Notes under the pieces: model-generated | The model's input: only the letters and a program-made list of their open reading frames with translations | Told to the model about the DNA's origin: nothing | Database searches by the model: none | Translations under genes and position numbers: made by a program | Shown here: in pieces, positions 1 through 64,000 of the stretch | Numbering within the stretch: the stretch's first letter is position 1 | Layout: each line of letters begins with the position of its first letter | Assembly: GCA_944324455.1 (NCBI GenBank) | Contig: CALUWJ010000001.1 | Coordinates: 62,001 to 126,000 of the forward strand | Source: Candidatus Gastranaerophilales bacterium | GTDB taxonomy: Bacteria; Cyanobacteriota; Vampirovibrionia; Gastranaerophilales; Gastranaerophilaceae | Length of the DNA: 64,000 nucleotides | Reading direction: 5' to 3'

Positions 1-197
1 TGAAATGTAATTTTATGATTAGTATTTTCAAACATTTTTTGAAATTCAGCAATAGTTTCACTGCTGATATCAGGGTGATATACGTAAATATCATAAGAAG
101 TGTCTTCTTTAGCGCAATCAATTAAGCTTTTTATTGCAACACTTGCCCCTAACACTATTCTTTTATCAAAAGTAAAAACAACCGGAATAATATTCAT
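1..197 (-). CDS. Family 8 glycosyltransferase, N-terminal part (runs off the window)
   Basis: About 65 residues are visible, starting MNIIPVVFTFDKRIVLGAS and continuing with a VAIKSL..YDIYVYHPDIS stretch. This is the usual opening of family 8 glycosyltransferases (LPS galactosyl/glucosyltransferases): a first beta strand with FxxD, then a helix ending in SL. The ATG at 197 follows a good AGGAG site at about 205-209 on the minus strand. The DxD metal site and the rest of the catalytic domain lie outside the window, so donor and acceptor cannot be judged. A role in surface polysaccharide assembly is inferred. Confidence 0.7.
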   Translation of the reverse strand, partial: MNIIPVVFTFDKRIVLGASVAIKSLIDCAKEDTSYDIYVYHPDISSETIAEFQKMFENTNHKITF

Positions 198-342
198 GAA
201 CTCTCCTTTAAATACAAATATTCTAGCATAAAACATTTTTTTTCAATTAATATATAAATTTTTTTTAAAAAATTTAGCAATTTTTTTATCCAAAATGTTT
301 TTATTTAAATATGATGTTATCAAGAGTATTAGGAGAGAAAAC

Positions 343-1137
343 ATGGCAGAACAATCAGGTCTCATAAGTATGGAAACAGTGCGTTCATACAAAAAAACAA
401 GCGATGCTTTTAGTGTATTTAGAGGAATAAATCAAGCGCAAAAAAATGAATATGATAACGAAACAGATACTTCAATAATAGATTTAGCAGCACAAAAAGC
501 TTCTGAAGAAAAAAACTCATCAGCTTTAACAGTTGCACTTAATGATTTTACGCAAAAACTTTGCTCTTTCCACGGAAAAAATTCTTCAAATATAAGCGCA
601 AAAGATTCAAAAAAACTATTTTTTATTTTTGGCACAGGAAATATATTTGAATCAAAAGAAGGGCAAGAAATTCTGCAAAACGGAAACATATTTCAAAAAG
701 ATATTTTTACTCAAGCAAGAGCAAAAAACAACGGTATTGAATACGCTCAAGACGATTTAAGCTTAGTTGAAAGTGCTTTAGAATTCGCAAAAGCAGATAT
801 TGCAGCCATTGAAAAATCTGCAAAACTAGCAGGAGGAGGCCGAGCTGATGGAAAATTGAGCTACAAAGATATTCAATCATACACTGACACAAATGATTTC
901 ACTATCGTAAAAGACCTTAATTTAGACAACAAAGAAGATTACATTTCAGCTGAAGAATATGCCAGCTACTTACTGGCTGCTGACAGCATCAGTCAATCAA
1001 ATAACGAAGTAACTTTTGAGAACAATAAATCCGATGGAATAATTTCAGCAGATGAAGCATATCTGGTTGAAAAATGCAATGATGCAAAAATTAAAGCAAT
1101 AGCACAAAAATATTATGACAGATACTTTACAAAATAA
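343..1137 (+). CDS. EF-hand repeat protein, function unknown
   Basis: The protein has 264 residues from the ATG at 343, chosen because AGGAG lies at 331-335. An upstream in-frame ATG at 295 has no ribosome site. It has no signal peptide or membrane segment. The C-terminal half carries three EF-hand-like loops: GGGRADGKLSYKD, LNLDNKEDYISAEEY and ENNKSDGIISADEAY. Each has acidic/Asn ligands and a closing Glu or Asp, but none is a perfect canonical loop. The N-terminal 140 residues are charged and helical with no family I recognise. Calcium binding is plausible; the biological role is unknown. A hairpin terminator follows directly. Confidence 0.7.
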   Translation: MAEQSGLISMETVRSYKKTSDAFSVFRGINQAQKNEYDNETDTSIIDLAAQKASEEKNSSALTVALNDFTQKLCSFHGKNSSNISAKDSKKLFFIFGTGNIFESKEGQEILQNGNIFQKDIFTQARAKNNGIEYAQDDLSLVESALEFAKADIAAIEKSAKLAGGGRADGKLSYKDIQSYTDTNDFTIVKDLNLDNKEDYISAEEYASYLLAADSISQSNNEVTFENNKSDGIISADEAYLVEKCNDAKIKAIAQKYYDRYFTK

Positions 1138-1172
1138 AAAACTGCCCTAAGGCGGGCAGCTTTTATTATAAA
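1138..1172. terminator. Bidirectional intrinsic terminator
   Basis: Perfect stem CTGCCC/GGGCAG (1142-1147 with 1154-1159) with a 6-base loop. T-rich runs lie on both sides: CTTTTATT on the plus strand and a T6 run on the minus strand. It sits between the convergent EF-hand gene and the 46-residue membrane protein gene and should stop both. Confidence 0.85.
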
Positions 1173-1179
1173 CACCCGC

Positions 1180-1320
1180 TTAATTCATAAAGCTTGAAAC
1201 AAGCCACATCAATAACACCAATACTACGGTATATATAATAGTAAAAAGTGCCTCTTTTGCTTGATTTTCGCCATACATTGTTTCGGGTTTTTTATCTAAA
1301 GTTTCATTATTTTCATTCAT
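1180..1320 (-). CDS. 46-residue single-span membrane protein in the antiporter operon
   Basis: A short open frame starts at ATG 1320, with AAGGAT about 9 bases upstream. It encodes a charged N-terminus (MNENNETLDKKPETMYGENQ) followed by one hydrophobic helix, roughly residues 25-45, ending in VSSFMN. It begins 10 bases after the permease gene and ends just before a terminator, so it is the last gene of the OadG-like/permease operon. No family recognised. It could be a small accessory subunit stabilising the permease. The coding call rests on the ribosome site, operon position and clean membrane helix. Confidence 0.65.
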   Translation of the reverse strand: MNENNETLDKKPETMYGENQAKEALFTIIYTVVLVLLMWLVSSFMN

Positions 1321-1330
1321 ATAAATATCC

Positions 1331-2656
1331 TTATCTTAAAAATCTCAGATATATATAAATAGTGCTGATTAAAAGCGAAATAAATACAACGATTACACCA
1401 TATTTCATAAATTTTAAAAATGCAATCGGGTGTCCGTCTTTTGCTGCGTTTTCTGAAACAATAACATTAGCTGCAGCACCAATTATTGTCATATTTCCAC
1501 CTAAGCATGCACCTAAAGACAAGCACCACCATAATGGATAAGCATAGTCTGCTCCCATAACATTTTGAATTTGAGCTATCATAGGGGTCATTGTTGCTGT
1601 ATACGGAATATTATCTATAACTCCTGAAATAATTCCTGATGCCCAAAGAATTATTAACGAGGTTAATTCCTTTGAACCTTGAGTAACATTCAATATCCAC
1701 TCAGCCATAAGTCTTATACCGCCCGATGCTTCAAGTCCGCCAATTATAATGAATAAACCCATAAAGAAAAATATGGTATTCCATTCTACATCCCTTAATA
1801 TTGAATCGGGTTTTTCAAAAATCAAAAGAATGCTGGCGCCAAGCATAGCAACAATTGAAGTATCAATATGTATAATATCACGAAGCATAAAACCAACTAT
1901 TACCAAAAATAATACGGTTAAAGACCTTATCATTAAAGGATAATCAGATATTGAATCAGATGTATCCATTTTTGATACTTCAAGAATTTTTTCAGGGTCA
2001 GCTTTTAAAAATTTCCTAAAAGATATAGCCAAAAATGCGATTACTGCAATCAAAATTACAACCACCACACCTGTAAGTTCTTGAATAAAATCCATAAAAC
2101 TAAAATTAGCAGCACTGCCAATGATAATATTGGGCGGATCACCAATTAAAGTAGCTGTTCCACCTATATTAGACGATACAATTTCACAAATCAAGTATGG
2201 AATTGGGTTTATATCTAATTTTTTTGCTATTGAAAATGTTATCGGCATAATAAGAATAACAGTTGTAACGTTATCTAAAAATGCACTTACAAAAGCAGTG
2301 AAAACACCTAAAGCAACTAAAATTTTAACAGGATGTCCTTTTGTTAATTTCAACAATTTTCCCGCCAAATAATTAAATACACCGCTTCTTGTAGTTATTG
2401 AAACGATAATCATCATTGAAACAAGTAAAAATATTACATTAAAATCTACAAAATTAATAAAATAATGCGGATTTATTGCAGTACCATCCATTTTAGCTTG
2501 ACTCAACAAACCAAGAATAATAGTTAAAGAAGCGCCAAGAAGTGCTATTGTAACTTTTGAAATTTTTTCTGTTGCAATAAAAATATAAGCCACAAGCAAA
2601 ATAACAGCAGAAACCATAACGCTATTTGCGCTGACAAAATTATGCAAAAATTCCAT
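1331..2656 (-). CDS. ArsB/NhaD-type (ion transporter superfamily) permease
   Basis: 441 residues with about 11-12 hydrophobic segments. The two inverted halves carry the family hallmarks: SAFLDNVTTVILIMPI and GGTATLIGDPPNIIIG in the first, SGVIDNIPYTATMTPM and GGNMTIIGAAANVIV in the second. These Asp-Asn and Gly-Asp-Pro-Pro-Asn motifs define the P-protein/NhaD/ArsB group, inner-membrane carriers of Na+/H+ or oxyanions; substrate cannot be read from sequence. The start at 2656 has AGGAG inside the end of the upstream OadG-like gene, 1 base away, so the two are translationally linked. That neighbour favours a sodium-related role (inference). Confidence 0.85.
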   Translation of the reverse strand: MEFLHNFVSANSVMVSAVILLVAYIFIATEKISKVTIALLGASLTIILGLLSQAKMDGTAINPHYFINFVDFNVIFLLVSMMIIVSITTRSGVFNYLAGKLLKLTKGHPVKILVALGVFTAFVSAFLDNVTTVILIMPITFSIAKKLDINPIPYLICEIVSSNIGGTATLIGDPPNIIIGSAANFSFMDFIQELTGVVVVILIAVIAFLAISFRKFLKADPEKILEVSKMDTSDSISDYPLMIRSLTVLFLVIVGFMLRDIIHIDTSIVAMLGASILLIFEKPDSILRDVEWNTIFFFMGLFIIIGGLEASGGIRLMAEWILNVTQGSKELTSLIILWASGIISGVIDNIPYTATMTPMIAQIQNVMGADYAYPLWWCLSLGACLGGNMTIIGAAANVIVSENAAKDGHPIAFLKFMKYGVIVVFISLLISTIYIYLRFLR

Positions 2657-2657
2657 T

Positions 2658-2918
2658 TTATTTTGCTCCTTCTAGATTGCCTTGTGCGCTTATTGCAGCT
2701 GCAATTGCTATAGCAATTTCTGTATCATCCGATTTTTGTTGTTTTTTCTTTGAAGTTTTTTCTTCTTTTATTTCTTCAGGAAAGATTTTATTTAAACAAA
2801 TAATAATTCTTGATGTTAATTTCATGGCATAAATCATTACAGCCAAAAACGCCATAACTACAAACATGCCGATAAAAGTAATAACAAGCCCTGTTTGCAA
2901 ACTTGCAAATTGTTCCAT
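2658..2918 (-). CDS. OadG-like small subunit (sodium-pump decarboxylase gamma family)
   Basis: 86 residues with an N-terminal membrane helix at about 10-32 (GLVITFIGMFVVMAFLAVMI), then a basic/acidic cytoplasmic tail with many Lys and Glu. This matches the oxaloacetate decarboxylase gamma-chain family, which assembles biotin-dependent Na+-pumping decarboxylases. No alpha (carboxyltransferase/biotin) or beta subunit is visible nearby. Instead the gene leads an operon with an NhaD/ArsB-type permease and a 46-residue membrane protein. The start at 2918 has a clear AGGAG. It may be a stray subunit serving a decarboxylase encoded elsewhere, or a permease accessory protein. Confidence 0.7.
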   Translation of the reverse strand: MEQFASLQTGLVITFIGMFVVMAFLAVMIYAMKLTSRIIICLNKIFPEEIKEEKTSKKKQQKSDDTEIAIAIAAAISAQGNLEGAK

Positions 2919-2974
2919 TTTTACTATTCTCCTATTAAATTATAATCACTAAAAAATTAACCTTTTAATAAAAT

Positions 2975-3349
2975 TTAAGGAGCATTAGGTTGAATTTGGA
3001 ATAAAAGGTGTGAATTAGATATTTGAGCAATTTTACTCAAATATTTATCGGAACATAAAAAAGAAATAGTATTGTTAATATTTTTCTTTGAAACAATAAG
3101 CGGGTTACTTGATGACGAAGATGAATTATCGTCATTTTTAAGATTATAAATAGACCCGTTATCTTTATTTGATTGAATATCGATTTTTTGTCTTGTGGAA
3201 ATTCTTGAAGAACTTTCAGGCGTTCTTACCGATGCAATTGATGAAACATTATTTAAAGGTATAAAATTTTGAACGGCAGCATTAACTTCAAGCATATTTG
3301 CCGAAAAAAATAAAAACACTATTAGTATCAATCTAAAAACATGTTTCAT
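2975..3349 (-). CDS. Exported hypothetical protein
   Basis: 124 residues with a typical Sec signal (MKHVFRLILIVFLFFSANML, cleavage probably after VNA at about 25). The mature part is low-complexity, rich in Ser and Asn, with a poly-Ser stretch near residue 78. No domain recognised. There is no Shine-Dalgarno site, but a TATAAT on the minus strand (3362-3367) would start the RNA about 6 bases before the ATG. The gene stands alone between the OadG-like operon and the cupin gene. Confidence 0.6.
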   Translation of the reverse strand: MKHVFRLILIVFLFFSANMLEVNAAVQNFIPLNNVSSIASVRTPESSSRISTRQKIDIQSNKDNGSIYNLKNDDNSSSSSSNPLIVSKKNINNTISFLCSDKYLSKIAQISNSHLLFQIQPNAP

Positions 3350-3398
3350 ATCAATAATGATATTATAAATTTTTTAATTGTAAATGCCTTATTGATTT

Positions 3399-3716
3399 TT
3401 AAATTCTAACTACAAGAATTTTAGAATCTTTCTTTGCATAAAGTGAATGTTTTTCATCTGCATAAAATGCAAAAAATTCACCATCTTTTATATTCTCAGT
3501 GATTTTTTCATCTGAATTTAGACTGAATTCTATTTCACCATCTAAAACATAAACAAAAGCATCCACTTCAGAAATATGCTCAGGCAAAATTTGTTCTTTT
3601 TTTAATGCAATCAACATTGCTTTAAAATTGCCATTTTCAAGCAATTTTTCAACAGAAACTCCGTCTTTATTATAATCAACCATTTCATCCAATTCTTTAA
3701 CTTTATGAAATATCAT
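3399..3716 (-). CDS. Small cupin-domain protein
   Basis: 105 residues from the ATG at 3716, chosen because AGGAGG lies about 6 bases upstream. A longer frame to 3773 lacks a ribosome site. The central part (EILPEHISEVDAFVYVLDGE...IKDGEFFAFYADEKHSLYA) has the two cupin strands, the first with P-x-H and a later H in the second motif. It is a single-domain cupin of the kind found as small sugar-binding or regulatory proteins. Metal ligands are incomplete compared with enzymatic cupins, so activity is uncertain. No operon partners. Confidence 0.7.
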   Translation of the reverse strand: MIFHKVKELDEMVDYNKDGVSVEKLLENGNFKAMLIALKKEQILPEHISEVDAFVYVLDGEIEFSLNSDEKITENIKDGEFFAFYADEKHSLYAKKDSKILVVRI

Positions 3717-3787
3717 TTTTGCCTCCTTTTTTATTTTTTTAGAACACATTTTAAAAAAATAAATCAACCACAAGACTAAAGAAACTT

Positions 3788-3816
3788 TTGACTAAAAAGA
3801 TATTATTCAATAAGAT
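3788..3816 (+). promoter_or_regulatory. Promoter of the aldolase-like gene; predicts a leaderless mRNA
   Basis: TTGACT (3788-3793), a 17-base spacer, then TAAGAT (3811-3816). The -10 ends six bases before the ATG at 3823, placing the transcription start on the A of the start codon. No ribosome site is present. Confidence 0.7.
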
Positions 3817-3822
3817 AAGAAT

Positions 3823-4794
3823 ATGGAAAATATAAAAATTCTTGATTGCACATTAAGAGATGGCGGTTATATAAATGAATGGAATTTTGAAACACAGCAA
3901 ATTCAATCAATCTTAAATTTGCTTATAAAATCAAATATTGATTTTATAGAACTCGGTTTTTTAACAAAAGAAAAAAACAAAAACCAAACAGCTCTTTTTG
4001 ATAATTTCGATGATATCAATAAAATTACATCTGATTTTTCAAAAGAAAAATTGTGCTTAATGGTTGAATTTTCTAAATTCCCGATAGATGAAATTATAAA
4101 GTATTCCATAATTAAAAATATAAGAGTCATTTTTAAAAAACAAAATACAAAAGAAGCGCTTTTATATTGCGAAAAATTAGTTCAAAATGATTTTAAAGTT
4201 TTTATTAATCCGACATATATAAATGAATATTCAAATAATGAAATTATAGATTTAATAAATAAAATCAATAATACTAACCCATATTGTTTAAGTATTGTAG
4301 ACACTTTGGGAATGCTTAATGAAAAAAATATTAAAAAATTATATTTATCTATTGACAACAATTTAAACCCAGATATAAACATCGGATTTCATGCGCATGA
4401 TAATTTAGGCTTAGCCTTTTTAAATGCACAAGTTTTAATTGATTTAACAAAAAAAAGAAATTTAATTATAGATTCAAGCATTTTTGGCATGGGTAGGGGT
4501 GCAGGCAATATACAGAGTGAATTATTGGCAAAATATTTAAATGACAATTATAAAACCAATTATGATATTATTTCTATCCTAAAAGCAATAAGAAATGAAA
4601 TTGAACCGATTTATAATAAAACCCCTTGGGGAGCTACAATGCCTTTTTATCTTGCTGCCATTCATCAATGTCACCCTGATTATGCAAAATATTTAACGAA
4701 AGAAAATTTACCTTTAGACAAAATAGATTTTATTTTAAAAAACATCCCAAAAGAAAAAAGAACAACTTTTGATATTAATTACATTCATCAATAA
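3823..4794 (+). CDS. DRE-TIM metallolyase-family aldolase (hydroxy-oxovalerate aldolase/HMGL-like)
   Basis: 323 residues. The N-terminal ILDCTLRDGGYINEW is the DRE-TIM signature. FIELGF follows, and the C-terminal side of the barrel has GFHAHDNLGLA with the metal-binding His-x-His, then GMGRGAGN. The family makes or cleaves carbon-carbon bonds next to a carboxylate (HMG-CoA lyase, 4-hydroxy-2-oxovalerate aldolase, isopropylmalate synthase). This short version lacks any regulatory domain and resembles the HOA-like branch sometimes found near surface-sugar genes; substrate unknown. Its 3' end overlaps the convergent MlaD-like gene by 20 bases. Confidence 0.75.
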   Translation: MENIKILDCTLRDGGYINEWNFETQQIQSILNLLIKSNIDFIELGFLTKEKNKNQTALFDNFDDINKITSDFSKEKLCLMVEFSKFPIDEIIKYSIIKNIRVIFKKQNTKEALLYCEKLVQNDFKVFINPTYINEYSNNEIIDLINKINNTNPYCLSIVDTLGMLNEKNIKKLYLSIDNNLNPDINIGFHAHDNLGLAFLNAQVLIDLTKKRNLIIDSSIFGMGRGAGNIQSELLAKYLNDNYKTNYDIISILKAIRNEIEPIYNKTPWGATMPFYLAAIHQCHPDYAKYLTKENLPLDKIDFILKNIPKEKRTTFDINYIHQ

Positions 4795-5620
4795 CTTGTC
4801 CAAAAATAAGCCTCAAACCGCCGCATCTTTTTCTTAGAGTTTTTCTAACCCCGCAAGTTATAGCATTAACATTACTTGTAATTCCATTTATTTCATCTAC
4901 TGTCGTATTTGTTTTAGGAACAATATTATTAACACTATCTGATACAGAGTTTATGCTTGAAGTTAAATTATCAATGTTTTTTGTTGTTGCTTCAAGATTA
5001 GATACAGCATTTTCAAGAGAATCTTGCTTAATTGAATTATTTATTTTTTGCGTTAAATCACTTGTATTTTTTGTCATTTTTTTAATATCAGGTTGACTGC
5101 TCGCTAATGTAGTATTAATTATAGAAAACATTTTTTCAACCTCATCTAAAGTTTTAGCCAATTCTTCAGAACTTTTAAATAAATTCTCTTTTATTGCTTC
5201 TAAGTCCTCTATTTTTTGACTTGCCATATATGTTTCAATATCGCTTGTAGCAACCCCTTTTAATATTGCACCATTTGAAATCATTGTTTTTGAAGGATTT
5301 TCAGGATAAATCAATTCTAAAAAATCACAATATTTATCTTTAATTTTTTCTTTTTTTAACAATACTTCTGAGTTATTTGGAATCATAAGATTTTTTGGAT
5401 ACAAAACAATATTAATAAAAGTATGGCTGAAATCCTTTGAATGCATATGCTCTTTTGCTTTTCCTATTTTTAAACCTTTATAATATACAGGCAATTTTTC
5501 ATGCAAAGGACGCAATTCACTAAATTTTGCACTAATATACGTGTAAGTTGTAAGTTTATAGATATAAAACCCAAGCAAAATTAAGATTAATAAAATTGTT
5601 ATATGTAAAATTCTTTTCAT
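4775..5620 (-). CDS. MlaD/Mce-family lipid transport protein
   Basis: 281 residues. An N-terminal membrane anchor (about 4-24) precedes a short MCE/MlaD domain of about 90 residues (LPVYYKGLKIGKAKEHMH, then SEVLLKKEKIKDKYCDFLEL), with a long helical, Asn/Ser/Thr-rich coiled-coil tail. MCE proteins form periplasmic rings or tubes that move lipids between inner and outer membrane. The C-terminus has several Cys and Arg (GVRKTLRKRCGGLRL). No MlaE/MlaF partners sit beside it, but an MlaA-domain protein is encoded at 12658-14700. No strong ribosome site. Confidence 0.75.
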   Translation of the reverse strand: MKRILHITILLILILLGFYIYKLTTYTYISAKFSELRPLHEKLPVYYKGLKIGKAKEHMHSKDFSHTFINIVLYPKNLMIPNNSEVLLKKEKIKDKYCDFLELIYPENPSKTMISNGAILKGVATSDIETYMASQKIEDLEAIKENLFKSSEELAKTLDEVEKMFSIINTTLASSQPDIKKMTKNTSDLTQKINNSIKQDSLENAVSNLEATTKNIDNLTSSINSVSDSVNNIVPKTNTTVDEINGITSNVNAITCGVRKTLRKRCGGLRLIFGQVIDECN

Positions 5621-5720
5621 AGCTCAAATAATAATTTAAATTTCCAGAATAAAAAATTAGCAAGTTGGGCTATATATTTTTCGATATAATAAAATTGTGA
5701 CTAGTTAAAATTATTTAAAA

Positions 5721-6635
5721 ATGATAAACAGAAACAAAAAAGGAATTATATACGGAACAATAGCTGCAATAAGCTATGGCACAAACCCGCTATTTGCGCT
5801 ATATCTCTATCTTGGTAAAATAGGTGTTAATTCTGTCTTATTTTACAGATATGCAATAGCGGCTTTAATATATGGCTTCTGGCTTAAAATAATAAATAAA
5901 CAATCGCTAAAAATTCCTAAAAAAACCATTTTCCCTTTAATTATACTGGGGATTTTATTTTCTGCATCATCTTTAACCCTTTTTAAATCATTCAACTATA
6001 TAGATGCAGGAATTGCCTGTACAATTTTGTTTATTTACCCAATTATTGTTACTTTTATTATGCATACATTTTTTAAAGAAAAAATCAACAAAACAACAAT
6101 TCTTTCTTTAATTTTAACAACAACAGGAATATTCCTTTTATACAAAAGTCCAAACAACGCTTCAATCAGTTCTAAAGGAATATTAATTGTTTTATTATCC
6201 GCTCTATTGTACGCTTTATATATCGTTGGGATTAAAAACATTAAATCCATAAAAGGCATAAAATCAAATGTTTTAAGCTTCTATGTAATGTTTTTCGGGC
6301 TTTTTTTATATATATTTAATTTAAATTTCTGCACAAAACTCCAAGTAATAAACAGCCCATTTTTATGGCTTTGTGCTATTGGTTTAGCAATTATTCCAAC
6401 AATTATTTCAATAGAAACAATAACACTGTCAATAAAACTGATTGGTGCAACAAAAACCGCTCTTTTGGGCTCTTTAGAACCCATAACTGCATTATTTTTT
6501 GGAGTTACATTATTTAACCAGCACATAAATTCAAGAATTATTTTAGGAGTTATTCTTGTGATACTTGGTGTTTCTTTGACTATTTTAAGAAAAAAAATTA
6601 AATCCTGTATTAATAATTTTGATAAAAAAAACTAA
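5721..6635 (+). CDS. EamA/DMT-family transporter
   Basis: 304 residues with ten predicted membrane helices in two repeated EamA halves. The first opens with KGIIYGTIAAISYGTNPLFA; the second starts near residue 150 (SKGILIVLLSALLYALYIVG) and ends with GATKTALLGSLEPITALFFG and VILGVSLTIL. The family exports metabolites or amino acids; substrate not predictable. A TATAAT at 5685-5690 lies upstream. There is no clear ribosome site and the leader would be about 24 bases. The EF-hand gene follows closely and may share the transcript. Confidence 0.85.
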   Translation: MINRNKKGIIYGTIAAISYGTNPLFALYLYLGKIGVNSVLFYRYAIAALIYGFWLKIINKQSLKIPKKTIFPLIILGILFSASSLTLFKSFNYIDAGIACTILFIYPIIVTFIMHTFFKEKINKTTILSLILTTTGIFLLYKSPNNASISSKGILIVLLSALLYALYIVGIKNIKSIKGIKSNVLSFYVMFFGLFLYIFNLNFCTKLQVINSPFLWLCAIGLAIIPTIISIETITLSIKLIGATKTALLGSLEPITALFFGVTLFNQHINSRIILGVILVILGVSLTILRKKIKSCINNFDKKN

Positions 6636-6680
6636 TTTATGGGCATTATATCCATGGCAAATAAAAATAAGGATATTTTT

Positions 6681-7199
6681 ATGCTTTCAAATATTTCCTC
6701 CAATAACATGCCGGAGGTAAATTCAATTTCTGCCAACCAAACGAACAAATCAGGGAATGTTGTTCTGGCAAGAAAAAATGACCCCGGCTATATGAAGTCT
6801 ATGGACTTTGATAATGACGGCACCATCACATTAGAAGAATTTAATCAATATTGTGAAGAAAATTCTGTTGATGCTAATGGCAGATTAAAGCTGTTAACAG
6901 GTATTTTATTATCTAAAACAGTATCTGAAATAAAAGAAAATATTAAAGAAAATAATCCACAGGATTTTAATGATTTAGATAAACAAAATTTATCAATTTA
7001 TTCTGATGATGATTCTTCTAAAAAAGTAAGTATTGAAGAATATATTGAATATTACGATAAAAAATATAGCCAAAATGAAGACTCTAAGCAAGAAGAAAAA
7101 ATAGAAAACTCTAAAGATATAAATATTAAAAAAGCACTTGACGCTTATAATATAAAAGAAATAGAAAAACCGGATTTAAAAATTGACGGCAAAATATAA
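6681..7199 (+). CDS. EF-hand protein with one canonical calcium loop
   Basis: 172 residues from the ATG at 6681, which has AAGGAT about 7 bases upstream. An in-frame ATG at 6639 lacks a site and lies 3 bases after the transporter stop, so a 186-residue form is possible. Residues 42-53 (DFDNDGTITLEE) form a textbook EF-hand loop with Asp at 1, 3 and 5, Gly at 6, Ile at 8 and Glu at 12. A second, degenerate loop (SDDDSSKKVSIEE) follows near residue 110. No signal peptide, so it is probably cytosolic. It ends 5 bases before the convergent manC gene. Function unknown. Confidence 0.75.
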   Translation: MLSNISSNNMPEVNSISANQTNKSGNVVLARKNDPGYMKSMDFDNDGTITLEEFNQYCEENSVDANGRLKLLTGILLSKTVSEIKENIKENNPQDFNDLDKQNLSIYSDDDSSKKVSIEEYIEYYDKKYSQNEDSKQEEKIENSKDINIKKALDAYNIKEIEKPDLKIDGKI

Positions 7200-7204
7200 T
7201 AAAA

Positions 7205-8593
7205 TTATATTCTGCCATAACAATCTTCATATCTTATAATATCATCTTCTGATATATAATCACCTTTTTGTACTTCTATTATTTTTAATTCTTCACTGCC
7301 ATGGTTTTGCAGAGAATGTTTTGCTTTAATTGGAATATCAATGCTATCTCCGCTATTTAAAATATATTCCTTGCCATCCAACAATACAAAAGCACTGCCC
7401 TCTAAAACAACCCAATGTTCAGAACGATGATTATGAGATTGAACAGATAATTTATGATGAGGCATAACGCATATTGTTTTTGTTAAATACCCCTTACCTC
7501 TATTCATGCAAGTATAATATCCCCAAGGGCGAAATACGGTTTTATGAAGTTTAGTTGTGTCACTTTCTTTTGCTTTTAGTTTTTCGTATAAATTTTTGAC
7601 ATTTTGCGATTTATCTAATCTGCAAGCCATAATAGCGTCTTCTGTCTCAACTAAAATAATATTTTCAAGACCTGAAACGGCAACTATTTCTTTTTGAGAA
7701 TAAATAAAAGAATTTTTTACATCATCTATGACAACTTTTCCACTTAATACGTTGCCATCTTTATCTTTAGGTTTAATGTTATACAATGATTGCCAAGAGC
7801 CTAAATCATTCCAATCTGATTTTAATTCAACCAGAGCAATCTTATCTGATTTTTCCATTATCGCATAATCAATTGAAATAGATGGCATATTTTCATATAT
7901 TGAATACTCAATTGTATTTTTATTTGAAAAATCAAGATTTTTTAAATTAGCGTAAATTTCAGGAGCATATTTTTCAAATTCTTTCATAAATGTTGAAATT
8001 TTAGCCATAAATATACCGCCATTCCAATAATATTCATTGGATTTTAAATATTGTTCAGCAGTATTTCTATCAGGTTTTTCAACAAATTTTTCTACCTTAT
8101 AGCCTTTTAATAAACTTTCTTTTATTTTTATATAGCCATAACCTGTTTCAGGATAACTCGGCTTTATTCCAAAAGTAACAATAAAACCATTTTGCGCTAA
8201 TTCTTCTGCAGATTTTACAGTTTCATTAAAAGCTTTTGTATCAATTATTAAATGATCGGATGGAACAATTAAAATAATATCATCTTTAGAATATTTTTGA
8301 CTAAAATATTCTATAACAGAAGCAATAGCAGGGGCAGTATTTTTTCCTAGTGGTTCAGCTAAAACAACATTATTTTTATCAATTAAATTTAATTGTAATT
8401 TTATATCAGAATAGTGTTTAATATTTGTAATAGTAACTATTTCAGAGGCAGCACTAAAAACATTTAATCTTTTAAAAGTTTTTTGTAATAAACTTTCTTT
8501 TTCATCAAAAGATAAAAGCTGTTTAGGATATTCCTCTCTTGAAAGCGGCCATAATCTGCTGCCGCTGCCTCCTGCTAAAATTATTGATTTCAT
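7205..8593 (-). CDS. manC: Mannose-1-phosphate guanylyltransferase / mannose-6-phosphate isomerase
   Basis: 462 residues, the length of bifunctional ManC/AlgA enzymes. The N-terminal nucleotidyltransferase domain has GGSGSRLWPLSREEYPKQ and later FVEKPD. The C-terminal cupin-type isomerase domain starts at RPWGYYTCM and carries VQSHNHRSEHWVVLEG with its metal-binding His residues. It makes GDP-mannose, feeding fucose, rhamnose or mannan surface sugars. The start at 8593 has AAAGG upstream. The phosphohexomutase at 29067-30440 could supply mannose-1-phosphate. Confidence 0.92.
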   Translation of the reverse strand: MKSIILAGGSGSRLWPLSREEYPKQLLSFDEKESLLQKTFKRLNVFSAASEIVTITNIKHYSDIKLQLNLIDKNNVVLAEPLGKNTAPAIASVIEYFSQKYSKDDIILIVPSDHLIIDTKAFNETVKSAEELAQNGFIVTFGIKPSYPETGYGYIKIKESLLKGYKVEKFVEKPDRNTAEQYLKSNEYYWNGGIFMAKISTFMKEFEKYAPEIYANLKNLDFSNKNTIEYSIYENMPSISIDYAIMEKSDKIALVELKSDWNDLGSWQSLYNIKPKDKDGNVLSGKVVIDDVKNSFIYSQKEIVAVSGLENIILVETEDAIMACRLDKSQNVKNLYEKLKAKESDTTKLHKTVFRPWGYYTCMNRGKGYLTKTICVMPHHKLSVQSHNHRSEHWVVLEGSAFVLLDGKEYILNSGDSIDIPIKAKHSLQNHGSEELKIIEVQKGDYISEDDIIRYEDCYGRI

Positions 8594-8690
8594 TTAAACC
8601 TTTTAAAATTATCTATAAACATATAGCTTACAAATAAATAGGATATTATATTATTTATACATTGTCAATTTGTTTATAGAAAGCAATCAT

Positions 8691-9125
8691 TTATAATTCA
8701 GAATAATAATCATCTGTTTTTTTTGATAAATATTCTATAAGTTTTCTTATTTCGTTTTTACTATCAGAATTATTTAAATAATCAATTACTTCTTGCTTTG
8801 TGCCTTTTAAAATATAGTTCATGGTTAATCTATCACTGTTTTTATGTTGAACCCCAACTGCCAATCTTCTAAAATCTTTTGGATTTATTTCATCATAGGC
8901 AACTATAACTTTTGCTTTATTATTTGTTTCAGGAATTTGAAAAGATACAGCAATAGGAGCAAATTTACCATTTTCGGGAACTTCTTTTTCAGCTCTTTGA
9001 CTTATAAGCTCCATTGTCTTATTCATAAAATAATTCATATCAGCTTCATTTTGTTGCATATTTGAATTTCCTGTTTCTTTATTAATTCCCATAAAAGACG
9101 GGGTATAATTATATAAAACTTTCAT
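8691..9125 (-). CDS. Small hypothetical downstream of the RelA/SpoT-domain gene; candidate immunity/antitoxin
   Basis: 144 residues, soluble, no signal peptide, no family recognised. It opens MKVLYNYTPSFMGINKETGN, with a short aromatic-x-Gly motif like other proteins here. The central part is beta-like (APIAVSFQIPETNNKAKVIVAYD) and the C-terminus is charged and helical. The start at 9125 has a strong AGGAGA. It begins 56 bases after the stop of the large toxin-like gene on the same strand, the usual place for an immunity protein. That role is inferred from position only. Confidence 0.55.
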   Translation of the reverse strand: MKVLYNYTPSFMGINKETGNSNMQQNEADMNYFMNKTMELISQRAEKEVPENGKFAPIAVSFQIPETNNKAKVIVAYDEINPKDFRRLAVGVQHKNSDRLTMNYILKGTKQEVIDYLNNSDSKNEIRKLIEYLSKKTDDYYSEL

Positions 9126-9181
9126 TATTTTCTCCTATTTTATCATATTTAAAACATAAGAAAAAATTTTATTGCATTTTA

Positions 9182-11335
9182 CTATTTTTTACTCAAAGCA
9201 ATCAATCCATCTATATCGATTTTTGAAAGATTATTGCGAGAAACTCCCGTTTTAATATAATCGGTAATTTTAGGTAAAGAATAATTTTTTGATAAAAGCC
9301 CTAATTCTTTCATTCTTAATGTTTTATATGTTTCAGAAAGATATTCATTATATTTTTTATATGTCTCAGGGTCCATACCTTTAATTAAATCATATATTTC
9401 AGAATACTGTGTATCTGCTTCAGTAATTTTTCCTGTTACAATATCATAAGGAACATGTTCAACATCAGCAAAAGAATTAACTTCACTTCCTCTTATTTGC
9501 AATTCACCATTTACAATTTCACCATTATTTAAAGTATGCTTTGTATTCATTTGAGCTGAAGTATAGCCTGATTCTTTTATTGCACTTCCTGTTTTTTGTA
9601 TAAATTCGACCTCTGTATCATCAGAAGATTTTTTAACCCATTTTACTTTGTTATTAGGTAAAATCTCATTTTCCTGCAAATCAAACATATTTGAATTTGT
9701 AACCACTGAAAAAGGTTCATCTGAATTAAATACTTTATTGATAACAGCTTCATTATAAGCTTCAAGTATTTCTGTAACCTGTTTATTTGAAAAATAAGAA
9801 GTTATTTCATCTCCGTAATTATTCAATTCTGTAATGTTAACAGTACCTTTTTTAATACCTTCACACAATTGGTCAACAGTACTTTGAGTTTGCTTTTCTT
9901 TAAGAGCACCCAAAATATCTTCTTTTAGAGTTGATAAAACTAATTCTTTTTCATCGCTAATTTTATCGCCTTTAATATATTTTACAAAATCCTTGTAAGT
10001 TGCACTTACTCCTGATTCTTTAAGCATAGATTCAACAATTTCACGAGTTTCTTTTTTATCAAGGCTTTTCATTTGTATTCTTGTGCCTATTGCATCCCCT
10101 ATGACATTAGAACATTTTTCCATTGAATCTAAAACCTCGCCATTAGCTAAATTTTTCTTAGCTAACTTTGAAAAAGTAGATTTTTGACTTTTTGATCTTG
10201 CTGTAATTATTTTAATATCGTCATTATTTGAAAAAGCATCGTTTATTTGAAGTGCAGTTTCATCTAATTGAGAATCAAATTTTTTAGCTAAAACTTCTGA
10301 TTTTTGAGATAAATCAATCAATTCATCGGTTTTTAGAGAATAAATATCATCTTCTATAATTGCTTTTGAAGGATTATTTTTATTGTAATTATCAATATAA
10401 CTTTTAACTTGAGCTTCATTATCAATTTTAGCATCAAGGTTTTTATTGTGTGATATTTTAAATTTTACTTCAGGTGTTGAATTATTTAATTGATACTGTC
10501 CTAAGCTATTTGAAAGACCTCCGAATAAACCGCCAAAAGCAGCACCTGACAGAGCATTTTGTGCTGTTGTTGTTATTAAATCAGATACTTTAAACTCTTT
10601 TTCATCTGCAACCGTGTTTATTGTATAATCTGCTGCACCAGTCGCAGCACCTGTTATTGCACCTGCTTTTGCACCTTGTACCACTCCTTGTTTTAGTGCT
10701 TGTTTTACTGCTTGCCCTGCAATAGGAGCTTTGACAATTCCGGCGGTTGCTGCTGATACTAATCCATCAACAGCTCCTGTTATTCCGTCTTTTGCTATTT
10801 CTTTAACATCAAGAGCATCATTTTCAATATTATTTGTTGCTCTATCCAGTGTTTTTAATCCTGCATTTGTAACTCCGCCAATAATAGCACCTGCAACAAG
10901 AGCGCCGACACCGCCTGTTGCAATGGCAAACCCTGCAGTAGTTAACCCTGTTGCAGTATTAGAAATTATACTAACTGCGCCTTCTTGTTTATTTTTATAG
11001 CTCTCAATAGCCTCATTTGCTTCTTCAAAAGTAATTTCACCCTTTTTATATTGTTCGATTTTTTCTGATACATCATCTGAACTCAAACCAAGATTTGTTA
11101 AATTTTTAAACCCGTTCCAGATTTGTCCTATAATTCCTTGTTCATCCTGCACATCTTCAAAAGCTTCATTTAGCAAATCTACATTTTCTGAAATTGAATT
11201 GGTTGAAGTATTATTTGCGCTAAAAATTGATGATTTATCATCTAAATCATTTGAATTTAAAACATCATAAGATTTATTTCCTTTTAATGACGTTGAAACA
11301 CCATATAAGTCTAAATTTATACTGCAATCATCCAT
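9182..11335 (-). CDS. Toxin-like protein: glycine-rich hydrophobic region plus RelA/SpoT-type pyrophosphokinase domain
   Basis: 717 residues. After a polar N-terminus, residues about 120-280 are rich in Gly and Ala, with several hydrophobic stretches (AGFAIATGGVGALVAGAIIG, GAKAGAITGAATGAADY, ALSGAAFGGLFGGL), like the glycine-zipper segments of polymorphic toxins. The C-terminal part has RelA/SpoT synthetase landmarks: ITARSKSQKSTFSKL (R380, K382, S386, K390), DAIGTRI (D414), ESGYTSAQ (590-595), GELQIRG (E611, Q613, R615) and DVEH (626-627). The usual GYxSxH has Gln for His. There is an unusually long insert between DAIGTRI and GYTS. HD, TGS and ACT domains are absent, so this is not the housekeeping Rel. 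The start is at 11335 after AAGAGAGA. Confidence 0.75.
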   Translation of the reverse strand: MDDCSINLDLYGVSTSLKGNKSYDVLNSNDLDDKSSIFSANNTSTNSISENVDLLNEAFEDVQDEQGIIGQIWNGFKNLTNLGLSSDDVSEKIEQYKKGEITFEEANEAIESYKNKQEGAVSIISNTATGLTTAGFAIATGGVGALVAGAIIGGVTNAGLKTLDRATNNIENDALDVKEIAKDGITGAVDGLVSAATAGIVKAPIAGQAVKQALKQGVVQGAKAGAITGAATGAADYTINTVADEKEFKVSDLITTTAQNALSGAAFGGLFGGLSNSLGQYQLNNSTPEVKFKISHNKNLDAKIDNEAQVKSYIDNYNKNNPSKAIIEDDIYSLKTDELIDLSQKSEVLAKKFDSQLDETALQINDAFSNNDDIKIITARSKSQKSTFSKLAKKNLANGEVLDSMEKCSNVIGDAIGTRIQMKSLDKKETREIVESMLKESGVSATYKDFVKYIKGDKISDEKELVLSTLKEDILGALKEKQTQSTVDQLCEGIKKGTVNITELNNYGDEITSYFSNKQVTEILEAYNEAVINKVFNSDEPFSVVTNSNMFDLQENEILPNNKVKWVKKSSDDTEVEFIQKTGSAIKESGYTSAQMNTKHTLNNGEIVNGELQIRGSEVNSFADVEHVPYDIVTGKITEADTQYSEIYDLIKGMDPETYKKYNEYLSETYKTLRMKELGLLSKNYSLPKITDYIKTGVSRNNLSKIDIDGLIALSKK

Positions 11336-11355
11336 TAAAAAATCTCTCTTGATAT

Positions 11356-11384
11356 CGTTATATATTTATAAAGTATATATAACG
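11356..11384. promoter_or_regulatory. Inverted repeat upstream of the toxin-like gene (operator candidate)
   Basis: Perfect 9-base arms CGTTATATA (11356-11364) and TATATAACG (11376-11384) separated by 11 bases, 21 bases before the start codon at 11335. The symmetry and position suit a dimeric regulator site overlapping the promoter. AT-rich DNA makes chance symmetry possible, though the arms include the CG ends. Confidence 0.4.
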
Positions 11385-11419
11385 TATATAATTGCCAAAA
11401 TGTTAAGAAAATTAAACAT

Positions 11420-12553
11420 TTATATTACATTAAATTTAATTGCTTCAAATAGCTCAATCGCTCTTAAAACAGCCAAATCCATATTGTAATATTTATAATC
11501 ACCTAACCTGCCTAAAAAATAAATGTTTTTAAAATTTTCAGCTTTTTTTAAATATTTATTATAAAGTTTTATATTTTCTTCATTTATGATAGGATAATAT
11601 CTTTCATTTTCTTCAAACTTAAATTTTTGCGGATATTCTTTTGCTATCATTGTTTTATTTGATTTATCGCCTAAATAATATTTAAATTCATGTATTCTTG
11701 TAAAAGAAAAATCATTAGGATAATTTATACAGGCACAAGATTGATAAAATTCTTTATTATGTTCTTCAAATTCAAATTTCAAACTTCTATAAGGAAGCAT
11801 TCCGTATTCATAATCAAAAAATTCATCTATTGAGCCTGTATAAAAAATTCTTGAATTTTTAATTAATTCAGAGTTTTGTTTTTTAAAATTTTTATAATCC
11901 GAATTTAAAACAACTTTAATATTGGGATGATTAATTATTTTTTCGATTAAATTTGTATAACCGTTTATTGGAATTCCTTGATATTTATCTTGAAAATATC
12001 TGTTATCATTATCCAAACATAAAGGAACTCTTGATGTTATGGTTTTATCTATTTCATTTGGTTTTAGCTCCCATTGCTTGATTGTATAATTTAAAAAGAT
12101 TTTTTCATATACATATTTTGCAAGAAACTTTAAATCTTCATCATTTTGCTTTTGAAATTCCAATATAGGAATTTTTGCACCATAATTATATTTTTCCAAT
12201 AATTTTTCTTTTATTTTTTTCGCTGTTGTTTCAGAAAAAAGCTGATATAAAGTATTAAAATTAAATGGAATTTGAACTTTTTTCCCGTCAATAACAACAT
12301 CTACTTTATGGATATAATTATTAAAATCACTAAATCTTTTTAGAAAACTCCATACTTTTTCATTATTTGTATGAAAAATATGAGAACCATATTTATGAAT
12401 CATTATGTTATTTTTATCACGATAATCATAACTGTTTCCTGCTATATGATTTTTTTTATCGATAATTATTACTTTTTGATTTAATTTATCAGCTATTAGA
12501 TTTGCAATTACAGCTCCTGAAAACCCGCACCCAACAACTATATTATATTCCAT
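11420..12553 (-). CDS. glf: UDP-galactopyranose mutase
   Basis: 377 residues. The N-terminal FAD-binding fold is NIVVGCGFSGAVIANLIAD, followed by HIAGNSYD and HKYGSHIFHTNNEKVW, the Glf substrate-binding signature. YTIKQWELKPNEID, RVPLCLDNDNRYFQD and GRLGDYKYYNMD near the C-terminus complete the family pattern. The enzyme converts UDP-galactopyranose to UDP-galactofuranose in the cytosol for surface polysaccharides. No other galactofuranose genes are adjacent. The start follows a weak GGAT site. Assignment is secure. Confidence 0.95.
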   Translation of the reverse strand: MEYNIVVGCGFSGAVIANLIADKLNQKVIIIDKKNHIAGNSYDYRDKNNIMIHKYGSHIFHTNNEKVWSFLKRFSDFNNYIHKVDVVIDGKKVQIPFNFNTLYQLFSETTAKKIKEKLLEKYNYGAKIPILEFQKQNDEDLKFLAKYVYEKIFLNYTIKQWELKPNEIDKTITSRVPLCLDNDNRYFQDKYQGIPINGYTNLIEKIINHPNIKVVLNSDYKNFKKQNSELIKNSRIFYTGSIDEFFDYEYGMLPYRSLKFEFEEHNKEFYQSCACINYPNDFSFTRIHEFKYYLGDKSNKTMIAKEYPQKFKFEENERYYPIINEENIKLYNKYLKKAENFKNIYFLGRLGDYKYYNMDLAVLRAIELFEAIKFNVI

Positions 12554-12657
12554 AGATTAATCCATTTTAAATTGAACTGAAAATGCCATAATATTTTTAT
12601 CAATAAGTTCATTATAACACAGCAAATATTTAATTATATATTTTTTAAAATTTCAAA

Positions 12658-14700
12658 TTACTTTTTAGTTTGAGCAAGTTTTCTGTTTTCTATATTTATT
12701 TCTTGAGTTAGAGCATTTATAAATTCATCTCTATATAAAAAACCCAAATGAGCACCATTATTAAATAAAACCAATTTATCATCACAATAGCTTTTTAATT
12801 CTTTTAATTGATTTTTATTTGTTAAATAGTCATCTAAACTATGATAAATCTTATAATTATCTTTATTTATTAAATAATTTGATATTGCACTTAAAGTATT
12901 AGTATTTTCAATTTCATCATAAGAATACTTTTCTAAAAGATAATTTTTTATATAATCTTGAAAATTTGAATTATAAATCATATTATAAGTTATTTTATTA
13001 TCCATATTTTTATTTTTTCTTTTTTCAATTATATAAATCAAATCAGAAAGTTTTTGATGAAATACAAAAGCACTGATTAATTTAGCTTCATAATTAGAAA
13101 ATGGCAAAGTTTTAAAGCTTTTATTCAGTTTTTCTTTTTCTTTATATGCTCTTAAGACTTTTGCTGTGGTAATTGCAACCTTTTGCTTAAAATCATTCGG
13201 ATATCTTTGCCAAGATTCAATAATCTTATCAATTTGCTTAACTGCATACATAAGTTCATACGGAGGACAAATTGCTATAAATTTATCTATATTATTTGCC
13301 CCTTTTTCATATTGTTCATTTGCTAAAAACAAAACCGCATAAGCACCTAAAGATGTCCCTATTGCTGTTCTATCCAAAAAAACCCTATCATACCTGTTCG
13401 ATAAATAAGAAATTATATTATTTATTAATTTATCAATATATTTAACATCATCTTTAATAAAACCGACTTTATAATCTTTATCAAGACTTTTTAAAAATTC
13501 CCACTGAAAATGACTGCCGATAATTACAACACTATAACCTTGCTTATAAAACATTTTAGCCATAATATTATTGTGAGAGCTGTTTATCCCTTCTCCAATC
13601 GAGGGAAAAATAATAACAAGCGGCGATTTTTTATCTTTTTGTAAAACATATCTGAATTGATATTTATCATTATTGGGAGTAATTTCAACAGAAGCTGTTT
13701 TTATTTTTTTATTAAAATTCCTGTTCCAAATTGCATTTTCATTCCAAATTGACCTTTCATCCTCTATTATGTCAAATAAAGCTGTTCTCATAGAATCCAA
13801 TATAGGATTTTGCGGATTAAAATCATTTAAAACAATATCCGCCTTTAGTTCATCATTTGGCATTGATACAATTAAATTTTCACCTTTAATTGAGCCTTTT
13901 ACTTGTAAAACCTTTTCGGTTTTATTATCGGTTAAATCAACTTCATCATAATCATCTTTAATTGAAGCTAAGACATTTTTTCTATCATAATTAGATAATT
14001 TAATATATTTTTCAACACCATAGAATTTTTTAGCAACATCATAAGGATCAACAAAACTTGATTCAACCATTTTAACTATCGGCTGAATAAACATTGTTCT
14101 ATTTATAAGCAACCCCAATTTTACCGCTGCAGCCACAGGAGAAGCAATATATGTTGTTGGAGTTAATAAAAAATCCAAAATTCTTCCATACATATCTCTT
14201 GTAGTTATTGATGAAACAAAAGGTAAAACAAGATAATTACCGCATTTAACCTTGCACTTAGCTAATGCCTGTTCCATATCTTCATTGTATAATTCTAAAT
14301 CAAAAAATTTATCTGCAACATCCATCAATCCTGCAACTCCAAGAGTTGTATTGATAAAAAATCTTTTAGTTTCATGTTTTACTGCTTCAAAATCATGCTG
14401 TAACAATGAACTTACAAGCCTTTTTGGATATTGAATATTAGAATAGACGCTATTTAAACTATCAATTACAAAATTGGGGAATAAAGATGCCCATAAAATA
14501 TGCACTCTTTTTACAAATAATTTATTTAATTTCAAATTAAGATAAAAAACTTTTCTGTTTATATCTTCAAACTTATCTTCGTTCAAATACAACGCGCTAT
14601 AACTCGGATATTTTAAATTCGGTTTTATTAATTCATCAGCGCATACTATGTTTGAAATTATAATATTTAGTAATAAAATTAATGCTGTTAGCTTCTTCAT
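12658..14700 (-). CDS. MlaA (VacJ) domain fused to an alpha/beta hydrolase
   Basis: 680 residues: a signal sequence (1-21, no good lipobox), an MlaA-type domain at about 40-240, and a C-terminal alpha/beta hydrolase at about 340-675. MlaA landmarks are FEDINRKVFYLNLKLNKLFV, KRFFINTTLGVAGLMDVADK, CGNYLVLPFVSS and TTRDMYGRILD. Hydrolase landmarks are LVIIFPSIGE, the nucleophile elbow GTSLGA with Ser450, and FNNGAHLGFLYRDEF supplying the likely catalytic His. MlaA normally works in the outer membrane, removing misplaced phospholipids. A fused hydrolase suggests lipid or ester cleavage coupled to that process (inference). The start at 14700 has GAGGAT. Confidence 0.8.
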   Translation of the reverse strand: MKKLTALILLLNIIISNIVCADELIKPNLKYPSYSALYLNEDKFEDINRKVFYLNLKLNKLFVKRVHILWASLFPNFVIDSLNSVYSNIQYPKRLVSSLLQHDFEAVKHETKRFFINTTLGVAGLMDVADKFFDLELYNEDMEQALAKCKVKCGNYLVLPFVSSITTRDMYGRILDFLLTPTTYIASPVAAAVKLGLLINRTMFIQPIVKMVESSFVDPYDVAKKFYGVEKYIKLSNYDRKNVLASIKDDYDEVDLTDNKTEKVLQVKGSIKGENLIVSMPNDELKADIVLNDFNPQNPILDSMRTALFDIIEDERSIWNENAIWNRNFNKKIKTASVEITPNNDKYQFRYVLQKDKKSPLVIIFPSIGEGINSSHNNIMAKMFYKQGYSVVIIGSHFQWEFLKSLDKDYKVGFIKDDVKYIDKLINNIISYLSNRYDRVFLDRTAIGTSLGAYAVLFLANEQYEKGANNIDKFIAICPPYELMYAVKQIDKIIESWQRYPNDFKQKVAITTAKVLRAYKEKEKLNKSFKTLPFSNYEAKLISAFVFHQKLSDLIYIIEKRKNKNMDNKITYNMIYNSNFQDYIKNYLLEKYSYDEIENTNTLSAISNYLINKDNYKIYHSLDDYLTNKNQLKELKSYCDDKLVLFNNGAHLGFLYRDEFINALTQEINIENRKLAQTKK

Positions 14701-14779
14701 TTTTTAATTATCCTCTATTTTTAAATTTATATTATTAATTTAAAAAAAATGAAATTAGCTAATATAGCAATATAATAAA

Positions 14780-14803
14780 AAACCAACCTAATTAGGTTGG
14801 TTT
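14780..14803 (-). terminator. Perfect-palindrome intrinsic terminator
   Basis: A 24-base perfect palindrome with arms AAACCAACCTAA/TTAGGTTGGTTT. On the minus strand it is followed by T6ATTATA. It lies 25 bases after the stop of the 94-residue protein gene. Confidence 0.85.
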
Positions 14804-14827
14804 AATTCTGTTTTATTATTATAAAAT

Positions 14828-15112
14828 CTACTTACTTCTTATCTGTTTAACTTTATCTGCTATACCTTTAACTGTTTTAATAGCACAAGCAACAGTTGCA
14901 GCTACAATCGCAGCACCAACAAAGGTTTTCTTTCCAATACCTTTTGATGATAAAACATCTTTTGCTTTTACAAAAGTATCATTTGCATTTAATTTAGTCT
15001 TTAATTGCTTTGAATAATTAACTGCCATATCCTTAGCATCATAAGCAGCATTTCCAATGCTATTAAGCCCGTTTATTATACCATTTTGCACATTAGGAAA
15101 ATTTACTTTCAT
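14828..15112 (-). CDS. Small hypothetical membrane-associated protein
   Basis: 94 residues. The helical, charged first half opens MKVNFPNVQNGIINGLNSIG; one hydrophobic segment lies at about 60-80 (KKTFVGAAIVAATVACAIKT), followed by a basic tail. There is no signal peptide. The ATG at 15112 has AAGGAA upstream and lies 15 bases after the 250-residue gene on the same strand, so the two form an operon ending at the palindromic terminator. No family recognised. The Ala/Val/Gly-rich helix resembles segments in its neighbour and in the 717-residue toxin-like protein. Confidence 0.6.
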   Translation of the reverse strand: MKVNFPNVQNGIINGLNSIGNAAYDAKDMAVNYSKQLKTKLNANDTFVKAKDVLSSKGIGKKTFVGAAIVAATVACAIKTVKGIADKVKQIRSK

Positions 15113-15127
15113 ATCGATTTCCTTTTA

Positions 15128-15880
15128 CTAACCAATTACAGTATTTAACAAATCTGATAATTCACCAAGATGTCTTTTAGCACTTAAATTAATTGCTACG
15201 TTATCAAGCCCTGATTCAGAACCATCTGACACAATATCAGCTGCAACATATGCACCGGCTGCCGCAACACCTGTGTCAAATAAACTTGTAGGGTTTAAAT
15301 ATATGCCAAGTTTATTTAATTTATCAACCACAGCTTCACCTTTTTTCTCGGTTACACCATCAACTGTTTTTGAAAATACTTTATCAATTGTGCCCACAAC
15401 TTTTGATTTAATAGCTTCATTGTTTACGTTACTTTTTTCGGAAAGTTTGCCAACAAAACCATTGATGGCGTTATTTGCCTTATCAACATTGATTGATTTT
15501 TTAACTTTTGAAGCAACTTTTACAGCACCTTTTGCAACAGAACCTGATGCAACAGCGGCTGCACTTCTCATCCAACTTACTGCTTTAGCACCTTTTGTTA
15601 AAGCGCATATTGCAGCTATGCTGCCTAATACACAAGTAAGAGGGTGAACATTTTGTCTCGCGTGCTGAACATCTTCTTTAAATTTATAAATTCCATTTAA
15701 AAGTTCTTCAGGAGAAATTTCATCCGCTTTTTCTTCTGCTTCAAATAAGTCTTTTTTAGGTCCGTTTTTTATTTCAGTAAAGTCAACATCAATAAAATCG
15801 TCTTTTACGGAATTATTTTCTTCTCTATTTATTCCATTTAAACCTTTAAAATTAACTGAATTAATAGCACCTATTTGCAT
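15128..15880 (-). CDS. Hypothetical protein with N-terminal VNFKG motif and hydrophobic helices
   Basis: 250 residues from the ATG at 15880, chosen for an AGGAGA at about 15887-15892. A longer frame to 15904 has no site. It opens MQIGAINSVNFKGLNG, an example of the short N-terminal F-x-G-like motif seen on other proteins here. An acidic stretch follows (about 25-70), then hydrophobic Ala/Gly-rich segments at about 85-120 (LTCVLGSIAAICALTKG, MRSAAAVASGSVAKG) and near 210-220. No enzyme motif. It is co-transcribed with the 94-residue protein. Location and function unknown. Confidence 0.6.
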   Translation of the reverse strand: MQIGAINSVNFKGLNGINREENNSVKDDFIDVDFTEIKNGPKKDLFEAEEKADEISPEELLNGIYKFKEDVQHARQNVHPLTCVLGSIAAICALTKGAKAVSWMRSAAAVASGSVAKGAVKVASKVKKSINVDKANNAINGFVGKLSEKSNVNNEAIKSKVVGTIDKVFSKTVDGVTEKKGEAVVDKLNKLGIYLNPTSLFDTGVAAAGAYVAADIVSDGSESGLDNVAINLSAKRHLGELSDLLNTVIG

Positions 15881-16033
15881 ATCTTTTCTCCTATGAGTCA
15901 ACACACATCTGTATAAAATACAAACAAATTTTTTATTGCTAGTTTATATAATTTTATTTTAACAAAAATTTACAATTAAACAAACCGCTCAACAGCATTA
16001 TTTTATAAAATAAAGAACTTTTTTGCAATATTT

Positions 16034-17248
16034 TTACTTAAAATATTTTCTATCTTTAATTTCATCAGGCAAAAATTGCTGCTTATATTCAGGATTATCA
16101 TGCGTATAGACATATCCTTTTCCAAATCCATATTTAGAAGCATCTTTATAATGTGCATCTCTTAAATGCATTGGAGGTAAAAAATCAAGTCCTGATTTAA
16201 TATCTGCTATTGCGCTATCAAGAGCAACTATAGCCCTATTTGATTTTTTAGCTCTTGCAACAAATTCTACCGCTTGGGCTAAAGTAATCCTTGCTTCAGG
16301 CATTCCAAGATGTTCAACTGCTCTAAGTGCTGCTTCTGCTATTAAAAGCGCCCTAAAATCCGCATTTCCAACATCTTCAGACGCTACAACAATCAGTCTT
16401 CGTGCAATAAATCTTGGATCTTCACCAGAAATTAACATTTTTGCAAGATAATATATGGCGGCATCTGCATCAGACCCTCTTAAGCTTTTTTGAAAAGCAC
16501 TTGCATAATCATAATGAGAATCAATGGAATAGCGCACGCTTGATTTTTGTAAAAGTTCTTCAACAACATTTTTTGTTATAATTTCATCACTTGCAAAATA
16601 AGTATTTTCAATAGCGTTTAGCGAATATCTTGCATCCCCTTGAGATAATTCAACTATTGTTTTTAGCGCGTCGTCATCTAATTTTTTTTCACCATAAGTT
16701 TTATTGAGGTAATTAAACCCTTTTAAAATAATTTTTTCAATAGAATTTTTATCTATTTTATTTAACATTATAACCTGTGCTCTTGAAATTAGCGCAGGAA
16801 CTGTATGAAAAGAAGGGTTTTCAGTAGTTGAACCGATAAAATAAAACAACCCTGATTCAACATGAGGCAAAAGTGCATCTTGCTGAGTTTTTGAAAACCT
16901 ATGAATTTCATCAATAAAAACAATGGTTTTTATGCCTTCTCTAAGCTTTTGTTTTGCCAAATCTACTGTTTCTTTAATGTCTTTAACACCTGAATTAACA
17001 GCTGACAATTCAACAAAATTAGCACTGTGATAATTAGCACAAAGTCGAGCTAAGGTAGTTTTTCCACACCCCGGAGGACCCCATAGAATAAAAGAAAATA
17101 ACCGTTTTGCTTTTAATAATTTTAAAAATGGCGAATTTTCGTTTATAACTTTAGTTTGTCCTAAATATTCATCCAAACTCTTAGGGCGCATTAATTGCGC
17201 CAATGGAATTTGTTTATTATTATTTTCTAGCGAATCAAATAAATTCAT
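16034..17248 (-). CDS. rarA: Replication-associated recombination protein A (RarA/MgsA AAA+ ATPase)
   Basis: 404 residues. The N-terminal AAA+ domain has PKSLDEYLGQ, Walker A GPPGCGKTT near residue 57, Walker B VFIDEIHRF, and sensor GSTTENPSFH. The C-terminal tetramerisation domain has SLRGSDADAAIYYLA, EDPRFIARRLIVVASEDVGNAD and LPPMHLRDAHY. It acts on stalled replication forks together with single-strand binding protein. The ATG at 17248 has no ribosome site; a TGnTATAAT ends six bases upstream. It is divergent from the sugar-binding protein gene, with a 30-base intergenic region. Confidence 0.95.
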   Translation of the reverse strand: MNLFDSLENNNKQIPLAQLMRPKSLDEYLGQTKVINENSPFLKLLKAKRLFSFILWGPPGCGKTTLARLCANYHSANFVELSAVNSGVKDIKETVDLAKQKLREGIKTIVFIDEIHRFSKTQQDALLPHVESGLFYFIGSTTENPSFHTVPALISRAQVIMLNKIDKNSIEKIILKGFNYLNKTYGEKKLDDDALKTIVELSQGDARYSLNAIENTYFASDEIITKNVVEELLQKSSVRYSIDSHYDYASAFQKSLRGSDADAAIYYLAKMLISGEDPRFIARRLIVVASEDVGNADFRALLIAEAALRAVEHLGMPEARITLAQAVEFVARAKKSNRAIVALDSAIADIKSGLDFLPPMHLRDAHYKDASKYGFGKGYVYTHDNPEYKQQFLPDEIKDRKYFK

Positions 17249-17250
17249 AG

Positions 17251-17263
17251 TATAATTATATCA
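17251..17263. promoter_or_regulatory. Symmetric -10 element between rarA and the sugar-binding protein gene
   Basis: The 10-base palindrome TATAATTATA (17251-17260) contains a TATAAT on each strand. For rarA the minus-strand hexamer 17255-17260, preceded by TG (17262-17263), ends six bases before its ATG and predicts a leaderless mRNA. For the plus gene, 17251-17256 would start RNA near 17263, leaving a short leader with GGAG. Confidence 0.6.
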
Positions 17264-17278
17264 TAGCGGAGTTTTATA

Positions 17279-18529
17279 ATGATAAAAAAATTCATAATCG
17301 GCATTTTAATCATATTTGTTATTATTTTCGGCTTTATTTTTTCTAAAAAATTTTTTAAACAAAATAACCAAGATTACAAATTAACTTTTTGGTCAATTCA
17401 ACTAAAGCCAATCTATGAAAAACAATTAAATAAAATTATAGCCGATTTTGAAAAAGAAAATCCTCCCTATAAAATTACTTGGATTGATATTCCAATTCAA
17501 GAAGCTCAAAAAAGAACCTTGGCTTCAATACTATCATCAACACCTCCTGATTTAATTAATCTAAATCCGGATTTTTCTGTTCTTTTAGCTCAAAGAAATA
17601 CTCTTTATTTTTTTAATGAAGATGACACCGAACAATATAATCAAAATTTAGTTAACAAATTAAAATATAATAACAAAATATATGCACTTCCGTTTTATGC
17701 CACAAGTCCTGTAACTATTTATAATAAAAAAATATATGATAAGTGCACAAATGAAAATTTTATAACAACTTATGATGATTTATTTGAAATTTCACCAAAA
17801 TTAAAAAAATGTTCAAACATTGCCCCATTTGCCTCAAGCATAAATGAAAATGATACTTTAGCTAAAATTTTAAATAAATACGATGTTTATTCTTTTAATA
17901 ATCCCCAAGATAAAATAATAACACAGGAAATATTTTTAAATTTCAACAGAATGTATAAAAATAATGAACTTCCAAAAGACATTTTAGCCTCCAATCATAG
18001 AGAAATAATTGAAAAATACATGTCTAATCAAACCCTCATAATCGTTGCAGGATCAAACTTTATCAACATGATTAAACAAAATGCACCCGATATTTATCAA
18101 AATTCAGCTCTTTCAAATCAATTAACAGGCTCAAACAATAAATATGATGTTTCTTTGATGAATTTAATTATCCCTAAAAAAGCTAAGCACAAAGACATGG
18201 CGCTAAAATTTGCTCTTAAATTAACCAATAAAAAAAATCAACTTGAATTATCAAAAATAACCAATGTATTACCTGCTAACAAATATGCTCTTGATGATGA
18301 ATACTTTAAAAATTGCCCGTCTGATTTATACGAACAATCTAGATGTATAAGCGCAAAACAACTTAATAATCTTGTTGAATTTGATTTTCAAGATAAAAAT
18401 AAAAAAGAAATAAATGAAGCAATAAATAAAACCCTTGAAGAAATTTTGTTAAACAAAAATACAACAAATTTATACATTGAAAATATGGTTGAAACCCTCT
18501 CAAATCAAGTGAAAAATTTACAAAAATAA
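17279..18529 (+). CDS. Extracellular solute-binding protein, family 1 (sugar ABC transporter)
   Basis: 416 residues. An N-terminal hydrophobic anchor or signal (5-25, without a clear lipobox Cys) precedes a family 1 binding fold: YKLTFWSIQLKPIYEKQLNK, FEKENPPYKITWIDIP, TPPDLINLNPDF, NNKIYALPFYATSPVTIYNK. These are typical of maltose/sn-glycerol-3-phosphate-type binding proteins. No permease or ATPase genes are adjacent, so it must work with components elsewhere or is an orphan. GGAG lies 8 bases before the ATG at 17279. Confidence 0.8.
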   Translation: MIKKFIIGILIIFVIIFGFIFSKKFFKQNNQDYKLTFWSIQLKPIYEKQLNKIIADFEKENPPYKITWIDIPIQEAQKRTLASILSSTPPDLINLNPDFSVLLAQRNTLYFFNEDDTEQYNQNLVNKLKYNNKIYALPFYATSPVTIYNKKIYDKCTNENFITTYDDLFEISPKLKKCSNIAPFASSINENDTLAKILNKYDVYSFNNPQDKIITQEIFLNFNRMYKNNELPKDILASNHREIIEKYMSNQTLIIVAGSNFINMIKQNAPDIYQNSALSNQLTGSNNKYDVSLMNLIIPKKAKHKDMALKFALKLTNKKNQLELSKITNVLPANKYALDDEYFKNCPSDLYEQSRCISAKQLNNLVEFDFQDKNKKEINEAINKTLEEILLNKNTTNLYIENMVETLSNQVKNLQK

Positions 18530-18606
18530 ATGCTTATTTTTTTTCATTTGTGGAATTAAATTAAATAAGTATTGTCTATTTTTTGTTTATTAAGAGGGTT
18601 TGTTTT

Positions 18607-18888
18607 ATGACTAAAACTTTAGTAAAACCAAAAAATCATCTTGAAGAAAACCGTTACTCCAAAAAAACAGCACTATACATTGCAGCAAAACTTCAATATC
18701 GAGATTTTATGCTGCGCTCAAATTGCGAAGAATTTAAAAATTCCTATACAAGATATACAATAGAATTATCTATTTTAAGAAACTTGCTTAAATATGCAAC
18801 CAAAAAAACAGACATTTGGAAAATCAATTATCAGATTAATTCAATCAAAAGAACCCTAAAAGAAGAAATGAATATTCTTATTGATTAA
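18607..18888 (+). CDS. Hypothetical protein, 93 residues
   Basis: A small basic, helical protein starting MTKTLVKPKNHLEENRYSKK; no signal, no membrane segment, no family recognised. The ATG at 18607 follows AAGAGGG about 7 bases upstream, better than an ATG at 18583. Its TAA stop shares the TTAA with the stop of the convergent 231-residue gene. Likely real because of the ribosome site and stable reading frame, but no function can be suggested. Confidence 0.5.
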   Translation: MTKTLVKPKNHLEENRYSKKTALYIAAKLQYRDFMLRSNCEEFKNSYTRYTIELSILRNLLKYATKKTDIWKINYQINSIKRTLKEEMNILID

Positions 18889-19580
18889 ACACTGATTGCT
18901 TGACCTGTTTTTATTTTTTCCAAGTTTTTTTTGGCAGTTGATTTATTAACCACTAATTTTTTAACAAAATCAATTGCCTCAATGTCGCGCCTTATTGCAT
19001 TTTTAAGAGAAATTATTTCTTCAAAAGATAAATCATTTATCTTGTCTGTTTCACAAACCTCAAAAACATTTTTAAACTTTTCTTGCGTTTCAAATTCATA
19101 TCCGTTTAAATTCATCTTACAAGCATACCAATTATAAAACTGATATGACATTGTAACTAAATTAACATTATACGAACTCAAAACAAACATTTCATCCGTT
19201 TTAAACGAAAGTTTTTTATTAAATATTAAATTTAAATATAACGCTTTTAAACCTTTTTTAGGATAAATTAAACCTTCTTGCTCATTTATTTTAGATAAAA
19301 TTTTAGCTGCATATTTATTTAAAAAAACTTTTGTACCTGCACCTTTAATATATTCAAAAAGTTTTTGAGGTTTATCAATATAATCATTAAGCATTTTTTC
19401 AATTCTTATTTGGTATGTCATGTCTTTTTGTTTTTCAATTGTAAGCATAGCACTTGAATTAATATGACAGCTGTTATTTCCGTCATTTGCTGATAAAATA
19501 GATTTATCCATCATATTTTTATTCTTTTTCTTATGATTTTTAAAAATCCTGATTAATAACTTTTTAAAACTTTTTCTCAT
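18885..19580 (-). CDS. Hypothetical protein, 231 residues
   Basis: The N-terminus is very basic (MRKSFKKLLIRIFKNHKKKN). The remainder is mixed helical and soluble, with aromatic-rich stretches (SYQFYNWYACKMNLNGYEFE) and a Lys-rich C-terminus. No signal peptide, membrane helix or known motif recognised. The start at 19580 has a strong GAGGAG. It ends by sharing TTAA with the convergent 93-residue gene. It could be nucleic-acid- or membrane-surface-associated because of its basic start, but that is a guess. Confidence 0.55.
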   Translation of the reverse strand: MRKSFKKLLIRIFKNHKKKNKNMMDKSILSANDGNNSCHINSSAMLTIEKQKDMTYQIRIEKMLNDYIDKPQKLFEYIKGAGTKVFLNKYAAKILSKINEQEGLIYPKKGLKALYLNLIFNKKLSFKTDEMFVLSSYNVNLVTMSYQFYNWYACKMNLNGYEFETQEKFKNVFEVCETDKINDLSFEEIISLKNAIRRDIEAIDFVKKLVVNKSTAKKNLEKIKTGQAISV

Positions 19581-19653
19581 AATACTCCTCTTTATTATAT
19601 TAAAGTATTTTTTTGAAAAAAAATTGCCTTTGTTAAATTTTAATCATTGATTG

Positions 19654-19662
19654 TGCTATAAT
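19654..19662 (+). promoter_or_regulatory. Extended -10 predicting a leaderless pseudouridine synthase mRNA
   Basis: TGCTATAAT, with TATAAT at 19657-19662 ending six bases before the ATG at 19669. No ribosome site exists upstream. The -35 is weak (TTGTTA at 19630 has a 21-base spacer). Confidence 0.65.
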
Positions 19663-19668
19663 CATCCT

Positions 19669-20397
19669 ATGAGAATTAATAAATATATAGCCCAAAGCGG
19701 TTTTTGTTCAAGAAGAAAAGCTGATGAATATGTTTTAGGCGGCAAAGTCAAAGTTAACGGCGTTGTTGTTACAATGCTGGGTTATGAAATCAGAACAAAA
19801 GACAAAGTTACAATAGATGGCAAATTATTAAGAGCAGATAAACTGGAATATTATAAATTCTATAAACCAACAGGCTATATTACAACAAAATCAGATGAAA
19901 AAGGCAGAAAAACAATTTATGACATTTTGCCTGATGAATATAAACACCTAAATCCCGTAGGCAGACTGGATAAAGATTCATCGGGCTTAATTATAATGAC
20001 AAACGACGGCAATTTAGCCTATGAATTAACACACCCATCTATTAAAGTTGCAAAGACATATCTTGTAAAAATAGATGGTAAATTAAACGATGAACAATTA
20101 AAAAAATTATCAGACGGAATTGAAATAGAAAAAGGCAAAATTGCCTATTGCGACTGGGCTATTTTAGAACAAACAAAACAAGATACTCTTTTTGAAATTA
20201 TTTTATATCAAGGTTTAAACAGACAAATTAGAAAAATGTTTGAATTTTTAGGCTATAATGTGATAAATTTAAAACGTATAAGACATGCAAATATTGAACT
20301 CACGGGTTTAAAAAAAGGACAAATAAAACAAATTAAACCCCGCCAAATAAAAGAATTAAAAGCATATTTAAATAAAATTAAAGATAAGGAAGTATAA
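19669..20397 (+). CDS. rRNA pseudouridine synthase (RsuA/RluB family)
   Basis: 242 residues from ATG 19669; an upstream TTG frame to 19651 overlaps the promoter. It has an N-terminal S4 RNA-binding domain ([32 protein letters not shown]), then the catalytic domain with [17 protein letters not shown], whose Asp in RLDKDSSG is the nucleophile. It ends with [18 protein letters not shown] and [10 protein letters not shown]. The family isomerises a single uridine in 23S or 16S rRNA; RluB-type is likely from length. serS starts one base after its stop, so they form an operon. Confidence 0.9.
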
Positions 20398-20398
20398 A

Positions 20399-21661
20399 AT
20401 GCTGGACATTAAATTAATTAGAGAAAACCCTGAAAAAATCAATGAACTTTTAAAAAGAAGAAACCCTGAACTATCAATTGATGAAGTTATAAAAATAGAT
20501 GAACAAAGAAGAAAAATTCAATTTGAACTTGATAATTTAAGAGCAAAAAGAAAATCGGAATCCAACAAAATCGGTGCTATGAAAAAAGACGGCATTGACA
20601 CAACCGAAATTCAAGCAGAAATTAGACAATTAGGTGAAGAAGCAAAAGCTCTTGAAGAAAACTTAAATGAACTTGATGTTAAACAAAAAGATGCGCTTTT
20701 AAGAATCCCAAACACTCCTGATCCTGAAATTCCAATAGGGGCCGATGATAGCGCTAATGTTGAAATTAAAAGATGGGGTGAACCTACAAAATTTGATTTT
20801 GATTTTAAAGCACACTGGGATTTATGTCCTGAACTCAATATGTTAGATTTTGAAAGAGGGGTTAAACTTGCTCACACCAGATTTACTCTATACCGTAATT
20901 ACGGGGCAAAATTAGAACGCGCAATTATTAACTTCTTTTTAGATACACATACTCTGACAAGAGGATACGAAGAAATTTTACCCCCTGTTATGGCAAACAC
21001 TAAAACTATGACAGGAACAGGACAACTTCCAAAATTCAAAGAAGATATGTTTAAATGTGTAGATGAGGATTTATATTTAATTCCAACAGCAGAAGTTCCT
21101 GTTACAAATATTTATCAAGATGAAATATTATCAGAAGACGATTTACCTAAATATATGACAGCTTATACTCCTTGTTTTAGAAGAGAAGCAGGTTCAGCTG
21201 GAAAAGACACAAGAGGTTTAATTAGACAACATCAGTTTAATAAAGTTGAACTAGTTAAATTAACAAAACCTGAAGAATCAGCTATAGAACATGAAAAATT
21301 AACTCAGGATGCTGAAAATGTACTTGAATTATTAAAACTTCCATATAGAAGAGTTTGTTTATCAACAGGCGATATTGGATTTAGTGCAAAAAAATGTTAT
21401 GATTTAGAAGTATGGATGCCATCATATAATTCATACAAAGAAATCTCATCTTGTTCTAACTTTAGCGATTATCAAGCCAGAAGAGCCAACATTCGCTTCA
21501 GAAGAAAAGATGGAAGTGTTGAATTTGTTCACACTCTAAACGGTTCAGGTTTGGCAGTTGGAAGAACACTAGCAGCAATTTGCGAGAACTTCCAAACAAA
21601 AGACGGCCACATAATCATCCCTGAAGTTTTGAGAAAATATACAGGATTTGATATAATTTAA
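20399..21661 (+). CDS. serS: Seryl-tRNA synthetase
   Basis: 420 residues, the normal bacterial length. The N-terminal long coiled-coil arm (about 1-110, [18 protein letters not shown]) binds tRNA-Ser. The class II catalytic core has motif 2 ([20 protein letters not shown]) and motif 3 ([19 protein letters not shown]) with the conserved Arg. It charges tRNA-Ser and tRNA-Sec. It is preceded by the pseudouridine synthase (1 base gap, GGAAG site) and followed after 20 bases by a secreted coiled-coil protein, probably in one transcript. Confidence 0.97.
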
Positions 21662-21681
21662 TTAAAGCTAGGAGAAATTAA

Positions 21682-22101
21682 ATGAAAAAAGTTTTAATAC
21701 TGTTTATGGCGTTTGTTATGGCGGGTTCTTTAGTGGTTTGCGCTGCAGATAAAAACGAAAAAGCTCAACTAAAAGCACAAAAAGAAGCTCAAAAAGCCGC
21801 ACAAAAAGCTCAAAAAGAAATGGAAAAAGCTCAAAAAAACCATGAAAAACAATTAGCTAAAGAACTAAAAAACAAAAAAGACGTCATAAAAGATGCAGAA
21901 TATAAAGAAATCAAAACTCAATTCTTTAACGCTGAAGGCTATGGCAATATGTACAATTGCAAAGTAGCCCAGCAAAGATTTTGCAAAGTAAAAGATCTTG
22001 ACACAGGAATTTATGTACTTTGCGATAGAGAAGTTTCAAGAACTCAAATGGAGTCAGCAAAAGTATTTTATAAGCTTGGCAGATGTACTAAATTAAACTA
22101 A
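21682..22101 (+). CDS. Secreted Ala/Lys/Gln-rich coiled-coil protein with a Cys-containing C-terminal domain
   Basis: 139 residues with a Sec signal peptide (MKKVLILFMAFVMAGSLVVC, cleavage near CAA-DK). Residues about 25-70 are a regular AQKA/KAQKE helical repeat, certainly coiled coil. The last 60 residues hold four Cys (YNCKVAQQRFCKV, YVLCDRE, LGRCTKLN) that could form two disulfides in the periplasm. The start at 21682 has AGGAG. It follows serS in the same direction and ends at a strong terminator. No known family recognised. Confidence 0.65.
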   Translation: MKKVLILFMAFVMAGSLVVCAADKNEKAQLKAQKEAQKAAQKAQKEMEKAQKNHEKQLAKELKNKKDVIKDAEYKEIKTQFFNAEGYGNMYNCKVAQQRFCKVKDLDTGIYVLCDREVSRTQMESAKVFYKLGRCTKLN

Positions 22102-22120
22102 ACTATATTAAAAACATAAA

Positions 22121-22149
22121 AACAAGGCTCTTTTTTAAAGAGCCTTGTT
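22121..22149. terminator. Bidirectional terminator containing the tspO stop codon
   Basis: Perfect 13-base arms AACAAGGCTCTTT (22121-22133) and AAAGAGCCTTGTT (22137-22149) with a 3-base loop. It serves the plus-strand secreted protein and the minus-strand tspO gene. The last codons and stop of tspO lie inside the hairpin. Confidence 0.9.
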
Positions 22150-22530
22150 TAATATTAAATAACCAAAGTTCAAATAAGTTGCAAATAATATCCACAAAAA
22201 ATACGGTATAAGTAAAATTGCAGAAATTTTTGAAACCGAATAAAATTTTTTAACGGTCAAAAATACGAAAATATCTAAAAATATAACAACCACAAAGGCA
22301 AGCAGTATATTTTTCAAATAAAAAAACGAAGGTGTCCACAAAAAATTAAAACCTAATTGAATAAAAAAATACACATAACCCAAGTTTTTATTTTCACTCT
22401 TTTTTAAAAAATAAACTATAAAAGAAGCAAAAATTAAAACATACAAAACACCCCACACAGGCGCAAAAACATAATCCATTGGCGCAAATGGAGGTTTTAT
22501 TAATGTATTAAACCATAATTTATCTATCAT
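22135..22530 (-). CDS. TspO/MBR family tryptophan-rich membrane protein
   Basis: 131 residues with five membrane helices. Family motifs are WFNTLIKPPFAPMDYVFAPV then WGVLYVLI at the N-terminus, FFIQLGFNFLWTPSFF in the middle, and IPYFLWILFATYLNF at the end. TspO proteins bind porphyrins and sterol-like ligands in the bacterial membrane and are linked to stress and tetrapyrrole handling. The ATG at 22530 lacks a ribosome site; a TGCTAAAAT ends six bases upstream, predicting a leaderless mRNA. It is slightly shorter than typical TspO (about 150-160 residues). Confidence 0.85.
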   Translation of the reverse strand: MIDKLWFNTLIKPPFAPMDYVFAPVWGVLYVLIFASFIVYFLKKSENKNLGYVYFFIQLGFNFLWTPSFFYLKNILLAFVVVIFLDIFVFLTVKKFYSVSKISAILLIPYFLWILFATYLNFGYLILNKAL

Positions 22531-22536
22531 TCTAAA

Positions 22537-22545
22537 ATTTTAGCA
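22537..22545 (-). promoter_or_regulatory. Extended -10 predicting a leaderless tspO-like mRNA
   Basis: On the minus strand TGCTAAAAT (TAAAAT at 22537-22542) ends six bases before the ATG at 22530. No ribosome site. Confidence 0.55.
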
Positions 22546-22888
22546 TTTTTTATTGTATAAATAATTATCCGCAATTTTAGCTTTAAAGATAATTAAATTT
22601 CACAATTAAATATATTATTTAAACTAATATATTTAATCATCTCCCGCCAAAGCTCAACGCTTGCCGCATGCATGCTCCTGTAAAATTTGCATGTAGTGCA
22701 ATTTTTACGCACCCCAAGGGCATTTCCAATCCGTAAAGCTCACAAGTTCGCTAACGGATTGTGGGCATTGCTTGAGTCCAGTGTCACAGTAGCCCACCAA
22801 GCTCCACGCTTGCTGTGCTACTGCTCACATCCTTCTGCCTTTTTATTCTCGTCTAAGTCCGTCGGACTAAGACTCGAATTTCAAAGGT

Positions 22889-22952
22889 TCGGAACACACC
22901 TATGCCTTTCTCGTTTTCGCCAAGCCAAGTCTGGCTAGGCTCAAACTTCGAA
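22889..22952. repeat. 64-base direct repeat, copy 1
   Basis: Identical to 22997-23060. It starts TCGGAACACACC and ends ACTTCGAA, with an internal GCC-A-AGCC/GGCT-A-GGC stem-loop. Confidence 0.9.
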
Positions 22953-22996
22953 TCGGTACGGTTTCTCAAACGCCAAAGCTCCACGCTTCGGCGTTC

Positions 22997-23060
22997 TCGG
23001 AACACACCTATGCCTTTCTCGTTTTCGCCAAGCCAAGTCTGGCTAGGCTCAAACTTCGAA
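22997..23060. repeat. 64-base direct repeat, copy 2
   Basis: Identical to 22889-22952, 108 bases further on. It ends 3 bases before the stop codon of the minus-strand oxidoreductase gene. Confidence 0.9.
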
Positions 23061-23063
23061 AGG

Positions 23064-24056
23064 TTATTTTGAACGAGAAATTTTAAATTCGTGATTATCC
23101 AATGCCTCTTTTTTAGCACCAAGCATCATATTTTCAGCACTTTCTAAAATTTTCACAATCATATATCCGTTCTCACCATCAGAACGAGGGGTTTTATTGT
23201 GTTCAATGCAATTTAGAAAATGTTGACATTCAAGTTTTAATGGTTCAATTTCAAGATAATCAAAAACTTCAATATCTTTTTGCGAATTTTTCTTATTATC
23301 GTAAACTTTTAACTTACCTTCTTGCAATGTATCATCTAATATTGCAGTTGCCTTTGTACCTCTGACCAATAGGGCAACTCTTTTTTGAGGGTGAATCCAA
23401 CTGTCTGAAACTTGACCTATTAAACCATCTTCAAATTCAATAGTAAGATGAGTTATATCAAAAATATTTTCAAATTCACTTGCAACCCCAACAGCATTTA
23501 ATACCTTTAGAGGTGCTTTTCCTGTAACATGGGCAATCATAGAAACATCATGCGGAGCTAAATCCCACATAACACTTCTATCATTTTTAAAATAATTGAT
23601 ATTTAATCTATCAGACTGAGCATATTTGATTTCACCCAAAACTCCTTGAGCTATAAGCATTTTTAATCTATTTACCGCCGGATGATATAACAAAAGATGA
23701 CCAACCAAAAGCTGTACATCCATTTTTTGAGCCAATTCTTTGAGTTCAAGTGCTTCTTGACTGGAAGTTGAAATCGGCTTTTCAACATAAACATGTTTTC
23801 TTGACAGTAAAGCTTTTTTTACAAGTGAAAAATGCGTATGACTAGGAGTTACAATGCAAAAAGCCTTAACATCGGGGTTATTTAACAGGCTGTCAAAATC
23901 GCTTGTTGTTTCAATATCTGAATACAATTCATTTATCATCTTTAAATTTTCTTTATCAAGGTCGCAAACACTATGAAGTGCGCCAAGATTATAAAAATTT
24001 CTAACTATATTTTTTCCCCATATTCCGCAGCCAACAACTGCAACGCATTTTTTCAT
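23064..24056 (-). CDS. Gfo/Idh/MocA-family oxidoreductase
   Basis: 330 residues. The N-terminal Rossmann fold has VAVVGCGIWGKNIVRNFYN and later YVEKPIS, the family's substrate-side Glu-Lys-Pro motif. The C-terminal domain (LSSxx-like WDLAPHDVSMI) carries the catalytic-type His-Asp. These NAD(P)-dependent enzymes oxidise or reduce sugars or UDP-sugars; this one resembles the WlbA/UDP-N-acetylglucosaminuronate 3-dehydrogenase-like group by size, but substrate is unproven. The start at 24056 has GGAAAA. Its 3' end abuts the repeat island. A polysaccharide role is suggested by the WecG/TagA-type gene next door. Confidence 0.85.
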   Translation of the reverse strand: MKKCVAVVGCGIWGKNIVRNFYNLGALHSVCDLDKENLKMINELYSDIETTSDFDSLLNNPDVKAFCIVTPSHTHFSLVKKALLSRKHVYVEKPISTSSQEALELKELAQKMDVQLLVGHLLLYHPAVNRLKMLIAQGVLGEIKYAQSDRLNINYFKNDRSVMWDLAPHDVSMIAHVTGKAPLKVLNAVGVASEFENIFDITHLTIEFEDGLIGQVSDSWIHPQKRVALLVRGTKATAILDDTLQEGKLKVYDNKKNSQKDIEVFDYLEIEPLKLECQHFLNCIEHNKTPRSDGENGYMIVKILESAENMMLGAKKEALDNHEFKISRSK

Positions 24057-24155
24057 ATATTTTTCCTATTCTCTACAATTCCTTTTAATAAAATTATAAA
24101 ACAAATAATTAATAATTAACATTATTGTTGCAAATTTTCAAAAAATTCAGATTTA

Positions 24156-24164
24156 TGATAATAT
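24156..24164 (+). promoter_or_regulatory. Extended -10 of the WecG/TagA-type gene; predicts a leaderless mRNA
   Basis: TGATAATAT, with hexamer TAATAT at 24159-24164 ending six bases before ATG 24171. No ribosome site is present. Confidence 0.45.
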
Positions 24165-24170
24165 AAAACT

Positions 24171-24902
24171 ATGAAAAAGAAAGCAACTGTTTTAAATTGT
24201 CCGATTAATTTATATAACGCTGATGAAGCTTTAGAAGAAGTTAGATGTGCACTAAATGAAAAAAGAAATTTTCACATAATCACAATTAATCCTGAAATGA
24301 TTATGAATGCACAAAAAAACAAAGATTTTTTTCATATTGTAAATAATTCGGATATGAATATTATTGATAGCGTTGGAGTAAAAATTGCCCTAAAGCTCAA
24401 GGGAATCAATCAAAATCAAATCAGAGGAGTTGATTTTGCAAGACTTTTAGTCAAAGAAGCAGCACAAAAAAATTTAAAAATTGCTTTTATTGGAGCAAAA
24501 GAAGAAGTTATTAAAAAAACTTGCGAAAATTTTTTAAAACAATATCCCTCGCTAAATATTGTATATTCAAGAAACGGATATTTTAATAATGACGAAGAAA
24601 TCATTGAAGAAATCAAACAAAAAACTCCTGATATCGTCCTTGTTGGATTAGGCTCTCCAAGACAAGAAGAATTTATCACTAAATTAAAAACTCAACTTCA
24701 AGGTGCAGCCATGGTTGGCATTGGAGGTGCTTTTGATGTATTTTCGGGGCTAATTAAAGAAGCACCAAAAATCTATCAAAAATTAGGACTTGAATGGCTA
24801 TATAGAACAATACTACAACCCGAAAGATTTAAAAGAATTTTTCCTGTTTTGCCATTGTTTTTAATGAAATGTATAATTAGTAATATAGCAAAGAAGGGCT
24901 AA
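24171..24902 (+). CDS. WecG/TagA/CpsF-family glycosyltransferase
   Basis: 243 residues. Motifs are ITINPEMIMNAQKN, NIIDSVGVKIALKLKG, RGVDFARLLVKEA, PDIVLVGLGSPRQEEFI, and VGIGGAFDVFSG followed by RAPKIYQKLGLEWLYRTILQP-like residues (here EAPKIYQKLGLEWLYR). The family transfers N-acetylmannosamine or ManNAcA onto lipid-linked GlcNAc at the inner membrane, starting teichoic-acid or enterobacterial-common-antigen-type polymers. It is the first gene of a tight cluster with transketolase, ftsE, ftsX and an HDOD gene; the next start is 4 bases away. Confidence 0.9.
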   Translation: MKKKATVLNCPINLYNADEALEEVRCALNEKRNFHIITINPEMIMNAQKNKDFFHIVNNSDMNIIDSVGVKIALKLKGINQNQIRGVDFARLLVKEAAQKNLKIAFIGAKEEVIKKTCENFLKQYPSLNIVYSRNGYFNNDEEIIEEIKQKTPDIVLVGLGSPRQEEFITKLKTQLQGAAMVGIGGAFDVFSGLIKEAPKIYQKLGLEWLYRTILQPERFKRIFPVLPLFLMKCIISNIAKKG

Positions 24903-24906
24903 TATT

Positions 24907-25710
24907 TTGAAAACTCTTACAAATGCCATTAGGCGAGATATTTTAAAAATGATACACAATGCTAAATCCGGCCATCCGGGAGGTGCATGTTCTTGTGTGG
25001 ATATTTTAGCAGTTTTATATAAAAAAATCATGAATGTTCCTCTTGATTGGGATAAATCACCCGATTTTAACCAAAGAGACAGATTTATATTGTCAAAAGG
25101 ACATGCCAGCCCCGCACTATATGCAACACTTGCCCATTGCGGATATTTCCCGACTGATTTATTAAGCGGTTTTAGAGTTCTTGGCTCTAAACTTCAAGGA
25201 CACCCATCCTCAAGAGTAAAACTTCCCGGCATTGAAGTTTCAACAGGCTCATTAGGTCAAGGGCTTTCAATCGGTGTTGGGTTGGCTCTTGCACTTCGTT
25301 TAGATAATATCAATTCAAAGGTTTTTGTTTTAATGGGCGATGGCGAAATGCAAGAAGGAAATGTTTGGGAAGCTTTAATGAACGCTTATAGTAAAAAGCT
25401 TAAAAATCTTGTAGTTATAATTGATAAAAATAATCTGCAAATTGATGGCTGCGTTCAAGATGTTAAAACACTTGAGCCATTGGATGAAAAACTAAAAGCA
25501 TTCGGATACGAAGTTTATTCTATTGACGGTCATAATTATGAACAATTAGAAACAACATTATCAGAAGCTAAAAAATCAGATAAGCTTTGCGCAATTATTG
25601 CAAACACTATCAAAGGAAAAGGCATATCATTTATGGAAAACAACGTTGCTTGGCACGGAAAAGCCCCAAATGATGAACAACTGCAAAAGGCACTGGAGGA
25701 ACTATGCTAA
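24907..25710 (+). CDS. Transketolase, N-terminal (TPP-binding) subunit
   Basis: 267 residues from a TTG start at 24907. The first ATG would remove IRRDILKMIHNAKSGHPGG, which is conserved, so TTG is preferred. It has SGHPGGACSCVDILAVLY, SKGHASPALYATLAHCG and the thiamine diphosphate motif MGDGEMQEGNVWEALMNA...KNNLQIDG. It pairs with the C-terminal subunit encoded next, overlapping by 7 bases. Together they form a split transketolase of the non-oxidative pentose phosphate pathway, as in many anaerobes. Confidence 0.93.
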   Translation: MKTLTNAIRRDILKMIHNAKSGHPGGACSCVDILAVLYKKIMNVPLDWDKSPDFNQRDRFILSKGHASPALYATLAHCGYFPTDLLSGFRVLGSKLQGHPSSRVKLPGIEVSTGSLGQGLSIGVGLALALRLDNINSKVFVLMGDGEMQEGNVWEALMNAYSKKLKNLVVIIDKNNLQIDGCVQDVKTLEPLDEKLKAFGYEVYSIDGHNYEQLETTLSEAKKSDKLCAIIANTIKGKGISFMENNVAWHGKAPNDEQLQKALEELC

Positions 25711-26657
25711 GCAAAATTGAAGAAATAAAATCTCCCAGAAATACATACGGAGAAACACTTGTAGCACTTGGTGAAAAAAATCCTAATATTGTTGTATTGG
25801 ATGCGGATTTATCCTGTTCAACTCAAACTTGTAAATTTGCACAAAAATTCCCTGAAAGATTTTTTAATTGCGGAATAGCAGAACAAGACATGATGGGAAC
25901 GGCAGCAGGACTTGCTTACGGCGGAAAAATAGCTTTTGCAAGTTCATTTGCAATGTTTGCAACCGCCAGATGTCTTGATCAAATCAGAAATACAATCTGC
26001 TATTCAAAATTAAATGTTAAAATTATAGCTACACATGGCGGCATTACAGTTGGTGAAGACGGTGCTTCTCATCAAGCTTTAGAAGATATTTCCTATATGC
26101 GCTCAATTCCTGATATGAAAGTTATTGTTCCTGCTGATTGTACGGAAGTAAAACAAGTTATTGAATATGCTGCCAAAACTTCAGGTCCGATGTATATAAG
26201 AATACCAAGGACCAATCTAAAAACAATATTTGACCCAAAAGAATATAAATTCAATCCTGTTGCAGGAGTTAAATTAAGAGATGGTAAAGATTTAACCATT
26301 GTTTCAAACGGTGAAACCTTGATTGAAGTTTTAAACACAGCACAAAAACTCCATGAAGTTGGAATTGAAGCAGATATTCTACACTATCCTGTTGTAAAAC
26401 CTTTTCACCATCTTGCACTTAAAGAAAGTGCAGCAAAAACAAAAAAAGTTGTAGTAGTTGAAAATCATAGTATAATTGGCGGACTTGGTTCAGCGGTATG
26501 TGAATCATTATGTCAATATATACCTACAAAAGTCTATAGAATAGGCACAAAAGACACTTTTGGTCAATCCGGAGAACAAAGACAATTAATGGAATTTTAC
26601 GGATTAACCAGCACTAAAATATACGAGAAAATAATTAAATTTATGGATGTAAGATGA
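25704..26657 (+). CDS. Transketolase, C-terminal subunit
   Basis: 317 residues with the pyrimidine-binding domain (NIVVLDADLSCSTQT, FFNCGIAEQDMMGTAAGLA with the TPP-activating Glu) and the C-terminal domain (GETLIEVLNTAQKL, VVVVENHSIIGGLGSAV). GGAGG lies 4 bases before ATG 25704. It needs the upstream subunit for activity. Its stop overlaps ftsE by 4 bases (ATGA), so translation is coupled into the division genes, an unusual pairing. Confidence 0.93.
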   Translation: MLSKIEEIKSPRNTYGETLVALGEKNPNIVVLDADLSCSTQTCKFAQKFPERFFNCGIAEQDMMGTAAGLAYGGKIAFASSFAMFATARCLDQIRNTICYSKLNVKIIATHGGITVGEDGASHQALEDISYMRSIPDMKVIVPADCTEVKQVIEYAAKTSGPMYIRIPRTNLKTIFDPKEYKFNPVAGVKLRDGKDLTIVSNGETLIEVLNTAQKLHEVGIEADILHYPVVKPFHHLALKESAAKTKKVVVVENHSIIGGLGSAVCESLCQYIPTKVYRIGTKDTFGQSGEQRQLMEFYGLTSTKIYEKIIKFMDVR

Positions 26658-27328
26658 TAGTTGTAAGAGATGTAGTTAAACAATATAAAAACAAATATGC
26701 CCTAAGAGGAATAAATTTGCATATTCAACCGGGAGAATTTGTATTTTTAGTGGGTTCATCAGGTGCAGGTAAATCAACACTGATGAAAATGTTATATCTT
26801 GAAGAACGCCCAACAAGAGGAAATGTTTATGTTGCAGGGATTGACATAGGCAATCTTTCGCCAAACAAAATTCCAAGCTTGAGAAGATGCATGGGCATTG
26901 TTTTTCAAGATTATAAACTACTTCAAAACCACACAGTGTATGATAACATAGCTTATGTTATAAGAACAATGGGTATCTCGTCTCGCGAAATAGAATCAAG
27001 AGTAATGGGGGCATTAAAAGTTGTTGGCTTAGAAGATAAATATCGCTCAAAACCTTGTGAATTATCAGGCGGCGAACAGCAAAGGGTTTCAATTGCAAGA
27101 GCAATTGTTAACGGACCTCCATTATTAATTGCAGATGAACCAACGGGAAATTTAGACCCGAAAAATTCTCTTGAAGTAATGCAAATCTTAGAACAAGTTA
27201 ATCAAAGAGGAATTACAATATTGGTTTCCACACATGATCAAGCAATGGTAAATTATTTCAGAAAAAGAGTAATAACTCTGGACCATGGGCAAATAGTTAG
27301 AGATATACAAGCAGGAACTTATGACTAG
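26654..27328 (+). CDS. ftsE: Cell-division ATP-binding protein FtsE
   Basis: 224 residues, normal FtsE length. It has Walker A GSSGAGKST near 36, the Q-loop VFQDYKLL, signature LSGGEQQRVSIARAI and Walker B LLIADEPTGNLDP. With FtsX it forms an ABC-type complex at the septum that controls peptidoglycan hydrolases during division. It overlaps the transketolase gene by 4 bases and ftsX by 8 bases. Confidence 0.93.
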   Translation: MIVVRDVVKQYKNKYALRGINLHIQPGEFVFLVGSSGAGKSTLMKMLYLEERPTRGNVYVAGIDIGNLSPNKIPSLRRCMGIVFQDYKLLQNHTVYDNIAYVIRTMGISSREIESRVMGALKVVGLEDKYRSKPCELSGGEQQRVSIARAIVNGPPLLIADEPTGNLDPKNSLEVMQILEQVNQRGITILVSTHDQAMVNYFRKRVITLDHGQIVRDIQAGTYD

Positions 27329-28235
27329 AAAAGTTAGAAATCAAAATCTAAAACAAAGAGTTAAATCTCACATTCCAAAAGACTGGATGAGTGAAATCAG
27401 AATTTCATACCGCATTATTATAGAAACAATTAAAGGCATTGCTCAAACGGGGCTTGTCAATATTGCAATTATTACAACAATTGCTGCTATATTAACTATT
27501 TTTGGCTCAATTTTCAGAGTTACTCTGGCTGTTAATTCTTTTGTTAACTCAATGGGTTCAGCTCTTGAAGTAAGCGCTTATTTATCTGAAAACGCAAATA
27601 TAAATGAAACAATTACAAAAGCCAGAGAATTAGAACATGTCAAAAAAGTAACATATATTTCAAAAGATACATCATGGGCGGAATTTAAAAAAGAAATTGA
27701 TGTTCCCGATATCAATAACCCCTTGCCTGATACTTTACATGTCAAGCTTGACAGCACAAAAAATATTAATGTTGTAATGAACAATTTAAAGAAAATTGAT
27801 GGTATTAATGATACAAGTTATGCAAAAGATTTAGTAGAAAAATTTGAAATGGTTAATGCAATTATCAATACCGCTACACTTGTATTTGTTGTTATAGTCT
27901 GCATTTTAACCATAGCTATAATTAACAACACAATTGAGCTTGTTATTCAATCAAGAAAAGAAGAAATTGAAATTATGCGCTTAATGGGTGTATCAAATTG
28001 GTATATTAAAACGCCATTAATATTACAAGGGGCGATTTATGGCTTTTTGGGTGCATTAATTGCCACAATTCCGGTTAATATCGTGCAAAAATATATCATA
28101 AAAATGCATGAATTTTTCATGATTTCAATTGACCCAATGGCACAATTTACCGTACTATTTAGTGTATTAACTCTTGGAGTTGCATTTAGTTCGATAGGAA
28201 GTTTCTTGAGTATAAAGAAACACTTACAGGTATAA
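27321..28235 (+). CDS. ftsX: Cell-division membrane protein FtsX
   Basis: 304 residues: a cytoplasmic N-terminus, a first membrane helix at about 48-70, and a periplasmic loop (about 75-175) with SAYLSENANINE and a KKVTYISKDTSWAEFKK region typical of FtsX extracellular loops. Three C-terminal helices follow, with EEIEIMRLMGVSNWYIKTPL, the FtsX coupling motif. It partners FtsE. The HDOD gene starts 5 bases after its stop. Confidence 0.92.
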   Translation: MTRKVRNQNLKQRVKSHIPKDWMSEIRISYRIIIETIKGIAQTGLVNIAIITTIAAILTIFGSIFRVTLAVNSFVNSMGSALEVSAYLSENANINETITKARELEHVKKVTYISKDTSWAEFKKEIDVPDINNPLPDTLHVKLDSTKNINVVMNNLKKIDGINDTSYAKDLVEKFEMVNAIINTATLVFVVIVCILTIAIINNTIELVIQSRKEEIEIMRLMGVSNWYIKTPLILQGAIYGFLGALIATIPVNIVQKYIIKMHEFFMISIDPMAQFTVLFSVLTLGVAFSSIGSFLSIKKHLQV

Positions 28236-28239
28236 AATT

Positions 28240-29070
28240 ATGATGAACAATAACCCTAATAAACTTGATCCGCAACAATTGGCAGCCGAATTCAAAGAAA
28301 TTCCCCCTATGCCAAACGTTATGATAAAAGCACTAAACATTATAAAAAACCCTGCAACCGGTATAGCAGAGCTCGCAAAAATCATGCAAGTCGATCAAGC
28401 TATTTCAACAAAAACACTTAGTCTTGTTAATTCAGCTTTTTATGGCTTCAGACAACAAATCACATCAATCAATAAAGCTTTAGTTGTTTTAGGTATGATG
28501 AAAGCCAAAAACATAATCATGAGTTTAGCTCTTAAACAAATGATGACAGCACAGGGCAGCCGCGAATTATGGGAGCATTCTATTAAATGTGCTGTTGCAG
28601 CTGAAATTTTAGCAAAAGAATACAAAGTAATTAATCCTGATGATGCTTTTGTTATTGCATTTTTACACGACATTGGAAAAATACTTTTAAATTCAAAAAA
28701 TCCTCTTAAATATTCAAAAGTGAGATACTTAGCATCTCAAGGTAATGTGGATTTAGTTGAAGTTGAAGATATGCAGTTTGGAACAAATCACTGCGTACTG
28801 GGTGCTTTGATATCTAAAAAATGGCAATTGCCCGTTATTTTAACAAATTGCATAAGATACCATCATGACCCCTTGCAAAGTTCACTTCCAACAGTTTGCG
28901 GAATCATATATTGCGCTGATAGATTAGTTCAAAACACAATACCTACACCTCTTTTAGATCCTAAAATTATGAACAAGATGGATTTTTCAATTAATGACCC
29001 TGTTGCACTAAGAGAAACAATCTTAGCTAAAGCAACAATTTTCCTAAAAGAAATGTCTTCTCCAAATTAA
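28240..29070 (+). CDS. HDOD-domain signalling protein
   Basis: 276 residues. Nearly the whole length is an HDOD domain: FKEIPPMPNVMIKALNIIKN, ELAKIMQVDQAISTKTLSLVNSAFYG, SINKALVVLGMMKAKNI, FLHDIGKILLNSK and CIRYHHDP. HDOD domains are HD-like folds without full phosphodiesterase activity, used in regulatory scaffolds. Here the HD pair (His-Asp in FLHDIGK) is kept, so some catalytic ability cannot be ruled out. It is last in the WecG/TagA-tkt-ftsEX cluster and shares TTAA with the convergent phosphohexomutase stop. Confidence 0.88.
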   Translation: MMNNNPNKLDPQQLAAEFKEIPPMPNVMIKALNIIKNPATGIAELAKIMQVDQAISTKTLSLVNSAFYGFRQQITSINKALVVLGMMKAKNIIMSLALKQMMTAQGSRELWEHSIKCAVAAEILAKEYKVINPDDAFVIAFLHDIGKILLNSKNPLKYSKVRYLASQGNVDLVEVEDMQFGTNHCVLGALISKKWQLPVILTNCIRYHHDPLQSSLPTVCGIIYCADRLVQNTIPTPLLDPKIMNKMDFSINDPVALRETILAKATIFLKEMSSPN

Positions 29071-30440
29071 ATATTTTCATTAATGAATTTTTTAATTTCA
29101 TCAATATAAGATAATTTATCGGATTCTATATAAAATCTTAAAAGCGGTTCTGTTCCGCTCTTTCTAATCAAAAGAGAGGTTAAACCGTCATTTAAAAATA
29201 ACTTTATACCATCCAATTCTAATTTTTCTTTAATGTCAAAAGAGGCGATTTTATCAAAATGTTTAAATTTTTCTTGAATTTCTAAAACTTTTTTATCATC
29301 ATTCAATTTTACATCAACTCTATCAGTATAAAATTTTGAGCCGATAAATTCATTTATCTCATCAACCAGTTGATTTAGAGTCTTGTTTTCTTTTGCAAGC
29401 ATTTCAATAATTAATAAATTAGCAAATAATCCGTCTTTTTCAGGGATATGTTCACCAACAGATAAACCGCCTGAGTCTTCTCCTGCTAAAATTGTTTCAT
29501 TATTTCTCATTTTCTCGGATAGCCATTTAAAACCAACAGGAGTTGTTATGGTTTTAACATTTAATTTTTTTGCAGTAGCTTCAACAGCATTTGATACACC
29601 AACTGTTTTTATCATTGCACCCTTTTTACCTTTTGAAACAAGATATTTTAAAAGCATAGCAAGAATAATATTAGGGCTGATATAATTTCCTTTTTCATCA
29701 ATTACACCATATCTATCGGCATCGCCATCATTTGCAACAACTATATAACCATCTTTTTTATGCTTCATAAATTTTTCTTTCGGCTCAGGCAATCCACCGC
29801 CAAAATCTGAAGAATGAAACATATTAAAACTTTCATATTTTATATTGTGTTTATCTAAAATTTTATCAAAATAACCGATTGAAGCACTATATAAACCATC
29901 ATAAATTATCTTAGGCTGATTTTTTTTGATAACATCAAAATCAATAATACTTTCAAGATGTTTAAAATAATTTTCTTCTAAATTTGTTTCAATTATTTCT
30001 CCTTCTTGTTTTAATTCAATTTCTTTATCTAAATATTTTAAAATTTCATCAGTTATTTCTTTTGTTGCAGGTCCGGCATAATCAGGAATAAATTTAATTC
30101 CTTGATATTCTTTTGGATTATGCGAAGCAGTAAACATTATTGCACCGATTGAATTTGGATAATATTTAGCGCAATAAGCTACAATGGGAGTTGGGACAAC
30201 TTTTTTAGATAAAATTACCCTAAAACCATATTTTTTTAATAATTCAGCACTAAAACAAGCAAAATCTCTTGCCATGAATCTTGGATCATAACCAACTATA
30301 ATAGTATTTTTATTTGTCTTTAGATTTTTAATATATAAACTTATCGCTTTTATAATTCTTTCCACTGTTTCATAAGTGAAATCACGGGCAATTATTCCCC
30401 TAAAACCATCTGTGCCGAATTTAATAATTGTTTTTTGCAT
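29067..30440 (-). CDS. Phosphoglucomutase/phosphomannomutase family protein
   Basis: 457 residues from ATG 30440, chosen for an AGGAGA site; an extension to 30461 lacks one. The four domains of alpha-D-phosphohexomutases are present: IKFGTDGFRGII, active-site Ser loop MFTASHNPKEYQG, metal loop VANDGDADRYG, sugar loop AGEDSGGLSV, phosphate loop RKSGTEPLLRFY. It interconverts hexose 1- and 6-phosphates; glucose versus mannose preference is not clear. It could link to ManC (GDP-mannose) or glycogen metabolism in this window. Confidence 0.92.
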   Translation of the reverse strand: MQKTIIKFGTDGFRGIIARDFTYETVERIIKAISLYIKNLKTNKNTIIVGYDPRFMARDFACFSAELLKKYGFRVILSKKVVPTPIVAYCAKYYPNSIGAIMFTASHNPKEYQGIKFIPDYAGPATKEITDEILKYLDKEIELKQEGEIIETNLEENYFKHLESIIDFDVIKKNQPKIIYDGLYSASIGYFDKILDKHNIKYESFNMFHSSDFGGGLPEPKEKFMKHKKDGYIVVANDGDADRYGVIDEKGNYISPNIILAMLLKYLVSKGKKGAMIKTVGVSNAVEATAKKLNVKTITTPVGFKWLSEKMRNNETILAGEDSGGLSVGEHIPEKDGLFANLLIIEMLAKENKTLNQLVDEINEFIGSKFYTDRVDVKLNDDKKVLEIQEKFKHFDKIASFDIKEKLELDGIKLFLNDGLTSLLIRKSGTEPLLRFYIESDKLSYIDEIKKFINENI

Positions 30441-30484
30441 AATTTCTCCTATGAAAATCATTATAGCTTAAAAATTAAAAGTTT

Positions 30485-30513
30485 TTGTTCAAAAATTATT
30501 TTTGTAATACAAT
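30485..30513 (+). promoter_or_regulatory. Promoter of the BadF-type activase gene; nearly leaderless
   Basis: TTGTTC (30485-30490), a 17-base spacer, then TACAAT (30508-30513). The predicted start is near 30520, three bases before ATG 30523. No ribosome site. Confidence 0.55.
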
Positions 30514-30522
30514 GGATTTGTT

Positions 30523-31533
30523 ATGATGAAAGTTTATTTAGGAATTGATGTAGGTTCCGTTACTACAAAAATCGCATTAGTTGATGAAAACGGTAAACAC
30601 GTAGATAGTTATATGACACGCACTGCAGGTCAACCTGTAATAGCGGTTCAAAAATGTCTTGATAATTTATTATCACAAGCTCAAGGTAGAGAATATGAAG
30701 TTTGCGCAGTAGGTACAACAGGCTCAGGCAGGAATTTAGCCGGAGCTTTAGTGGGTGCTGATGTAATTAAAAATGAAATAACAGCACATGCTGTTGCTGC
30801 AAGCTCAGCCATTCCAAACGTACAAACAATTCTTGAAATTGGCGGACAAGATTCAAAAATTATTATCTTAAGAGACGGTATAGTAACCGATTTTGCAATG
30901 AATACAGTTTGTGCAGCCGGCACAGGAAGCTTTCTGGACCACCAAGCACAAAGACTAAATGTTGATATCAAGGATTTTGGCGATATTGCACTTAAATCTA
31001 AATCACCTGCAAGAATTGCAGGACGTTGCGGAGTATTTGCCGAATCCGATTTAATTCACAAACAGCAATTAGGCTATGCTGTTGAAGATTTGTTATATGG
31101 TTTATGTCAGGCTTTAGTTAGAAACTATATTTCTAATCTTGCACTTGGCAAAGACTTATTGCCTTGTATATCTTTCCAAGGCGGTGTTGCAACAAATAAA
31201 GGCATGGTTAAAGCTTTTGAAGAAGCATTGGGTCATGAAATCATAGTTCCGCAAAACCATCAAACTATGGGCGCAATAGGAGCGGCCATGCTTGCTATGG
31301 AACATCATCAATTTACAAACCAAAAAACAAAATTCAAAGGTTGGACAATAAAAGACCTTGAATTCCATTCTATAACTTGTTCTTGTACAGGATGTTCAAA
31401 TAATTGCGAAGTTATTACCATTTTAGAAGGCAAAGAGCAGCAAAATAGAGAAGAAATCAAAAAGATTTCAGACATCAAAGGCAATATCATTGCTCGTTGG
31501 GGCGGCACTTGCGGCAGATGGGATATTAATTAA
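30523..31533 (+). CDS. BadF/BadG/HgdC-type CoA-dehydratase activase (ATPase)
   Basis: 336 residues with an actin/hexokinase-type ATPase fold: LGIDVGSVTTKIALVD, GTTGSGRNLAGALVGADV, EIGGQDSKIIILRDGIV, then CAAGTGSFLDHQAQRL and RCGVFAESDLIHKQ. The Cys in the last two hold the intersubunit 4Fe-4S cluster in HgdC. These proteins inject an electron, driven by ATP, into 2-hydroxyacyl-CoA dehydratases or benzoyl-CoA reductases. The extra C-terminal tail has CSCTGCSNNCEV and CGRW, as in longer family members. No dehydratase genes are nearby, so its client is unknown. Confidence 0.85.
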   Translation: MMKVYLGIDVGSVTTKIALVDENGKHVDSYMTRTAGQPVIAVQKCLDNLLSQAQGREYEVCAVGTTGSGRNLAGALVGADVIKNEITAHAVAASSAIPNVQTILEIGGQDSKIIILRDGIVTDFAMNTVCAAGTGSFLDHQAQRLNVDIKDFGDIALKSKSPARIAGRCGVFAESDLIHKQQLGYAVEDLLYGLCQALVRNYISNLALGKDLLPCISFQGGVATNKGMVKAFEEALGHEIIVPQNHQTMGAIGAAMLAMEHHQFTNQKTKFKGWTIKDLEFHSITCSCTGCSNNCEVITILEGKEQQNREEIKKISDIKGNIIARWGGTCGRWDIN

Positions 31534-31534
31534 C

Positions 31535-32323
31535 CTAACCTATCTTTATTGTTCTTATTGAAGATAACAAAAATTTAGTATATTCATCTAAAGGATTATC
31601 AAAGAGTTGTTGAGTTTCTCTGAACTCAACAATTTCGCCTTTGTTCATAACAGCAATTTTATCGCTTAAATATCTTACAAGATTTAAATCATGCGAGATA
31701 AATAAAATAGTTAAATTCAATTTTTTTCTCAAATCAATTAAAAGATTAACAATGGAAGCACAAATGCTAACATCAAGCGCACTAACAGGCTCATCCGCCA
31801 CAATGAACTTAGGTTTTAAAATTAAAGCTCTTGCAATTGCAATTCTTTGCCTTTGCCCTCCCGAAAATTCATGAGGATATTTTTCTAAATCCGCTTTTGA
31901 AATTCCTACAAGCTCAATTATTTCATCTATTCTTTCTTTTTTATTTTTTTCTTTGTGGATAATTAAAGGTTCTAAAAGCGTGTCTTTTATTTTCATCTTA
32001 GGATTTAAGCTTGAATAGGGATTTTGAAAAATCATTTGAATTTTTTTTCTATATTCAAAAGTTTCTTTTTTATCTAATTTTAAAATATTTTGATTTTCAA
32101 AATAAATTTCACCTTTTTCAGGAGTAATCAATTTTAAAATACAATTTGCTAAAGTTGATTTGCCGCACCCTGATTCGCCAACCAAAGAAACAATCTCGCC
32201 TTTTTTTATATCCAGATTTATATTTTTTAAAACAAGCGCAGAGTCCTTTTTGGGGCTCAAAAAGGACTCCTCAATTTTATATGTTTTTTCTAAATTTTTA
32301 ATTGAAATTAAAGTATCGTTCAT
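31535..32323 (-). CDS. OppF/DppF-type ABC transporter ATPase, orphan
   Basis: 262 residues. It has Walker A GESGCGKST, IFQNPYSSLNPKMK (typical of oligopeptide-importer ATPases), signature FSGGQRQRIAIARAL and Walker B FIVADEPVSALDVS. It is related to OppF/DppF, which energise peptide or nickel uptake, but no permease, OppD or binding protein is adjacent. The start at 32323 has no ribosome site; a TATAAT inside the end of the sigma-factor gene ends six bases upstream, so it probably has its own leaderless promoter. Confidence 0.85.
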   Translation of the reverse strand: MNDTLISIKNLEKTYKIEESFLSPKKDSALVLKNINLDIKKGEIVSLVGESGCGKSTLANCILKLITPEKGEIYFENQNILKLDKKETFEYRKKIQMIFQNPYSSLNPKMKIKDTLLEPLIIHKEKNKKERIDEIIELVGISKADLEKYPHEFSGGQRQRIAIARALILKPKFIVADEPVSALDVSICASIVNLLIDLRKKLNLTILFISHDLNLVRYLSDKIAVMNKGEIVEFRETQQLFDNPLDEYTKFLLSSIRTIKIG

Positions 32324-32329
32324 TATTTA

Positions 32330-32335
32330 ATTATA
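32330..32335 (-). promoter_or_regulatory. -10 element of the OppF-like gene; predicts a leaderless mRNA
   Basis: Minus-strand TATAAT at 32330-32335, overlapping the sigma-factor stop codon, ends six bases before ATG 32323. No ribosome site and no good -35 seen. Confidence 0.5.
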
Positions 32336-33251
32336 CCAGATATTCTTTAAGATATTGCGTTTCTTCAGATTTTCTTAATTTTTTCAAACTCTCCATTTCA
32401 ATTTGTCTTATTCTTTCTTTTGAAAAACCTAAAATATTCCCCAACTCCTCCAGTGTCCTTACTTTTCTGTTGTCGATACCAAACCTGTTTAAGATAATAA
32501 ATCTTTCTCTGTTATTTAATAAATCCAGTGCACAATTGATATCTTTTTTAAAATCAATTTTTTCAATTCTCTGATTTGGTGCATTTTCAACGGTGTCCGC
32601 TATATAATCCTCTAAAGATAAATCTTGAGCAACTGGTGTATCAAAACTAATCGGTTCTTTAATTATTGATTCTTTTGTTATTTTTATTTTTTTTACTGTT
32701 GTTTTTAAATATTGTGCAAGTTCTTCATCAGTAGGTTCTCTACCTAAATCAACGCTTAATTTTATCATTGCCTTTTTAAGATTTCTGATTTTATCACCCA
32801 TATGAACAGGTATCCTAATCGAACGAGAGCTGTTTGCAATGGCTCTTATTATGGTTTGTTTTATCCACCAAGTTGCATAGGTTGAAAATTTAAATCCTTT
32901 TTTATAGTCAAATCTGCTTGCAGCTTTAATTAAACCCAAAGAACCCTCTTGCACTAAATCCATAAACAAAATTCCCTGTCCTGTGTATTTTTTTGCTATT
33001 GATATAACCAATCTTAAATTTGCCTGAATTAACTTCTTTTGAGCAATCAGGGCTTCTTTTTTTGTTCCCTCCTTTATTTTTCTTCCGATTTCTTTTTCAT
33101 CATCTCTACTCAAAAGCTTAATCCTGCTTATATCTTTTAAATACATTTGAAGAACTTCATCTTTATTTGCTATTACATTAAACGTTTTTATTTCATCTTG
33201 TTCTTCTTTTTCATTAACATCCATAAACTCATAATTATACTCAGCATTCAT
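32331..33251 (-). CDS. Sigma-70 family RNA polymerase sigma factor (RpoD/group 2 type)
   Basis: 306 residues. A short acidic N-terminus without region 1.1 precedes region 1.2 ([20 protein letters not shown]). Region 2 is [37 protein letters not shown] and [17 protein letters not shown], with RSIRIPVHM. Region 4 is [16 protein letters not shown] and [19 protein letters not shown]. The full set of core- and promoter-contacting residues is kept. Its small size and lack of region 1.1 suit a group 2 (alternative, stationary/stress) sigma as in cyanobacteria, but it could be the main sigma of a reduced genome. GGAG lies about 7 bases before ATG 33251. Confidence 0.9.
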
Positions 33252-33407
33252 CCTACAACTCCATCAACTGTCCTCATTTCTTTTGACGAATGTTTTAAAA
33301 GATTGTTTCATTATGTTAATTTTTGTAAATCTGTACTATAAATTTAGCAAAATTTTTTAGGGTTTATTTTTTTTGATGTTAATATTGTTAAGGAAATGGT
33401 TTTTAAT

Positions 33408-34583
33408 ATGATTACACCTATTAGATTTTCGGCAAATTACGCAAAAGGCGATGAGGAAGTTTTAGAAATACCTTCATGGGTAAATGAGCCATATAGACTA
33501 AAAAGACAACAAAAACTTCAAAGACAACCTGTTGAAGATGTTTATGTAAAAACATATCCAAACAAAAAATCAACAAGACGTAACGACGCTTATTATGCAA
33601 AAAGAAATGAGCTTGCCATAAAACAATTAGCTGCCATCGGTATTGCAACCATGGCAATGATAGGTGCAGTTATAATCCCCACAGCAGTAAAATCAGGAGA
33701 CAAAAAAGAAGAAACTTCTTCATCAAATATAATTTCAGAAGCTTACAACGAAAGCTTTGAACCCGTAGAAGAATATTTAGCAAAAGCTCCTGAAGTTCCT
33801 GAACCTGCCGTTGAAGTTATGCCAATAGAATCAATCAAAGATGAAATTTCCAAGGTTGAAGAACCATCAGAAGGAACCATTGAAAGTTCAGAAATGATTG
33901 ATGAAATATCTGAAAATTATAAAACCTCAGATGAAACAGAAACAATAGAATCAAGCGAGACAACAGCTTCAGAACTTGAAGAATCGTCACAAGAAACTAT
34001 TGAAAGTTCAGAAATGATTGATGAAACATCCGATGAAATCGATAGTGAAATAAATAACCAAACCTACAATATACCTGATTTTGAGATTAATTTATCACAA
34101 GAACAAGCAAACTCTCTTGAAGCATTTTTAGACAATTGGAACAATAATAGAGATATTTATGAACAAACCTCGCAATTAACAAATGTTCCTGCGGAATTGA
34201 TTGCAGCAATTCATTGGCGTGAAAGCACGGGCGATTTTGGCGCATGCCTGCACAATGGAGCTGATATAGGTAACACAATAGATACACACGAAGGCCCAAA
34301 AGTATTTTACTCTTGGCAAGATTCAGCTATTGACGCCTTAACTAATTACGGCGGAAATCCTGATGATATTATAGAAAACGATTTTCAATCATATTGCGAT
34401 TACGCAGAACACTATAACGGAATGGGGTATAGCTTATATCAAAATATGAACAGTCCTTATGTATGGGCAGGCACTGATAAATACACAAGTGGAAAATATG
34501 TTCAAGACGGACACTTTGACCCAAACGCAAAAGATAAACAAATTGGCGTTGCCGTTATGCTTAAAGCATTACTTGATGCATAA
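33408..34583 (+). CDS. Membrane-anchored lysozyme-like protein with a Glu/Ser-rich linker
   Basis: 391 residues from ATG 33408; ATG 33396 is only 1 base from the AAGGA and is unlikely. It opens MITPIRFSANYAKGD, a basic cytoplasmic stretch, one membrane helix at about 70-92 (AAIGIATMAMIGAVIIPTAV), then a 130-residue acidic linker with a repeated TIESSEMIDE unit. The C-terminal domain resembles lysozyme/lytic transglycosylase folds: VPAELIAAIHWRESTGDFG with the likely catalytic Glu, HNGADIG, AEHYNGMGY, YVWAGTDKYTSGKYVQDGHF. It would face the periplasm and cut or bind peptidoglycan (inference). It is divergent from the sigma factor. Confidence 0.7.
   Translation: MITPIRFSANYAKGDEEVLEIPSWVNEPYRLKRQQKLQRQPVEDVYVKTYPNKKSTRRNDAYYAKRNELAIKQLAAIGIATMAMIGAVIIPTAVKSGDKKEETSSSNIISEAYNESFEPVEEYLAKAPEVPEPAVEVMPIESIKDEISKVEEPSEGTIESSEMIDEISENYKTSDETETIESSETTASELEESSQETIESSEMIDETSDEIDSEINNQTYNIPDFEINLSQEQANSLEAFLDNWNNNRDIYEQTSQLTNVPAELIAAIHWRESTGDFGACLHNGADIGNTIDTHEGPKVFYSWQDSAIDALTNYGGNPDDIIENDFQSYCDYAEHYNGMGYSLYQNMNSPYVWAGTDKYTSGKYVQDGHFDPNAKDKQIGVAVMLKALLDA
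33879..34026 (+). repeat. Repeated linker unit inside the lysozyme-like gene
   Basis: A 28-base segment encoding IESSEMIDE occurs exactly at 33879-33906 and 33999-34026 (120-base offset). A partial copy, IESSETTAS, lies between them. It points to internal duplication of the acidic linker. Confidence 0.8.
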
Positions 34584-34628
34584 TTAATTTATATTTTTTT
34601 ACAATTATATTTCTTTTTTATAAATTAA

Positions 34629-34637
34629 TGATATAAT
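34629..34637 (+). promoter_or_regulatory. Extended -10 promoter of rimP-nusA
   Basis: TGATATAAT, with TATAAT at 34632-34637, predicting a start near 34644 and a leader of about 85 bases before rimP. No good -35, as is normal for extended -10 promoters. Confidence 0.55.
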
Positions 34638-34643
34638 TAAACT

Positions 34644-34728
34644 GTGAATTTTTCACACTGGTTTTTATAAGTATAAAACTGGGACGCACGAACAACGCTG
34701 CGTTCCTGTTTTGTATCAGGGATAAAGT
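34644..34728 (+). promoter_or_regulatory. Structured leader of the rimP-nusA operon
   Basis: Contains a small hairpin GTGAA/TTCAC (34644-34656), then an 8-base GC-rich stem GGGACGCA/TGCGTTCC with one G-T pair (34681-34688 with 34699-34706) and a 10-base loop, followed by TGTTTTGT. AGGGAT before ATG 34729 can act as the ribosome site. It could attenuate or protect the message. Confidence 0.5.
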
Positions 34729-35241
34729 ATGAAAGAAATTTTTAATAAAAAAGAAGTTATTGAAACAATAATTCCCGTAATTGAAAATACAGCAATGAGA
34801 TATGGGCTTATCCCCATTGAAATTTCACTGGAGAAAGAAAACGGCAAATGGTTTTTAAGAATTTTTATTTATTCTAATGACCACAATGTATCACATCTTG
34901 ATTGCGAAAACATTTCTCGAAGCTTAGGAGATATGCTTGATGAGTTAATTCCTTTTAAATATTATCTTGAAGTATCATCTCCGGGGTTAGACAGAAAATT
35001 CAAATCAGAAAAAGAATATATTATTTTTAAAGGTCACGATGTAATAATAAAGCTTAAAAATTCTATTGATGGAATTATTGATAAAACCCTTGAAGCAAAA
35101 CTTCTCGATTATAATGAAAGTTTTGGAATAAAAATCAAATATGAAAATAATGAATTTATTATCCCCCTAGAAAAAATTCATTCTACAAAACTAAACGATA
35201 AAATTCAAATAAACAAAAATAAAGGAGAAGACGATGATTAA
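34729..35241 (+). CDS. rimP: Ribosome maturation factor RimP
   Basis: 170 residues. It has the RimP N-terminal domain (YGLIPIEISLEKENGKWFLRIFIY, HLDCENISRSLGDMLDE) and the family-specific YYLEVSSPGLDRKFKSEKEY, followed by an SH3-like C-terminal part. It binds the 30S subunit during assembly. It is first in the conserved rimP-nusA arrangement, overlapping nusA by 8 bases. Leader structure precedes it. Confidence 0.93.
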   Translation: MKEIFNKKEVIETIIPVIENTAMRYGLIPIEISLEKENGKWFLRIFIYSNDHNVSHLDCENISRSLGDMLDELIPFKYYLEVSSPGLDRKFKSEKEYIIFKGHDVIIKLKNSIDGIIDKTLEAKLLDYNESFGIKIKYENNEFIIPLEKIHSTKLNDKIQINKNKGEDDD

Positions 35242-36484
35242 AATAGGAACAGCTCTGTTTGAAGCAGCAGAACAATTCGAGCGTGAAAAAGGCATCTCTA
35301 AAGAAATCTTGGTTAACTCATTATGTGATGCACTGGTTGCAGCATATAAAAAACACATTAGAGACAAAGACGCAACAAACGTTGAAGCTATTTTAGATGA
35401 ACAAGCAGGCGAAATCGGAGTTTTCAGAACTAAAGTTGTAGTTGAAAATGTTGAAGATGAAAATACGCAAATTTCACTAACTGATGCGAAAGAAATTGAC
35501 GAAGATGTTGAACTTGATGACGAAGTTAAAATTGAAGTAACTCCCGAAAACTTCGGCAGAGTTGCAGCACAAAGCGCAAAACAAGTTATAACTCAAAGAA
35601 TAAGAGAAGCTGAAAGAAAAATGGTTTTAGATGAATTTGTATCTAAAAAAGGCACTCTTATCACAGGTATTATCCAAAGAAGAACAGATAGAGCAGTAAT
35701 TGTTAATATAGGCAAAATTGATGCCGTTATGCCCACAAGAGAACAAATCCCCGGAGAATACTACAAACCCGGAAATCGTATCAGAGTATTTGTTCTTGAT
35801 GTTAAAGAAACATCTAAACTTCCACAAGTTATTGTTTCTCAAGCCCATGCAGAAATTGTTAGAGAATTATTTGAGCTTGAAGTTCCTGAAATTGAAGACG
35901 GCATTGTTGAAATTAAATCAATTGCTCGTGAAGCAGGCTTTAGAACAAAACTTGCCGTATGGTCAAATGACCCGTCTGTTGATTGCGTTGGGGCTTGTAT
36001 AGGACCTCGCGGCACAAGAATTCAAACAATAGTTAGCGAATTAAAAAATGAAAAAATTGATATCGTAAGATATTCGCAAGACCCTGTTGAATATATTGTT
36101 AATGCACTTAGTCCGGCAAGAATAATTTCAGTTGATATTTTAGCTGATGAAGAAGATAGAAAAGAAGCTTTCGTTATCGTTCCTGATGATCAATTATCTC
36201 TTGCAATAGGCAGAGAAGGTCAAAATGTTCGTTTAGCTCACAGATTAATCGGCTGGAAAATAGATATTAAATCTGAATCTCAAGCAAGAGAAATGGAAAA
36301 CAAAATATCTGATATTCAATATGAAAAAGAAGAACCAATTGAGCAAGATTATGTTGAAGAAGAAGATGAAATTGATGAAATAGCTCAAGAAGCTCTTGAA
36401 GAAACTTCTCAAACTGATATCGATGAAGAAGACACAATTCAAGATGAAGCTGAAGAAGAAGCTGAAACAATCGAAGAAGTTTAA
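35234..36484 (+). CDS. nusA: Transcription termination/antitermination factor NusA
   Basis: 416 residues: an N-terminal RNA-polymerase-binding domain, an S1 domain at about 135-200 (GTLITGIIQRRTDRAVIVNI), and two KH domains with CVGACIGPRGTRIQTIVSEL and LAIGREGQNVRLAHRLIGW. A strongly acidic Glu/Asp tail runs from about 360. It binds nascent RNA and polymerase, modulating pausing and termination. The site AAGGAG lies within rimP. A perfect hairpin terminator follows, so infB is not part of this operon, unlike in many bacteria. Confidence 0.95.
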   Translation: MIKIGTALFEAAEQFEREKGISKEILVNSLCDALVAAYKKHIRDKDATNVEAILDEQAGEIGVFRTKVVVENVEDENTQISLTDAKEIDEDVELDDEVKIEVTPENFGRVAAQSAKQVITQRIREAERKMVLDEFVSKKGTLITGIIQRRTDRAVIVNIGKIDAVMPTREQIPGEYYKPGNRIRVFVLDVKETSKLPQVIVSQAHAEIVRELFELEVPEIEDGIVEIKSIAREAGFRTKLAVWSNDPSVDCVGACIGPRGTRIQTIVSELKNEKIDIVRYSQDPVEYIVNALSPARIISVDILADEEDRKEAFVIVPDDQLSLAIGREGQNVRLAHRLIGWKIDIKSESQAREMENKISDIQYEKEEPIEQDYVEEEDEIDEIAQEALEETSQTDIDEEDTIQDEAEEEAETIEEV

Positions 36485-36500
36485 AATAAATCAAAATAAA

Positions 36501-36537
36501 AAAGAGGGCACTTTCATAAACTATGCCCTCTTTTTTA
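36501..36537 (+). terminator. Intrinsic terminator after nusA
   Basis: Arms AAAGAGGGCA (36501-36510) and TGCCCTCTTT (36524-36533) with a 13-base loop and a T6 tail. Confidence 0.9.
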
Positions 36538-36553
36538 GTACATAATTTTATTG

Positions 36554-36559
36554 TATAAT
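36554..36559 (+). promoter_or_regulatory. -10 element of the formyltransferase gene; predicts a leaderless mRNA
   Basis: TATAAT at 36554-36559 ends six bases before ATG 36566, just after the nusA terminator. No ribosome site. Confidence 0.6.
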
Positions 36560-36565
36560 TATTAA

Positions 36566-37435
36566 ATGGCAAAAGTAGTTTTAGTCGGATATGGTCAAAT
36601 GCTCTATTCTTTAATAGAAGGAGTATTGAATAGCAAAAATGAAATCTTGGGAGTTTTTAGAAATGATAGAATAAAATATTCATCATTTGAATTATTTTTT
36701 AAAGATATCTTTAATCCATCTAAAGATTATACAATTATAAAATCACATAAACTCCATGATATCAAAGCAAACAGCGTCAATTCCATTGAATTTATTGAAG
36801 AAATTGAAAAATTAAAACCCGATTTAATAATTGTCGGTTCTTGGGCGGAAAAATTTAAAAAAGATATTTTATCCATTGTTCCTTGCGTTAACTTTCATCC
36901 TGCCTTATTACCTAAAAATAGAGGCGCAAACCCTTATTTTTGGTCAATTTATCTAAATCAAAAAGTATCAGGGTTAACCATTCATTTTATGAATGAAAAA
37001 TTTGATAGAGGAGATATTATTCTTCAAGAAGCCATAACGATAGATGACAATGAAACAGGTGAAACCCTGAAGGATAAAACAACAGCACTAGCTAAAGTAA
37101 TGGTAGGGGAATTTTTAGATTTGTATAATAAAAAACAACTTCAACCCATTAAACAAAATGAAGAATTTGCAAGCTATGAACCGCAATTATCAGAAAAAGA
37201 AGTTGTAATTGACCTATCTAAACCAAAAACTGATGTATATAGACATCTAAGAGCGCTTCATCCTTGGGCTTGCCCTTATGTAAAAATTGCAAGAAGATAC
37301 GTTAAAATTCCCAATTATGAATTTTTAGATGTAAGCGAAAAATTAAAAGATAAAAAACCCTATGAAATCATAGAAAACAATAAAAAATATTTCATATTAA
37401 AAGGATATGATTTTTTAATAAAAGTCCACAAATGA
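36566..37435 (+). CDS. Formyltransferase (methionyl-tRNA or amino-sugar formyltransferase)
   Basis: 289 residues. The N10-formyltetrahydrofolate-using catalytic domain has the Asn-His-Asp triad: VNFHPALLPKNRGANPYFW supplies Asn and His, and GLTIHFMNEKFDRGDII supplies Asp. The C-terminal domain (LRALHPWACPYVKIARRYVKI) resembles the Fmt/ArnA C-terminal barrel. In true Fmt the loop usually reads RGxAPI; here it is RGANPYFW, closer to sugar-nucleotide formyltransferases. So either Fmt (initiator tRNA) or a lipid A/O-antigen amino-sugar enzyme. It stands directly before lptB, which fits an envelope role. Confidence 0.75.
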   Translation: MAKVVLVGYGQMLYSLIEGVLNSKNEILGVFRNDRIKYSSFELFFKDIFNPSKDYTIIKSHKLHDIKANSVNSIEFIEEIEKLKPDLIIVGSWAEKFKKDILSIVPCVNFHPALLPKNRGANPYFWSIYLNQKVSGLTIHFMNEKFDRGDIILQEAITIDDNETGETLKDKTTALAKVMVGEFLDLYNKKQLQPIKQNEEFASYEPQLSEKEVVIDLSKPKTDVYRHLRALHPWACPYVKIARRYVKIPNYEFLDVSEKLKDKKPYEIIENNKKYFILKGYDFLIKVHK

Positions 37436-37483
37436 TTATTTTTAAAAAAATTTATAATATAATTTATAAAAAAGAGAGAAGTT

Positions 37484-38224
37484 ATGAGAATAATTGCAAA
37501 AAATTTAGTTAAAATATATGGTGACCGTTCAGTTGTAAACGATGTTTCATTTGATGTTAATAAAGGAGAGGTTGTTGGGCTTTTAGGTCCTAATGGCGCC
37601 GGCAAGACCACAACTTTTTATATGGTTGTAGGACTTGTTAGAGCAAACAAAGGTCAGGTGTTAATTGAAGAAGACAATGGAAACACAATCGATATAACAG
37701 AACTCCCTATGAATGAAAGAGCTAAATTAGGTATTGGCTATCTTCCTCAAGAAACATCTATTTTTAGAAAATTAAATGTTGAAGATAATTTAAAACTCGT
37801 TCTTGAAATGAATGAAAAACTTAATGAAACTCAAAAAAAAGATTTATTAGAAAGTTTATTGACTGAATTTGGTGTTGCAAAATTAAGAACAGCACCATCA
37901 GTAGCTCTATCAGGGGGTGAAAGAAGAAGGGTTGAAATTGCAAGAGCACTGGCTGCTACTCCATCTTTTATTTTGCTTGATGAACCATTTACAGGGATTG
38001 ACCCTATTGCAATCGGAGAAATTAAAGAAAATATATATAAATTGGCAAAACAAAAAGGTATAGGAATTTTAATTACTGACCACAACCCTAAAGCAACTCT
38101 ATCTATTACAGATAGGGCAAACGTAATATTTGACGGGAAAATTAAAATTTCAGGCAAAAGCACAGATGTTGCTGTTGACCCTGTGGCTAAAGAATTTTAT
38201 CTTGGAAAAGATTTCGTACTGTAA
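37484..38224 (+). CDS. lptB: LPS export ABC transporter ATPase LptB
   Basis: 246 residues. It has LVKIYGDRSVVNDVSFDVNKG, Walker A GPNGAGKTT, GIGYLPQETSIFRKL (LptB Q-loop region), signature LSGGERRRVEIARAL and Walker B FILLDEPFTGIDPIA. It powers LPS extraction from the inner membrane with LptF/LptG. AGAGAG precedes ATG 37484. The permease gene begins at its stop (TAATG overlap), confirming the pair. Confidence 0.94.
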   Translation: MRIIAKNLVKIYGDRSVVNDVSFDVNKGEVVGLLGPNGAGKTTTFYMVVGLVRANKGQVLIEEDNGNTIDITELPMNERAKLGIGYLPQETSIFRKLNVEDNLKLVLEMNEKLNETQKKDLLESLLTEFGVAKLRTAPSVALSGGERRRVEIARALAATPSFILLDEPFTGIDPIAIGEIKENIYKLAKQKGIGILITDHNPKATLSITDRANVIFDGKIKISGKSTDVAVDPVAKEFYLGKDFVL

Positions 38225-39354
38225 TGGAAAATATAATAAATAAAATTAAAAATTATAAAATCTCGCTTTTAGATAAATTTATTTTATCTCAAGTGTTTGG
38301 TGCAACTTTAGTTTGTCTTATATTGTTTATTATTGTATGGATTGCGCCTGAAACACTTTTTAAAATAATTAAAAAAGTTTTAAATGACCGCATCGGATTA
38401 TATATGGCATGCAAACTTTTAGTATTAGAAATACCAAAAGTTTTAGCTAAAGCAATTCCTGTCGGAATTTTATTGGGCTCAATTTTTACTTTCGATAGAC
38501 TCTCTAAAAACTCTGAATTATCAATTTTAAGAGGCATAGGGCTTTCTTTTAACAGAATAATGGCTCCTGTTATATGTTTTGGATGTGTTTTATCTGTTTT
38601 TTGCTACATGGTAAATGACAAACTTGTTCCTATTGCAAGTAATAAACTTGGAGAATCAAGAGGAGGCGGAAGCCATTTTGTTTATATTGTTGAAAATGCC
38701 AATAAAACCCCAAAACAAAATATAATTGTTTCAAATTTTTCACCTAATGAAATTTATGATATTACTGTTATGAATTTTTCAGATGAAAAATATAAAGATG
38801 CAACAACTTTTAAAAGCATTGTTTTTGCACCTGTTGCGCACCCAAAAGACAATGCTTGGGTTTTAGATAATGCTTTAATATATTACATTGATGACGATGG
38901 GATTTATCGTAGAGTTGAAAGAAAAGAAAAATATTTAATCTTGCAAGAAGGCTCACAAGCTCGTGATGTATTTGATTTGATGTTAAACACAACAAGAAAA
39001 GAAAGAGTTTTCACTAATCATCAAATTTCAAAATATGCAAAATTATTAAAAGAAGCTAATTTTTCAGACGAATATCGTTATTTTAAAACAAAACTATATC
39101 AAAGATATCTTCATCCTCTAACTTGTATATTATTTGCAATAATAGGATGTTTATTGGGCTTTGCACCGCCTCGCTCGCAAAGACTTATCGGTTTTACAAT
39201 AGCAGTCGGCATAATTTTTGGCTATTATATAACACTGCCATTTTTTGATTTATTGGCGCAAAAGGGAGTTTTACCTTCGTTTATAGCAGCGGCGCTCCCA
39301 ATGTTTTTATTTTTAGTATCTATTTTTATAATCAAAAAAGTGAAGGATTTATAA
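38224..39354 (+). CDS. LptF/LptG-family permease (YjgP/YjgQ)
   Basis: 376 residues: three N-terminal membrane helices (about 20-40, 55-75, 100-125), a periplasmic beta-jellyroll of about 140 residues, and three C-terminal helices. Family landmarks are LLDKFILSQVFGATLVCL, PKVLAKAIPVGILLGSIFTF, SELSILRGIGLSFNRIMAPV and LGFAPPRSQRLIGFTIAV. Only one permease gene is present, so it may form a homodimer or pair with a paralogue elsewhere. It overlaps both lptB and the next gene by single bases. Confidence 0.9.
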   Translation: MENIINKIKNYKISLLDKFILSQVFGATLVCLILFIIVWIAPETLFKIIKKVLNDRIGLYMACKLLVLEIPKVLAKAIPVGILLGSIFTFDRLSKNSELSILRGIGLSFNRIMAPVICFGCVLSVFCYMVNDKLVPIASNKLGESRGGGSHFVYIVENANKTPKQNIIVSNFSPNEIYDITVMNFSDEKYKDATTFKSIVFAPVAHPKDNAWVLDNALIYYIDDDGIYRRVERKEKYLILQEGSQARDVFDLMLNTTRKERVFTNHQISKYAKLLKEANFSDEYRYFKTKLYQRYLHPLTCILFAIIGCLLGFAPPRSQRLIGFTIAVGIIFGYYITLPFFDLLAQKGVLPSFIAAALPMFLFLVSIFIIKKVKDL

Positions 39355-40154
39355 TGAAAAAAATAATTATTTTATTATTATTGTTAATTTTTTCTTTTAG
39401 TCCCGTTCTTGCAAAAGAAAAAATTGAAGTAACCCAAGATGGAGCAGGAATATATATCTTTAAAATCAATACAAAAAAATACGGCTCAAAAATAAAACCC
39501 TATGTATCAAAAAAATTAACTACACCTAAAAAAGTCTATGATGACGAATGTTTTGACTTAGTAGTTAACGCTGGGTATTTTGATGTTAAAAACGGCAAAA
39601 GCGTATCATATATTGTAGTTAATAATGAACTGATTTCAGACCCCAAAGATAATCCTGAATTAACAGAAAGCTTAAAACAAGAAGGCAGACTTGAAAAAGT
39701 TTTATCAAGAGGTGAATTAAGAATTTTAGAAACAAAAAGACATAAACTAAAATTTGATATAGCATATCATAATGAACCTATTAAAAAAAAATACAAGGCA
39801 AAACATATATTGCAAGCAGGACCAATTCTTCTTCCTCAAATGGATTTAGCTCAAGAAGGGTTTGTTATTTATGATGATGATATGGTAAAATTTCAAAGTG
39901 CAGATATTTTAAAAAGACGGGAAAGAACTGCAATTGGTTTAAAAGGCAAATACTTCTATATAGTTATATTCACAAAAGACAATAAAGTTGATGCTAAAGA
40001 AATGAGAGATTATTTGCTTGATGAATTAAAACTAGATAAAGCTCTGGCTTTTGATGGCGGTTTATCTACGGCAATTAACTATAAAGATATTTCAATAGGT
40101 TCATTAGGCAAATACCAAAGAAAAGTTAAATCATTCCTTGTTATAGAAAGGTAA
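39354..40154 (+). CDS. Phosphodiester glycosidase family protein (NAGPA-like), exported
   Basis: 266 residues with a Sec signal (MKKIIILLLLLIFSFSPVLA). The mature part has the NAGPA-fold motifs VVNAGYFDVKNGK and AFDGGLSTAIN, with RRERTAIGLKG between. The family removes or handles sugars linked through phosphodiesters in the envelope. It is coupled to the LptF/G gene (TAATG) and followed by a one-helix protein, suggesting a job in LPS or glycan trimming at the outer face (inference). Confidence 0.85.
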   Translation: MKKIIILLLLLIFSFSPVLAKEKIEVTQDGAGIYIFKINTKKYGSKIKPYVSKKLTTPKKVYDDECFDLVVNAGYFDVKNGKSVSYIVVNNELISDPKDNPELTESLKQEGRLEKVLSRGELRILETKRHKLKFDIAYHNEPIKKKYKAKHILQAGPILLPQMDLAQEGFVIYDDDMVKFQSADILKRRERTAIGLKGKYFYIVIFTKDNKVDAKEMRDYLLDELKLDKALAFDGGLSTAINYKDISIGSLGKYQRKVKSFLVIER

Positions 40155-40157
40155 AAA

Positions 40158-40616
40158 ATGAGATTTCCAAAAATAGATTTATGTAAAATCAAAAAAATAA
40201 CAGCAATAGAAATTACAACAATATTCCTAGCTTTTATAGCTCTTGGCGTATATTATTCACCTAAATTTATGCAAAAACAAGAAATTATGAAAGCCGCTAA
40301 AATTAAAGCAGACAATGCCGTTTTTGCCTCAAAAGTTCTTGAAGAATTTGCACAAGACAAAAACGCAAAACCATCTGTTGTAACTCAAAAAATAGCAGAT
40401 GAATTAAATTTAATTGCCAAAAACCCTTATGACAGAAAAGCAAAAGCCTATACTTTTGATATTAATTGCAAAGGCTGCAATAGCATAGAATATGATGATA
40501 ATTTATCTATGGTTATTTTAACAACATACAATAAAAGAGGTGAGTTAATAGCAAGAACAGTTATAAAACCGCCTTCTTTTGTAACATATAATAAAATGGA
40601 TGAAAAGAAAAAATAG
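40158..40616 (+). CDS. Hypothetical single-span membrane protein at the end of the lpt operon
   Basis: 152 residues with one N-terminal membrane helix at about 17-35 (IEITTIFLAFIALGVYYS), then a periplasmic domain with a helical stretch and a short Cys pair (INCKGCNSIEY). The layout resembles type IV pilin-like or assembly proteins, but there is no prepilin cleavage motif. It starts 3 bases after the glycosidase gene with AAAGG and ends at a good terminator. No family recognised. Confidence 0.6.
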   Translation: MRFPKIDLCKIKKITAIEITTIFLAFIALGVYYSPKFMQKQEIMKAAKIKADNAVFASKVLEEFAQDKNAKPSVVTQKIADELNLIAKNPYDRKAKAYTFDINCKGCNSIEYDDNLSMVILTTYNKRGELIARTVIKPPSFVTYNKMDEKKK

Positions 40617-40620
40617 TTTA

Positions 40621-40650
40621 AAAGAGAACAGTTTTAGTTCTCTTTTTTAT
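40621..40650 (+). terminator. Intrinsic terminator of the lpt operon
   Basis: Arms AAAGAGAAC (40621-40629) and GTTCTCTTT (40637-40645) with a 7-base loop and T-run. Confidence 0.9.
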
Positions 40651-40721
40651 ATTAAAAACATTTTCTCAAGTTTTTATATCGTATATATAAAAAAATAATT
40701 TTAAAATTTACAAAAAAATGC

Positions 40722-40749
40722 TTGAAAAATCCTTTTAAAGGAATACAAT
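40722..40749 (+). promoter_or_regulatory. Promoter of the formate/nitrite channel gene
   Basis: TTGAAA (40722-40727), a 16-base spacer, then TACAAT (40744-40749). The predicted start near 40756 gives a leader of about 118 bases. Confidence 0.6.
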
Positions 40750-40755
40750 TTTTTT

Positions 40756-40873
40756 CGGTAAAGTTTTTAATTACCAATTGCATATTGGAAGCAAAAATTA
40801 TTGAGTGATATATTTCACTTTTTTGTTTTGCAAAATAATATGAAAAGTCTTTAGTATGAATTAAGGAGATGTT
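40756..40873 (+). promoter_or_regulatory. Structured leader of the formate/nitrite channel gene, with a terminator-like hairpin
   Basis: Successive elements: GGTAA/TTACC, then CCAAT/ATTGG sharing two bases with the first (so the two stems compete), then AGTGA/TCACT (40804-40808 with 40815-40819) followed directly by a T-run. The last stem can sit inside a wider GCAAAA/TTTTGC pairing. Mutually exclusive stems before a terminator suggest attenuation. AAGGAG precedes ATG 40874. No known riboswitch class recognised. Confidence 0.5.
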
Positions 40874-41755
40874 ATGTCAAATCAAACAATAGATAACAAA
40901 GATTGTTTGGCACCCAATGAGGTAGCACATGGATTTTCTGAAAAAGTTATGCCCACAAAAGCAGCATACAGAAAATCTAAAATGTTTGTTTTAGCCATTG
41001 CGGCAGGTGCATTTATTGCTTATGGTGCACAAGTTAGTTTAACGGTTTCAACAGGTGAAGCAGAATTTCTTGGCTGGGGTGCTTCAAAATTAATCGGCGC
41101 AATGGTTTTTGCTGCAGGCTTGATGATGGTAGTTTTAACAGGGGCAGAATTATTCACAGGTAATGTTATGATGATGTTTTCTGTTATAGAAAAGAAAATC
41201 ACTTGGGCAAAATTATTCAGAAGCTGGTCAATTGTTTATCTTGGCAACTTTGTAGGTTCAATTATATTAGCCTTTTTGGTTTATTATGGCGCTATGTGCC
41301 ACAATGCCCACGATGCTCTTGGAGCTAATACATTAACAAATGCACACATGAAAGTTAATTTATCATTTGTTGAAGCTTTTTGCAGAGGTATTTTATGTAA
41401 CTGGTTAGTTTGTTTGGCTGTTTGGATGGCTACAAGCTCAAGAAGAGTTATCGGTAAAATATTTGCAATCTTCTTCCCAATCATGACTTTCGTTGCTTCA
41501 GGCTATGAGCACTCTGTTGCAAATATGTTCTTTATTCCAAGCGGAATTTTAATGAAATCAGTTCCATCTGTTGTTGCTGCTTCCGGTCTTGATGCCGCTC
41601 AATTGGCAACATTATCTTGGAAATCGTTTTTCTTAAATAACTTAATTCCTGTTACATTAGGAAATATCGTAGGTGCTTTAGTATTTGTTGTATTATTATT
41701 CTGGATGGCATATTTAAGAGATGACCATAATCAACAAACAGAAGAAGATAAATAG
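40874..41755 (+). CDS. Formate/nitrite transporter family channel (FocA/NirC)
   Basis: 293 residues with six membrane helices. Motifs are KMFVLAIAAGAFIAYGAQVS, GWGASKLIGAMVFAAGLMMV, TGAELFTGNVMMMF, NFVGSIILAFLVYYGAM, FCRGILCNWLVCLAVWMA, ASGYEHSVANMFFIPSGI and NNLIPVTLGNIVGALVF, all typical of the pentameric FNT channels. GYEHSVANM contains the conserved pore His. It would pass formate, nitrite or hydrosulfide across the inner membrane, fitting mixed-acid fermentation. It is a single gene with its own leader and terminator. Confidence 0.95.
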   Translation: MSNQTIDNKDCLAPNEVAHGFSEKVMPTKAAYRKSKMFVLAIAAGAFIAYGAQVSLTVSTGEAEFLGWGASKLIGAMVFAAGLMMVVLTGAELFTGNVMMMFSVIEKKITWAKLFRSWSIVYLGNFVGSIILAFLVYYGAMCHNAHDALGANTLTNAHMKVNLSFVEAFCRGILCNWLVCLAVWMATSSRRVIGKIFAIFFPIMTFVASGYEHSVANMFFIPSGILMKSVPSVVAASGLDAAQLATLSWKSFFLNNLIPVTLGNIVGALVFVVLLFWMAYLRDDHNQQTEEDK

Positions 41756-41769
41756 TTAATTATATTAAA

Positions 41770-41801
41770 AGAACGGCTTATTATTCAGCCGTTCTTTTTT
41801 T
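41770..41801 (+). terminator. Intrinsic terminator after the formate/nitrite channel
   Basis: Arms AGAACGGCT (41770-41778) and AGCCGTTCT (41787-41795) with an 8-base loop and T7. It ends only 13 bases before the next start codon. Confidence 0.9.
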
Positions 41802-41814
41802 CTCTAAAACTGGT

Positions 41815-43044
41815 ATGAAAAAGTTTTTTATTCTTATAGCTTTAATAATTTATTCTTTTAATATCTCATCGGCATTAGCTGATGAATTAGATGATGTTAT
41901 CTTATCGCCGGAAGCCGAAAAAACAGAACATAAAAAAGATTTAATGGAACATGAACACGAAGTAATCTTGGAAAAACCAATATTACTAGAGCCTGAAGAA
42001 AAAAAACAATCTGAAAAAATCAACCCCTACACAAAAAAAGCCTTAAAAGGAATTATTGAAAAAGAATATGATTTAAATTCACCTGAAGGAATGTTTCATA
42101 ATCAACTAAGGGCTGAATTTAACAAAGGCCCTATTAAAGATGTAGGACTGCAAGCAAATTTTATTAACACAATCGGTGAAACAATAGATGAAAATGACGC
42201 TGATTTTAAATTCAATCCCCAATTAATAAATGTTGGGGTTAAAGGTAAATTCAGAAGCGAAAAAGAAGGGTATAATCTATTATTTGACCTTACACCTAAT
42301 ATGCATGAAAACTTTTTCCACAGATTAGTTTTGGATGCTTGGGTTGAAACAAACAGAATTCCTCATCATACGCTAATGTTTGGAACATCTCGGCCTAATG
42401 TTGGATATGAAGGCGGCATGAGTCCATATTTAGTTCCATTTTTATCAAGAAGCCAAACAGCAAGAAATTTTGGCAACATCAGAAAAACAGGTATCCGCTT
42501 AAAGGGTGATTATAAATATATTGATTATGATATAGGCGGATATAGCTCAGACACTTGGTATACAGAATTCTTCCCCGGAGTTGAAACAGATTTATGGGTT
42601 AATTTTAAACCTTTTGCAAATGTTAAAGATAAAATAGGCAATTTGAATATCGGTGGCGGCATTGAAGCAGGCGGAAGAAACGGACAAGATTTCTTTGTAA
42701 CATCAGCAGCTCTTAGATATGATTATAAAAAATTCTGGTTAAGAGCGGAATTTCAAAATGCGGATGGTTCAAACGGCTCATCAGGTTTAACCGATAAAAA
42801 AAGATGGGGCTACAATGTAACAATAGCATACCGAATAACTAAAAAATTAGAACTGCTTTTAAGATATGATGATTTTGACCCTGATAAAACAAAAGCCAAC
42901 AATAATACAAGAGAATACACGGCAGGTATCAACTATTTTATTTTAGGTCAAACCGCAAGAATAATGCTAAATTATGTATTTTGTCAAAATTTGGCCGCCC
43001 ATGATTCTCATAAAATAATTCTCGGTACTCAATTTTTATTATAA
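41815..43044 (+). CDS. Outer-membrane beta-barrel protein (OprO/OprP-like porin)
   Basis: 409 residues with a signal peptide (MKKFFILIALIIYSFNISSA), a charged Glu/Lys-rich region to about residue 75, then alternating amphipathic beta strands. Examples are GLQANFINTIGE, NLLFDLTPNMHENFFHRL, HHTLMFGTSRPNVGYEGG and KLELLLRYDDFDPD; the end HKIILGTQFLL has the usual barrel-terminal hydrophobic residues. It resembles phosphate-selective porins. No ribosome site or clear promoter lies in the 13 bases after the upstream terminator, so expression may rely on read-through. Solute unknown. Confidence 0.75.
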   Translation: MKKFFILIALIIYSFNISSALADELDDVILSPEAEKTEHKKDLMEHEHEVILEKPILLEPEEKKQSEKINPYTKKALKGIIEKEYDLNSPEGMFHNQLRAEFNKGPIKDVGLQANFINTIGETIDENDADFKFNPQLINVGVKGKFRSEKEGYNLLFDLTPNMHENFFHRLVLDAWVETNRIPHHTLMFGTSRPNVGYEGGMSPYLVPFLSRSQTARNFGNIRKTGIRLKGDYKYIDYDIGGYSSDTWYTEFFPGVETDLWVNFKPFANVKDKIGNLNIGGGIEAGGRNGQDFFVTSAALRYDYKKFWLRAEFQNADGSNGSSGLTDKKRWGYNVTIAYRITKKLELLLRYDDFDPDKTKANNNTREYTAGINYFILGQTARIMLNYVFCQNLAAHDSHKIILGTQFLL

Positions 43045-43047
43045 AAA

Positions 43048-43077
43048 ATACTCCTTACAAAAATGCAAGGAGTATAT
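43048..43077. terminator. Bidirectional intrinsic terminator
   Basis: Arms ATACTCCTT (43048-43056) and AAGGAGTAT (43067-43075), flanked by A-rich and T-rich runs. It lies between the convergent porin gene and the coiled-coil secreted protein gene. Confidence 0.8.
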
Positions 43078-43097
43078 TATATTTAAATTTATTTTTA

Positions 43098-43460
43098 TTA
43101 TTGTAAAGCCGATTTTTGTTCTTGATAGAATTTAATTTGACGCTCTAAATTTCTTACTTTTAAAACTCTTTGCGTTTCAGTTATATTTTTATCATTTTTA
43201 ACTGAAGCTAATTCCTTGTTCAAAGAATTAATTTTACTATCAAGTTCTTTGATTTTTGCTGCTTTTTTATTTGCGGCAGCTTGAGTATTTGCTTGTGTTT
43301 TAGCATCAATGTCTTTTTTAACAGCTTGTTTTACATCTGATTTTGTAGCTTGAATATCTTGTTTAACAGCATTTTTTAATGATTGACCAAAATTTGTTGC
43401 AGCAAAAGACGAACCACACAACAGCAAGGTCATCAACGATACAGACAATAATTTCTTCAT
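43098..43460 (-). CDS. Secreted coiled-coil protein
   Basis: 120 residues: a signal peptide (MKKLLSVSLMTLLLCGSSFA, cleavage after FAA or SFA), then an Ala/Lys/Gln-rich helix (SLKNAVKQDIQATKSDVKQA) and a second heptad-rich segment (IKELDSKINSLNKELASVKN) to the end. Entirely coiled coil in the periplasm, similar in style to the secreted protein at 21682-22101 but without Cys. AGGAG precedes ATG 43460. Monocistronic. No function known. Confidence 0.65.
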   Translation of the reverse strand: MKKLLSVSLMTLLLCGSSFAATNFGQSLKNAVKQDIQATKSDVKQAVKKDIDAKTQANTQAAANKKAAKIKELDSKINSLNKELASVKNDKNITETQRVLKVRNLERQIKFYQEQKSALQ

Positions 43461-43533
43461 AGCTTATTCTCCTATATTATCCTCATTTTTATTTTATATT
43501 TTTTTCACACCTTTTTCAAGCCCGATTAAACAG

Positions 43534-43556
43534 AAAGTCGGATTAAATCCGACTTT
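43534..43556 (-). terminator. Hairpin terminator after clpB
   Basis: Arms AAAGTCGGATT and AATCCGACTTT with a 1-base centre, 5 bases after the clpB stop on the minus strand. The T-run on that strand is short. Confidence 0.65.
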
Positions 43557-43560
43557 TTAT

Positions 43561-46134
43561 TTACGCTTTTATGAACTTGAATTCGTCATCTGTATAATCG
43601 ATTTTTATTTTATCTCCATCAGAAAATTCACCTTTTAATAATGCTTTTGATAAAGGATTTTCAATTAATTGTCTTATTGTTCTTTTTAATGGTCGAGCAC
43701 CATACATCGGATTATATCCAACAATAGCTAAATGCTCTTTTGCTTCTTTAGTTATCTCAATTTCAATTTTTCTTTCTTCTAATAATTTTTTCAAATATTG
43801 AATTTGAATATCAACAATTTTTGATAAATCTTCTAATTTCAAAGCTTCAAAGAATATTGTTTCATCAATTCTATTTAAAAATTCAGGTTTAAAATATTCT
43901 CTTAATTTTTGAGTTATTTCTTCTTTTATTTGTTCGCTATTACCGATATTACCTTTAAGGGCATTATCCAAAATAATATTTGAACCAATATTAGATGTTA
44001 GAATTATTATTGTATTTTTAAAATCAACGGTTCTTCCTCTTGAATCAGTTAATCTACCGTCATCAAAAATTTGAAGCATAATATTAAATACATCAGGGTG
44101 AGCCTTTTCGATTTCATCAAAAAGAATAACTGAATATGGTTTTTTTCTAACAGCTTCCGTTAATTGTCCGCCCTCATCATAACCAATATATCCCGGAGGC
44201 GCACCGATTAATCTTGCTACTGAATGTTTTTCCATATATTCAGACATATCTATTCTAATCAAACTGTTTTCATCTAAAAACATAAATTTAGCTAATGCTT
44301 TAGCTAATTCTGTTTTACCAACACCGGTTGGACCTAAAAACAAAAATGTTCCTATTGGTCTTTTAGGGTCAGCTAAACCGCTTCTGGCACGTCTTATAGC
44401 GTCAGATATAACATCAACCGCTTCATCTTGACCAATAACTTGCTTATGGATTGTGTTTTCCATATCTAAAAGCTTTTGACTTTCTTCTTCAACAAGCTTT
44501 GAAACAGGAACACCCGTCCATTTTGAAATAATTTCAGCAATATCTTCTTCATCTATTTCTTCTTTCAAAAGAGTATTTTTGTGTTCTTGAATTTTACAGT
44601 TTTTTAATTGTGCTTCTAATTCAGGCAATTTACCATATTGAAGCTTTGCTGCAAGTTCAAGATTATATTCTCTTTGAGCTTTCTCAATTTCGTGTTTAGT
44701 TTGTTCAATTTCTGTTTTAATGCCTGTTTCGCCTTTAATAGATGATTTTTCTTTTTCCCATTGAGTTTTTAATACTTTAGCTTTTTCATTTGTTTCATCA
44801 AGCATTTTTTGAACTTTTTGGATTTTTTCTTCATCATTATCATCTTTTAAAGATTGTAATTCAATTTGCAATTGAAGCTTTTGTCTTTCCAATTTATCCA
44901 GTTCTTCAGGCATTGAATCTATTTCAATTCTAACAGCACTAGATGCTTCATCAACCAAATCTATCGCTTTATCAGGAAGAAATCTATCTGTTATATATCT
45001 TGCTGATAATTTAGCTGCAGCAACAAGCGCGGAATCTTTAATTCTTATACCGTGGTGAACTTCATATTTATCTTTCAAACCTCTTAAAATTGAAATAGTA
45101 TCATCAACAGATGGTTCGTCAACTAAAATAGGTTGAAAACGACGCTCTAGCGCAGGGTCTTTTTCAATATATTTTCTATATTCATTAATTGTTGTTGCAC
45201 CCACTGTCCTGATTGTTCCACGAGCAAGCATTGGTTTTAAAAGGTTTCCGGCATCAGATGTACCCTCTTGACCACCCGCACCAACAACTGTATGCAATTC
45301 ATCAATAAACATAATGATTTGACCATCTGATTTTTCAACTTCTTTTAAAACTTTTTTAAGCCTTTCTTCAAATTCTCCTCGATATTTAGCACCTGCAATC
45401 AATGCGCCCATATCAAGAGAAATTAGGGTTGTATTTTTCAAGCTTTCAGGAACATCACCTCTTATAATTCTTTGAGCTAAACCCTCAACAATAGCAGTTT
45501 TACCAACGCCTGCCTCCCCTATTAAACAAGGGTTATTTTTACTTCTTCTATTTAAAACTTGAATTATTCTTCTTATTTCTTCATCTCTACCGATAACAGG
45601 GTCAAGCTTTCCGTCTTGAGCAAGTTTTGTTAAATCAACAGAGAATTTTTCTAATATTTTAAAATCTTCATCAGCATTTTTTGTATCCACTTTTTTATCC
45701 CCCCTTATGGTTTTTATGGCGGTCAATATTTTCAAGTCATTCAGTTGATATTTTTCTATTATTCTTTTTAAATCCAATTCATCAGAATTAACAATAGCCA
45801 ATAAAAGATGTTCAGGTGAAACAAAACTATCTTTCATTTCCTTTGCTTTTTTATTTGCCAATTCAAACATCTTTAAAGAGTTTTGACTAAAAAATATTTT
45901 ATCTGTAATTTCGGCAGTCTTAGCTAAACCATTCATGATATTACTTACATCAGAAGTAAATAAATTAGTATTTAGTTTTAGCTCTTGAAACAAATTCACA
46001 ACACTATCAATATTGGATTGCGTCATTCCAAACAAAATATGCACAGGTTCAATCAAAGTATTATGATTTTCCATAGCTATATTTTGAGCATTATAAATTA
46101 ATTCCTTAGATGAATCAGTAAAATTATCAAACAT
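43561..46134 (-). CDS. clpB: Chaperone ClpB (AAA+ disaggregase)
   Basis: 857 residues, typical length. The N-terminal Clp repeat domain precedes nucleotide-binding domain 1 (PVIGRDEEIRRIIQVLNRRS, GEAGVGKT, FIDELHTVVGAG). The middle coiled-coil domain runs at about 400-530. Nucleotide-binding domain 2 has GPTGVGKTELAKALA, VILFDEIEKAHPDVF and LNRIDE. It rescues aggregated proteins with DnaK. No CIRCE-type repeat is seen upstream; AGAGG precedes ATG 46134. Monocistronic. Confidence 0.96.
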   Translation of the reverse strand: MFDNFTDSSKELIYNAQNIAMENHNTLIEPVHILFGMTQSNIDSVVNLFQELKLNTNLFTSDVSNIMNGLAKTAEITDKIFFSQNSLKMFELANKKAKEMKDSFVSPEHLLLAIVNSDELDLKRIIEKYQLNDLKILTAIKTIRGDKKVDTKNADEDFKILEKFSVDLTKLAQDGKLDPVIGRDEEIRRIIQVLNRRSKNNPCLIGEAGVGKTAIVEGLAQRIIRGDVPESLKNTTLISLDMGALIAGAKYRGEFEERLKKVLKEVEKSDGQIIMFIDELHTVVGAGGQEGTSDAGNLLKPMLARGTIRTVGATTINEYRKYIEKDPALERRFQPILVDEPSVDDTISILRGLKDKYEVHHGIRIKDSALVAAAKLSARYITDRFLPDKAIDLVDEASSAVRIEIDSMPEELDKLERQKLQLQIELQSLKDDNDEEKIQKVQKMLDETNEKAKVLKTQWEKEKSSIKGETGIKTEIEQTKHEIEKAQREYNLELAAKLQYGKLPELEAQLKNCKIQEHKNTLLKEEIDEEDIAEIISKWTGVPVSKLVEEESQKLLDMENTIHKQVIGQDEAVDVISDAIRRARSGLADPKRPIGTFLFLGPTGVGKTELAKALAKFMFLDENSLIRIDMSEYMEKHSVARLIGAPPGYIGYDEGGQLTEAVRKKPYSVILFDEIEKAHPDVFNIMLQIFDDGRLTDSRGRTVDFKNTIIILTSNIGSNIILDNALKGNIGNSEQIKEEITQKLREYFKPEFLNRIDETIFFEALKLEDLSKIVDIQIQYLKKLLEERKIEIEITKEAKEHLAIVGYNPMYGARPLKRTIRQLIENPLSKALLKGEFSDGDKIKIDYTDDEFKFIKA

Positions 46135-46211
46135 AATAAAACCTCTGAAAATATTTCTTATATTTTCATTTTATAAGGATTTTTTGAAAATCTTTCAAAA
46201 TTAATCTTATT

Positions 46212-48767
46212 TTAATGTTTTACAATATTTAATAAATCCAAATACTCATGAACAGGACCCTTGTTATCAGGCAATATCCAGCTAAAATCTTCTTTTATTG
46301 AATCATTGACCATTGATTGATATTTTTCTTTATCTTCAAAATATATTTTCAGTGCTTCTTTCATTGCCATATAAAATTCTTCTGCGTTCATTTTATCGCA
46401 TTTATCCGTTAGAATACCATTAAATTTGCCGTCCCTGTTGACAGTATCTGCTATGCCGCCGACATTTGAAGCTATAACAGGTGTTCCAAGCGCCAAAGAT
46501 TCACTTTGCACCAGTCCACAAGGTTCAAAAATACTTGGAATCATAAAGAAATCACTTGCAGCCATTATAGCAGGCAATGGCGCATAACCATGAGCAAAAA
46601 CTACTCTATCATTATCTTCTTTTGATAATCTATTATCTTTTAAATCTTCGATTATTTTTCTTTGGGTGCCGCCTTCGCCATCTTGTCCTGCAATGTAGAA
46701 AATCGGCTTTTCATACCCTTCAAAATCATAATCCCAATTTTCAAATAAAAGCTCTATTGCATCACATAAAACATCAATACCTTTTTGGGATACCAGTCTT
46801 CCGCCTGATGATAAAATAGGCACATTTTTAAAATCTTCTTTTTTTATTAAAGGCAATTCGCTTCCTTGTTCTCCCTCATAAAATTCCAAAGATGAAAGAT
46901 TTTTCACTTTTTCTATTTCTTCATCTGTGCAGTGTTCTGATTTTGTAAAAGGAAGGATGTATTTATTATAAAAATCTATTTTATTTTTATTTCTTGCTTC
47001 CATTAATTTTTTTTGCGGTGTTTTTTTATTATATGTCTTAAAAACAACATTCGTCTGTTTTTTTATTTGGGGCGCTTTAGCTTCAATAGAAATATTTTTA
47101 AAATCGTTTCCATTTATAATTCCAACTAATTTACCTGCTTTTTCCTTTTGAACCAATGCCCATTGCAGCATATAAGATAAATCTCTGTGTTTAGGTGAAA
47201 TTAATTCTTGGGCGTAGTTTTTTGAAACAGGACAGAAATAATCACTCAAAATTATTCCCATATTCAAAAAATTAACATAATTATCATAAGAGTTTTCATA
47301 ATTCAACAAAAGCGCGTTATCAAGAACTTTTAATCCTTCATCATTTTCATCTATTCTTTCTGTATGAACTTTTGCATTTGAAACTATGTCATAAGCATAT
47401 TTATCAAATAATGTATTTAAAAGATTAGATGCAGTTGCTCTTTTTTGATAAAAATTATTGTTATTTTGAGATGAACCTTGATACATCACATTATGTCCAA
47501 TAGCAATAATATTCATATCCCTTAATTTTTGTGCAGCATCATCACTCAATTGACCATAAGCATTTTCAAAACTTGATTTATAGCGCATTAAAGCTGCAGT
47601 AGGGCTTGCCTGCCAATCATTTAATATCATTGCATCAGGTGCTTTTATTTTATTTAGCGCTTCATTTGAATATATTTTCAAATCCTTTGAAGCCTTAAAA
47701 CCATCCATTTTTATTTTTGCTAATTCATAAACAGCTTTTGACATTATTGCAAACTTTTCGTTTTCTTCTGTTTTTGAATTTGTTTCATAAATTGTGCCGT
47801 CAAAATAGTTATCACATTTTATGAAAACTAATTTTCTTTCATTATTGTTTTCATCAACATCAGTATTTAAATATAGTTCAACATTAACAGGTTTAATATT
47901 TCCGTTTTTGTATGAATCCATTTTAAATGAGAGCATTTTTTCAAGCTCTATTTTTTTACCTTTGTAATTATAAATATATTTCCCATCTTCTTCGCTAAAA
48001 GTTGAAATTCCGTTATTTAAATACATAGGAACAAATGTCGGCATATCTATTCCTAATTTTGTTGAATTGTTTCTAATTTCAGGAGGAACAGACCCTAAAC
48101 CGCCCTCTTTAATAGGAGCAAATTCAGATGTCACAGACCAAACAACGGGGTTTTCTTTTGATATTTCAATCGGTTTATCAGTTGATGTCAGTTTATTAAA
48201 TGCAATTTCTTGCGTATTTAAAATTGCTTTTTGATACTTCTTGGAGTTTCTGTTTAGTGCATTATTTTCATCTAAAAGTCTTACTCCATAAAAATCTTTA
48301 GTATATTTTTCATTTGTTGAATTAATTGTATTTGATTTAAGATTATCTATTTCTTCACGAGCGCCATAAGAAGCTTTTTGTAAAGGTGTTTCACCATTTA
48401 TTATGCTATCAATAATATTTTCTTTATCTTCTTTTGATAATCTTTTAGCTTCATACCCGCTAATTCCTGCTAATGCTAATAAAGCAAGCCAAGATTTATC
48501 ATCTTCTTTTTTAGATATAACTCCTTTTACTTTTTCTTTTATTTTTTCAAAATCAATTTTTTGATTATTTAATGAAAGACGACCTAAATAAAACCCGCAG
48601 GTTAGGGCAAGCATACCCATTAAAACGAAAGGAGTCTTTTTTATTTTTGGGCGGTTGTTTTCATTTTTATTATTTTTATAATTTTGCTTTCTAGAATTAA
48701 AAGAAGCTTTTTTGTAGGATTTTTGAAAAGAAATTTGATTAGTATAAATAGGTAGAGAAACTTTCAT
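46212..48767 (-). CDS. Membrane-anchored glycogen/starch synthase-like glycosyltransferase (GT5)
   Basis: 851 residues, far longer than normal GlgA (about 480). The first 200 residues are extra: a basic start with MKVSLPIYTNQISFQKSY, membrane helices at about 45-65 (PFVLMGMLALTCGFYLGRL) and 94-106, then a helical linker. The GT5 core begins near 207 (VVWSVTSEFAPIKEGGLGSV; the usual GGLGDV has Ser for Asp), with GHNVMYQGSS. The GT-B C-terminal half has GGRLVSQKGIDVLCDAIELL, FAHGYAPLPAIMAASDFFMI and PSIFEPCGLVQSESLALGTP. It should transfer glucose from ADP/UDP-glucose onto alpha-glucan. AAGGTGG precedes ATG 48767. Confidence 0.8.
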   Translation of the reverse strand: MKVSLPIYTNQISFQKSYKKASFNSRKQNYKNNKNENNRPKIKKTPFVLMGMLALTCGFYLGRLSLNNQKIDFEKIKEKVKGVISKKEDDKSWLALLALAGISGYEAKRLSKEDKENIIDSIINGETPLQKASYGAREEIDNLKSNTINSTNEKYTKDFYGVRLLDENNALNRNSKKYQKAILNTQEIAFNKLTSTDKPIEISKENPVVWSVTSEFAPIKEGGLGSVPPEIRNNSTKLGIDMPTFVPMYLNNGISTFSEEDGKYIYNYKGKKIELEKMLSFKMDSYKNGNIKPVNVELYLNTDVDENNNERKLVFIKCDNYFDGTIYETNSKTEENEKFAIMSKAVYELAKIKMDGFKASKDLKIYSNEALNKIKAPDAMILNDWQASPTAALMRYKSSFENAYGQLSDDAAQKLRDMNIIAIGHNVMYQGSSQNNNNFYQKRATASNLLNTLFDKYAYDIVSNAKVHTERIDENDEGLKVLDNALLLNYENSYDNYVNFLNMGIILSDYFCPVSKNYAQELISPKHRDLSYMLQWALVQKEKAGKLVGIINGNDFKNISIEAKAPQIKKQTNVVFKTYNKKTPQKKLMEARNKNKIDFYNKYILPFTKSEHCTDEEIEKVKNLSSLEFYEGEQGSELPLIKKEDFKNVPILSSGGRLVSQKGIDVLCDAIELLFENWDYDFEGYEKPIFYIAGQDGEGGTQRKIIEDLKDNRLSKEDNDRVVFAHGYAPLPAIMAASDFFMIPSIFEPCGLVQSESLALGTPVIASNVGGIADTVNRDGKFNGILTDKCDKMNAEEFYMAMKEALKIYFEDKEKYQSMVNDSIKEDFSWILPDNKGPVHEYLDLLNIVKH

Positions 48768-48977
48768 AAAAAACCACCTTGCAACACATTAATATATAAC
48801 ACAATCTTAGTAAAACCAGTTTAATATGAAAAAAAATCCATGGCAATCAATAATCAACTTTTAACACTAAAGGCTATACTTTATATCTTATTTTCTTTCT
48901 TTTAGCTGGCATTCATACAAAACTTGAAAAAGAAATATTTGTTGTTTGTTAATTTCTTTATTAAGATTTCGTAACAT

Positions 48978-49003
48978 AAAGCCTTGCAATTTTTGCAAGG
49001 CTT
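48978..49003 (-). terminator. Hairpin downstream of the M16 peptidase gene
   Basis: Perfect arms AAAGCCTTGCAA and TTGCAAGGCTTT with a 2-base centre, 43 bases after the peptidase stop. The long stem is clear, but the following T-run is weak, so it may terminate or only protect the 3' end. The rest of 48768-49045 shows nothing else. Confidence 0.6.
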
Positions 49004-49045
49004 TATGATGGGTTAAATTAATATATTTAGATATATATTAATTTT

Positions 49046-51658
49046 TTATTTTTTTTGCTTTACAACAGTGTAAATATATGGCTTTGAAAAATATTTATTT
49101 GCTATTTCAATAACATCACTTTGAGATACTTCCATTATCATCTTTTTATATTCATCAAAACCATTTAAGCTTTTACCCAAAATATTATACCAGCTCAAAA
49201 GGTCAGCTTCTGCCATATTTGTTTCTAAAGACATCAACAATTGACCCAAAATTTTATTTTTTGCATCATTTAATTCTTGAGTTGTAGTCATTTCTGTTTT
49301 TAAAATTTCAATTTGTTCTAAAATACCTTGTTTTGCTTTATCTATACTTTTTTCATTTGTCCCGATATAAGCAATAAAGGCGCCGTCTTTCATATTTGTA
49401 TTAATTGTTGAGCCAACAGTATAAGCTAAGCCTTGTTCTTCTCTTAATTTTCTAAATAATCTGCTTGACATTCCTTCGCCTAAAATTGCATTTATTACAT
49501 TTAGAGTTGCAATATCTTTTCTGTTTTGAACAGAACAAATTTTATATCCTAATGCCATCCAATTTGCTTGAACTTCATCTTTATATAGGGTTGTTTGAAT
49601 ATTATTTGAGGGTCTATAAGGTGTATATTTATAATCAGCATAAGAGAATTTTTTAGCATTTTTAGGTTTTTTAATAATTGAATTTAATTTATCAACTAAA
49701 TAATTTTCATCAATATCACCAACAACAGCTATAGTCATATTTTCAGGGTTAAATATATTTGAATAATATTCAACAATATCATTCCTTGTAACCTTATTAA
49801 TGTTATTTAAAATGAATGTTGAATTTTGACCATAGATTGTATTCAAGAAAGCCAATTTTTTAAATTCATCAAAAACATAGCTTGATGGGCTGTCTGAAAT
49901 TCCTTTTGTTTCTTGAATTGTTCTTTGTTTAACTTTTTCTATTTCACTTTCAATAAATAAAGGCTTATTCATAACCTCATCAAGTGCAATTAGGGCTTTA
50001 TCAAGATTATCTTTTGTTGTTTGTAAAACAATTGAATAAACATCATTTGTTAAATTCAAACCTAATTTTATCCCATTTTCATCTAAGAATTGAGCTAATT
50101 GAGCATTTGTATAATTTTGTGTTCCCGCTTTAGCACATAATGCGCTTAACATTGCGCTCAGCGGCTTTTTTTCAACCGCTTTTGAACCTTTAATTGAAAT
50201 ATCGATAGCAATTATAGAATTTGTTTTTTTGTTTTTGGTTATTAATGTTGCACCGTTTGGCATAAGAACTTTTTTGGCGGCGTCTTTTTGTTCAATTAAT
50301 TTTACTTCGTTATTATTTTGTTGCTTTTTAATATCTGCAACTTTTTTAAAGTTGCTTGGATGAACCGTTGAAATTACATATTTATCAAGCAAAATATACT
50401 TTTTTGCCATATTTATAATATCTTGTTTTGTAACTTTATCAATGTTTTTTAAATAATTTTCATAAAAATTTTCATCCTCCAAGAAAGTGAAATCATAACC
50501 TAGGTCATCACTAATATTTGAAATTGATTCACGTGAATAATATGTATCAGTTTTAATCATGTTTTTAGCTTTTGAAATTAGATTTTCATCAAAATCACCA
50601 TTTAAAATTTTCTTTAGCTCAGAAATAATTTCTTTTTCAACAAGCTCTTTTTTATCAGGCTCCATTGTTGAATAAATATAGAATATTCCGCTATCTTTTT
50701 GAGAATAATTTCCTGCTGAAATCGATAAAACAAGCTGTTTATTTTCTTTTAATTCACTATTTAAAATTGAACTTTTTCCGCTTGCTAGAATTGTTGATAA
50801 AACGTCAAGCGCGTACATATCAATGCTATCAGAGAATTTTGGAGCTAAAAAACCAATCAACATGTGGGTTTTATTAATATCCATGGCTTCATCCATACGC
50901 TCAATTTTATCAAGCGGTTTAACTTTCGGATATTTTATTTTCGTTTGTTTCATTTTTTGTCTTTGATTAAAAGCAGCTTCAACTTTTTTCAAGGCATCTT
51001 CTTTATCAACGTCACCGACAATTACAGTTGTGTAAGCATCAGGAGTGTAGAATTTATTAAAATAATCTAAGATTTCTTCTCTTGTAACTGTTTCAATAAC
51101 TTCTTTTTTACCTATCACCGTTCTTTTATAAGGGTGATTTGATTTTGAATATAGCGCAGTATATAAATTATCAAACATGCGATTTTGCGGACTGTCTTTT
51201 GTTTTTGAAATTTCTTCAATTACAACAGGACGCTCGCGCTCTAATTCTTTTCTTGGTATTAAAGGATTTTGAAGCATATCAGCATGCAAATTCAAAGCTA
51301 AATCAAAATCTTTTGATGGAATTTGAATATAATAATGAGTATAATCTTTGCTTGTTGCAGCATTTACTGTGGCACCTTTAGAATCTAAAATTTTATCCAT
51401 AGCGCCTGTCGGATATTTTTTTGTTCCTTTAAAGAATAAATGCTCTAAAAAGTGGCTTATACCGTTGTTTTTATCATTTTCATTAATTGAACCTGTATTT
51501 ATCCAAGTATCAATTTTTACAATAGGATTATCTTTTACTTCTTTTATTACAACCTTTTGCCCTGATGGAAGTTTTGTGACGCTCAAACCTTCTTCAAGAC
51601 CATAAGCTATATTAAAACCAAGAAACAATGCTACTATAACTATCGATAATTTTTTCAT
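49046..51658 (-). CDS. Exported M16-family zinc peptidase, two-domain
   Basis: 870 residues with a signal peptide (MKKLSIVIVALFLGFNIAYG). The first M16 unit has the inverted zinc motif SHFLEHLFFKG (His69, Glu72, His73), with EEISKTKDSPQN supplying the third ligand region and RTVIGKKEVIE following. A second, inactive-type unit (about 440-870) lacks HxxEH but keeps the fold (LREEQGLAYTVGSTI). Periplasmic M16 enzymes clear peptides or process precursors. The gene overlaps the radical SAM gene by one base (TAATG), so the two are translated together. Confidence 0.9.
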   Translation of the reverse strand: MKKLSIVIVALFLGFNIAYGLEEGLSVTKLPSGQKVVIKEVKDNPIVKIDTWINTGSINENDKNNGISHFLEHLFFKGTKKYPTGAMDKILDSKGATVNAATSKDYTHYYIQIPSKDFDLALNLHADMLQNPLIPRKELERERPVVIEEISKTKDSPQNRMFDNLYTALYSKSNHPYKRTVIGKKEVIETVTREEILDYFNKFYTPDAYTTVIVGDVDKEDALKKVEAAFNQRQKMKQTKIKYPKVKPLDKIERMDEAMDINKTHMLIGFLAPKFSDSIDMYALDVLSTILASGKSSILNSELKENKQLVLSISAGNYSQKDSGIFYIYSTMEPDKKELVEKEIISELKKILNGDFDENLISKAKNMIKTDTYYSRESISNISDDLGYDFTFLEDENFYENYLKNIDKVTKQDIINMAKKYILLDKYVISTVHPSNFKKVADIKKQQNNNEVKLIEQKDAAKKVLMPNGATLITKNKKTNSIIAIDISIKGSKAVEKKPLSAMLSALCAKAGTQNYTNAQLAQFLDENGIKLGLNLTNDVYSIVLQTTKDNLDKALIALDEVMNKPLFIESEIEKVKQRTIQETKGISDSPSSYVFDEFKKLAFLNTIYGQNSTFILNNINKVTRNDIVEYYSNIFNPENMTIAVVGDIDENYLVDKLNSIIKKPKNAKKFSYADYKYTPYRPSNNIQTTLYKDEVQANWMALGYKICSVQNRKDIATLNVINAILGEGMSSRLFRKLREEQGLAYTVGSTINTNMKDGAFIAYIGTNEKSIDKAKQGILEQIEILKTEMTTTQELNDAKNKILGQLLMSLETNMAEADLLSWYNILGKSLNGFDEYKKMIMEVSQSDVIEIANKYFSKPYIYTVVKQKK

Positions 51659-52788
51659 TATTTTTCCTCAATATTTCTGACTTTTGCTTCACAACACATC
51701 TGACAAGATGAAAATATTTTTGAATATTTTAGATTTTTTCTAAAACATTTGTATTTTGGATTATTTATAATATCAATTATTTTTTGTTCTTTTACATTAC
51801 CCATTTTATATGATAAACAAGGATAAATATCCCCTGATGGATTTATTATTGTATTTGAAAAAGGATATAAACAAGGATAATAAATTTCTCTAATATCTTT
51901 TTTATTATATTCCTTAAAAAATTTTTCAATTAATTTTAACTCTATTTTAGGGTCTTTATGGTCAAACTTTGGCGCAAAACGAATCTTTGTTTTGGAATAT
52001 TTTTTCATTTTATTTAATTCAAGATAAATTCTTTTAAATTCATCTAAATCAAAATATAATTCAATCGGATAATCAGGCCTATAAAAAACTTCATCAAAAT
52101 TATCAAATAAAGTTGAATTTTGTTTTAAATTATTGTTTCTTAAAAAAGATATGGATAAAAACTCAAACCCTTGATTTGTGCAATATTCATATAATTTTAA
52201 AATATCTTCAAGGTTATCTTTTAAAACAATGGTTTTAATATCAATCATTAAATTTGAGTTTGAAAAAATAATTTGTTTTTTTAATTCATCTAAATTTTCT
52301 GTTATTTTTTTAAAAATACCTATTTTGCTTCTGTTTTTATCGTGGTTTTCATTCCAACCATCCAATGAAACACTCAATAAAAGCATTTTTGATTTAATAA
52401 AACTACTTATTATTTTTTCATCAATCAAAACCCCGTTTGTTACAACATTAACTTTTCTTAAGACCTTTCTTGAGGCATATTCTAAAATTTCACAAAAATC
52501 TTCTCTAATTAAGGGTTCACCCCCAACTAAAGTAATAAAAGAATAAAATGGAATTTGATTAATAACACTAAACCATTCATCTGTTGTTAATTCTTCTTTT
52601 TTTCTGTTTTCACCAACATAACAATAAGGGCAGTTTAAATTGCACAAATGTGTTAGTTCAAAAAAATACCTAAGAGGCAATAGCGCTCTGCCTGTTTTTT
52701 CAAAAAATCTTGAATAGCTGATTTTTGAATATAAATCTCTTGAAATATCAAAAAGATTAGAGGTATTAAAAATTTCAGAAAATTTCAT
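51658..52788 (-). CDS. Radical SAM/SPASM-domain protein coupled to an M16 peptidase
   Basis: 376 residues. The radical SAM core has the CxxxCxxC cluster motif LCNLNCPYCYVGEN (Cys49, Cys53, Cys56) and the GGEP element LVGGEPLIREDFCEIL. The C-terminal SPASM-type region is YPCLYPFSNTIINPSGDIYP, CLSYKMGN, then SSCQMCCEAKV, giving several Cys for extra iron-sulfur clusters. Such enzymes modify peptides (PqqE-like, sactipeptide or quinohaemoprotein maturases). Own promoter: TTGCCA-18-TATAAT ends six bases before ATG 52788, predicting a leaderless mRNA starting after recN. No precursor peptide found nearby. Confidence 0.85.
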   Translation of the reverse strand: MKFSEIFNTSNLFDISRDLYSKISYSRFFEKTGRALLPLRYFFELTHLCNLNCPYCYVGENRKKEELTTDEWFSVINQIPFYSFITLVGGEPLIREDFCEILEYASRKVLRKVNVVTNGVLIDEKIISSFIKSKMLLLSVSLDGWNENHDKNRSKIGIFKKITENLDELKKQIIFSNSNLMIDIKTIVLKDNLEDILKLYEYCTNQGFEFLSISFLRNNNLKQNSTLFDNFDEVFYRPDYPIELYFDLDEFKRIYLELNKMKKYSKTKIRFAPKFDHKDPKIELKLIEKFFKEYNKKDIREIYYPCLYPFSNTIINPSGDIYPCLSYKMGNVKEQKIIDIINNPKYKCFRKNLKYSKIFSSCQMCCEAKVRNIEEK

Positions 52789-52794
52789 ATTTTG

Positions 52795-52824
52795 ATTATA
52801 ACTATTTTATTAAGGTTTTGGCAA
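52795..52824 (-). promoter_or_regulatory. Promoter of the radical SAM-M16 pair; predicts a leaderless mRNA
   Basis: On the minus strand TTGCCA (52819-52824), an 18-base spacer, TATAAT (52795-52800), then six bases to ATG 52788. It lies over the 3' end of recN. Confidence 0.65.
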
Positions 52825-54397
52825 ATTCAATTGTTTTTTCGCTTATTTCTCCACTTGCAAGTTGAGCTAGAGCTGGCAATCTTTTTTCATCATTTAAAAT
52901 TTCAATTTTTATATTTGTATCATCTTGATGAGTTTTTACTATCCATATAAAATTATCCGCCTTAGCACAAATTATAGGCTGATGAGTAATGCAGACAATT
53001 TGAGTTGTTTTAGCTAATTCCAAAATTGATTGCGCGACAGCATTTGAAGTTACTCCTGAAATACCTGTATCAATCTCATCAAACACAACTGTTGAAACAT
53101 TATCTATATTTGCAAAAATAGTTTTAAGTGCAAGCATAACTCTTGAAATTTCACCGCCTGAGGCAACTTTTGATAAAGGCATTGGGGTTTGATTTTTGTT
53201 TGTTGAAATCAAAAATTCAACATAATTTTTTCCAAACTCGTTATTTTGAACTTCTTTAATTAAAATTTCAAACTTTGCTTCTTTTAATTCAAGAGTTTTT
53301 AATTTTTCTTCAATTAATTTTGAAAGCTCTTTGGCATTTTTTCTTCGATATTCATCTATTTTAGAAGCTAAAAGATTAATTGTATCTAATAAAGTGTTAT
53401 AATTTTCTTCTAAACCCTCAAGGTTATTATCCCCCGAAGTTAATTCATCCAATCTTTTTTGAATATTATTTCTTTCTAAATCAAGATCTGCGCCATATTT
53501 TCTTTTTAGCTTTTGAATTAAGGAAATTCTTTCATTTAATTCATCTAATCTCATCGGATTTAGCTCAAGATTAGATGAATAATCCCTTAAAAAATTTGCA
53601 CTGTCTTTTAAATTTTCAAATGCATCAAATAAACCAGATTCAACATCTTTAAGGCTTTTATCTAATTCAGCTAAAGATGAAATTGTATATTTAATTTTAC
53701 CTAATGCCTCAACAATACTTTGATTATCACCATATAAAGCATAATAAGATGAATAAGAACCCTCTTTCAATTCTTGAACATTAGATAAAATATCCAATTC
53801 ATTTTTTAATTCTTCTTCTTCATTTTCTTTTACTGCTGCATCATCAAGCTCTTTTAATTGAAAACGCAAAAACTCAATTTCTTTTTCATTGTTGAAATAA
53901 TTTTCTCTTAAATTATTTAATTTTTTTTCAACTTCTCTAAATTCAAGATAATTTTCTTTATAATTTTTTAAAAGCTCAAAATACTCTGGGCTCTTTTTAA
54001 TTATATAATCATCTAAAAGATGAATATGGTGCTTTTGAGCCATATATGAATATGTCTGATGTTGAGAATGAATATCAACCAAATCTTCTCTTAAATCTTT
54101 AATTTCATCCAAGGATGATAAAATCCCGTTTAGGCGAAATTTTGATGAAGACGAAATTTCTCTTGAAATTATTATTTCTTCATTGTTTTTTTCAAAAACC
54201 GCTTCAATTACTATCGGCTTATCTTTTTCATAAGCTGCTTCTTTTGATATTTTAGCCCCCAAAACACAATCAAGCGCTTTTATAATTATACTTTTACCTG
54301 CCCCTGTTTCACCGCATAAAACATTAAAACCTTTGGTAAAATCAAGGCGAATTTCTTTAATTAATATAAAATTTTTAATAAATAAACTCTTTAACAT
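52802..54397 (-). CDS. recN: DNA repair protein RecN
   Basis: 531 residues, an SMC-like ATPase. It has Walker A GETGAGKSIIIKALDCVLGA near 30, long coiled coils at about 150-370, then signature LSKVASGGEISRVMLALKTI, Walker B VVFDEIDTGISG and VCITHQPIICAKAD. It acts early in double-strand break repair. Its start at 54397 lies 4 bases after the nadK stop with no ribosome site of its own, so translation is probably coupled. The pair nadK-recN is common in bacteria. Confidence 0.95.
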   Translation of the reverse strand: MLKSLFIKNFILIKEIRLDFTKGFNVLCGETGAGKSIIIKALDCVLGAKISKEAAYEKDKPIVIEAVFEKNNEEIIISREISSSSKFRLNGILSSLDEIKDLREDLVDIHSQHQTYSYMAQKHHIHLLDDYIIKKSPEYFELLKNYKENYLEFREVEKKLNNLRENYFNNEKEIEFLRFQLKELDDAAVKENEEEELKNELDILSNVQELKEGSYSSYYALYGDNQSIVEALGKIKYTISSLAELDKSLKDVESGLFDAFENLKDSANFLRDYSSNLELNPMRLDELNERISLIQKLKRKYGADLDLERNNIQKRLDELTSGDNNLEGLEENYNTLLDTINLLASKIDEYRRKNAKELSKLIEEKLKTLELKEAKFEILIKEVQNNEFGKNYVEFLISTNKNQTPMPLSKVASGGEISRVMLALKTIFANIDNVSTVVFDEIDTGISGVTSNAVAQSILELAKTTQIVCITHQPIICAKADNFIWIVKTHQDDTNIKIEILNDEKRLPALAQLASGEISEKTIEFAKTLIK

Positions 54398-54401
54398 TTT
54401 T

Positions 54402-55199
54402 CTACTTTTCAGGTGATAGTGACCAATGAAGCTTTTCTTTTAAAATATCATAAAATCTATCTTTTTGTTGATTTAGTATTAAAAGTTTAGCGTAATTTTC
54501 ATTTTTTTCAATTGTAATTTCATTTTCTATTGTAAAATCAACCTGCCCATCACAAGAAACATATAATTTTTCGTCATTATCATGCATTTTAACCGTTATT
54601 TTTTCACTTGAAGGAACAATAACAGGGCGCATATTAAGAGTATGAGGACAAATTGGAATAATTAAAAAACAATCTATTAAAGGACTGACTATGGGGCCTC
54701 CTGCTGATAATGAATAAGCAGTTGAACCTGTTGGAGTTGATATAATTAAACCATCAGCCACATAAGAGCATAATTTTTTATCATTAATATATAAATCTAA
54801 TGTTGCAGTTCTTGCGCAGTTTATACCTTTAATCACAATATCATTCAGCGCAATTTTATCTTTTGCTTTCAACATTAAACGATTTTCAATTATAAAATCA
54901 GAGTTTTTTAATTTATCAATTACAAAATCGATTTCATTCGGCTTAGCTTGAGCAAGATAGCCTAATCTACCCACATTAAAACCCAATAATGGAATATTTT
55001 TTTCGCTATAAAACCTAGCGCACTTTAAAAAAGTACCATCACCGCCTATTGCTATGGCTAAATTAATATCATCTTTTAATTGAGCATGGGAAAAAATTTC
55101 GGAATTTAATATTTTTTCAGAAATTTTTTTAGCCAAATTTTCTGTTTCTTTAATATCTGAATTATATATTATACCTATTTTTTCAAAGTTTTTTTCCAT
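54402..55199 (-). CDS. nadK: NAD kinase
   Basis: 265 residues. It has the GGDGT motif in LAIAIGGDGTFLKCARFY, LLGFNVGRLGYLA, the second conserved region DGLIISTPTGSTAYSLSAGG and SCDGQ. It phosphorylates NAD to NADP in the cytosol. The ATG at 55199 has no ribosome site; an extended -10 TGTTAAAAT ends six bases upstream, with TTGTAA at -35, predicting a leaderless mRNA. Divergent from the 4-alpha-glucanotransferase gene. Confidence 0.95.
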   Translation of the reverse strand: MEKNFEKIGIIYNSDIKETENLAKKISEKILNSEIFSHAQLKDDINLAIAIGGDGTFLKCARFYSEKNIPLLGFNVGRLGYLAQAKPNEIDFVIDKLKNSDFIIENRLMLKAKDKIALNDIVIKGINCARTATLDLYINDKKLCSYVADGLIISTPTGSTAYSLSAGGPIVSPLIDCFLIIPICPHTLNMRPVIVPSSEKITVKMHDNDEKLYVSCDGQVDFTIENEITIEKNENYAKLLILNQQKDRFYDILKEKLHWSLSPEK

Positions 55200-55205
55200 G
55201 GCTTT

Positions 55206-55234
55206 ATTTTAACAAAGAAAAATTGTTTTTACAA
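55206..55234 (-). promoter_or_regulatory. Promoter of nadK-recN; predicts a leaderless mRNA
   Basis: On the minus strand TTGTAA (55229-55234), a 17-base spacer, then TAAAAT (55206-55211) with TG one base before it. Six bases separate it from ATG 55199. Confidence 0.65.
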
Positions 55235-55244
55235 AATTAAATAC

Positions 55245-55273
55245 TTGCATTTTAAAATTTTTTTTGCAACAAT
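55245..55273 (+). promoter_or_regulatory. Promoter of the 4-alpha-glucanotransferase gene; predicts a leaderless mRNA
   Basis: TTGCAT (55245-55250), a 17-base spacer, then AACAAT (55268-55273) with an extended TGC. It ends six bases before ATG 55280. The hexamer is weaker than others, but the geometry matches. Confidence 0.5.
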
Positions 55274-55279
55274 CGAAAC

Positions 55280-57229
55280 ATGAGAGTAAATAGTGTTGTT
55301 AGGTTAGCTAAAGGCAATGCGAGTCGAGGCCTTGCTTTTGGGCGTAACCTTAGGGAAGATGAAAAAAGACCATACAGCGAAACAATAAACAAGGCTATGG
55401 ATTATCTTGGCATACAAAATCGCGCCTTAATTATCCATGCGCCAAGTTTTCCTGCTAAATTAAGTTCGGGCGAAGACCCAAAAACAGGTACCCCGTATGG
55501 TCAAAATGAATTTTTAGATTTTATCAAAATGCATGGGTTCAATAGCGTTCAGTTGGGTCCAAACGGCAAATTAAACAGAAAAGATACTTCGCCATATACT
55601 TCTTCTGTTTTTGCAAAAAGCCCCTTGCTTATTGATTATCCACAATTAAAGTCAGATGAATTTGCTTCTATTTTATCGGATGAAGAAATAAATAGAAAGG
55701 TGTCAAAAATAGAAATTCCAGAGGAAAATTATACATATTCCGATTTTGATGAAGCAAATAAAATTTCAAATGCACTTTTAAACAAAGCTTGGATTAACTT
55801 TAAAGATAAGTTGTCAAATGGCGATGATAAAGCTCAAAAACTAAATAACGAATATGAAAAATTCCAACAAGAAAACGCATTTTGGCTTAATGATTACGCT
55901 GTTCTTGATTCTATAGCAGAAAGCTATGGAACAGATTTTTATCCAAACTGGAATAAGGAAGATAGAGAACTCATTAAAAAGGTAAAACAAGGTGATTATA
56001 ACGCCAAAAATCGCTATAATCAAATTCTAAGCCAAGATAGCGCAAATGTTTACAAGTTCACACAATTCCTTGTTGATAAACAAGCTAAATCCGATGCGCA
56101 AAAAAGAGATGTAAGTTATATTGGCGATTTATTAGTGGGCGGTTCATCTTTTGATGAATTAATAAATGAAGATGTATTTTTAAAAGGATACAAACTCGGC
56201 TGTAATGACGGAGGTCCTTTTAATTCTCCGCAGCTATGGGGCATGTCTGTTGTTGATCCTGATAAATTATTTAATAAAGACGGCTCATTAGGCCCATCAG
56301 GTGAATATTTAAAAACAAAACTGGAAAAAGCACTGTCTGATTCTAAAAACATTAGAATAGACCACGCGATAGGGCTTGTAAATCCATATTTATATGAAGA
56401 AAATACAGTTCAATACGCACAAAGACCTGATGAAAACGGCAATCTTGTTAAATATCCAATAAGAGAAAAATTGCACTCAGGACATATTTCTAAATTAGGA
56501 ATAGATAAAAACGGCAACTTTAGAAAAGTTCTAAATAAAATTATTCTGCCAACTCTAAAAGAACATGGAATTAACCCTAAAGATGTTGTATGGGAAGATT
56601 TAGGCTGGGATAGCACGGGTGTATTTTATGAAGAATTTAAAAATAAAGAACACCTAAATGGTATATCAGGATTAATGTGGAACAAAGGCACAGAAGCTCC
56701 AAAAGATAACTGGGCTTATATAGGCTGCCATGATAATCCGCCATTGCAACAAATGATTAACGATAAATCATTAACCAATCAAGAGCCTTGGAAGGTTGAT
56801 TATCTCGCTCAATCAATGTATCCTGCTGATTATCAATATCAAGAAAGAATGCAATTTAGAGAGAAAATCAAATCAAATCCAAAAGAATATATGAAAGCTA
56901 AATTTGCCGATTTAATGAATTCAACAAAGAAAATTCAAATTTCATTTATGGACTTCTTTGGGGTAAATCAACAATATAATAAACCGGGGACTGTCGGCAA
57001 TCAAAATTGGACTTTAAGATTAAATCCAAATTATAAAGATACATATTATAAATCATTATCATCTGATGATAATGCTATAAATATGCCTGAAATTCTTTCA
57101 ATGTCAGTTAATGCTAAAGTTAACGATGATATTCAATATGGCAAGGTAAACTACAATAAGAGGCATGAAATGCAGCCTTTGATTAATGAATTAAATCATT
57201 GGGCAGGTGTTTTAAAAGAAAAAGAATAA
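55280..57229 (+). CDS. malQ: 4-alpha-glucanotransferase (GH77, MalQ-like)
   Basis: 649 residues. GH77 catalytic regions are RIDHAIGLVNPYLY (nucleophile Asp), VVWEDLGWDSTG (acid/base Glu) and IGCHDNPPLQQM (third carboxylate with HD). It opens with a lineage-type leader MRVNSVVRLAKGNASRGLAF; the usual HPTSLP start of MalQ reads IIHAPSFPAKLSSG here. It rearranges alpha-1,4-glucans in glycogen and maltodextrin turnover and may cooperate with the GT5 enzyme at 46212-48767. No ribosome site; leaderless promoter predicted. It shares a terminator with the convergent cyclase gene. Confidence 0.88.
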   Translation: MRVNSVVRLAKGNASRGLAFGRNLREDEKRPYSETINKAMDYLGIQNRALIIHAPSFPAKLSSGEDPKTGTPYGQNEFLDFIKMHGFNSVQLGPNGKLNRKDTSPYTSSVFAKSPLLIDYPQLKSDEFASILSDEEINRKVSKIEIPEENYTYSDFDEANKISNALLNKAWINFKDKLSNGDDKAQKLNNEYEKFQQENAFWLNDYAVLDSIAESYGTDFYPNWNKEDRELIKKVKQGDYNAKNRYNQILSQDSANVYKFTQFLVDKQAKSDAQKRDVSYIGDLLVGGSSFDELINEDVFLKGYKLGCNDGGPFNSPQLWGMSVVDPDKLFNKDGSLGPSGEYLKTKLEKALSDSKNIRIDHAIGLVNPYLYEENTVQYAQRPDENGNLVKYPIREKLHSGHISKLGIDKNGNFRKVLNKIILPTLKEHGINPKDVVWEDLGWDSTGVFYEEFKNKEHLNGISGLMWNKGTEAPKDNWAYIGCHDNPPLQQMINDKSLTNQEPWKVDYLAQSMYPADYQYQERMQFREKIKSNPKEYMKAKFADLMNSTKKIQISFMDFFGVNQQYNKPGTVGNQNWTLRLNPNYKDTYYKSLSSDDNAINMPEILSMSVNAKVNDDIQYGKVNYNKRHEMQPLINELNHWAGVLKEKE

Positions 57230-57230
57230 A

Positions 57231-57256
57231 AAAGAGGGCTTAAGCCCTCTTTTTTT
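57231..57256. terminator. Bidirectional palindromic terminator
   Basis: The 22-base palindrome with arms AAAGAGGGCTT/AAGCCCTCTTT (57231-57252) has A- and T-runs on both sides, between the convergent glucanotransferase and GGDEF genes. Confidence 0.9.
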
Positions 57257-57269
57257 ATAAATCTGTTTT

Positions 57270-58934
57270 CTACTCTAGATTATCCAAACTAACCTGATCA
57301 ATTTGGTTACTTAAAAGCTCCTCATTATCCAATTCAACATTGACCTGTTCAACCTTTTGGCAACCGTCTTTTTCATAAGTTGAAACCATATTTTTGCCGT
57401 TATGTTTTGAATAATAAAGCGCAGTATCAGCTGCATTAATTAATGTTTTAGGATCTTGGCCATCTGTTGAATATTGCGCAACACCCATTGAAACAGTTGG
57501 TGAAAGATTTTCAGTTTCATTAACTTTTACAACAATCTTTGCTATATTTTTTCTGATACGCTCAGCGATTACACAAGCATCTTTTTTATCTGTTTCAGGC
57601 AAAATTACAACAAATTCTTCACCACCATATCGAGCAGGAATATCTATTTTTCTCACTGTTTCTTGTAAAACTGCAGCAAGTCTTTTTAATATAGTATCAC
57701 CGGTTAGGTGGCCATAAGTATCATTTATTCTTTTGAAATTATCTATATCCATCATCAATAATGACATATTTCTTTTATATCTTGAACAACGTCTGATTTC
57801 ATTTTCCAACAATGTATAGAAATGACGATAGATATATAATTTTGTCATGCCGTCTTTTGTAGCTAATTCATACAATTTTGCATTATCAATTGCAATTGCT
57901 GCTTGATTAGCTAAAGATGTAATAAATTCTAGGTCTTTTTGGTTAAATAGTTTATCATGTTTTTTATTTGTGATATTAATTACACCAATTACTTCACCTT
58001 TTGCAATTAATGGTACACACAAAAGAGATTTTGTATTAGATAAAACTTCTTTTACAATAAAACGAGGGTCAGCAGAACCAAGATTTGTTATTATTGGTTT
58101 ACGCTCTAAAAATACTGTACCCGCGATACCTTCGCCTATTGCAATTTTAGCGCAATGAACAGCACCGTTATTTATCGCATCTTCCAATTTTTTATCTTGT
58201 AAACCGGATACAATTCTAACCTGCAGAGCATTGATAGAATAATCATATAGCATTAACGACCCTTTTTCAGCATCAAGTGTAACGAGTGCTTTTTGAATAA
58301 TTACTTGCAAAAGTCTTTTAAGGTCATCAATAAAATTAACCGCTTGAGAAATGTTGTAAAGAATTGAAATATTATGCAAAGACTTTTGTAATTGCGCTAA
58401 TTCTTCATCTTTTTTTATTTTTTTATGAAATTTAGCAATAATAGGCTCAATATAACTAAATATTGCATCTAAATCATTAAATATATCAACATCAATTCGT
58501 TTTTGTGGATTTTCTTTTATAAAACAAAAACAAATTGGTACATGGTTATTAAAAAACACTCTAACATGACTTGGATCTATATTAGATATATTGTTTTGCT
58601 CTAAAAATGATTTAAACAAAGGAGCACCGCTGCTATCTTTCATTGATGTTAATTTTGCCTTATTGACGGCATCCCAAAAAGGGGTGTTTCCTTCTTCGCA
58701 TTCAAAATATTCATTATTTCTATTTTTATCATTAGTGCAAACACACCTGTAATACTGATTTTCAAGAAGATAAAAAATAATATCATCACTGTGTGCAAGT
58801 TTGGTACAATAATCTTTTAATTGCGTCAAAAGTTCATAAATGTTATCAACCTGATTAGCAATTTTGCTAACTTCAAACATCATGCTAAGATATTTTATAT
58901 TATTTTCAATAGATAAAGTGTTTTCAAATGACAT
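57270..58934 (-). CDS. GAF-GGDEF diguanylate cyclase
   Basis: 554 residues. A poorly defined N-terminal sensory region (about 1-180, possibly a degenerate GAF) is followed by a GAF domain at about 200-355 (LVTLDAEKGSLMLYD, AIGEGIAGTVFLERKPIIT, LANQAAIAIDNAKLYE). The GGDEF domain has MTKLYIYRHFYTLLENEI, LMMDIDNFKRINDTYGHLTG and RKIDIPARYGGEEF. The active site GGEEF is intact and RxxD five residues before it forms the product-inhibition site, so it should make cyclic-di-GMP. No ribosome site; a TAAGAT ends six bases before ATG 58934. Confidence 0.92.
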   Translation of the reverse strand: MSFENTLSIENNIKYLSMMFEVSKIANQVDNIYELLTQLKDYCTKLAHSDDIIFYLLENQYYRCVCTNDKNRNNEYFECEEGNTPFWDAVNKAKLTSMKDSSGAPLFKSFLEQNNISNIDPSHVRVFFNNHVPICFCFIKENPQKRIDVDIFNDLDAIFSYIEPIIAKFHKKIKKDEELAQLQKSLHNISILYNISQAVNFIDDLKRLLQVIIQKALVTLDAEKGSLMLYDYSINALQVRIVSGLQDKKLEDAINNGAVHCAKIAIGEGIAGTVFLERKPIITNLGSADPRFIVKEVLSNTKSLLCVPLIAKGEVIGVINITNKKHDKLFNQKDLEFITSLANQAAIAIDNAKLYELATKDGMTKLYIYRHFYTLLENEIRRCSRYKRNMSLLMMDIDNFKRINDTYGHLTGDTILKRLAAVLQETVRKIDIPARYGGEEFVVILPETDKKDACVIAERIRKNIAKIVVKVNETENLSPTVSMGVAQYSTDGQDPKTLINAADTALYYSKHNGKNMVSTYEKDGCQKVEQVNVELDNEELLSNQIDQVSLDNLE

Positions 58935-58940
58935 AATAAA

Positions 58941-58946
58941 ATCTTA
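58941..58946 (-). promoter_or_regulatory. -10 element of the diguanylate cyclase gene; predicts a leaderless mRNA
   Basis: Minus-strand TAAGAT at 58941-58946 ends six bases before ATG 58934. No ribosome site and no good -35 found. Confidence 0.45.
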
Positions 58947-59031
58947 TAATAATACTAACTATAATTAATTATAATTGTTTAATATATAAAAATCACTTAT
59001 GCAACTACTAAATACAACTTTTGGGGGAATT

Positions 59032-59898
59032 ATGAGCGATATATGCAAAAATTGGTCAACTTGGCTTAAGAAAACAAGATTTTCATACATGGATGAAAAT
59101 CAAATTCAACAAACACTAAACTGGCTGACAAACATTAAAAATATTGTACTTGATATGGCTGATTTAAAAGAAAATCAAAAAGTGGCCGATTTTGGCTGCG
59201 GTTCAGGACTCTTAGGCTTTGGGGTTTTAGAAAGATTTGAAGATAAAATTGAATTGATTTTTTCAGATAAATTTCAAGATTGTCTTGATGAATGTGAAAA
59301 TATTTTAAATAATTCAAAAATTAAAAGTAATGTAAAATTTCTAAAAAGCGATATTTTGGATATCAAACTTAAAAACGATTTTTTAGATAGAGCACTAACT
59401 CGTTCTGTTTTAGTTCATGTTTTAGATAAACAACAAGCATTTTCAGAATTGTTTAGAGTATTAAAGCCAAATGGAATGTATTGCGCTTTTGAACCTATAA
59501 TTTCTCAAAATACAAGATATTATGAACTTTTAATTCCTGATGAAGCAAGTGATTATTTTGATTTTAAAAAAGCTGAAATGGAATTTATGACAAACCTAAA
59601 TGACCCATTGGTTAACTTTAGCGCGCAAAGCCTCGATTTAAATATGCAAATGGCAGGTTTTAATAATGTTGTTGTAAATGTTCAAAAAGTTGTTTCAAAA
59701 TATTCTCCAACCATTGAAACAATTGAAAATTGGTTTATAACACCTCCTGCCCCAAATCAAAAAACCATGAAAGAACGCTTTATGGAATATTTTGATGAAA
59801 ACAAAGTCAATAAATATATTGAAGAAGTTAAATTTGCACTATCTAAAAGAGAAATAAGAGTATGCTCAGATACTGCACTAATAAGAGCGATAAAATAA
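59032..59898 (+). CDS. Class I SAM-dependent methyltransferase
   Basis: 288 residues from ATG 59032, chosen for its GGGGGA site; an earlier ATG at 58999 has none. Methyltransferase core: KVADFGCGSGLLGFGVLERF (SAM-binding glycine motif), IELIFSDKFQDCLDEC, DRALTRSVLVHVLDKQQAFS and FRVLKPNGMYCAFEP. The C-terminal third is unique and possibly substrate-binding. Methylation target unknown; small-molecule type (UbiE-like). It ends 1 base before the convergent atpC stop. Confidence 0.85.
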   Translation: MSDICKNWSTWLKKTRFSYMDENQIQQTLNWLTNIKNIVLDMADLKENQKVADFGCGSGLLGFGVLERFEDKIELIFSDKFQDCLDECENILNNSKIKSNVKFLKSDILDIKLKNDFLDRALTRSVLVHVLDKQQAFSELFRVLKPNGMYCAFEPIISQNTRYYELLIPDEASDYFDFKKAEMEFMTNLNDPLVNFSAQSLDLNMQMAGFNNVVVNVQKVVSKYSPTIETIENWFITPPAPNQKTMKERFMEYFDENKVNKYIEEVKFALSKREIRVCSDTALIRAIK

Positions 59899-59899
59899 T

Positions 59900-60307
59900 C
59901 TAATATTTTTTATCGCCTGCTGAAATTCTTGCTATCGCTTTTGCAAGTGCAAATTGAGCTCTAACAATATCTATTGTTTCATCATGAGCCTTTAAACGAG
60001 CTTCGGCTCTTTGTTTAGCGTGTTGAGCTCTAACTAAGTCAATATCACAATCAAGTTCTGCAATATCAGTTAAAATTGTTGCTTTATTATTTGCAAATTG
60101 CAAAATTCCGCCCATTGTAGCAATACAATTAGGCACTTTATCTTTTATTACCTTTGTTACACCAATTGCAAGCGAACAAATAACAGGAATATGATTTTTT
60201 AAGATTCCCAAACGCCCGTCCGTTGCTTGAACATATAACTCATCAATATCATCTTCATAGACAATATTTTCATGTGTTATAACTTTTAAATGAATTTTGT
60301 CACTCAT
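59900..60307 (-). CDS. atpC: ATP synthase epsilon subunit
   Basis: 135 residues, normal length. It opens with the epsilon beta-sandwich (IHLKVITHENIVYEDDIDEL, TDGRLGILKNHIPVICSL, GGILQFANNKATILTD) followed by a two-helix C-terminus (RAQHAKQRAEARLKAHDE). It belongs to the central stalk and can inhibit ATP hydrolysis. It lies 5 bases after atpD with no other atp genes, the cyanobacterial-type arrangement. Confidence 0.95.
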   Translation of the reverse strand: MSDKIHLKVITHENIVYEDDIDELYVQATDGRLGILKNHIPVICSLAIGVTKVIKDKVPNCIATMGGILQFANNKATILTDIAELDCDIDLVRAQHAKQRAEARLKAHDETIDIVRAQFALAKAIARISAGDKKY

Positions 60308-60312
60308 AAAGC

Positions 60313-61725
<1,413 letters not shown>

Positions 61726-61886
61726 TTACACCTCTGGTTATATCCATATATTTTAATTATATCAATTCAAAAAAAGTTGCTTAAAATTTTTTTTAAATTC
61801 AACTCTTTAGATGATAAACATACCATAATAAACACCATGCAAATTTTATTCTTTATGTTAAAATTAGTCAATAAGGAGAAATAATT

Positions 61887-62360
61887 ATGGTAAACACCTT
61901 TGAAGGAAATTTATACGCACAAGAAAACGATAAATTCTGTATTGTTATATCAAGATTTAACGATTTTATAGGCTCAAAACTTTTAGATGGAGCAATAGAC
62001 ACCTTTAAAAGACTAAATGTTAAAGAAGAAAATATTGATGTAATTTGGACTCCGGGGGCTTTTGAAATCCCCCTAATGGCAAAATACGCTGCTGACTCCA
62101 AAAAATATGATGCAATAATCGCCCTAGGCGCAATAATTAAAGGCTCAACATCACATTATGACTATGTTTGCGCTGAATTGTCAAAAGGAATTGCAACAAT
62201 ATCAATGAATAGCGGTGTACCTGTTTTATTTGGCGTTTTAACAACAGACACAATCGAGCAAGCCATTGAAAGAGCAGGCACAAAAGCAGGCAACAAAGGC
62301 TCAGAATGTGCTAAAGCAGCTATTGAGATGGCAAATGTAATTAAAAAAATAAATCTTTAG
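61887..62360 (+). CDS. ribH: 6,7-dimethyl-8-ribityllumazine synthase
   Basis: 157 residues. It has [54 protein letters not shown] (active-site loop with the catalytic His) and [20 protein letters not shown]. The penultimate riboflavin enzyme, forming 60-mer or pentamer shells. AAGGAG precedes ATG 61887. Monocistronic here, without other rib genes and without an FMN riboswitch upstream. Confidence 0.96.
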
Positions 62361-62469
62361 GTCTATAAAATAATCCGATAATGCAATCAAAAGATTAATG
62401 CCCTACACCCATAAACCTTATATCATTTAATTATTGAAAGACTTGAAGTTTATGGGAGAGTATTTAGGA

Positions 62470-63642
62470 ATGAAGAAAAATTCCTTGAAAATCAATTTAT
62501 TGGTTGCATTATTTTCTAGTTTTATTTTATGTATGCCAACTTTTGCTGATGAAAACATAATTTCATCCGTTATAATTTCAAAATCAAAAGTAAATCCTCA
62601 AAAATATGAACTTAATATTGATTCATCACAAGTTGTAAGATATAAAACAAGAATTGAGGAAGACAACAGCATATATTTTGATTTAAAAAATTCTGTTTTA
62701 GCCGACAGCGCAGGAACAATTTATGATGATGTTAATGATATAGATAATGTTACTGTTAAACAATTAGATAAAAACAAAGTAAGAATTTATATTGAAGGAA
62801 AAAATGCAAGAAATACAGATCTTGTATTTTCAAACTCACTTTTAAAGGAAGAAAATCAAGCTCCCGAAAAAAAAGTTATTATCAACCGTCCGATTAATCA
62901 ATATCAACCAACAAGCAACACAGATTTAGATAATGAAGACATACAAGATTGGAGCGATAATTCTTTCAACTTTGCACATTTAGGTCAAGCTATCTTTGCA
63001 AATTTAAAAGAAGGAAGTCTTGGAATAATATTAATTATCCTTTCTGTTATTACAACTTTGGCTATTATAATCAAAAGCCTTGCAACAAAATTATCACAAG
63101 AGTCTGAACCTTTAATCGGTTTAAATAACCAAAAGCAATACACTAAAACAGATGATTTAGATGACATAAGTCAAAGAAGCCAAACTTTAAAAGCTGCACA
63201 AATTGAACTTTCAAAAGCTCATCAAAAATATCAGGATTATCTTCAAAATAAATACAAAGATAATTACAAAGAAAAATTAAAATCAATTAATACCGATGTA
63301 ATTAAAAAAGGAATTGCACTTAATCAATACCAAAAAAGCACGCAAAATCCATACAAAAATCAAGAAGTGCTTAAAATGAACAACAATTTTTCACCAATAA
63401 TAAATAAAAATAATACAGATTCCTTTAAAATCCCTCCAAGACCCAAAGCTGTGAATAACAACTTTAGCAGCCCATATATTCACAGAACTGAAAACAAAAT
63501 TAATTACACTCAAAAAAATACAATTAAAAAAGATAATATGAAATTTTTAGAATCCGTTACAAAAATTTATGAAGCGTCAGGCAGGGGCGATTTAGCCAAC
63601 GAACTGAAAAACTCAATTTCAAAAGCAAAACAATCAATTTAA
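62470..63642 (+). CDS. Exported AMIN-like protein with a C-terminal membrane helix and cytoplasmic coiled-coil tail
   Basis: 390 residues from ATG 62470, with GGGAGAG at 62454-62460; frames from 62434 and 62452 are possible but lack sites. A signal peptide (MKKNSLKINLLVALFSSFIL, then PTFA) precedes a beta-rich domain at about 25-140 (VNPQKYELNIDSSQVVRYKT, DNVTVKQLDKNKVRIYIEG) resembling AMIN, a peptidoglycan-targeting fold. A membrane helix lies near 185-210 (GIILIILSVITTLAIIIKSL), and a polar, Lys/Gln/Asn-rich tail faces the cytosol. Possibly envelope or division associated; not identified further. Confidence 0.65.
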   Translation: MKKNSLKINLLVALFSSFILCMPTFADENIISSVIISKSKVNPQKYELNIDSSQVVRYKTRIEEDNSIYFDLKNSVLADSAGTIYDDVNDIDNVTVKQLDKNKVRIYIEGKNARNTDLVFSNSLLKEENQAPEKKVIINRPINQYQPTSNTDLDNEDIQDWSDNSFNFAHLGQAIFANLKEGSLGIILIILSVITTLAIIIKSLATKLSQESEPLIGLNNQKQYTKTDDLDDISQRSQTLKAAQIELSKAHQKYQDYLQNKYKDNYKEKLKSINTDVIKKGIALNQYQKSTQNPYKNQEVLKMNNNFSPIINKNNTDSFKIPPRPKAVNNNFSSPYIHRTENKINYTQKNTIKKDNMKFLESVTKIYEASGRGDLANELKNSISKAKQSI

Positions 63643-63663
63643 TATAATACTCAACCAATAAAT

Positions 63664-63690
63664 GCCTCTTTAATAAAGAGGCTTCTTTTT
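63664..63690 (+). terminator. Intrinsic terminator after the AMIN-like gene
   Basis: Arms GCCTCTTTA (63664-63672) and TAAAGAGGC (63674-63682) with a 1-base centre and a T-rich tail. Confidence 0.85.
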
Positions 63691-63706
63691 ATTTTTTAAT
63701 ATTTTT

Positions 63707-63715
63707 TGATATAAT
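63707..63715 (+). promoter_or_regulatory. Extended -10 promoter of the last gene
   Basis: TGATATAAT (63707-63715) predicts a start near 63722 and a 10-base leader before ATG 63732, with no ribosome site. Confidence 0.5.
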
Positions 63716-63731
63716 AAATATGGGTTGAATT

Positions 63732-64000
63732 ATGGCATCAAACGTATATACAAAAAATGAAATATTGCAGAGTTTAGCTTCAAAAGGATACTTTATAGAT
63801 TCTTATACTCTTGATACATTTTTCAAAAAATGGCAAGTAGAAGCAATTTTTGAAGACGAACAAGGCAGCGAATTTTATGATAAAAACACTCTTGATTTAG
63901 TATTAAGTAATCTTTTTAATTTAGAAAACAAAGAGGAAAATAAAGAAACGGAGACAACAGAAAACAAAGAAGAAAAACAAGAAGAAAACAACACGATACA
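63732..64000 (+). CDS. Hypothetical protein, N-terminal part (runs off the window)
   Basis: About 89 residues are visible, starting MASNVYTKNEILQSLASKGY. The first 65 residues are a compact helical domain (IDSYTLDTFFKKWQVEAIFE, TLDLVLSNLFNLE); after that the sequence is a highly charged Glu/Asn/Lys-rich linker. The helical start could be a small DNA-binding or docking domain, but nothing specific is recognised. Confidence 0.6.
   Translation, partial: MASNVYTKNEILQSLASKGYFIDSYTLDTFFKKWQVEAIFEDEQGSEFYDKNTLDLVLSNLFNLENKEENKETETTENKEEKQEENNTI

Follow-up and report, generated by a model that had tools for sequence, protein, structure and literature searches.

A single gene of a Gastranaerophilales bacterium encodes an MlaA-family domain and, in the same chain of 680 residues, an alpha/beta hydrolase that resembles the Pseudomonas lipase MlaY. 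The reading favoured here, to which a probability of roughly three in four is given from sequence comparisons, is that the fusion is a one-chain MlaZ-MlaY system, which would extract misplaced phospholipids from the outer leaflet of the outer membrane, hydrolyse them and dispense with MlaC. The Gastranaerophilales are non-photosynthetic Cyanobacteriota/Melainabacteria of animal and human guts, and their envelope biology is little studied.

The gene is at positions 12658-14700 of the window (the whole stretch of DNA analysed, 64,000 nucleotides) and is found on the minus strand, where it forms an open reading frame of 680 codons with an ATG start; read on the plus strand, the same interval has many stops. 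The genome that carries it is 1.76 Mb in length and 99.4% complete. The sequence-only reading had proposed one exported protein of 680 residues, and the minus strand encodes such a protein, whose N-terminus, judged by eye, resembles a signal peptidase I signal. Its features are as follows.

12658..14700, minus strand: fused mlaZ-mlaY-like gene, 680 aa, one open frame
14638..14700, minus strand: predicted signal peptide of the signal peptidase I type, approximately residues 1-21, without a lipobox (N-termini judged by eye)
14020..14580, minus strand: MlaA domain PF04333, residues 41-227 (Pfam E 3.2e-40; phmmer matches to solved MlaA chains)
13840..13989, minus strand: variable linker, about residues 238-287 (length spread across 49 sequences)
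12685..13668, minus strand: alpha/beta hydrolase of MlaY-like type, capped by helices, approximately residues 345-672 (hhalign, AlphaFold2, PDB Z scores)
13351..13353, minus strand: predicted nucleophile Ser450 in G-T-S-L-G (49/49 sequences; equals MlaY Ser187 in alignment)
12829..12831, minus strand: predicted catalytic acid Asp624 (48/48 sequences reaching that point; equals MlaY Asp388 in alignment)
12748..12750, minus strand: predicted catalytic His651 in G-A-H-L-G (48/48 sequences reaching that point; equals MlaY His415 in alignment)

MlaA is a doughnut-shaped outer-membrane pore that is bound to porins. The N-terminal half of the fusion matches this family well above the cut-off (138 bits against 25), and the match is near-complete, covering profile positions 2-188 of 195. 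The solved MlaA chains 5nuo, 5nuq and 8i8r also match, with phmmer E-values from 1.5e-12 (5nuo) to 5.8e-11. Thus the domain search upholds the complete MlaA-type half that had been read from the letters. Two properties of this half count against the favoured reading: identity to E. coli MlaA is about 28%, and in a tree of MlaA domains the branch that sets the fusions and MlaZ together has a long stem and weak support (69/73). A full-length AlphaFold2 model built with 19 close sequences is poor in the MlaA half, with pLDDT below 50 over residues 19-327. The linker is highly variable; between flanking conserved residues it measures 32-169 residues in the 49 sequences, with a median of 68.

By eye, the N-termini of the 49 aligned fusions are hydrophobic and have A-x-A-like ends, and none shows a conserved lipobox cysteine; a lone cysteine, in SNIVC-A, is not conserved. 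The fusion protein looks like one exported through a signal peptidase I-type signal. A lipobox is typical of the MlaA family, but members without a lipoprotein signal have been reported (PMC11131202), and therefore its absence does not exclude the fusion from the family.

The C-terminal half has no name in Pfam or NCBIfam. A Pfam scan of the fusion at E-values up to 1 returned just MlaA, Abhydrolase_1 and a weak AIG1 match, and Abhydrolase_1 (E 0.0023) is below its cut-off. A profile search of PDB sequences with this half gave no match. AlphaFold2 modelling of residues 283-672 (pLDDT 74.6, pTM 0.79) predicts a hydrolase fold that carries a helical insert. The model matches esterases, thioesterases and lipases in the PDB, with Z scores as high as 19.5 across 245 residues; the Foldseek E-value is 4.5e-08. 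It should be pointed out that these matches of a predicted model are evidence of fold alone.

Comparison with MlaY is more specific. The hydrolase half aligns by hhalign with one MlaY at 99.3% probability (E 5e-20, 306 columns) and with four MlaY-like proteins at 99.7% probability (E 5e-27, 319 columns). An HMM of the fusion family finds the MlaY proteins of Fusobacterium and Pseudomonas at E 1e-26 to 9e-26 and those of Skermanella at about 1e-13. These comparisons identify the C-terminal half as a homologue of MlaY (PA3238) over nearly the whole domain, and the predicted triad S450/D624/H651 falls on MlaY S187/D388/H415. Identity to MlaY is just about 20%, which counts against the favoured reading. 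Two motifs singled out earlier, GTSLGA with its serine and the GAHLG histidine region, hold up as conserved sites in all sequences that reach them, and the proposed C-terminal hydrolase is confirmed by MlaY homology, by the model and by the PDB matches, with the Pfam match remaining below cut-off. From the conserved triad it can be suggested that the fusion hydrolyses phospholipids.

Four papers that treat the pair (PMC11131202, PMC12569750, PMC10474453, PMC11977310) describe MlaY (PA3238) as a periplasmic lipase of P. aeruginosa and propose that MlaZ (PA3239) removes mislocalised phospholipids from the outer leaflet for delivery to MlaY. They cite Guest et al. (2023, PNAS) for the system, and the MlaY active site is given as Ser187/Asp388/His415 (PMC11977310). 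A tblastn search of 72,556 plasmid records, which stand in for other phyla, with the entire protein as query matched 58 of them; among the 30 listed, only P. aeruginosa genes and Fusobacterium vincentii match the hydrolase half. The P. aeruginosa alpha/beta hydrolases do so at E 9e-15. In the one P. aeruginosa record examined, the next gene behind the hydrolase, 3 bases on, belongs to the VacJ/MlaA family. The P. aeruginosa protein of 453 residues has its Ser187, Asp388 and His415 at precisely the positions published for MlaY, which supports identification of the pair as PA3238-PA3239.

The F. vincentii locus matches both halves of the fusion, and an MlaA-family gene comes directly after the hydrolase gene, with a 29-base overlap as the reading frames were called. 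This mlaY-mlaZ-like pair (NZ_CP084075.1; L069, 5788-7828) is on a 2.1-Mb record that is filed as a plasmid and is chromosome-like. On two Skermanella plasmids a hydrolase/MlaA-family pair is found just ahead of a TamB-domain gene. RND efflux genes are present on the other side of the pair (L071, 2902-7266; L072, 2893-7212), and the neighbourhood is possibly a lipid-transport cluster. MlaY-like and MlaA-family sequences are thus linked in a single chain in Gastranaerophilales and as adjoining genes in P. aeruginosa, F. vincentii and Skermanella.

This linkage bears on a different reading of the hydrolase, in which the MlaA half would anchor the protein in the outer membrane or feed lipids to it, and the enzyme would be a nutrient-scavenging esterase that acts on other periplasmic substrates, e.g. 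dietary or host esters, or lysolipids. The relatives come largely from animal gut samples, and feruloyl and cinnamoyl esterases are among the nearest solved folds, although what these share with the hydrolase half is a common fold alone. However, the hydrolase is specifically homologous to MlaY (HMM E-values of 1e-26 to 4e-13, with two ordinary alpha/beta hydrolases not reported by the same HMM), and MlaY-like proteins are repeatedly paired with MlaA-family proteins in other phyla. A scavenging function is therefore considered improbable.

The neighbours of the fusion do not form an evident Mla operon. Upstream, the genes for RarA and an extracellular solute-binding protein are syntenic in most close relatives and have no evident functional link to it; downstream, glf adjoins the fusion in 0 of 18 compared relatives. 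Neither was retained as an operon partner. Elsewhere in the window, at 9182-11335 on the minus strand, is a protein of 717 aa whose N-terminal stretch is rich in glycine and alanine. Its residues 380-456 weakly match a RelA/SpoT-like nucleotidyltransferase (E 1.5e-4, which does not reach the Pfam cut-off), and it is possibly an alarmone-type enzyme.

MlaC (PF05494) was found neither in the source genome nor in any of 146 Gastranaerophilales genomes, the latter search with E. coli and Caulobacter as positive controls. Neither the source genome nor the fusion protein gave a match to PldA (PF02253). The LptD profile (PF04453) likewise has no match in the source genome, but it also misses the Synechococcus control, so that this negative carries no weight. 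LpxC is present in all 146 genomes and so does not discriminate between those with and without the fusion; its presence agrees with published work that infers for Melainabacteria an envelope of Gram-negative type and genes for lipid A and LPS (PMC3787301).

The source genome does have mlaE-mlaF together with a long MlaD of 454 aa. An orphan short MCE/MlaD protein of 218 aa (L050; G000:C1:144139-144366) is found apart from this cluster, between a dihydroxy-acid dehydratase-like and an exonuclease-like open reading frame. Long MlaD proteins have been proposed to span the envelope without MlaA or MlaC (PMC10665443). Perhaps, then, the MlaA half feeds MlaEFD toward the inner membrane, with long MlaD in the place of MlaC and the hydrolase reduced to a regulatory or side activity. 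This is judged unlikely, as all MlaA domains of the order come with the hydrolase, the triad is invariant in the sequences checked, and fusion and mlaEFD are not near each other in the source genome (contigs C1 and C7, respectively).

A survey of how widespread the fusion is had been proposed from the sequence. PF04333 is found in 92 of 386 genomes sampled across the phylum, all of them Gastranaerophilales (families f1 and f7), with no match elsewhere in the Cyanobacteriota of that sample. Ninety-one of the 92 have it in one long frame; the exception (G134) is broken by contig ends, its halves reaching to within 1-2 bases of them. Within a sample of 146 Gastranaerophilales genomes, 71 have PF04333, in single copy and in all but one case in frames of 650-830 residues. 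A search of 373 genomes with a hydrolase-half profile recovers the MlaA-bearing genomes, in the long frame, and no strong standalone copy; two extra weak matches (G378 and G234) resemble unrelated hydrolases. A joining of two genes through an assembly or frame error, raised with the original reading, can be dismissed, since tens of independent genomes, from more than 20 genera, have the same single frame, with products about 40-86% identical to the 680-aa protein, and the apparent split in G134 is a contig break.

Among the closest relatives, both domains show more synonymous than nonsynonymous changes (105:54 in the hydrolase and 58:22 in the MlaA domain relative to L032), and these counts indicate that both halves are under purifying selection. 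The distribution is nonetheless patchy. G131, of the same genus as the source genome and 99% complete, has no fusion, and the pattern suggests repeated loss. About half of the order is without the gene while all sampled members keep LpxC; the fusion is therefore dispensable, which counts against the favoured reading.

The reading as a one-chain MlaZ-MlaY system can be put as a sequence of steps. The fusion would be exported and its N-terminal MlaA/MlaZ-like domain seated in the outer membrane, where the pore would draw in phospholipids that have strayed to the outer leaflet. A flexible linker would keep the MlaY-like enzyme, a serine hydrolase, at the periplasmic face, where it would cut the acyl esters of the extracted lipid by way of Ser450-Asp624-His651. 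With the lipid broken down where it is extracted, an MlaC shuttle would be unneeded, a proposal to which an order without MlaC also lends itself. The cell might benefit through the asymmetry of its outer membrane.

The sequence-only reading had suggested that the fusion could hydrolyse the lipids it captures. This agrees with the mechanism proposed for MlaZ-MlaY, as both halves are homologous and the MlaY triad is kept, and the support is comparative. The further suggestion that the roles of Mla and an outer-membrane phospholipase are merged survives in part: joint extraction and cleavage stand as a proposal, but the enzyme would be MlaY-like and periplasmic, not a beta-barrel of the PldA type. 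Joint extraction and hydrolysis are already known in two-gene form, as MlaY-MlaZ; what differs here is the single chain, its reversed order and the lineage. The open-access literature yielded no report of an MlaA-lipase fusion, and Guest et al. (2023) may still mention one.

The MlaYZ model comes from work on a single pathogen and has genetics as its basis. A fusion that occurs naturally and is conserved across a bacterial order is independent evidence for direct transfer of lipid from MlaZ to MlaY, and the single chain makes this hand-over testable with one purified protein. In a 2023 survey of 1,083 genomes, MlaABC was described as ‘totally absent in diderm Terrabacteria’ (PMC10665443). The finding of MlaA makes the Gastranaerophilales an exception and corrects this picture: here is an outer membrane with MlaA but without MlaC. 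It appears fairly probable that the fusion, in one chain and in a lineage outside the Proteobacteria that has no MlaC, represents an MlaC-independent, transport-free upkeep of asymmetry, born when MlaZ and MlaY were fused in the opposite order, as well as an exception to the reported lack of MlaA in diderm Terrabacteria.

Compared with canonical MlaA (VacJ), the fusion has a full MlaA domain and the conserved motifs, e.g. N-R-x-x-F and the G-x-x-G-x-x-D region, but it differs in its attached hydrolase, in having neither a lipobox nor an MlaC partner, and in its host outside the Proteobacteria. The canonical Mla pathway runs through MlaA, MlaC and MlaBDEF, whereas the Gastranaerophilales have no MlaC (0/146). 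Veillonella parvula, with an MlaEFD-only system, is closer in that it also belongs to a Terrabacteria lineage and has mlaE-mlaF and a long MlaD without MlaC. Veillonella has no MlaA, however, while Gastranaerophilales have MlaA fused to a lipase-like domain. PldA/OMPLA degrades outer-leaflet phospholipids, the role proposed for the fusion, yet PldA is a beta-barrel and the fusion has an alpha/beta hydrolase without a PF02253 match. The nearest known system is MlaY-MlaZ. P. aeruginosa also has the canonical MlaA-MlaC pathway, in contrast to the 146 Gastranaerophilales genomes, where MlaC was not found, and its pair consists of two genes in the order mlaY-mlaZ, whereas the fusion is one gene with MlaA placed before the hydrolase. 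Both nevertheless combine an MlaA-family protein with a probably exported alpha/beta hydrolase, with a common catalytic triad and hydrolase homology over the whole domain.

Follow-up and report, generated by a model that had tools for sequence, protein, structure and literature searches.

The question raised by this locus is why a GC-rich chain of hairpins lies between two genes of an AT-rich genome, and whether it represents a mobile palindromic element or a structured RNA. The window, by which we mean the whole stretch of 64,000 nucleotides that was analysed, belongs to a 1.76-Mb Gastranaerophilales MAG, and the chain of imperfect hairpins (the island) occupies 22645–23063, which we take as approximately its real edges. 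Its GC content is 0.499 against 0.295 across the window, where other 421-nt stretches reach 0.428 at most, in agreement with the foreign composition claimed in the first-pass annotation. The claim of at least seven stems was borne out by the single-stranded DNA fold of 22640–23065, which has an energy of −76.8 kcal/mol compared with −48.0 ± 4.3 kcal/mol in 100 shuffles (z = −6.65). The repeats that had been reported were all located, namely three AAGC-TC(A/C)AC-GCTT hairpins (22645–22662, 22794–22811, and 22971–22988) and two identical 64-nt copies (22889–22952 and 22997–23060) whose starts are 108 nt apart. Raised GC was also observed at 60801–61600 and 10401–11200 of the window, neither of which was matched by the island query.

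The island fills the gap between two ORFs of the minus strand. A 131-aa membrane protein, presumably TspO/MBR-like, is encoded at 22135–22530 with its 5′ end facing the island, and a 330-aa protein, which we take from its own sequence to be oxidoreductase-like, is encoded at 23064–24056 with its 3′ end fused to the island.

Side-by-side reading of islands defined modules of about 55–60 nt belonging to several classes, and the order in the window, read on the plus strand, is A0 (cut)–C–D–A2–B1–(A 3′ remnant)–B2–A1–B3. A0 (22645–22670) is a truncated A module with the core hairpin AAGC-TCAAC-GCTT, its 3′ arm being interrupted by module C; a junction of this kind, with a gap of about 15, was seen in other islands too. 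Module C (22673–22709) reads TGCTCCTG–hairpin–TTACG, and module D (22710–22767), which reads CACCCC..CCAATCCG-loop-CGGATTG..GGGCA, sits within the 3′ flank of C (ACG–D–T.GC versus ACGTCGC). The fold z values of single modules range from −3.2 to −5.1, except for D, which does not fold significantly by itself (z = −1.9). The complete module A2 (22776–22832) consists of GTCCAGTGTC, an imperfect hairpin with the loop TCCAC, and CTCACATCC; its RNA fold gives z = −4.8 on the plus strand and −5.1 on the minus strand, and it scores 59.9 bits with the covariance model R1 described below. It is followed by B1 (22833–22887), an imperfect hairpin with the loop GTC and a conserved A.A mismatch (z = −4.8 for 22833–22890). 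A 3′ remnant of an A module ending in GGAACACACC (22888–22900) forms the start of the first 64-mer and precedes B2 (22901–22956, loop AGTC). The second complete A module, A1 (22955–23008), reads GGTACGG–hairpin with the loop TCCAC–ACACACC (z = −3.6 on the plus and −4.4 on the minus strand for 22955–23007; 43.3 bits with R1). The chain is closed by B3 (23009–23063; z = −4.7 for 23007–23063), whose final base is directly adjacent to the stop codon that ends the 330-aa gene.

In general form, an A module has a 5′ foot GTACGG or GTCCAGT, an imperfect stem with the apical loop TC[ACT][ATC]C closed by C-G, and a 3′ foot CACACACC or CACATCC. The B module that follows it begins with TATGCC or TTNYGCC, continues with a stem of three to four sections and the loop GTC, AGTC, or CCT, and ends in ...CAAAAGG, while module C has the form TGCTCCTG–hairpin–TACGTCGC. 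We also noted other classes besides A–D, designated E, H, and the tRNA-end unit. The E element (L009:1-290, L014, L109, L110) is larger and contains hairpins of the C and A types inside an outer stem, TTCTTCTTTT..GTTCACTTTTCTT / AAAGAAGAAAAGTGAACAA.

The order of modules is nearly fixed, head to tail: C(–D)–A–B–C–A–B. In islands tokenised with patterns of our own making, C was followed by A in 41 cases, D by A in 23, and C by D in 11, always with a gap of 10 nt (11/11), and the remaining successions were rare or absent (C-to-C 1, D-to-C 1, D-to-D 0). The count of 245 of 246 on one strand in these tokenised islands is partly circular, owing to the strand of each island being set by the majority of like sequence. 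An independent measure of polarity is given by the covariance-model hits: adjacent A modules within 400 nt lie on the same strand in 26 of 26 cases in the genus and in 19 of 21 cases in other genera, the two exceptions being inverted A neighbours in L225 and L226. This arrangement also accounts for the 64-nt copies, each consisting of the 3′ end of an A module and most of a B module. Junctions resembling this A–B junction recur in other islands, where successive A modules are commonly spaced by gaps of about 107 nt; the 108-nt duplication, which had been taken to suggest recent duplication or active maintenance, is not special but one among many A-to-B repeats.

The island is one of dozens in its genome. 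Blast searches with the window island and two other islands gave 38, 87, and 49 matches in the same genome (the three sets overlap), and of the 27 further genomes of the genus 20 gave DNA-level matches, as against 0 of 30 genomes outside it; an assembly artefact at this point, which the first-pass annotation had offered as a refutation, is contradicted by this recurrence. Many matches lie at contig ends, indicating that the repeats seem to break assembly. A pattern search for module D returned 39 stretches, of which 33 were titled Gastranaerophilales or plain "uncultured bacterium"; the D-pattern carriers are placed among Candidatus Gastranaerophilales MAGs. The six otherwise-titled stretches (L056, L068, L070, L074, L077, L080) had no R1 hit and were taken as chance.

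Model R1, a covariance model built from alignment A1 of A modules, extends the range beyond DNA-level similarity. It recovers three genomes missed at the DNA level (G001, G003, G024) and finds A modules in 26 of 117 genomes and 14 of 41 genera of the family, with 1 to 44 per positive genome. An order-wide draw gave 32 positive genomes out of 192, all matches listed belonging to the same family; fewer candidates per genome were scored in that draw, so its counts are lower (29 versus 44 in the host genome, G000), and the genomes listed for the two scans do not include G017, G019, G020, and G022. Copy number in these scans is high in G000, G027, and G021 and in genera g52 and g55, and many relatives gave no hit. 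A distant blastn search of phages and plasmids with window 22640–23065 gave no match in either. The A–B junction pattern occurs in four stretches of viral contigs, only one of which scored, and weakly, with R1 (15.8 bits, E = 0.093); this was taken as chance. No prior description of these modules was found in searches of the open-access PMC literature.

What is conserved among these copies? In 74 distinct A cores selected by the 3′ box only, pairing amounts to 49–95% per position against shuffle means of 35–69%, and the same 7-mer cores without the box (n = 58) show little excess. Alignment A1 contains 36 sequences picked on the basis of boxes and loop without regard to the stem; it was drawn from 38 reduced A sequences with the addition of window:22953-23012 and the removal of L123:3306, L125:2920, and L045:1545 (chimeric or long). 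Its paired cells amount to 82.8% versus 59.0% in shuffles, double-changed cells to 99 versus 31.5, and the covariation score to 0.536 versus 0.155 shuffled and at most 0.132 slid. Alignment A2, comprising 43 distinct rows, all of them from other genera of the family, gives 94.2% paired cells, 152 double changes versus 35.8, and a covariation score of 0.762 versus at most 0.132 slid, values that lean toward pairing, as A2 was fitted to the model built from A1. In the hits from other genera, the loop and boxes are retained and the stems are new. When segments were chosen only by their end boxes, the fold reached z < −2 relative to shuffles in 16 of 28 cases in the genus and 19 of 27 in other genera; the B segments, which include some spurious ones, reached this level in 42 of 78 cases. 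The compensatory changes that the first-pass annotation had proposed looking for in relatives are thus present in the stems, and since A stems have been rewritten with such changes, and again in other genera, single-strand folding appears to be under selection.

The features that stay constant are the module ends, the apical loops (C-TC[ACT][ATC]C-G in A; GTC, AGTC, or CCT in B), and some mismatches amid changing pairs: A.A in B (CTAAG/CTAAG, CTAAC/GTAAG, CCAAG/CTAGG) and C.C or C.T in A. On the basis of these alignments, we read selection as favouring an imperfect folded strand rather than a perfect DNA palindrome.

Covariation together with conserved loops and mismatches would also fit RNA. 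If transcribed at the 3′ end of an mRNA or tRNA, the modules may carry hairpins that serve to stabilise, process, or regulate the transcript, or whose conserved loops are recognised by an RNA-binding protein, and their spread would then be a side effect. Two strand comparisons point in this direction: contacts with gene or tRNA 3′ ends read on the minus strand in 23 of 34 cases, and plus-strand A.C mismatches, which are G.U on the minus strand, outnumber G.T by 21 to 11, but both ratios are weak. Islands also fold better on the minus strand, but so do shuffled islands (70/81), so this preference is explained by composition. A search of 4227 Rfam families against the window and four loci returned, above the gathering score, only a tRNA and an SRP RNA, outside the modules, and thus no match within the modules of these five sources. 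The island has no terminator-like site: no GC hairpin followed by a T run occurs within 22640–23065, the one candidate being at 22464–22448. A copy number of 0 to 44 in related genomes would be odd for a needed regulator. Overall, we regard a primary role as RNA, the main rival to mobility, as possible but rather unlikely.

Islands are intergenic and often touch stop codons or the CCA end of tRNA or tmRNA; within 60 nt of an island there are gene 3′ ends in 26 of 58 cases and 5′ ends in 9 of 41. At tRNA-Ala, tRNA-Lys, and tmRNA ends identified by ARAGORN, the B end lies within 16 nt, the tRNA-Ala contact representing one orthologous site in four genomes. The tRNA-Lys site carries a chain in G000 and plain AT-rich DNA with no module in the close relatives G017, G019, and G022. 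At tmRNA-type sites, the last 13–17 nt of the RNA gene and the trailer are repeated around hairpin units. No clean shared target-site duplication could be defined, and none is common to sites other than tRNA/tmRNA ends. Duplicated tRNA/tmRNA 3′ ends with trailers were observed at L047:1200-1780, L113:1-330, and L028:1-260, and at the tRNA-Lys loci L192 (G010) and L202 (G007), a different hairpin (CTCTGCCG..CGAGAGGG-like) is flanked by the same kind of end duplication. As a separate observation, the 3′ end of a gene that we take to be groEL from its GGM repeat borders a module repeatedly (L023:3700-4120, L281, and L223, the last in another genus), and the final codons of groEL are mimicked by the end of the module itself (TTTTACATCATTCCC) in L023 and L281.

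The stop codon orthologous to that in the window is followed by this island in G000, by a different chain in G022, by a fragment in G019, and by none in G017, in a comparison that leaves out loci between about L164 and L170; the corresponding site in G020 holds what looks to us like a decayed remnant. The next gene past this stop codon also differs between relatives. Judged from the aligned sites, such differences between close relatives appear to be marks of turnover, and the presence/absence pattern could also reflect loss. The orientation of islands relative to neighbouring genes has a weak bias (23 versus 11, or about 15 versus 9 with orthologues merged by hand), so neither a strict RNA rule nor a strict rule of insertion polarity is proved. 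Taken together, presence/absence at the tRNA site, mosaic reshuffling, and gene-end location support the mobile half of the initial proposal of "a mobile palindromic element or structured RNA" better than the RNA half, for which the strand tests are weak.

We therefore consider the island to be, probably, a copy of a non-autonomous, multi-module interspersed mosaic hairpin repeat of one Gastranaerophilales family, spread in trans; islands resemble passive mobile elements of small size. What was observed is the recurrence of copies, covariation, ordered and polar chains, placement at gene ends, and polymorphic sites, to which we add, by inference, movement in trans by an enzyme that would read the folded strand. 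Such an enzyme would recognise the loop, boxes, and mismatches of a folded single strand, not the stem sequence, and would insert or copy modules beside gene ends. Chains may grow and reshuffle via insertion into existing chains, recombination or template switching between like modules could give duplicates such as the 64-mer, and selection would tolerate modules where genes stay unbroken. Against mobility, no mobilising enzyme was found and no excision or insertion event was caught; a look for a transposase between paired islands (L133, L225, L226) gave only ordinary or short ORFs.

More tentatively, and with less confidence than in mobility as such, we suggest a new class of non-autonomous element, in which hairpin modules would be recognised by loop, foot boxes, and mismatches and added with one polarity at gene 3′ ends, including the CCA end of tRNA/tmRNA with end duplication, to form ordered chains. 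If true, this would imply a strand- and structure-specific enzyme, possibly RNA-templated. The recognition rule is directly testable, because natural variants separate what is conserved (loop, boxes, mismatches) from what can change (stem sequence), and the same hairpin has been rewritten independently many times. The islands also bear on the assembly of gut Gastranaerophilales genomes, since they are found at MAG contig ends.

The modules could have been spread by the reverse transcriptase of a resident, likely diversity-generating retroelement (DGR): the host encodes such an enzyme together with TR-like repeats, and the likely target genes are often followed by islands or E elements. RVT_1 was detected in 12 of 28 genomes but is absent from the island-rich G019 and G022, which makes this source extremely improbable. 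The likely DGR itself (L111:2784-5489; L106:702-2561; L096, L097, L103, L107, L021) comprises, in this order, a 133-aa ORF, a 381-aa reverse transcriptase, and two TR-like repeats rich in adenine, together with several target-like genes of 2 kb; in one of these genes we read a prepilin-type N-terminus and a domain that is repeated and looks variable. Next to the E element, after likely DGR target genes, there is a TTGGGCGAAAGCCCAA hairpin.

In comparison with known systems, the closest in behaviour are the REP, BIME, and REPIN repeats. The cited sections of PMC3733652 and PMC3116915 describe REPs as extragenic imperfect palindromes in mosaic clusters with a preference for gene 3′ ends, and the modules are likewise short imperfect palindromes, extragenic, present in many copies, clustered in mosaics near gene 3′ ends, and patchy among relatives. 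These shared traits would suggest mobilisation as REP/BIME by a RAYT, a Y1 tyrosine transposase. But Y1_Tnp PF01797 was detected in only 1 of 28 genomes of the genus and not in G000 (it was detected in 5 of 14 control genomes), the module foot carries no GTAG, the conserved 5′ box of A in alignment A1 being GTACGG or GTCCAG, and the modules are arranged head to tail, adjacent A modules lying on the same strand (26/26 and 19/21) and not mainly in opposition, whereas REPs form mainly head-to-head dimers according to the cited part of PMC3733652; we consider action of a RAYT here very unlikely. The modules also differ from REP/BIME/REPIN in forming several ordered classes, about 55–60 nt long, in which loop and ends are fixed and stems vary. 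An ordered, polar, multi-module version of the REP type would thus exist in a genus nearly without RAYT genes.

A second REP class lacks a known transposase, as the modules do, and shares their palindromic form and gene-end location. As given in the cited sections of Di Nocera et al. (2013, PMC3733652), these CGTC-tagged REPs include Rickettsia RPE-4/6 and Neisseria dRS3 and have the tag beside an 8–9 bp stem with A-T first pairs, a loop of 4–5, and a CCA tail. CGTC-REPs are also present in the genus, beside islands. By inspection, the A hairpin lacks the CGTC foot tag, A-T in the first two pairs, the CCA tail, and head-to-head dimers, while ACGTCGC is the 3′ flank of module C.

A side observation concerns the CGTC-REPs of the genus themselves. 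Genes for a 96-aa GIY-YIG protein and relatives of at least 65% identity have CGTC-REPs on both sides at 6 of 6 loci, the nearest at 5–68 nt (L275:679-969 in G000, L045:951-1235, L279:1929-2216, L281:1915-2202, L138:3514-3801, and L252:1489-1773), a count in which the sites of G001 and G003 may be one and the same; no such repeats flank the GIY-YIG hits whose identity is 54% or less (0/8). At five of the six loci, hairpin-chain modules also occur no farther than about 600 nt away. The G019 copy contains an in-frame stop, and the protein gave no match to phages. Judging by this linkage, the small GIY-YIG nuclease is a candidate for the missing enzyme of CGTC REPs, a lead rather than a result, in a class without a known transposase (PMC3733652) and among REP-type repeats, which are a classical puzzle.

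Integron attC sites are bounded by R and L boxes of the form RYYYAAC..GTTRRRY. The modules resemble attC in their general features, with conserved unpaired bases in imperfect mismatched hairpins, structure conserved more than sequence, and head-to-tail arrays; islands lie beside tRNA ends, and one lies beside a XerC/D-like gene (L031, by eye), as might be expected of an integron-like array used by a tyrosine recombinase. By inspection, no attC-type R/L box ends are conserved in alignment A1, the boxes being unlike attC R boxes as we know them, and the modules have a conserved apical loop. Gene cassettes are lacking between modules, and the integron integrase TIGR02249 exceeded the cut-off in 0 of 28 genomes, with only partial Xer-like hits; an array of this kind is highly improbable. 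Like MITEs, as these are generally understood, the modules are short, non-autonomous, intergenic, and foldable, but they are chained, neither terminal inverted repeats nor a target-site duplication common to them could be defined, and no parent element was found. Thus, the nearest known kind in behaviour is REP/BIME/REPIN, and the modules work like a REP-type mosaic that we do not file as REP because the hallmarks of both the GTAG and the CGTC class are missing.
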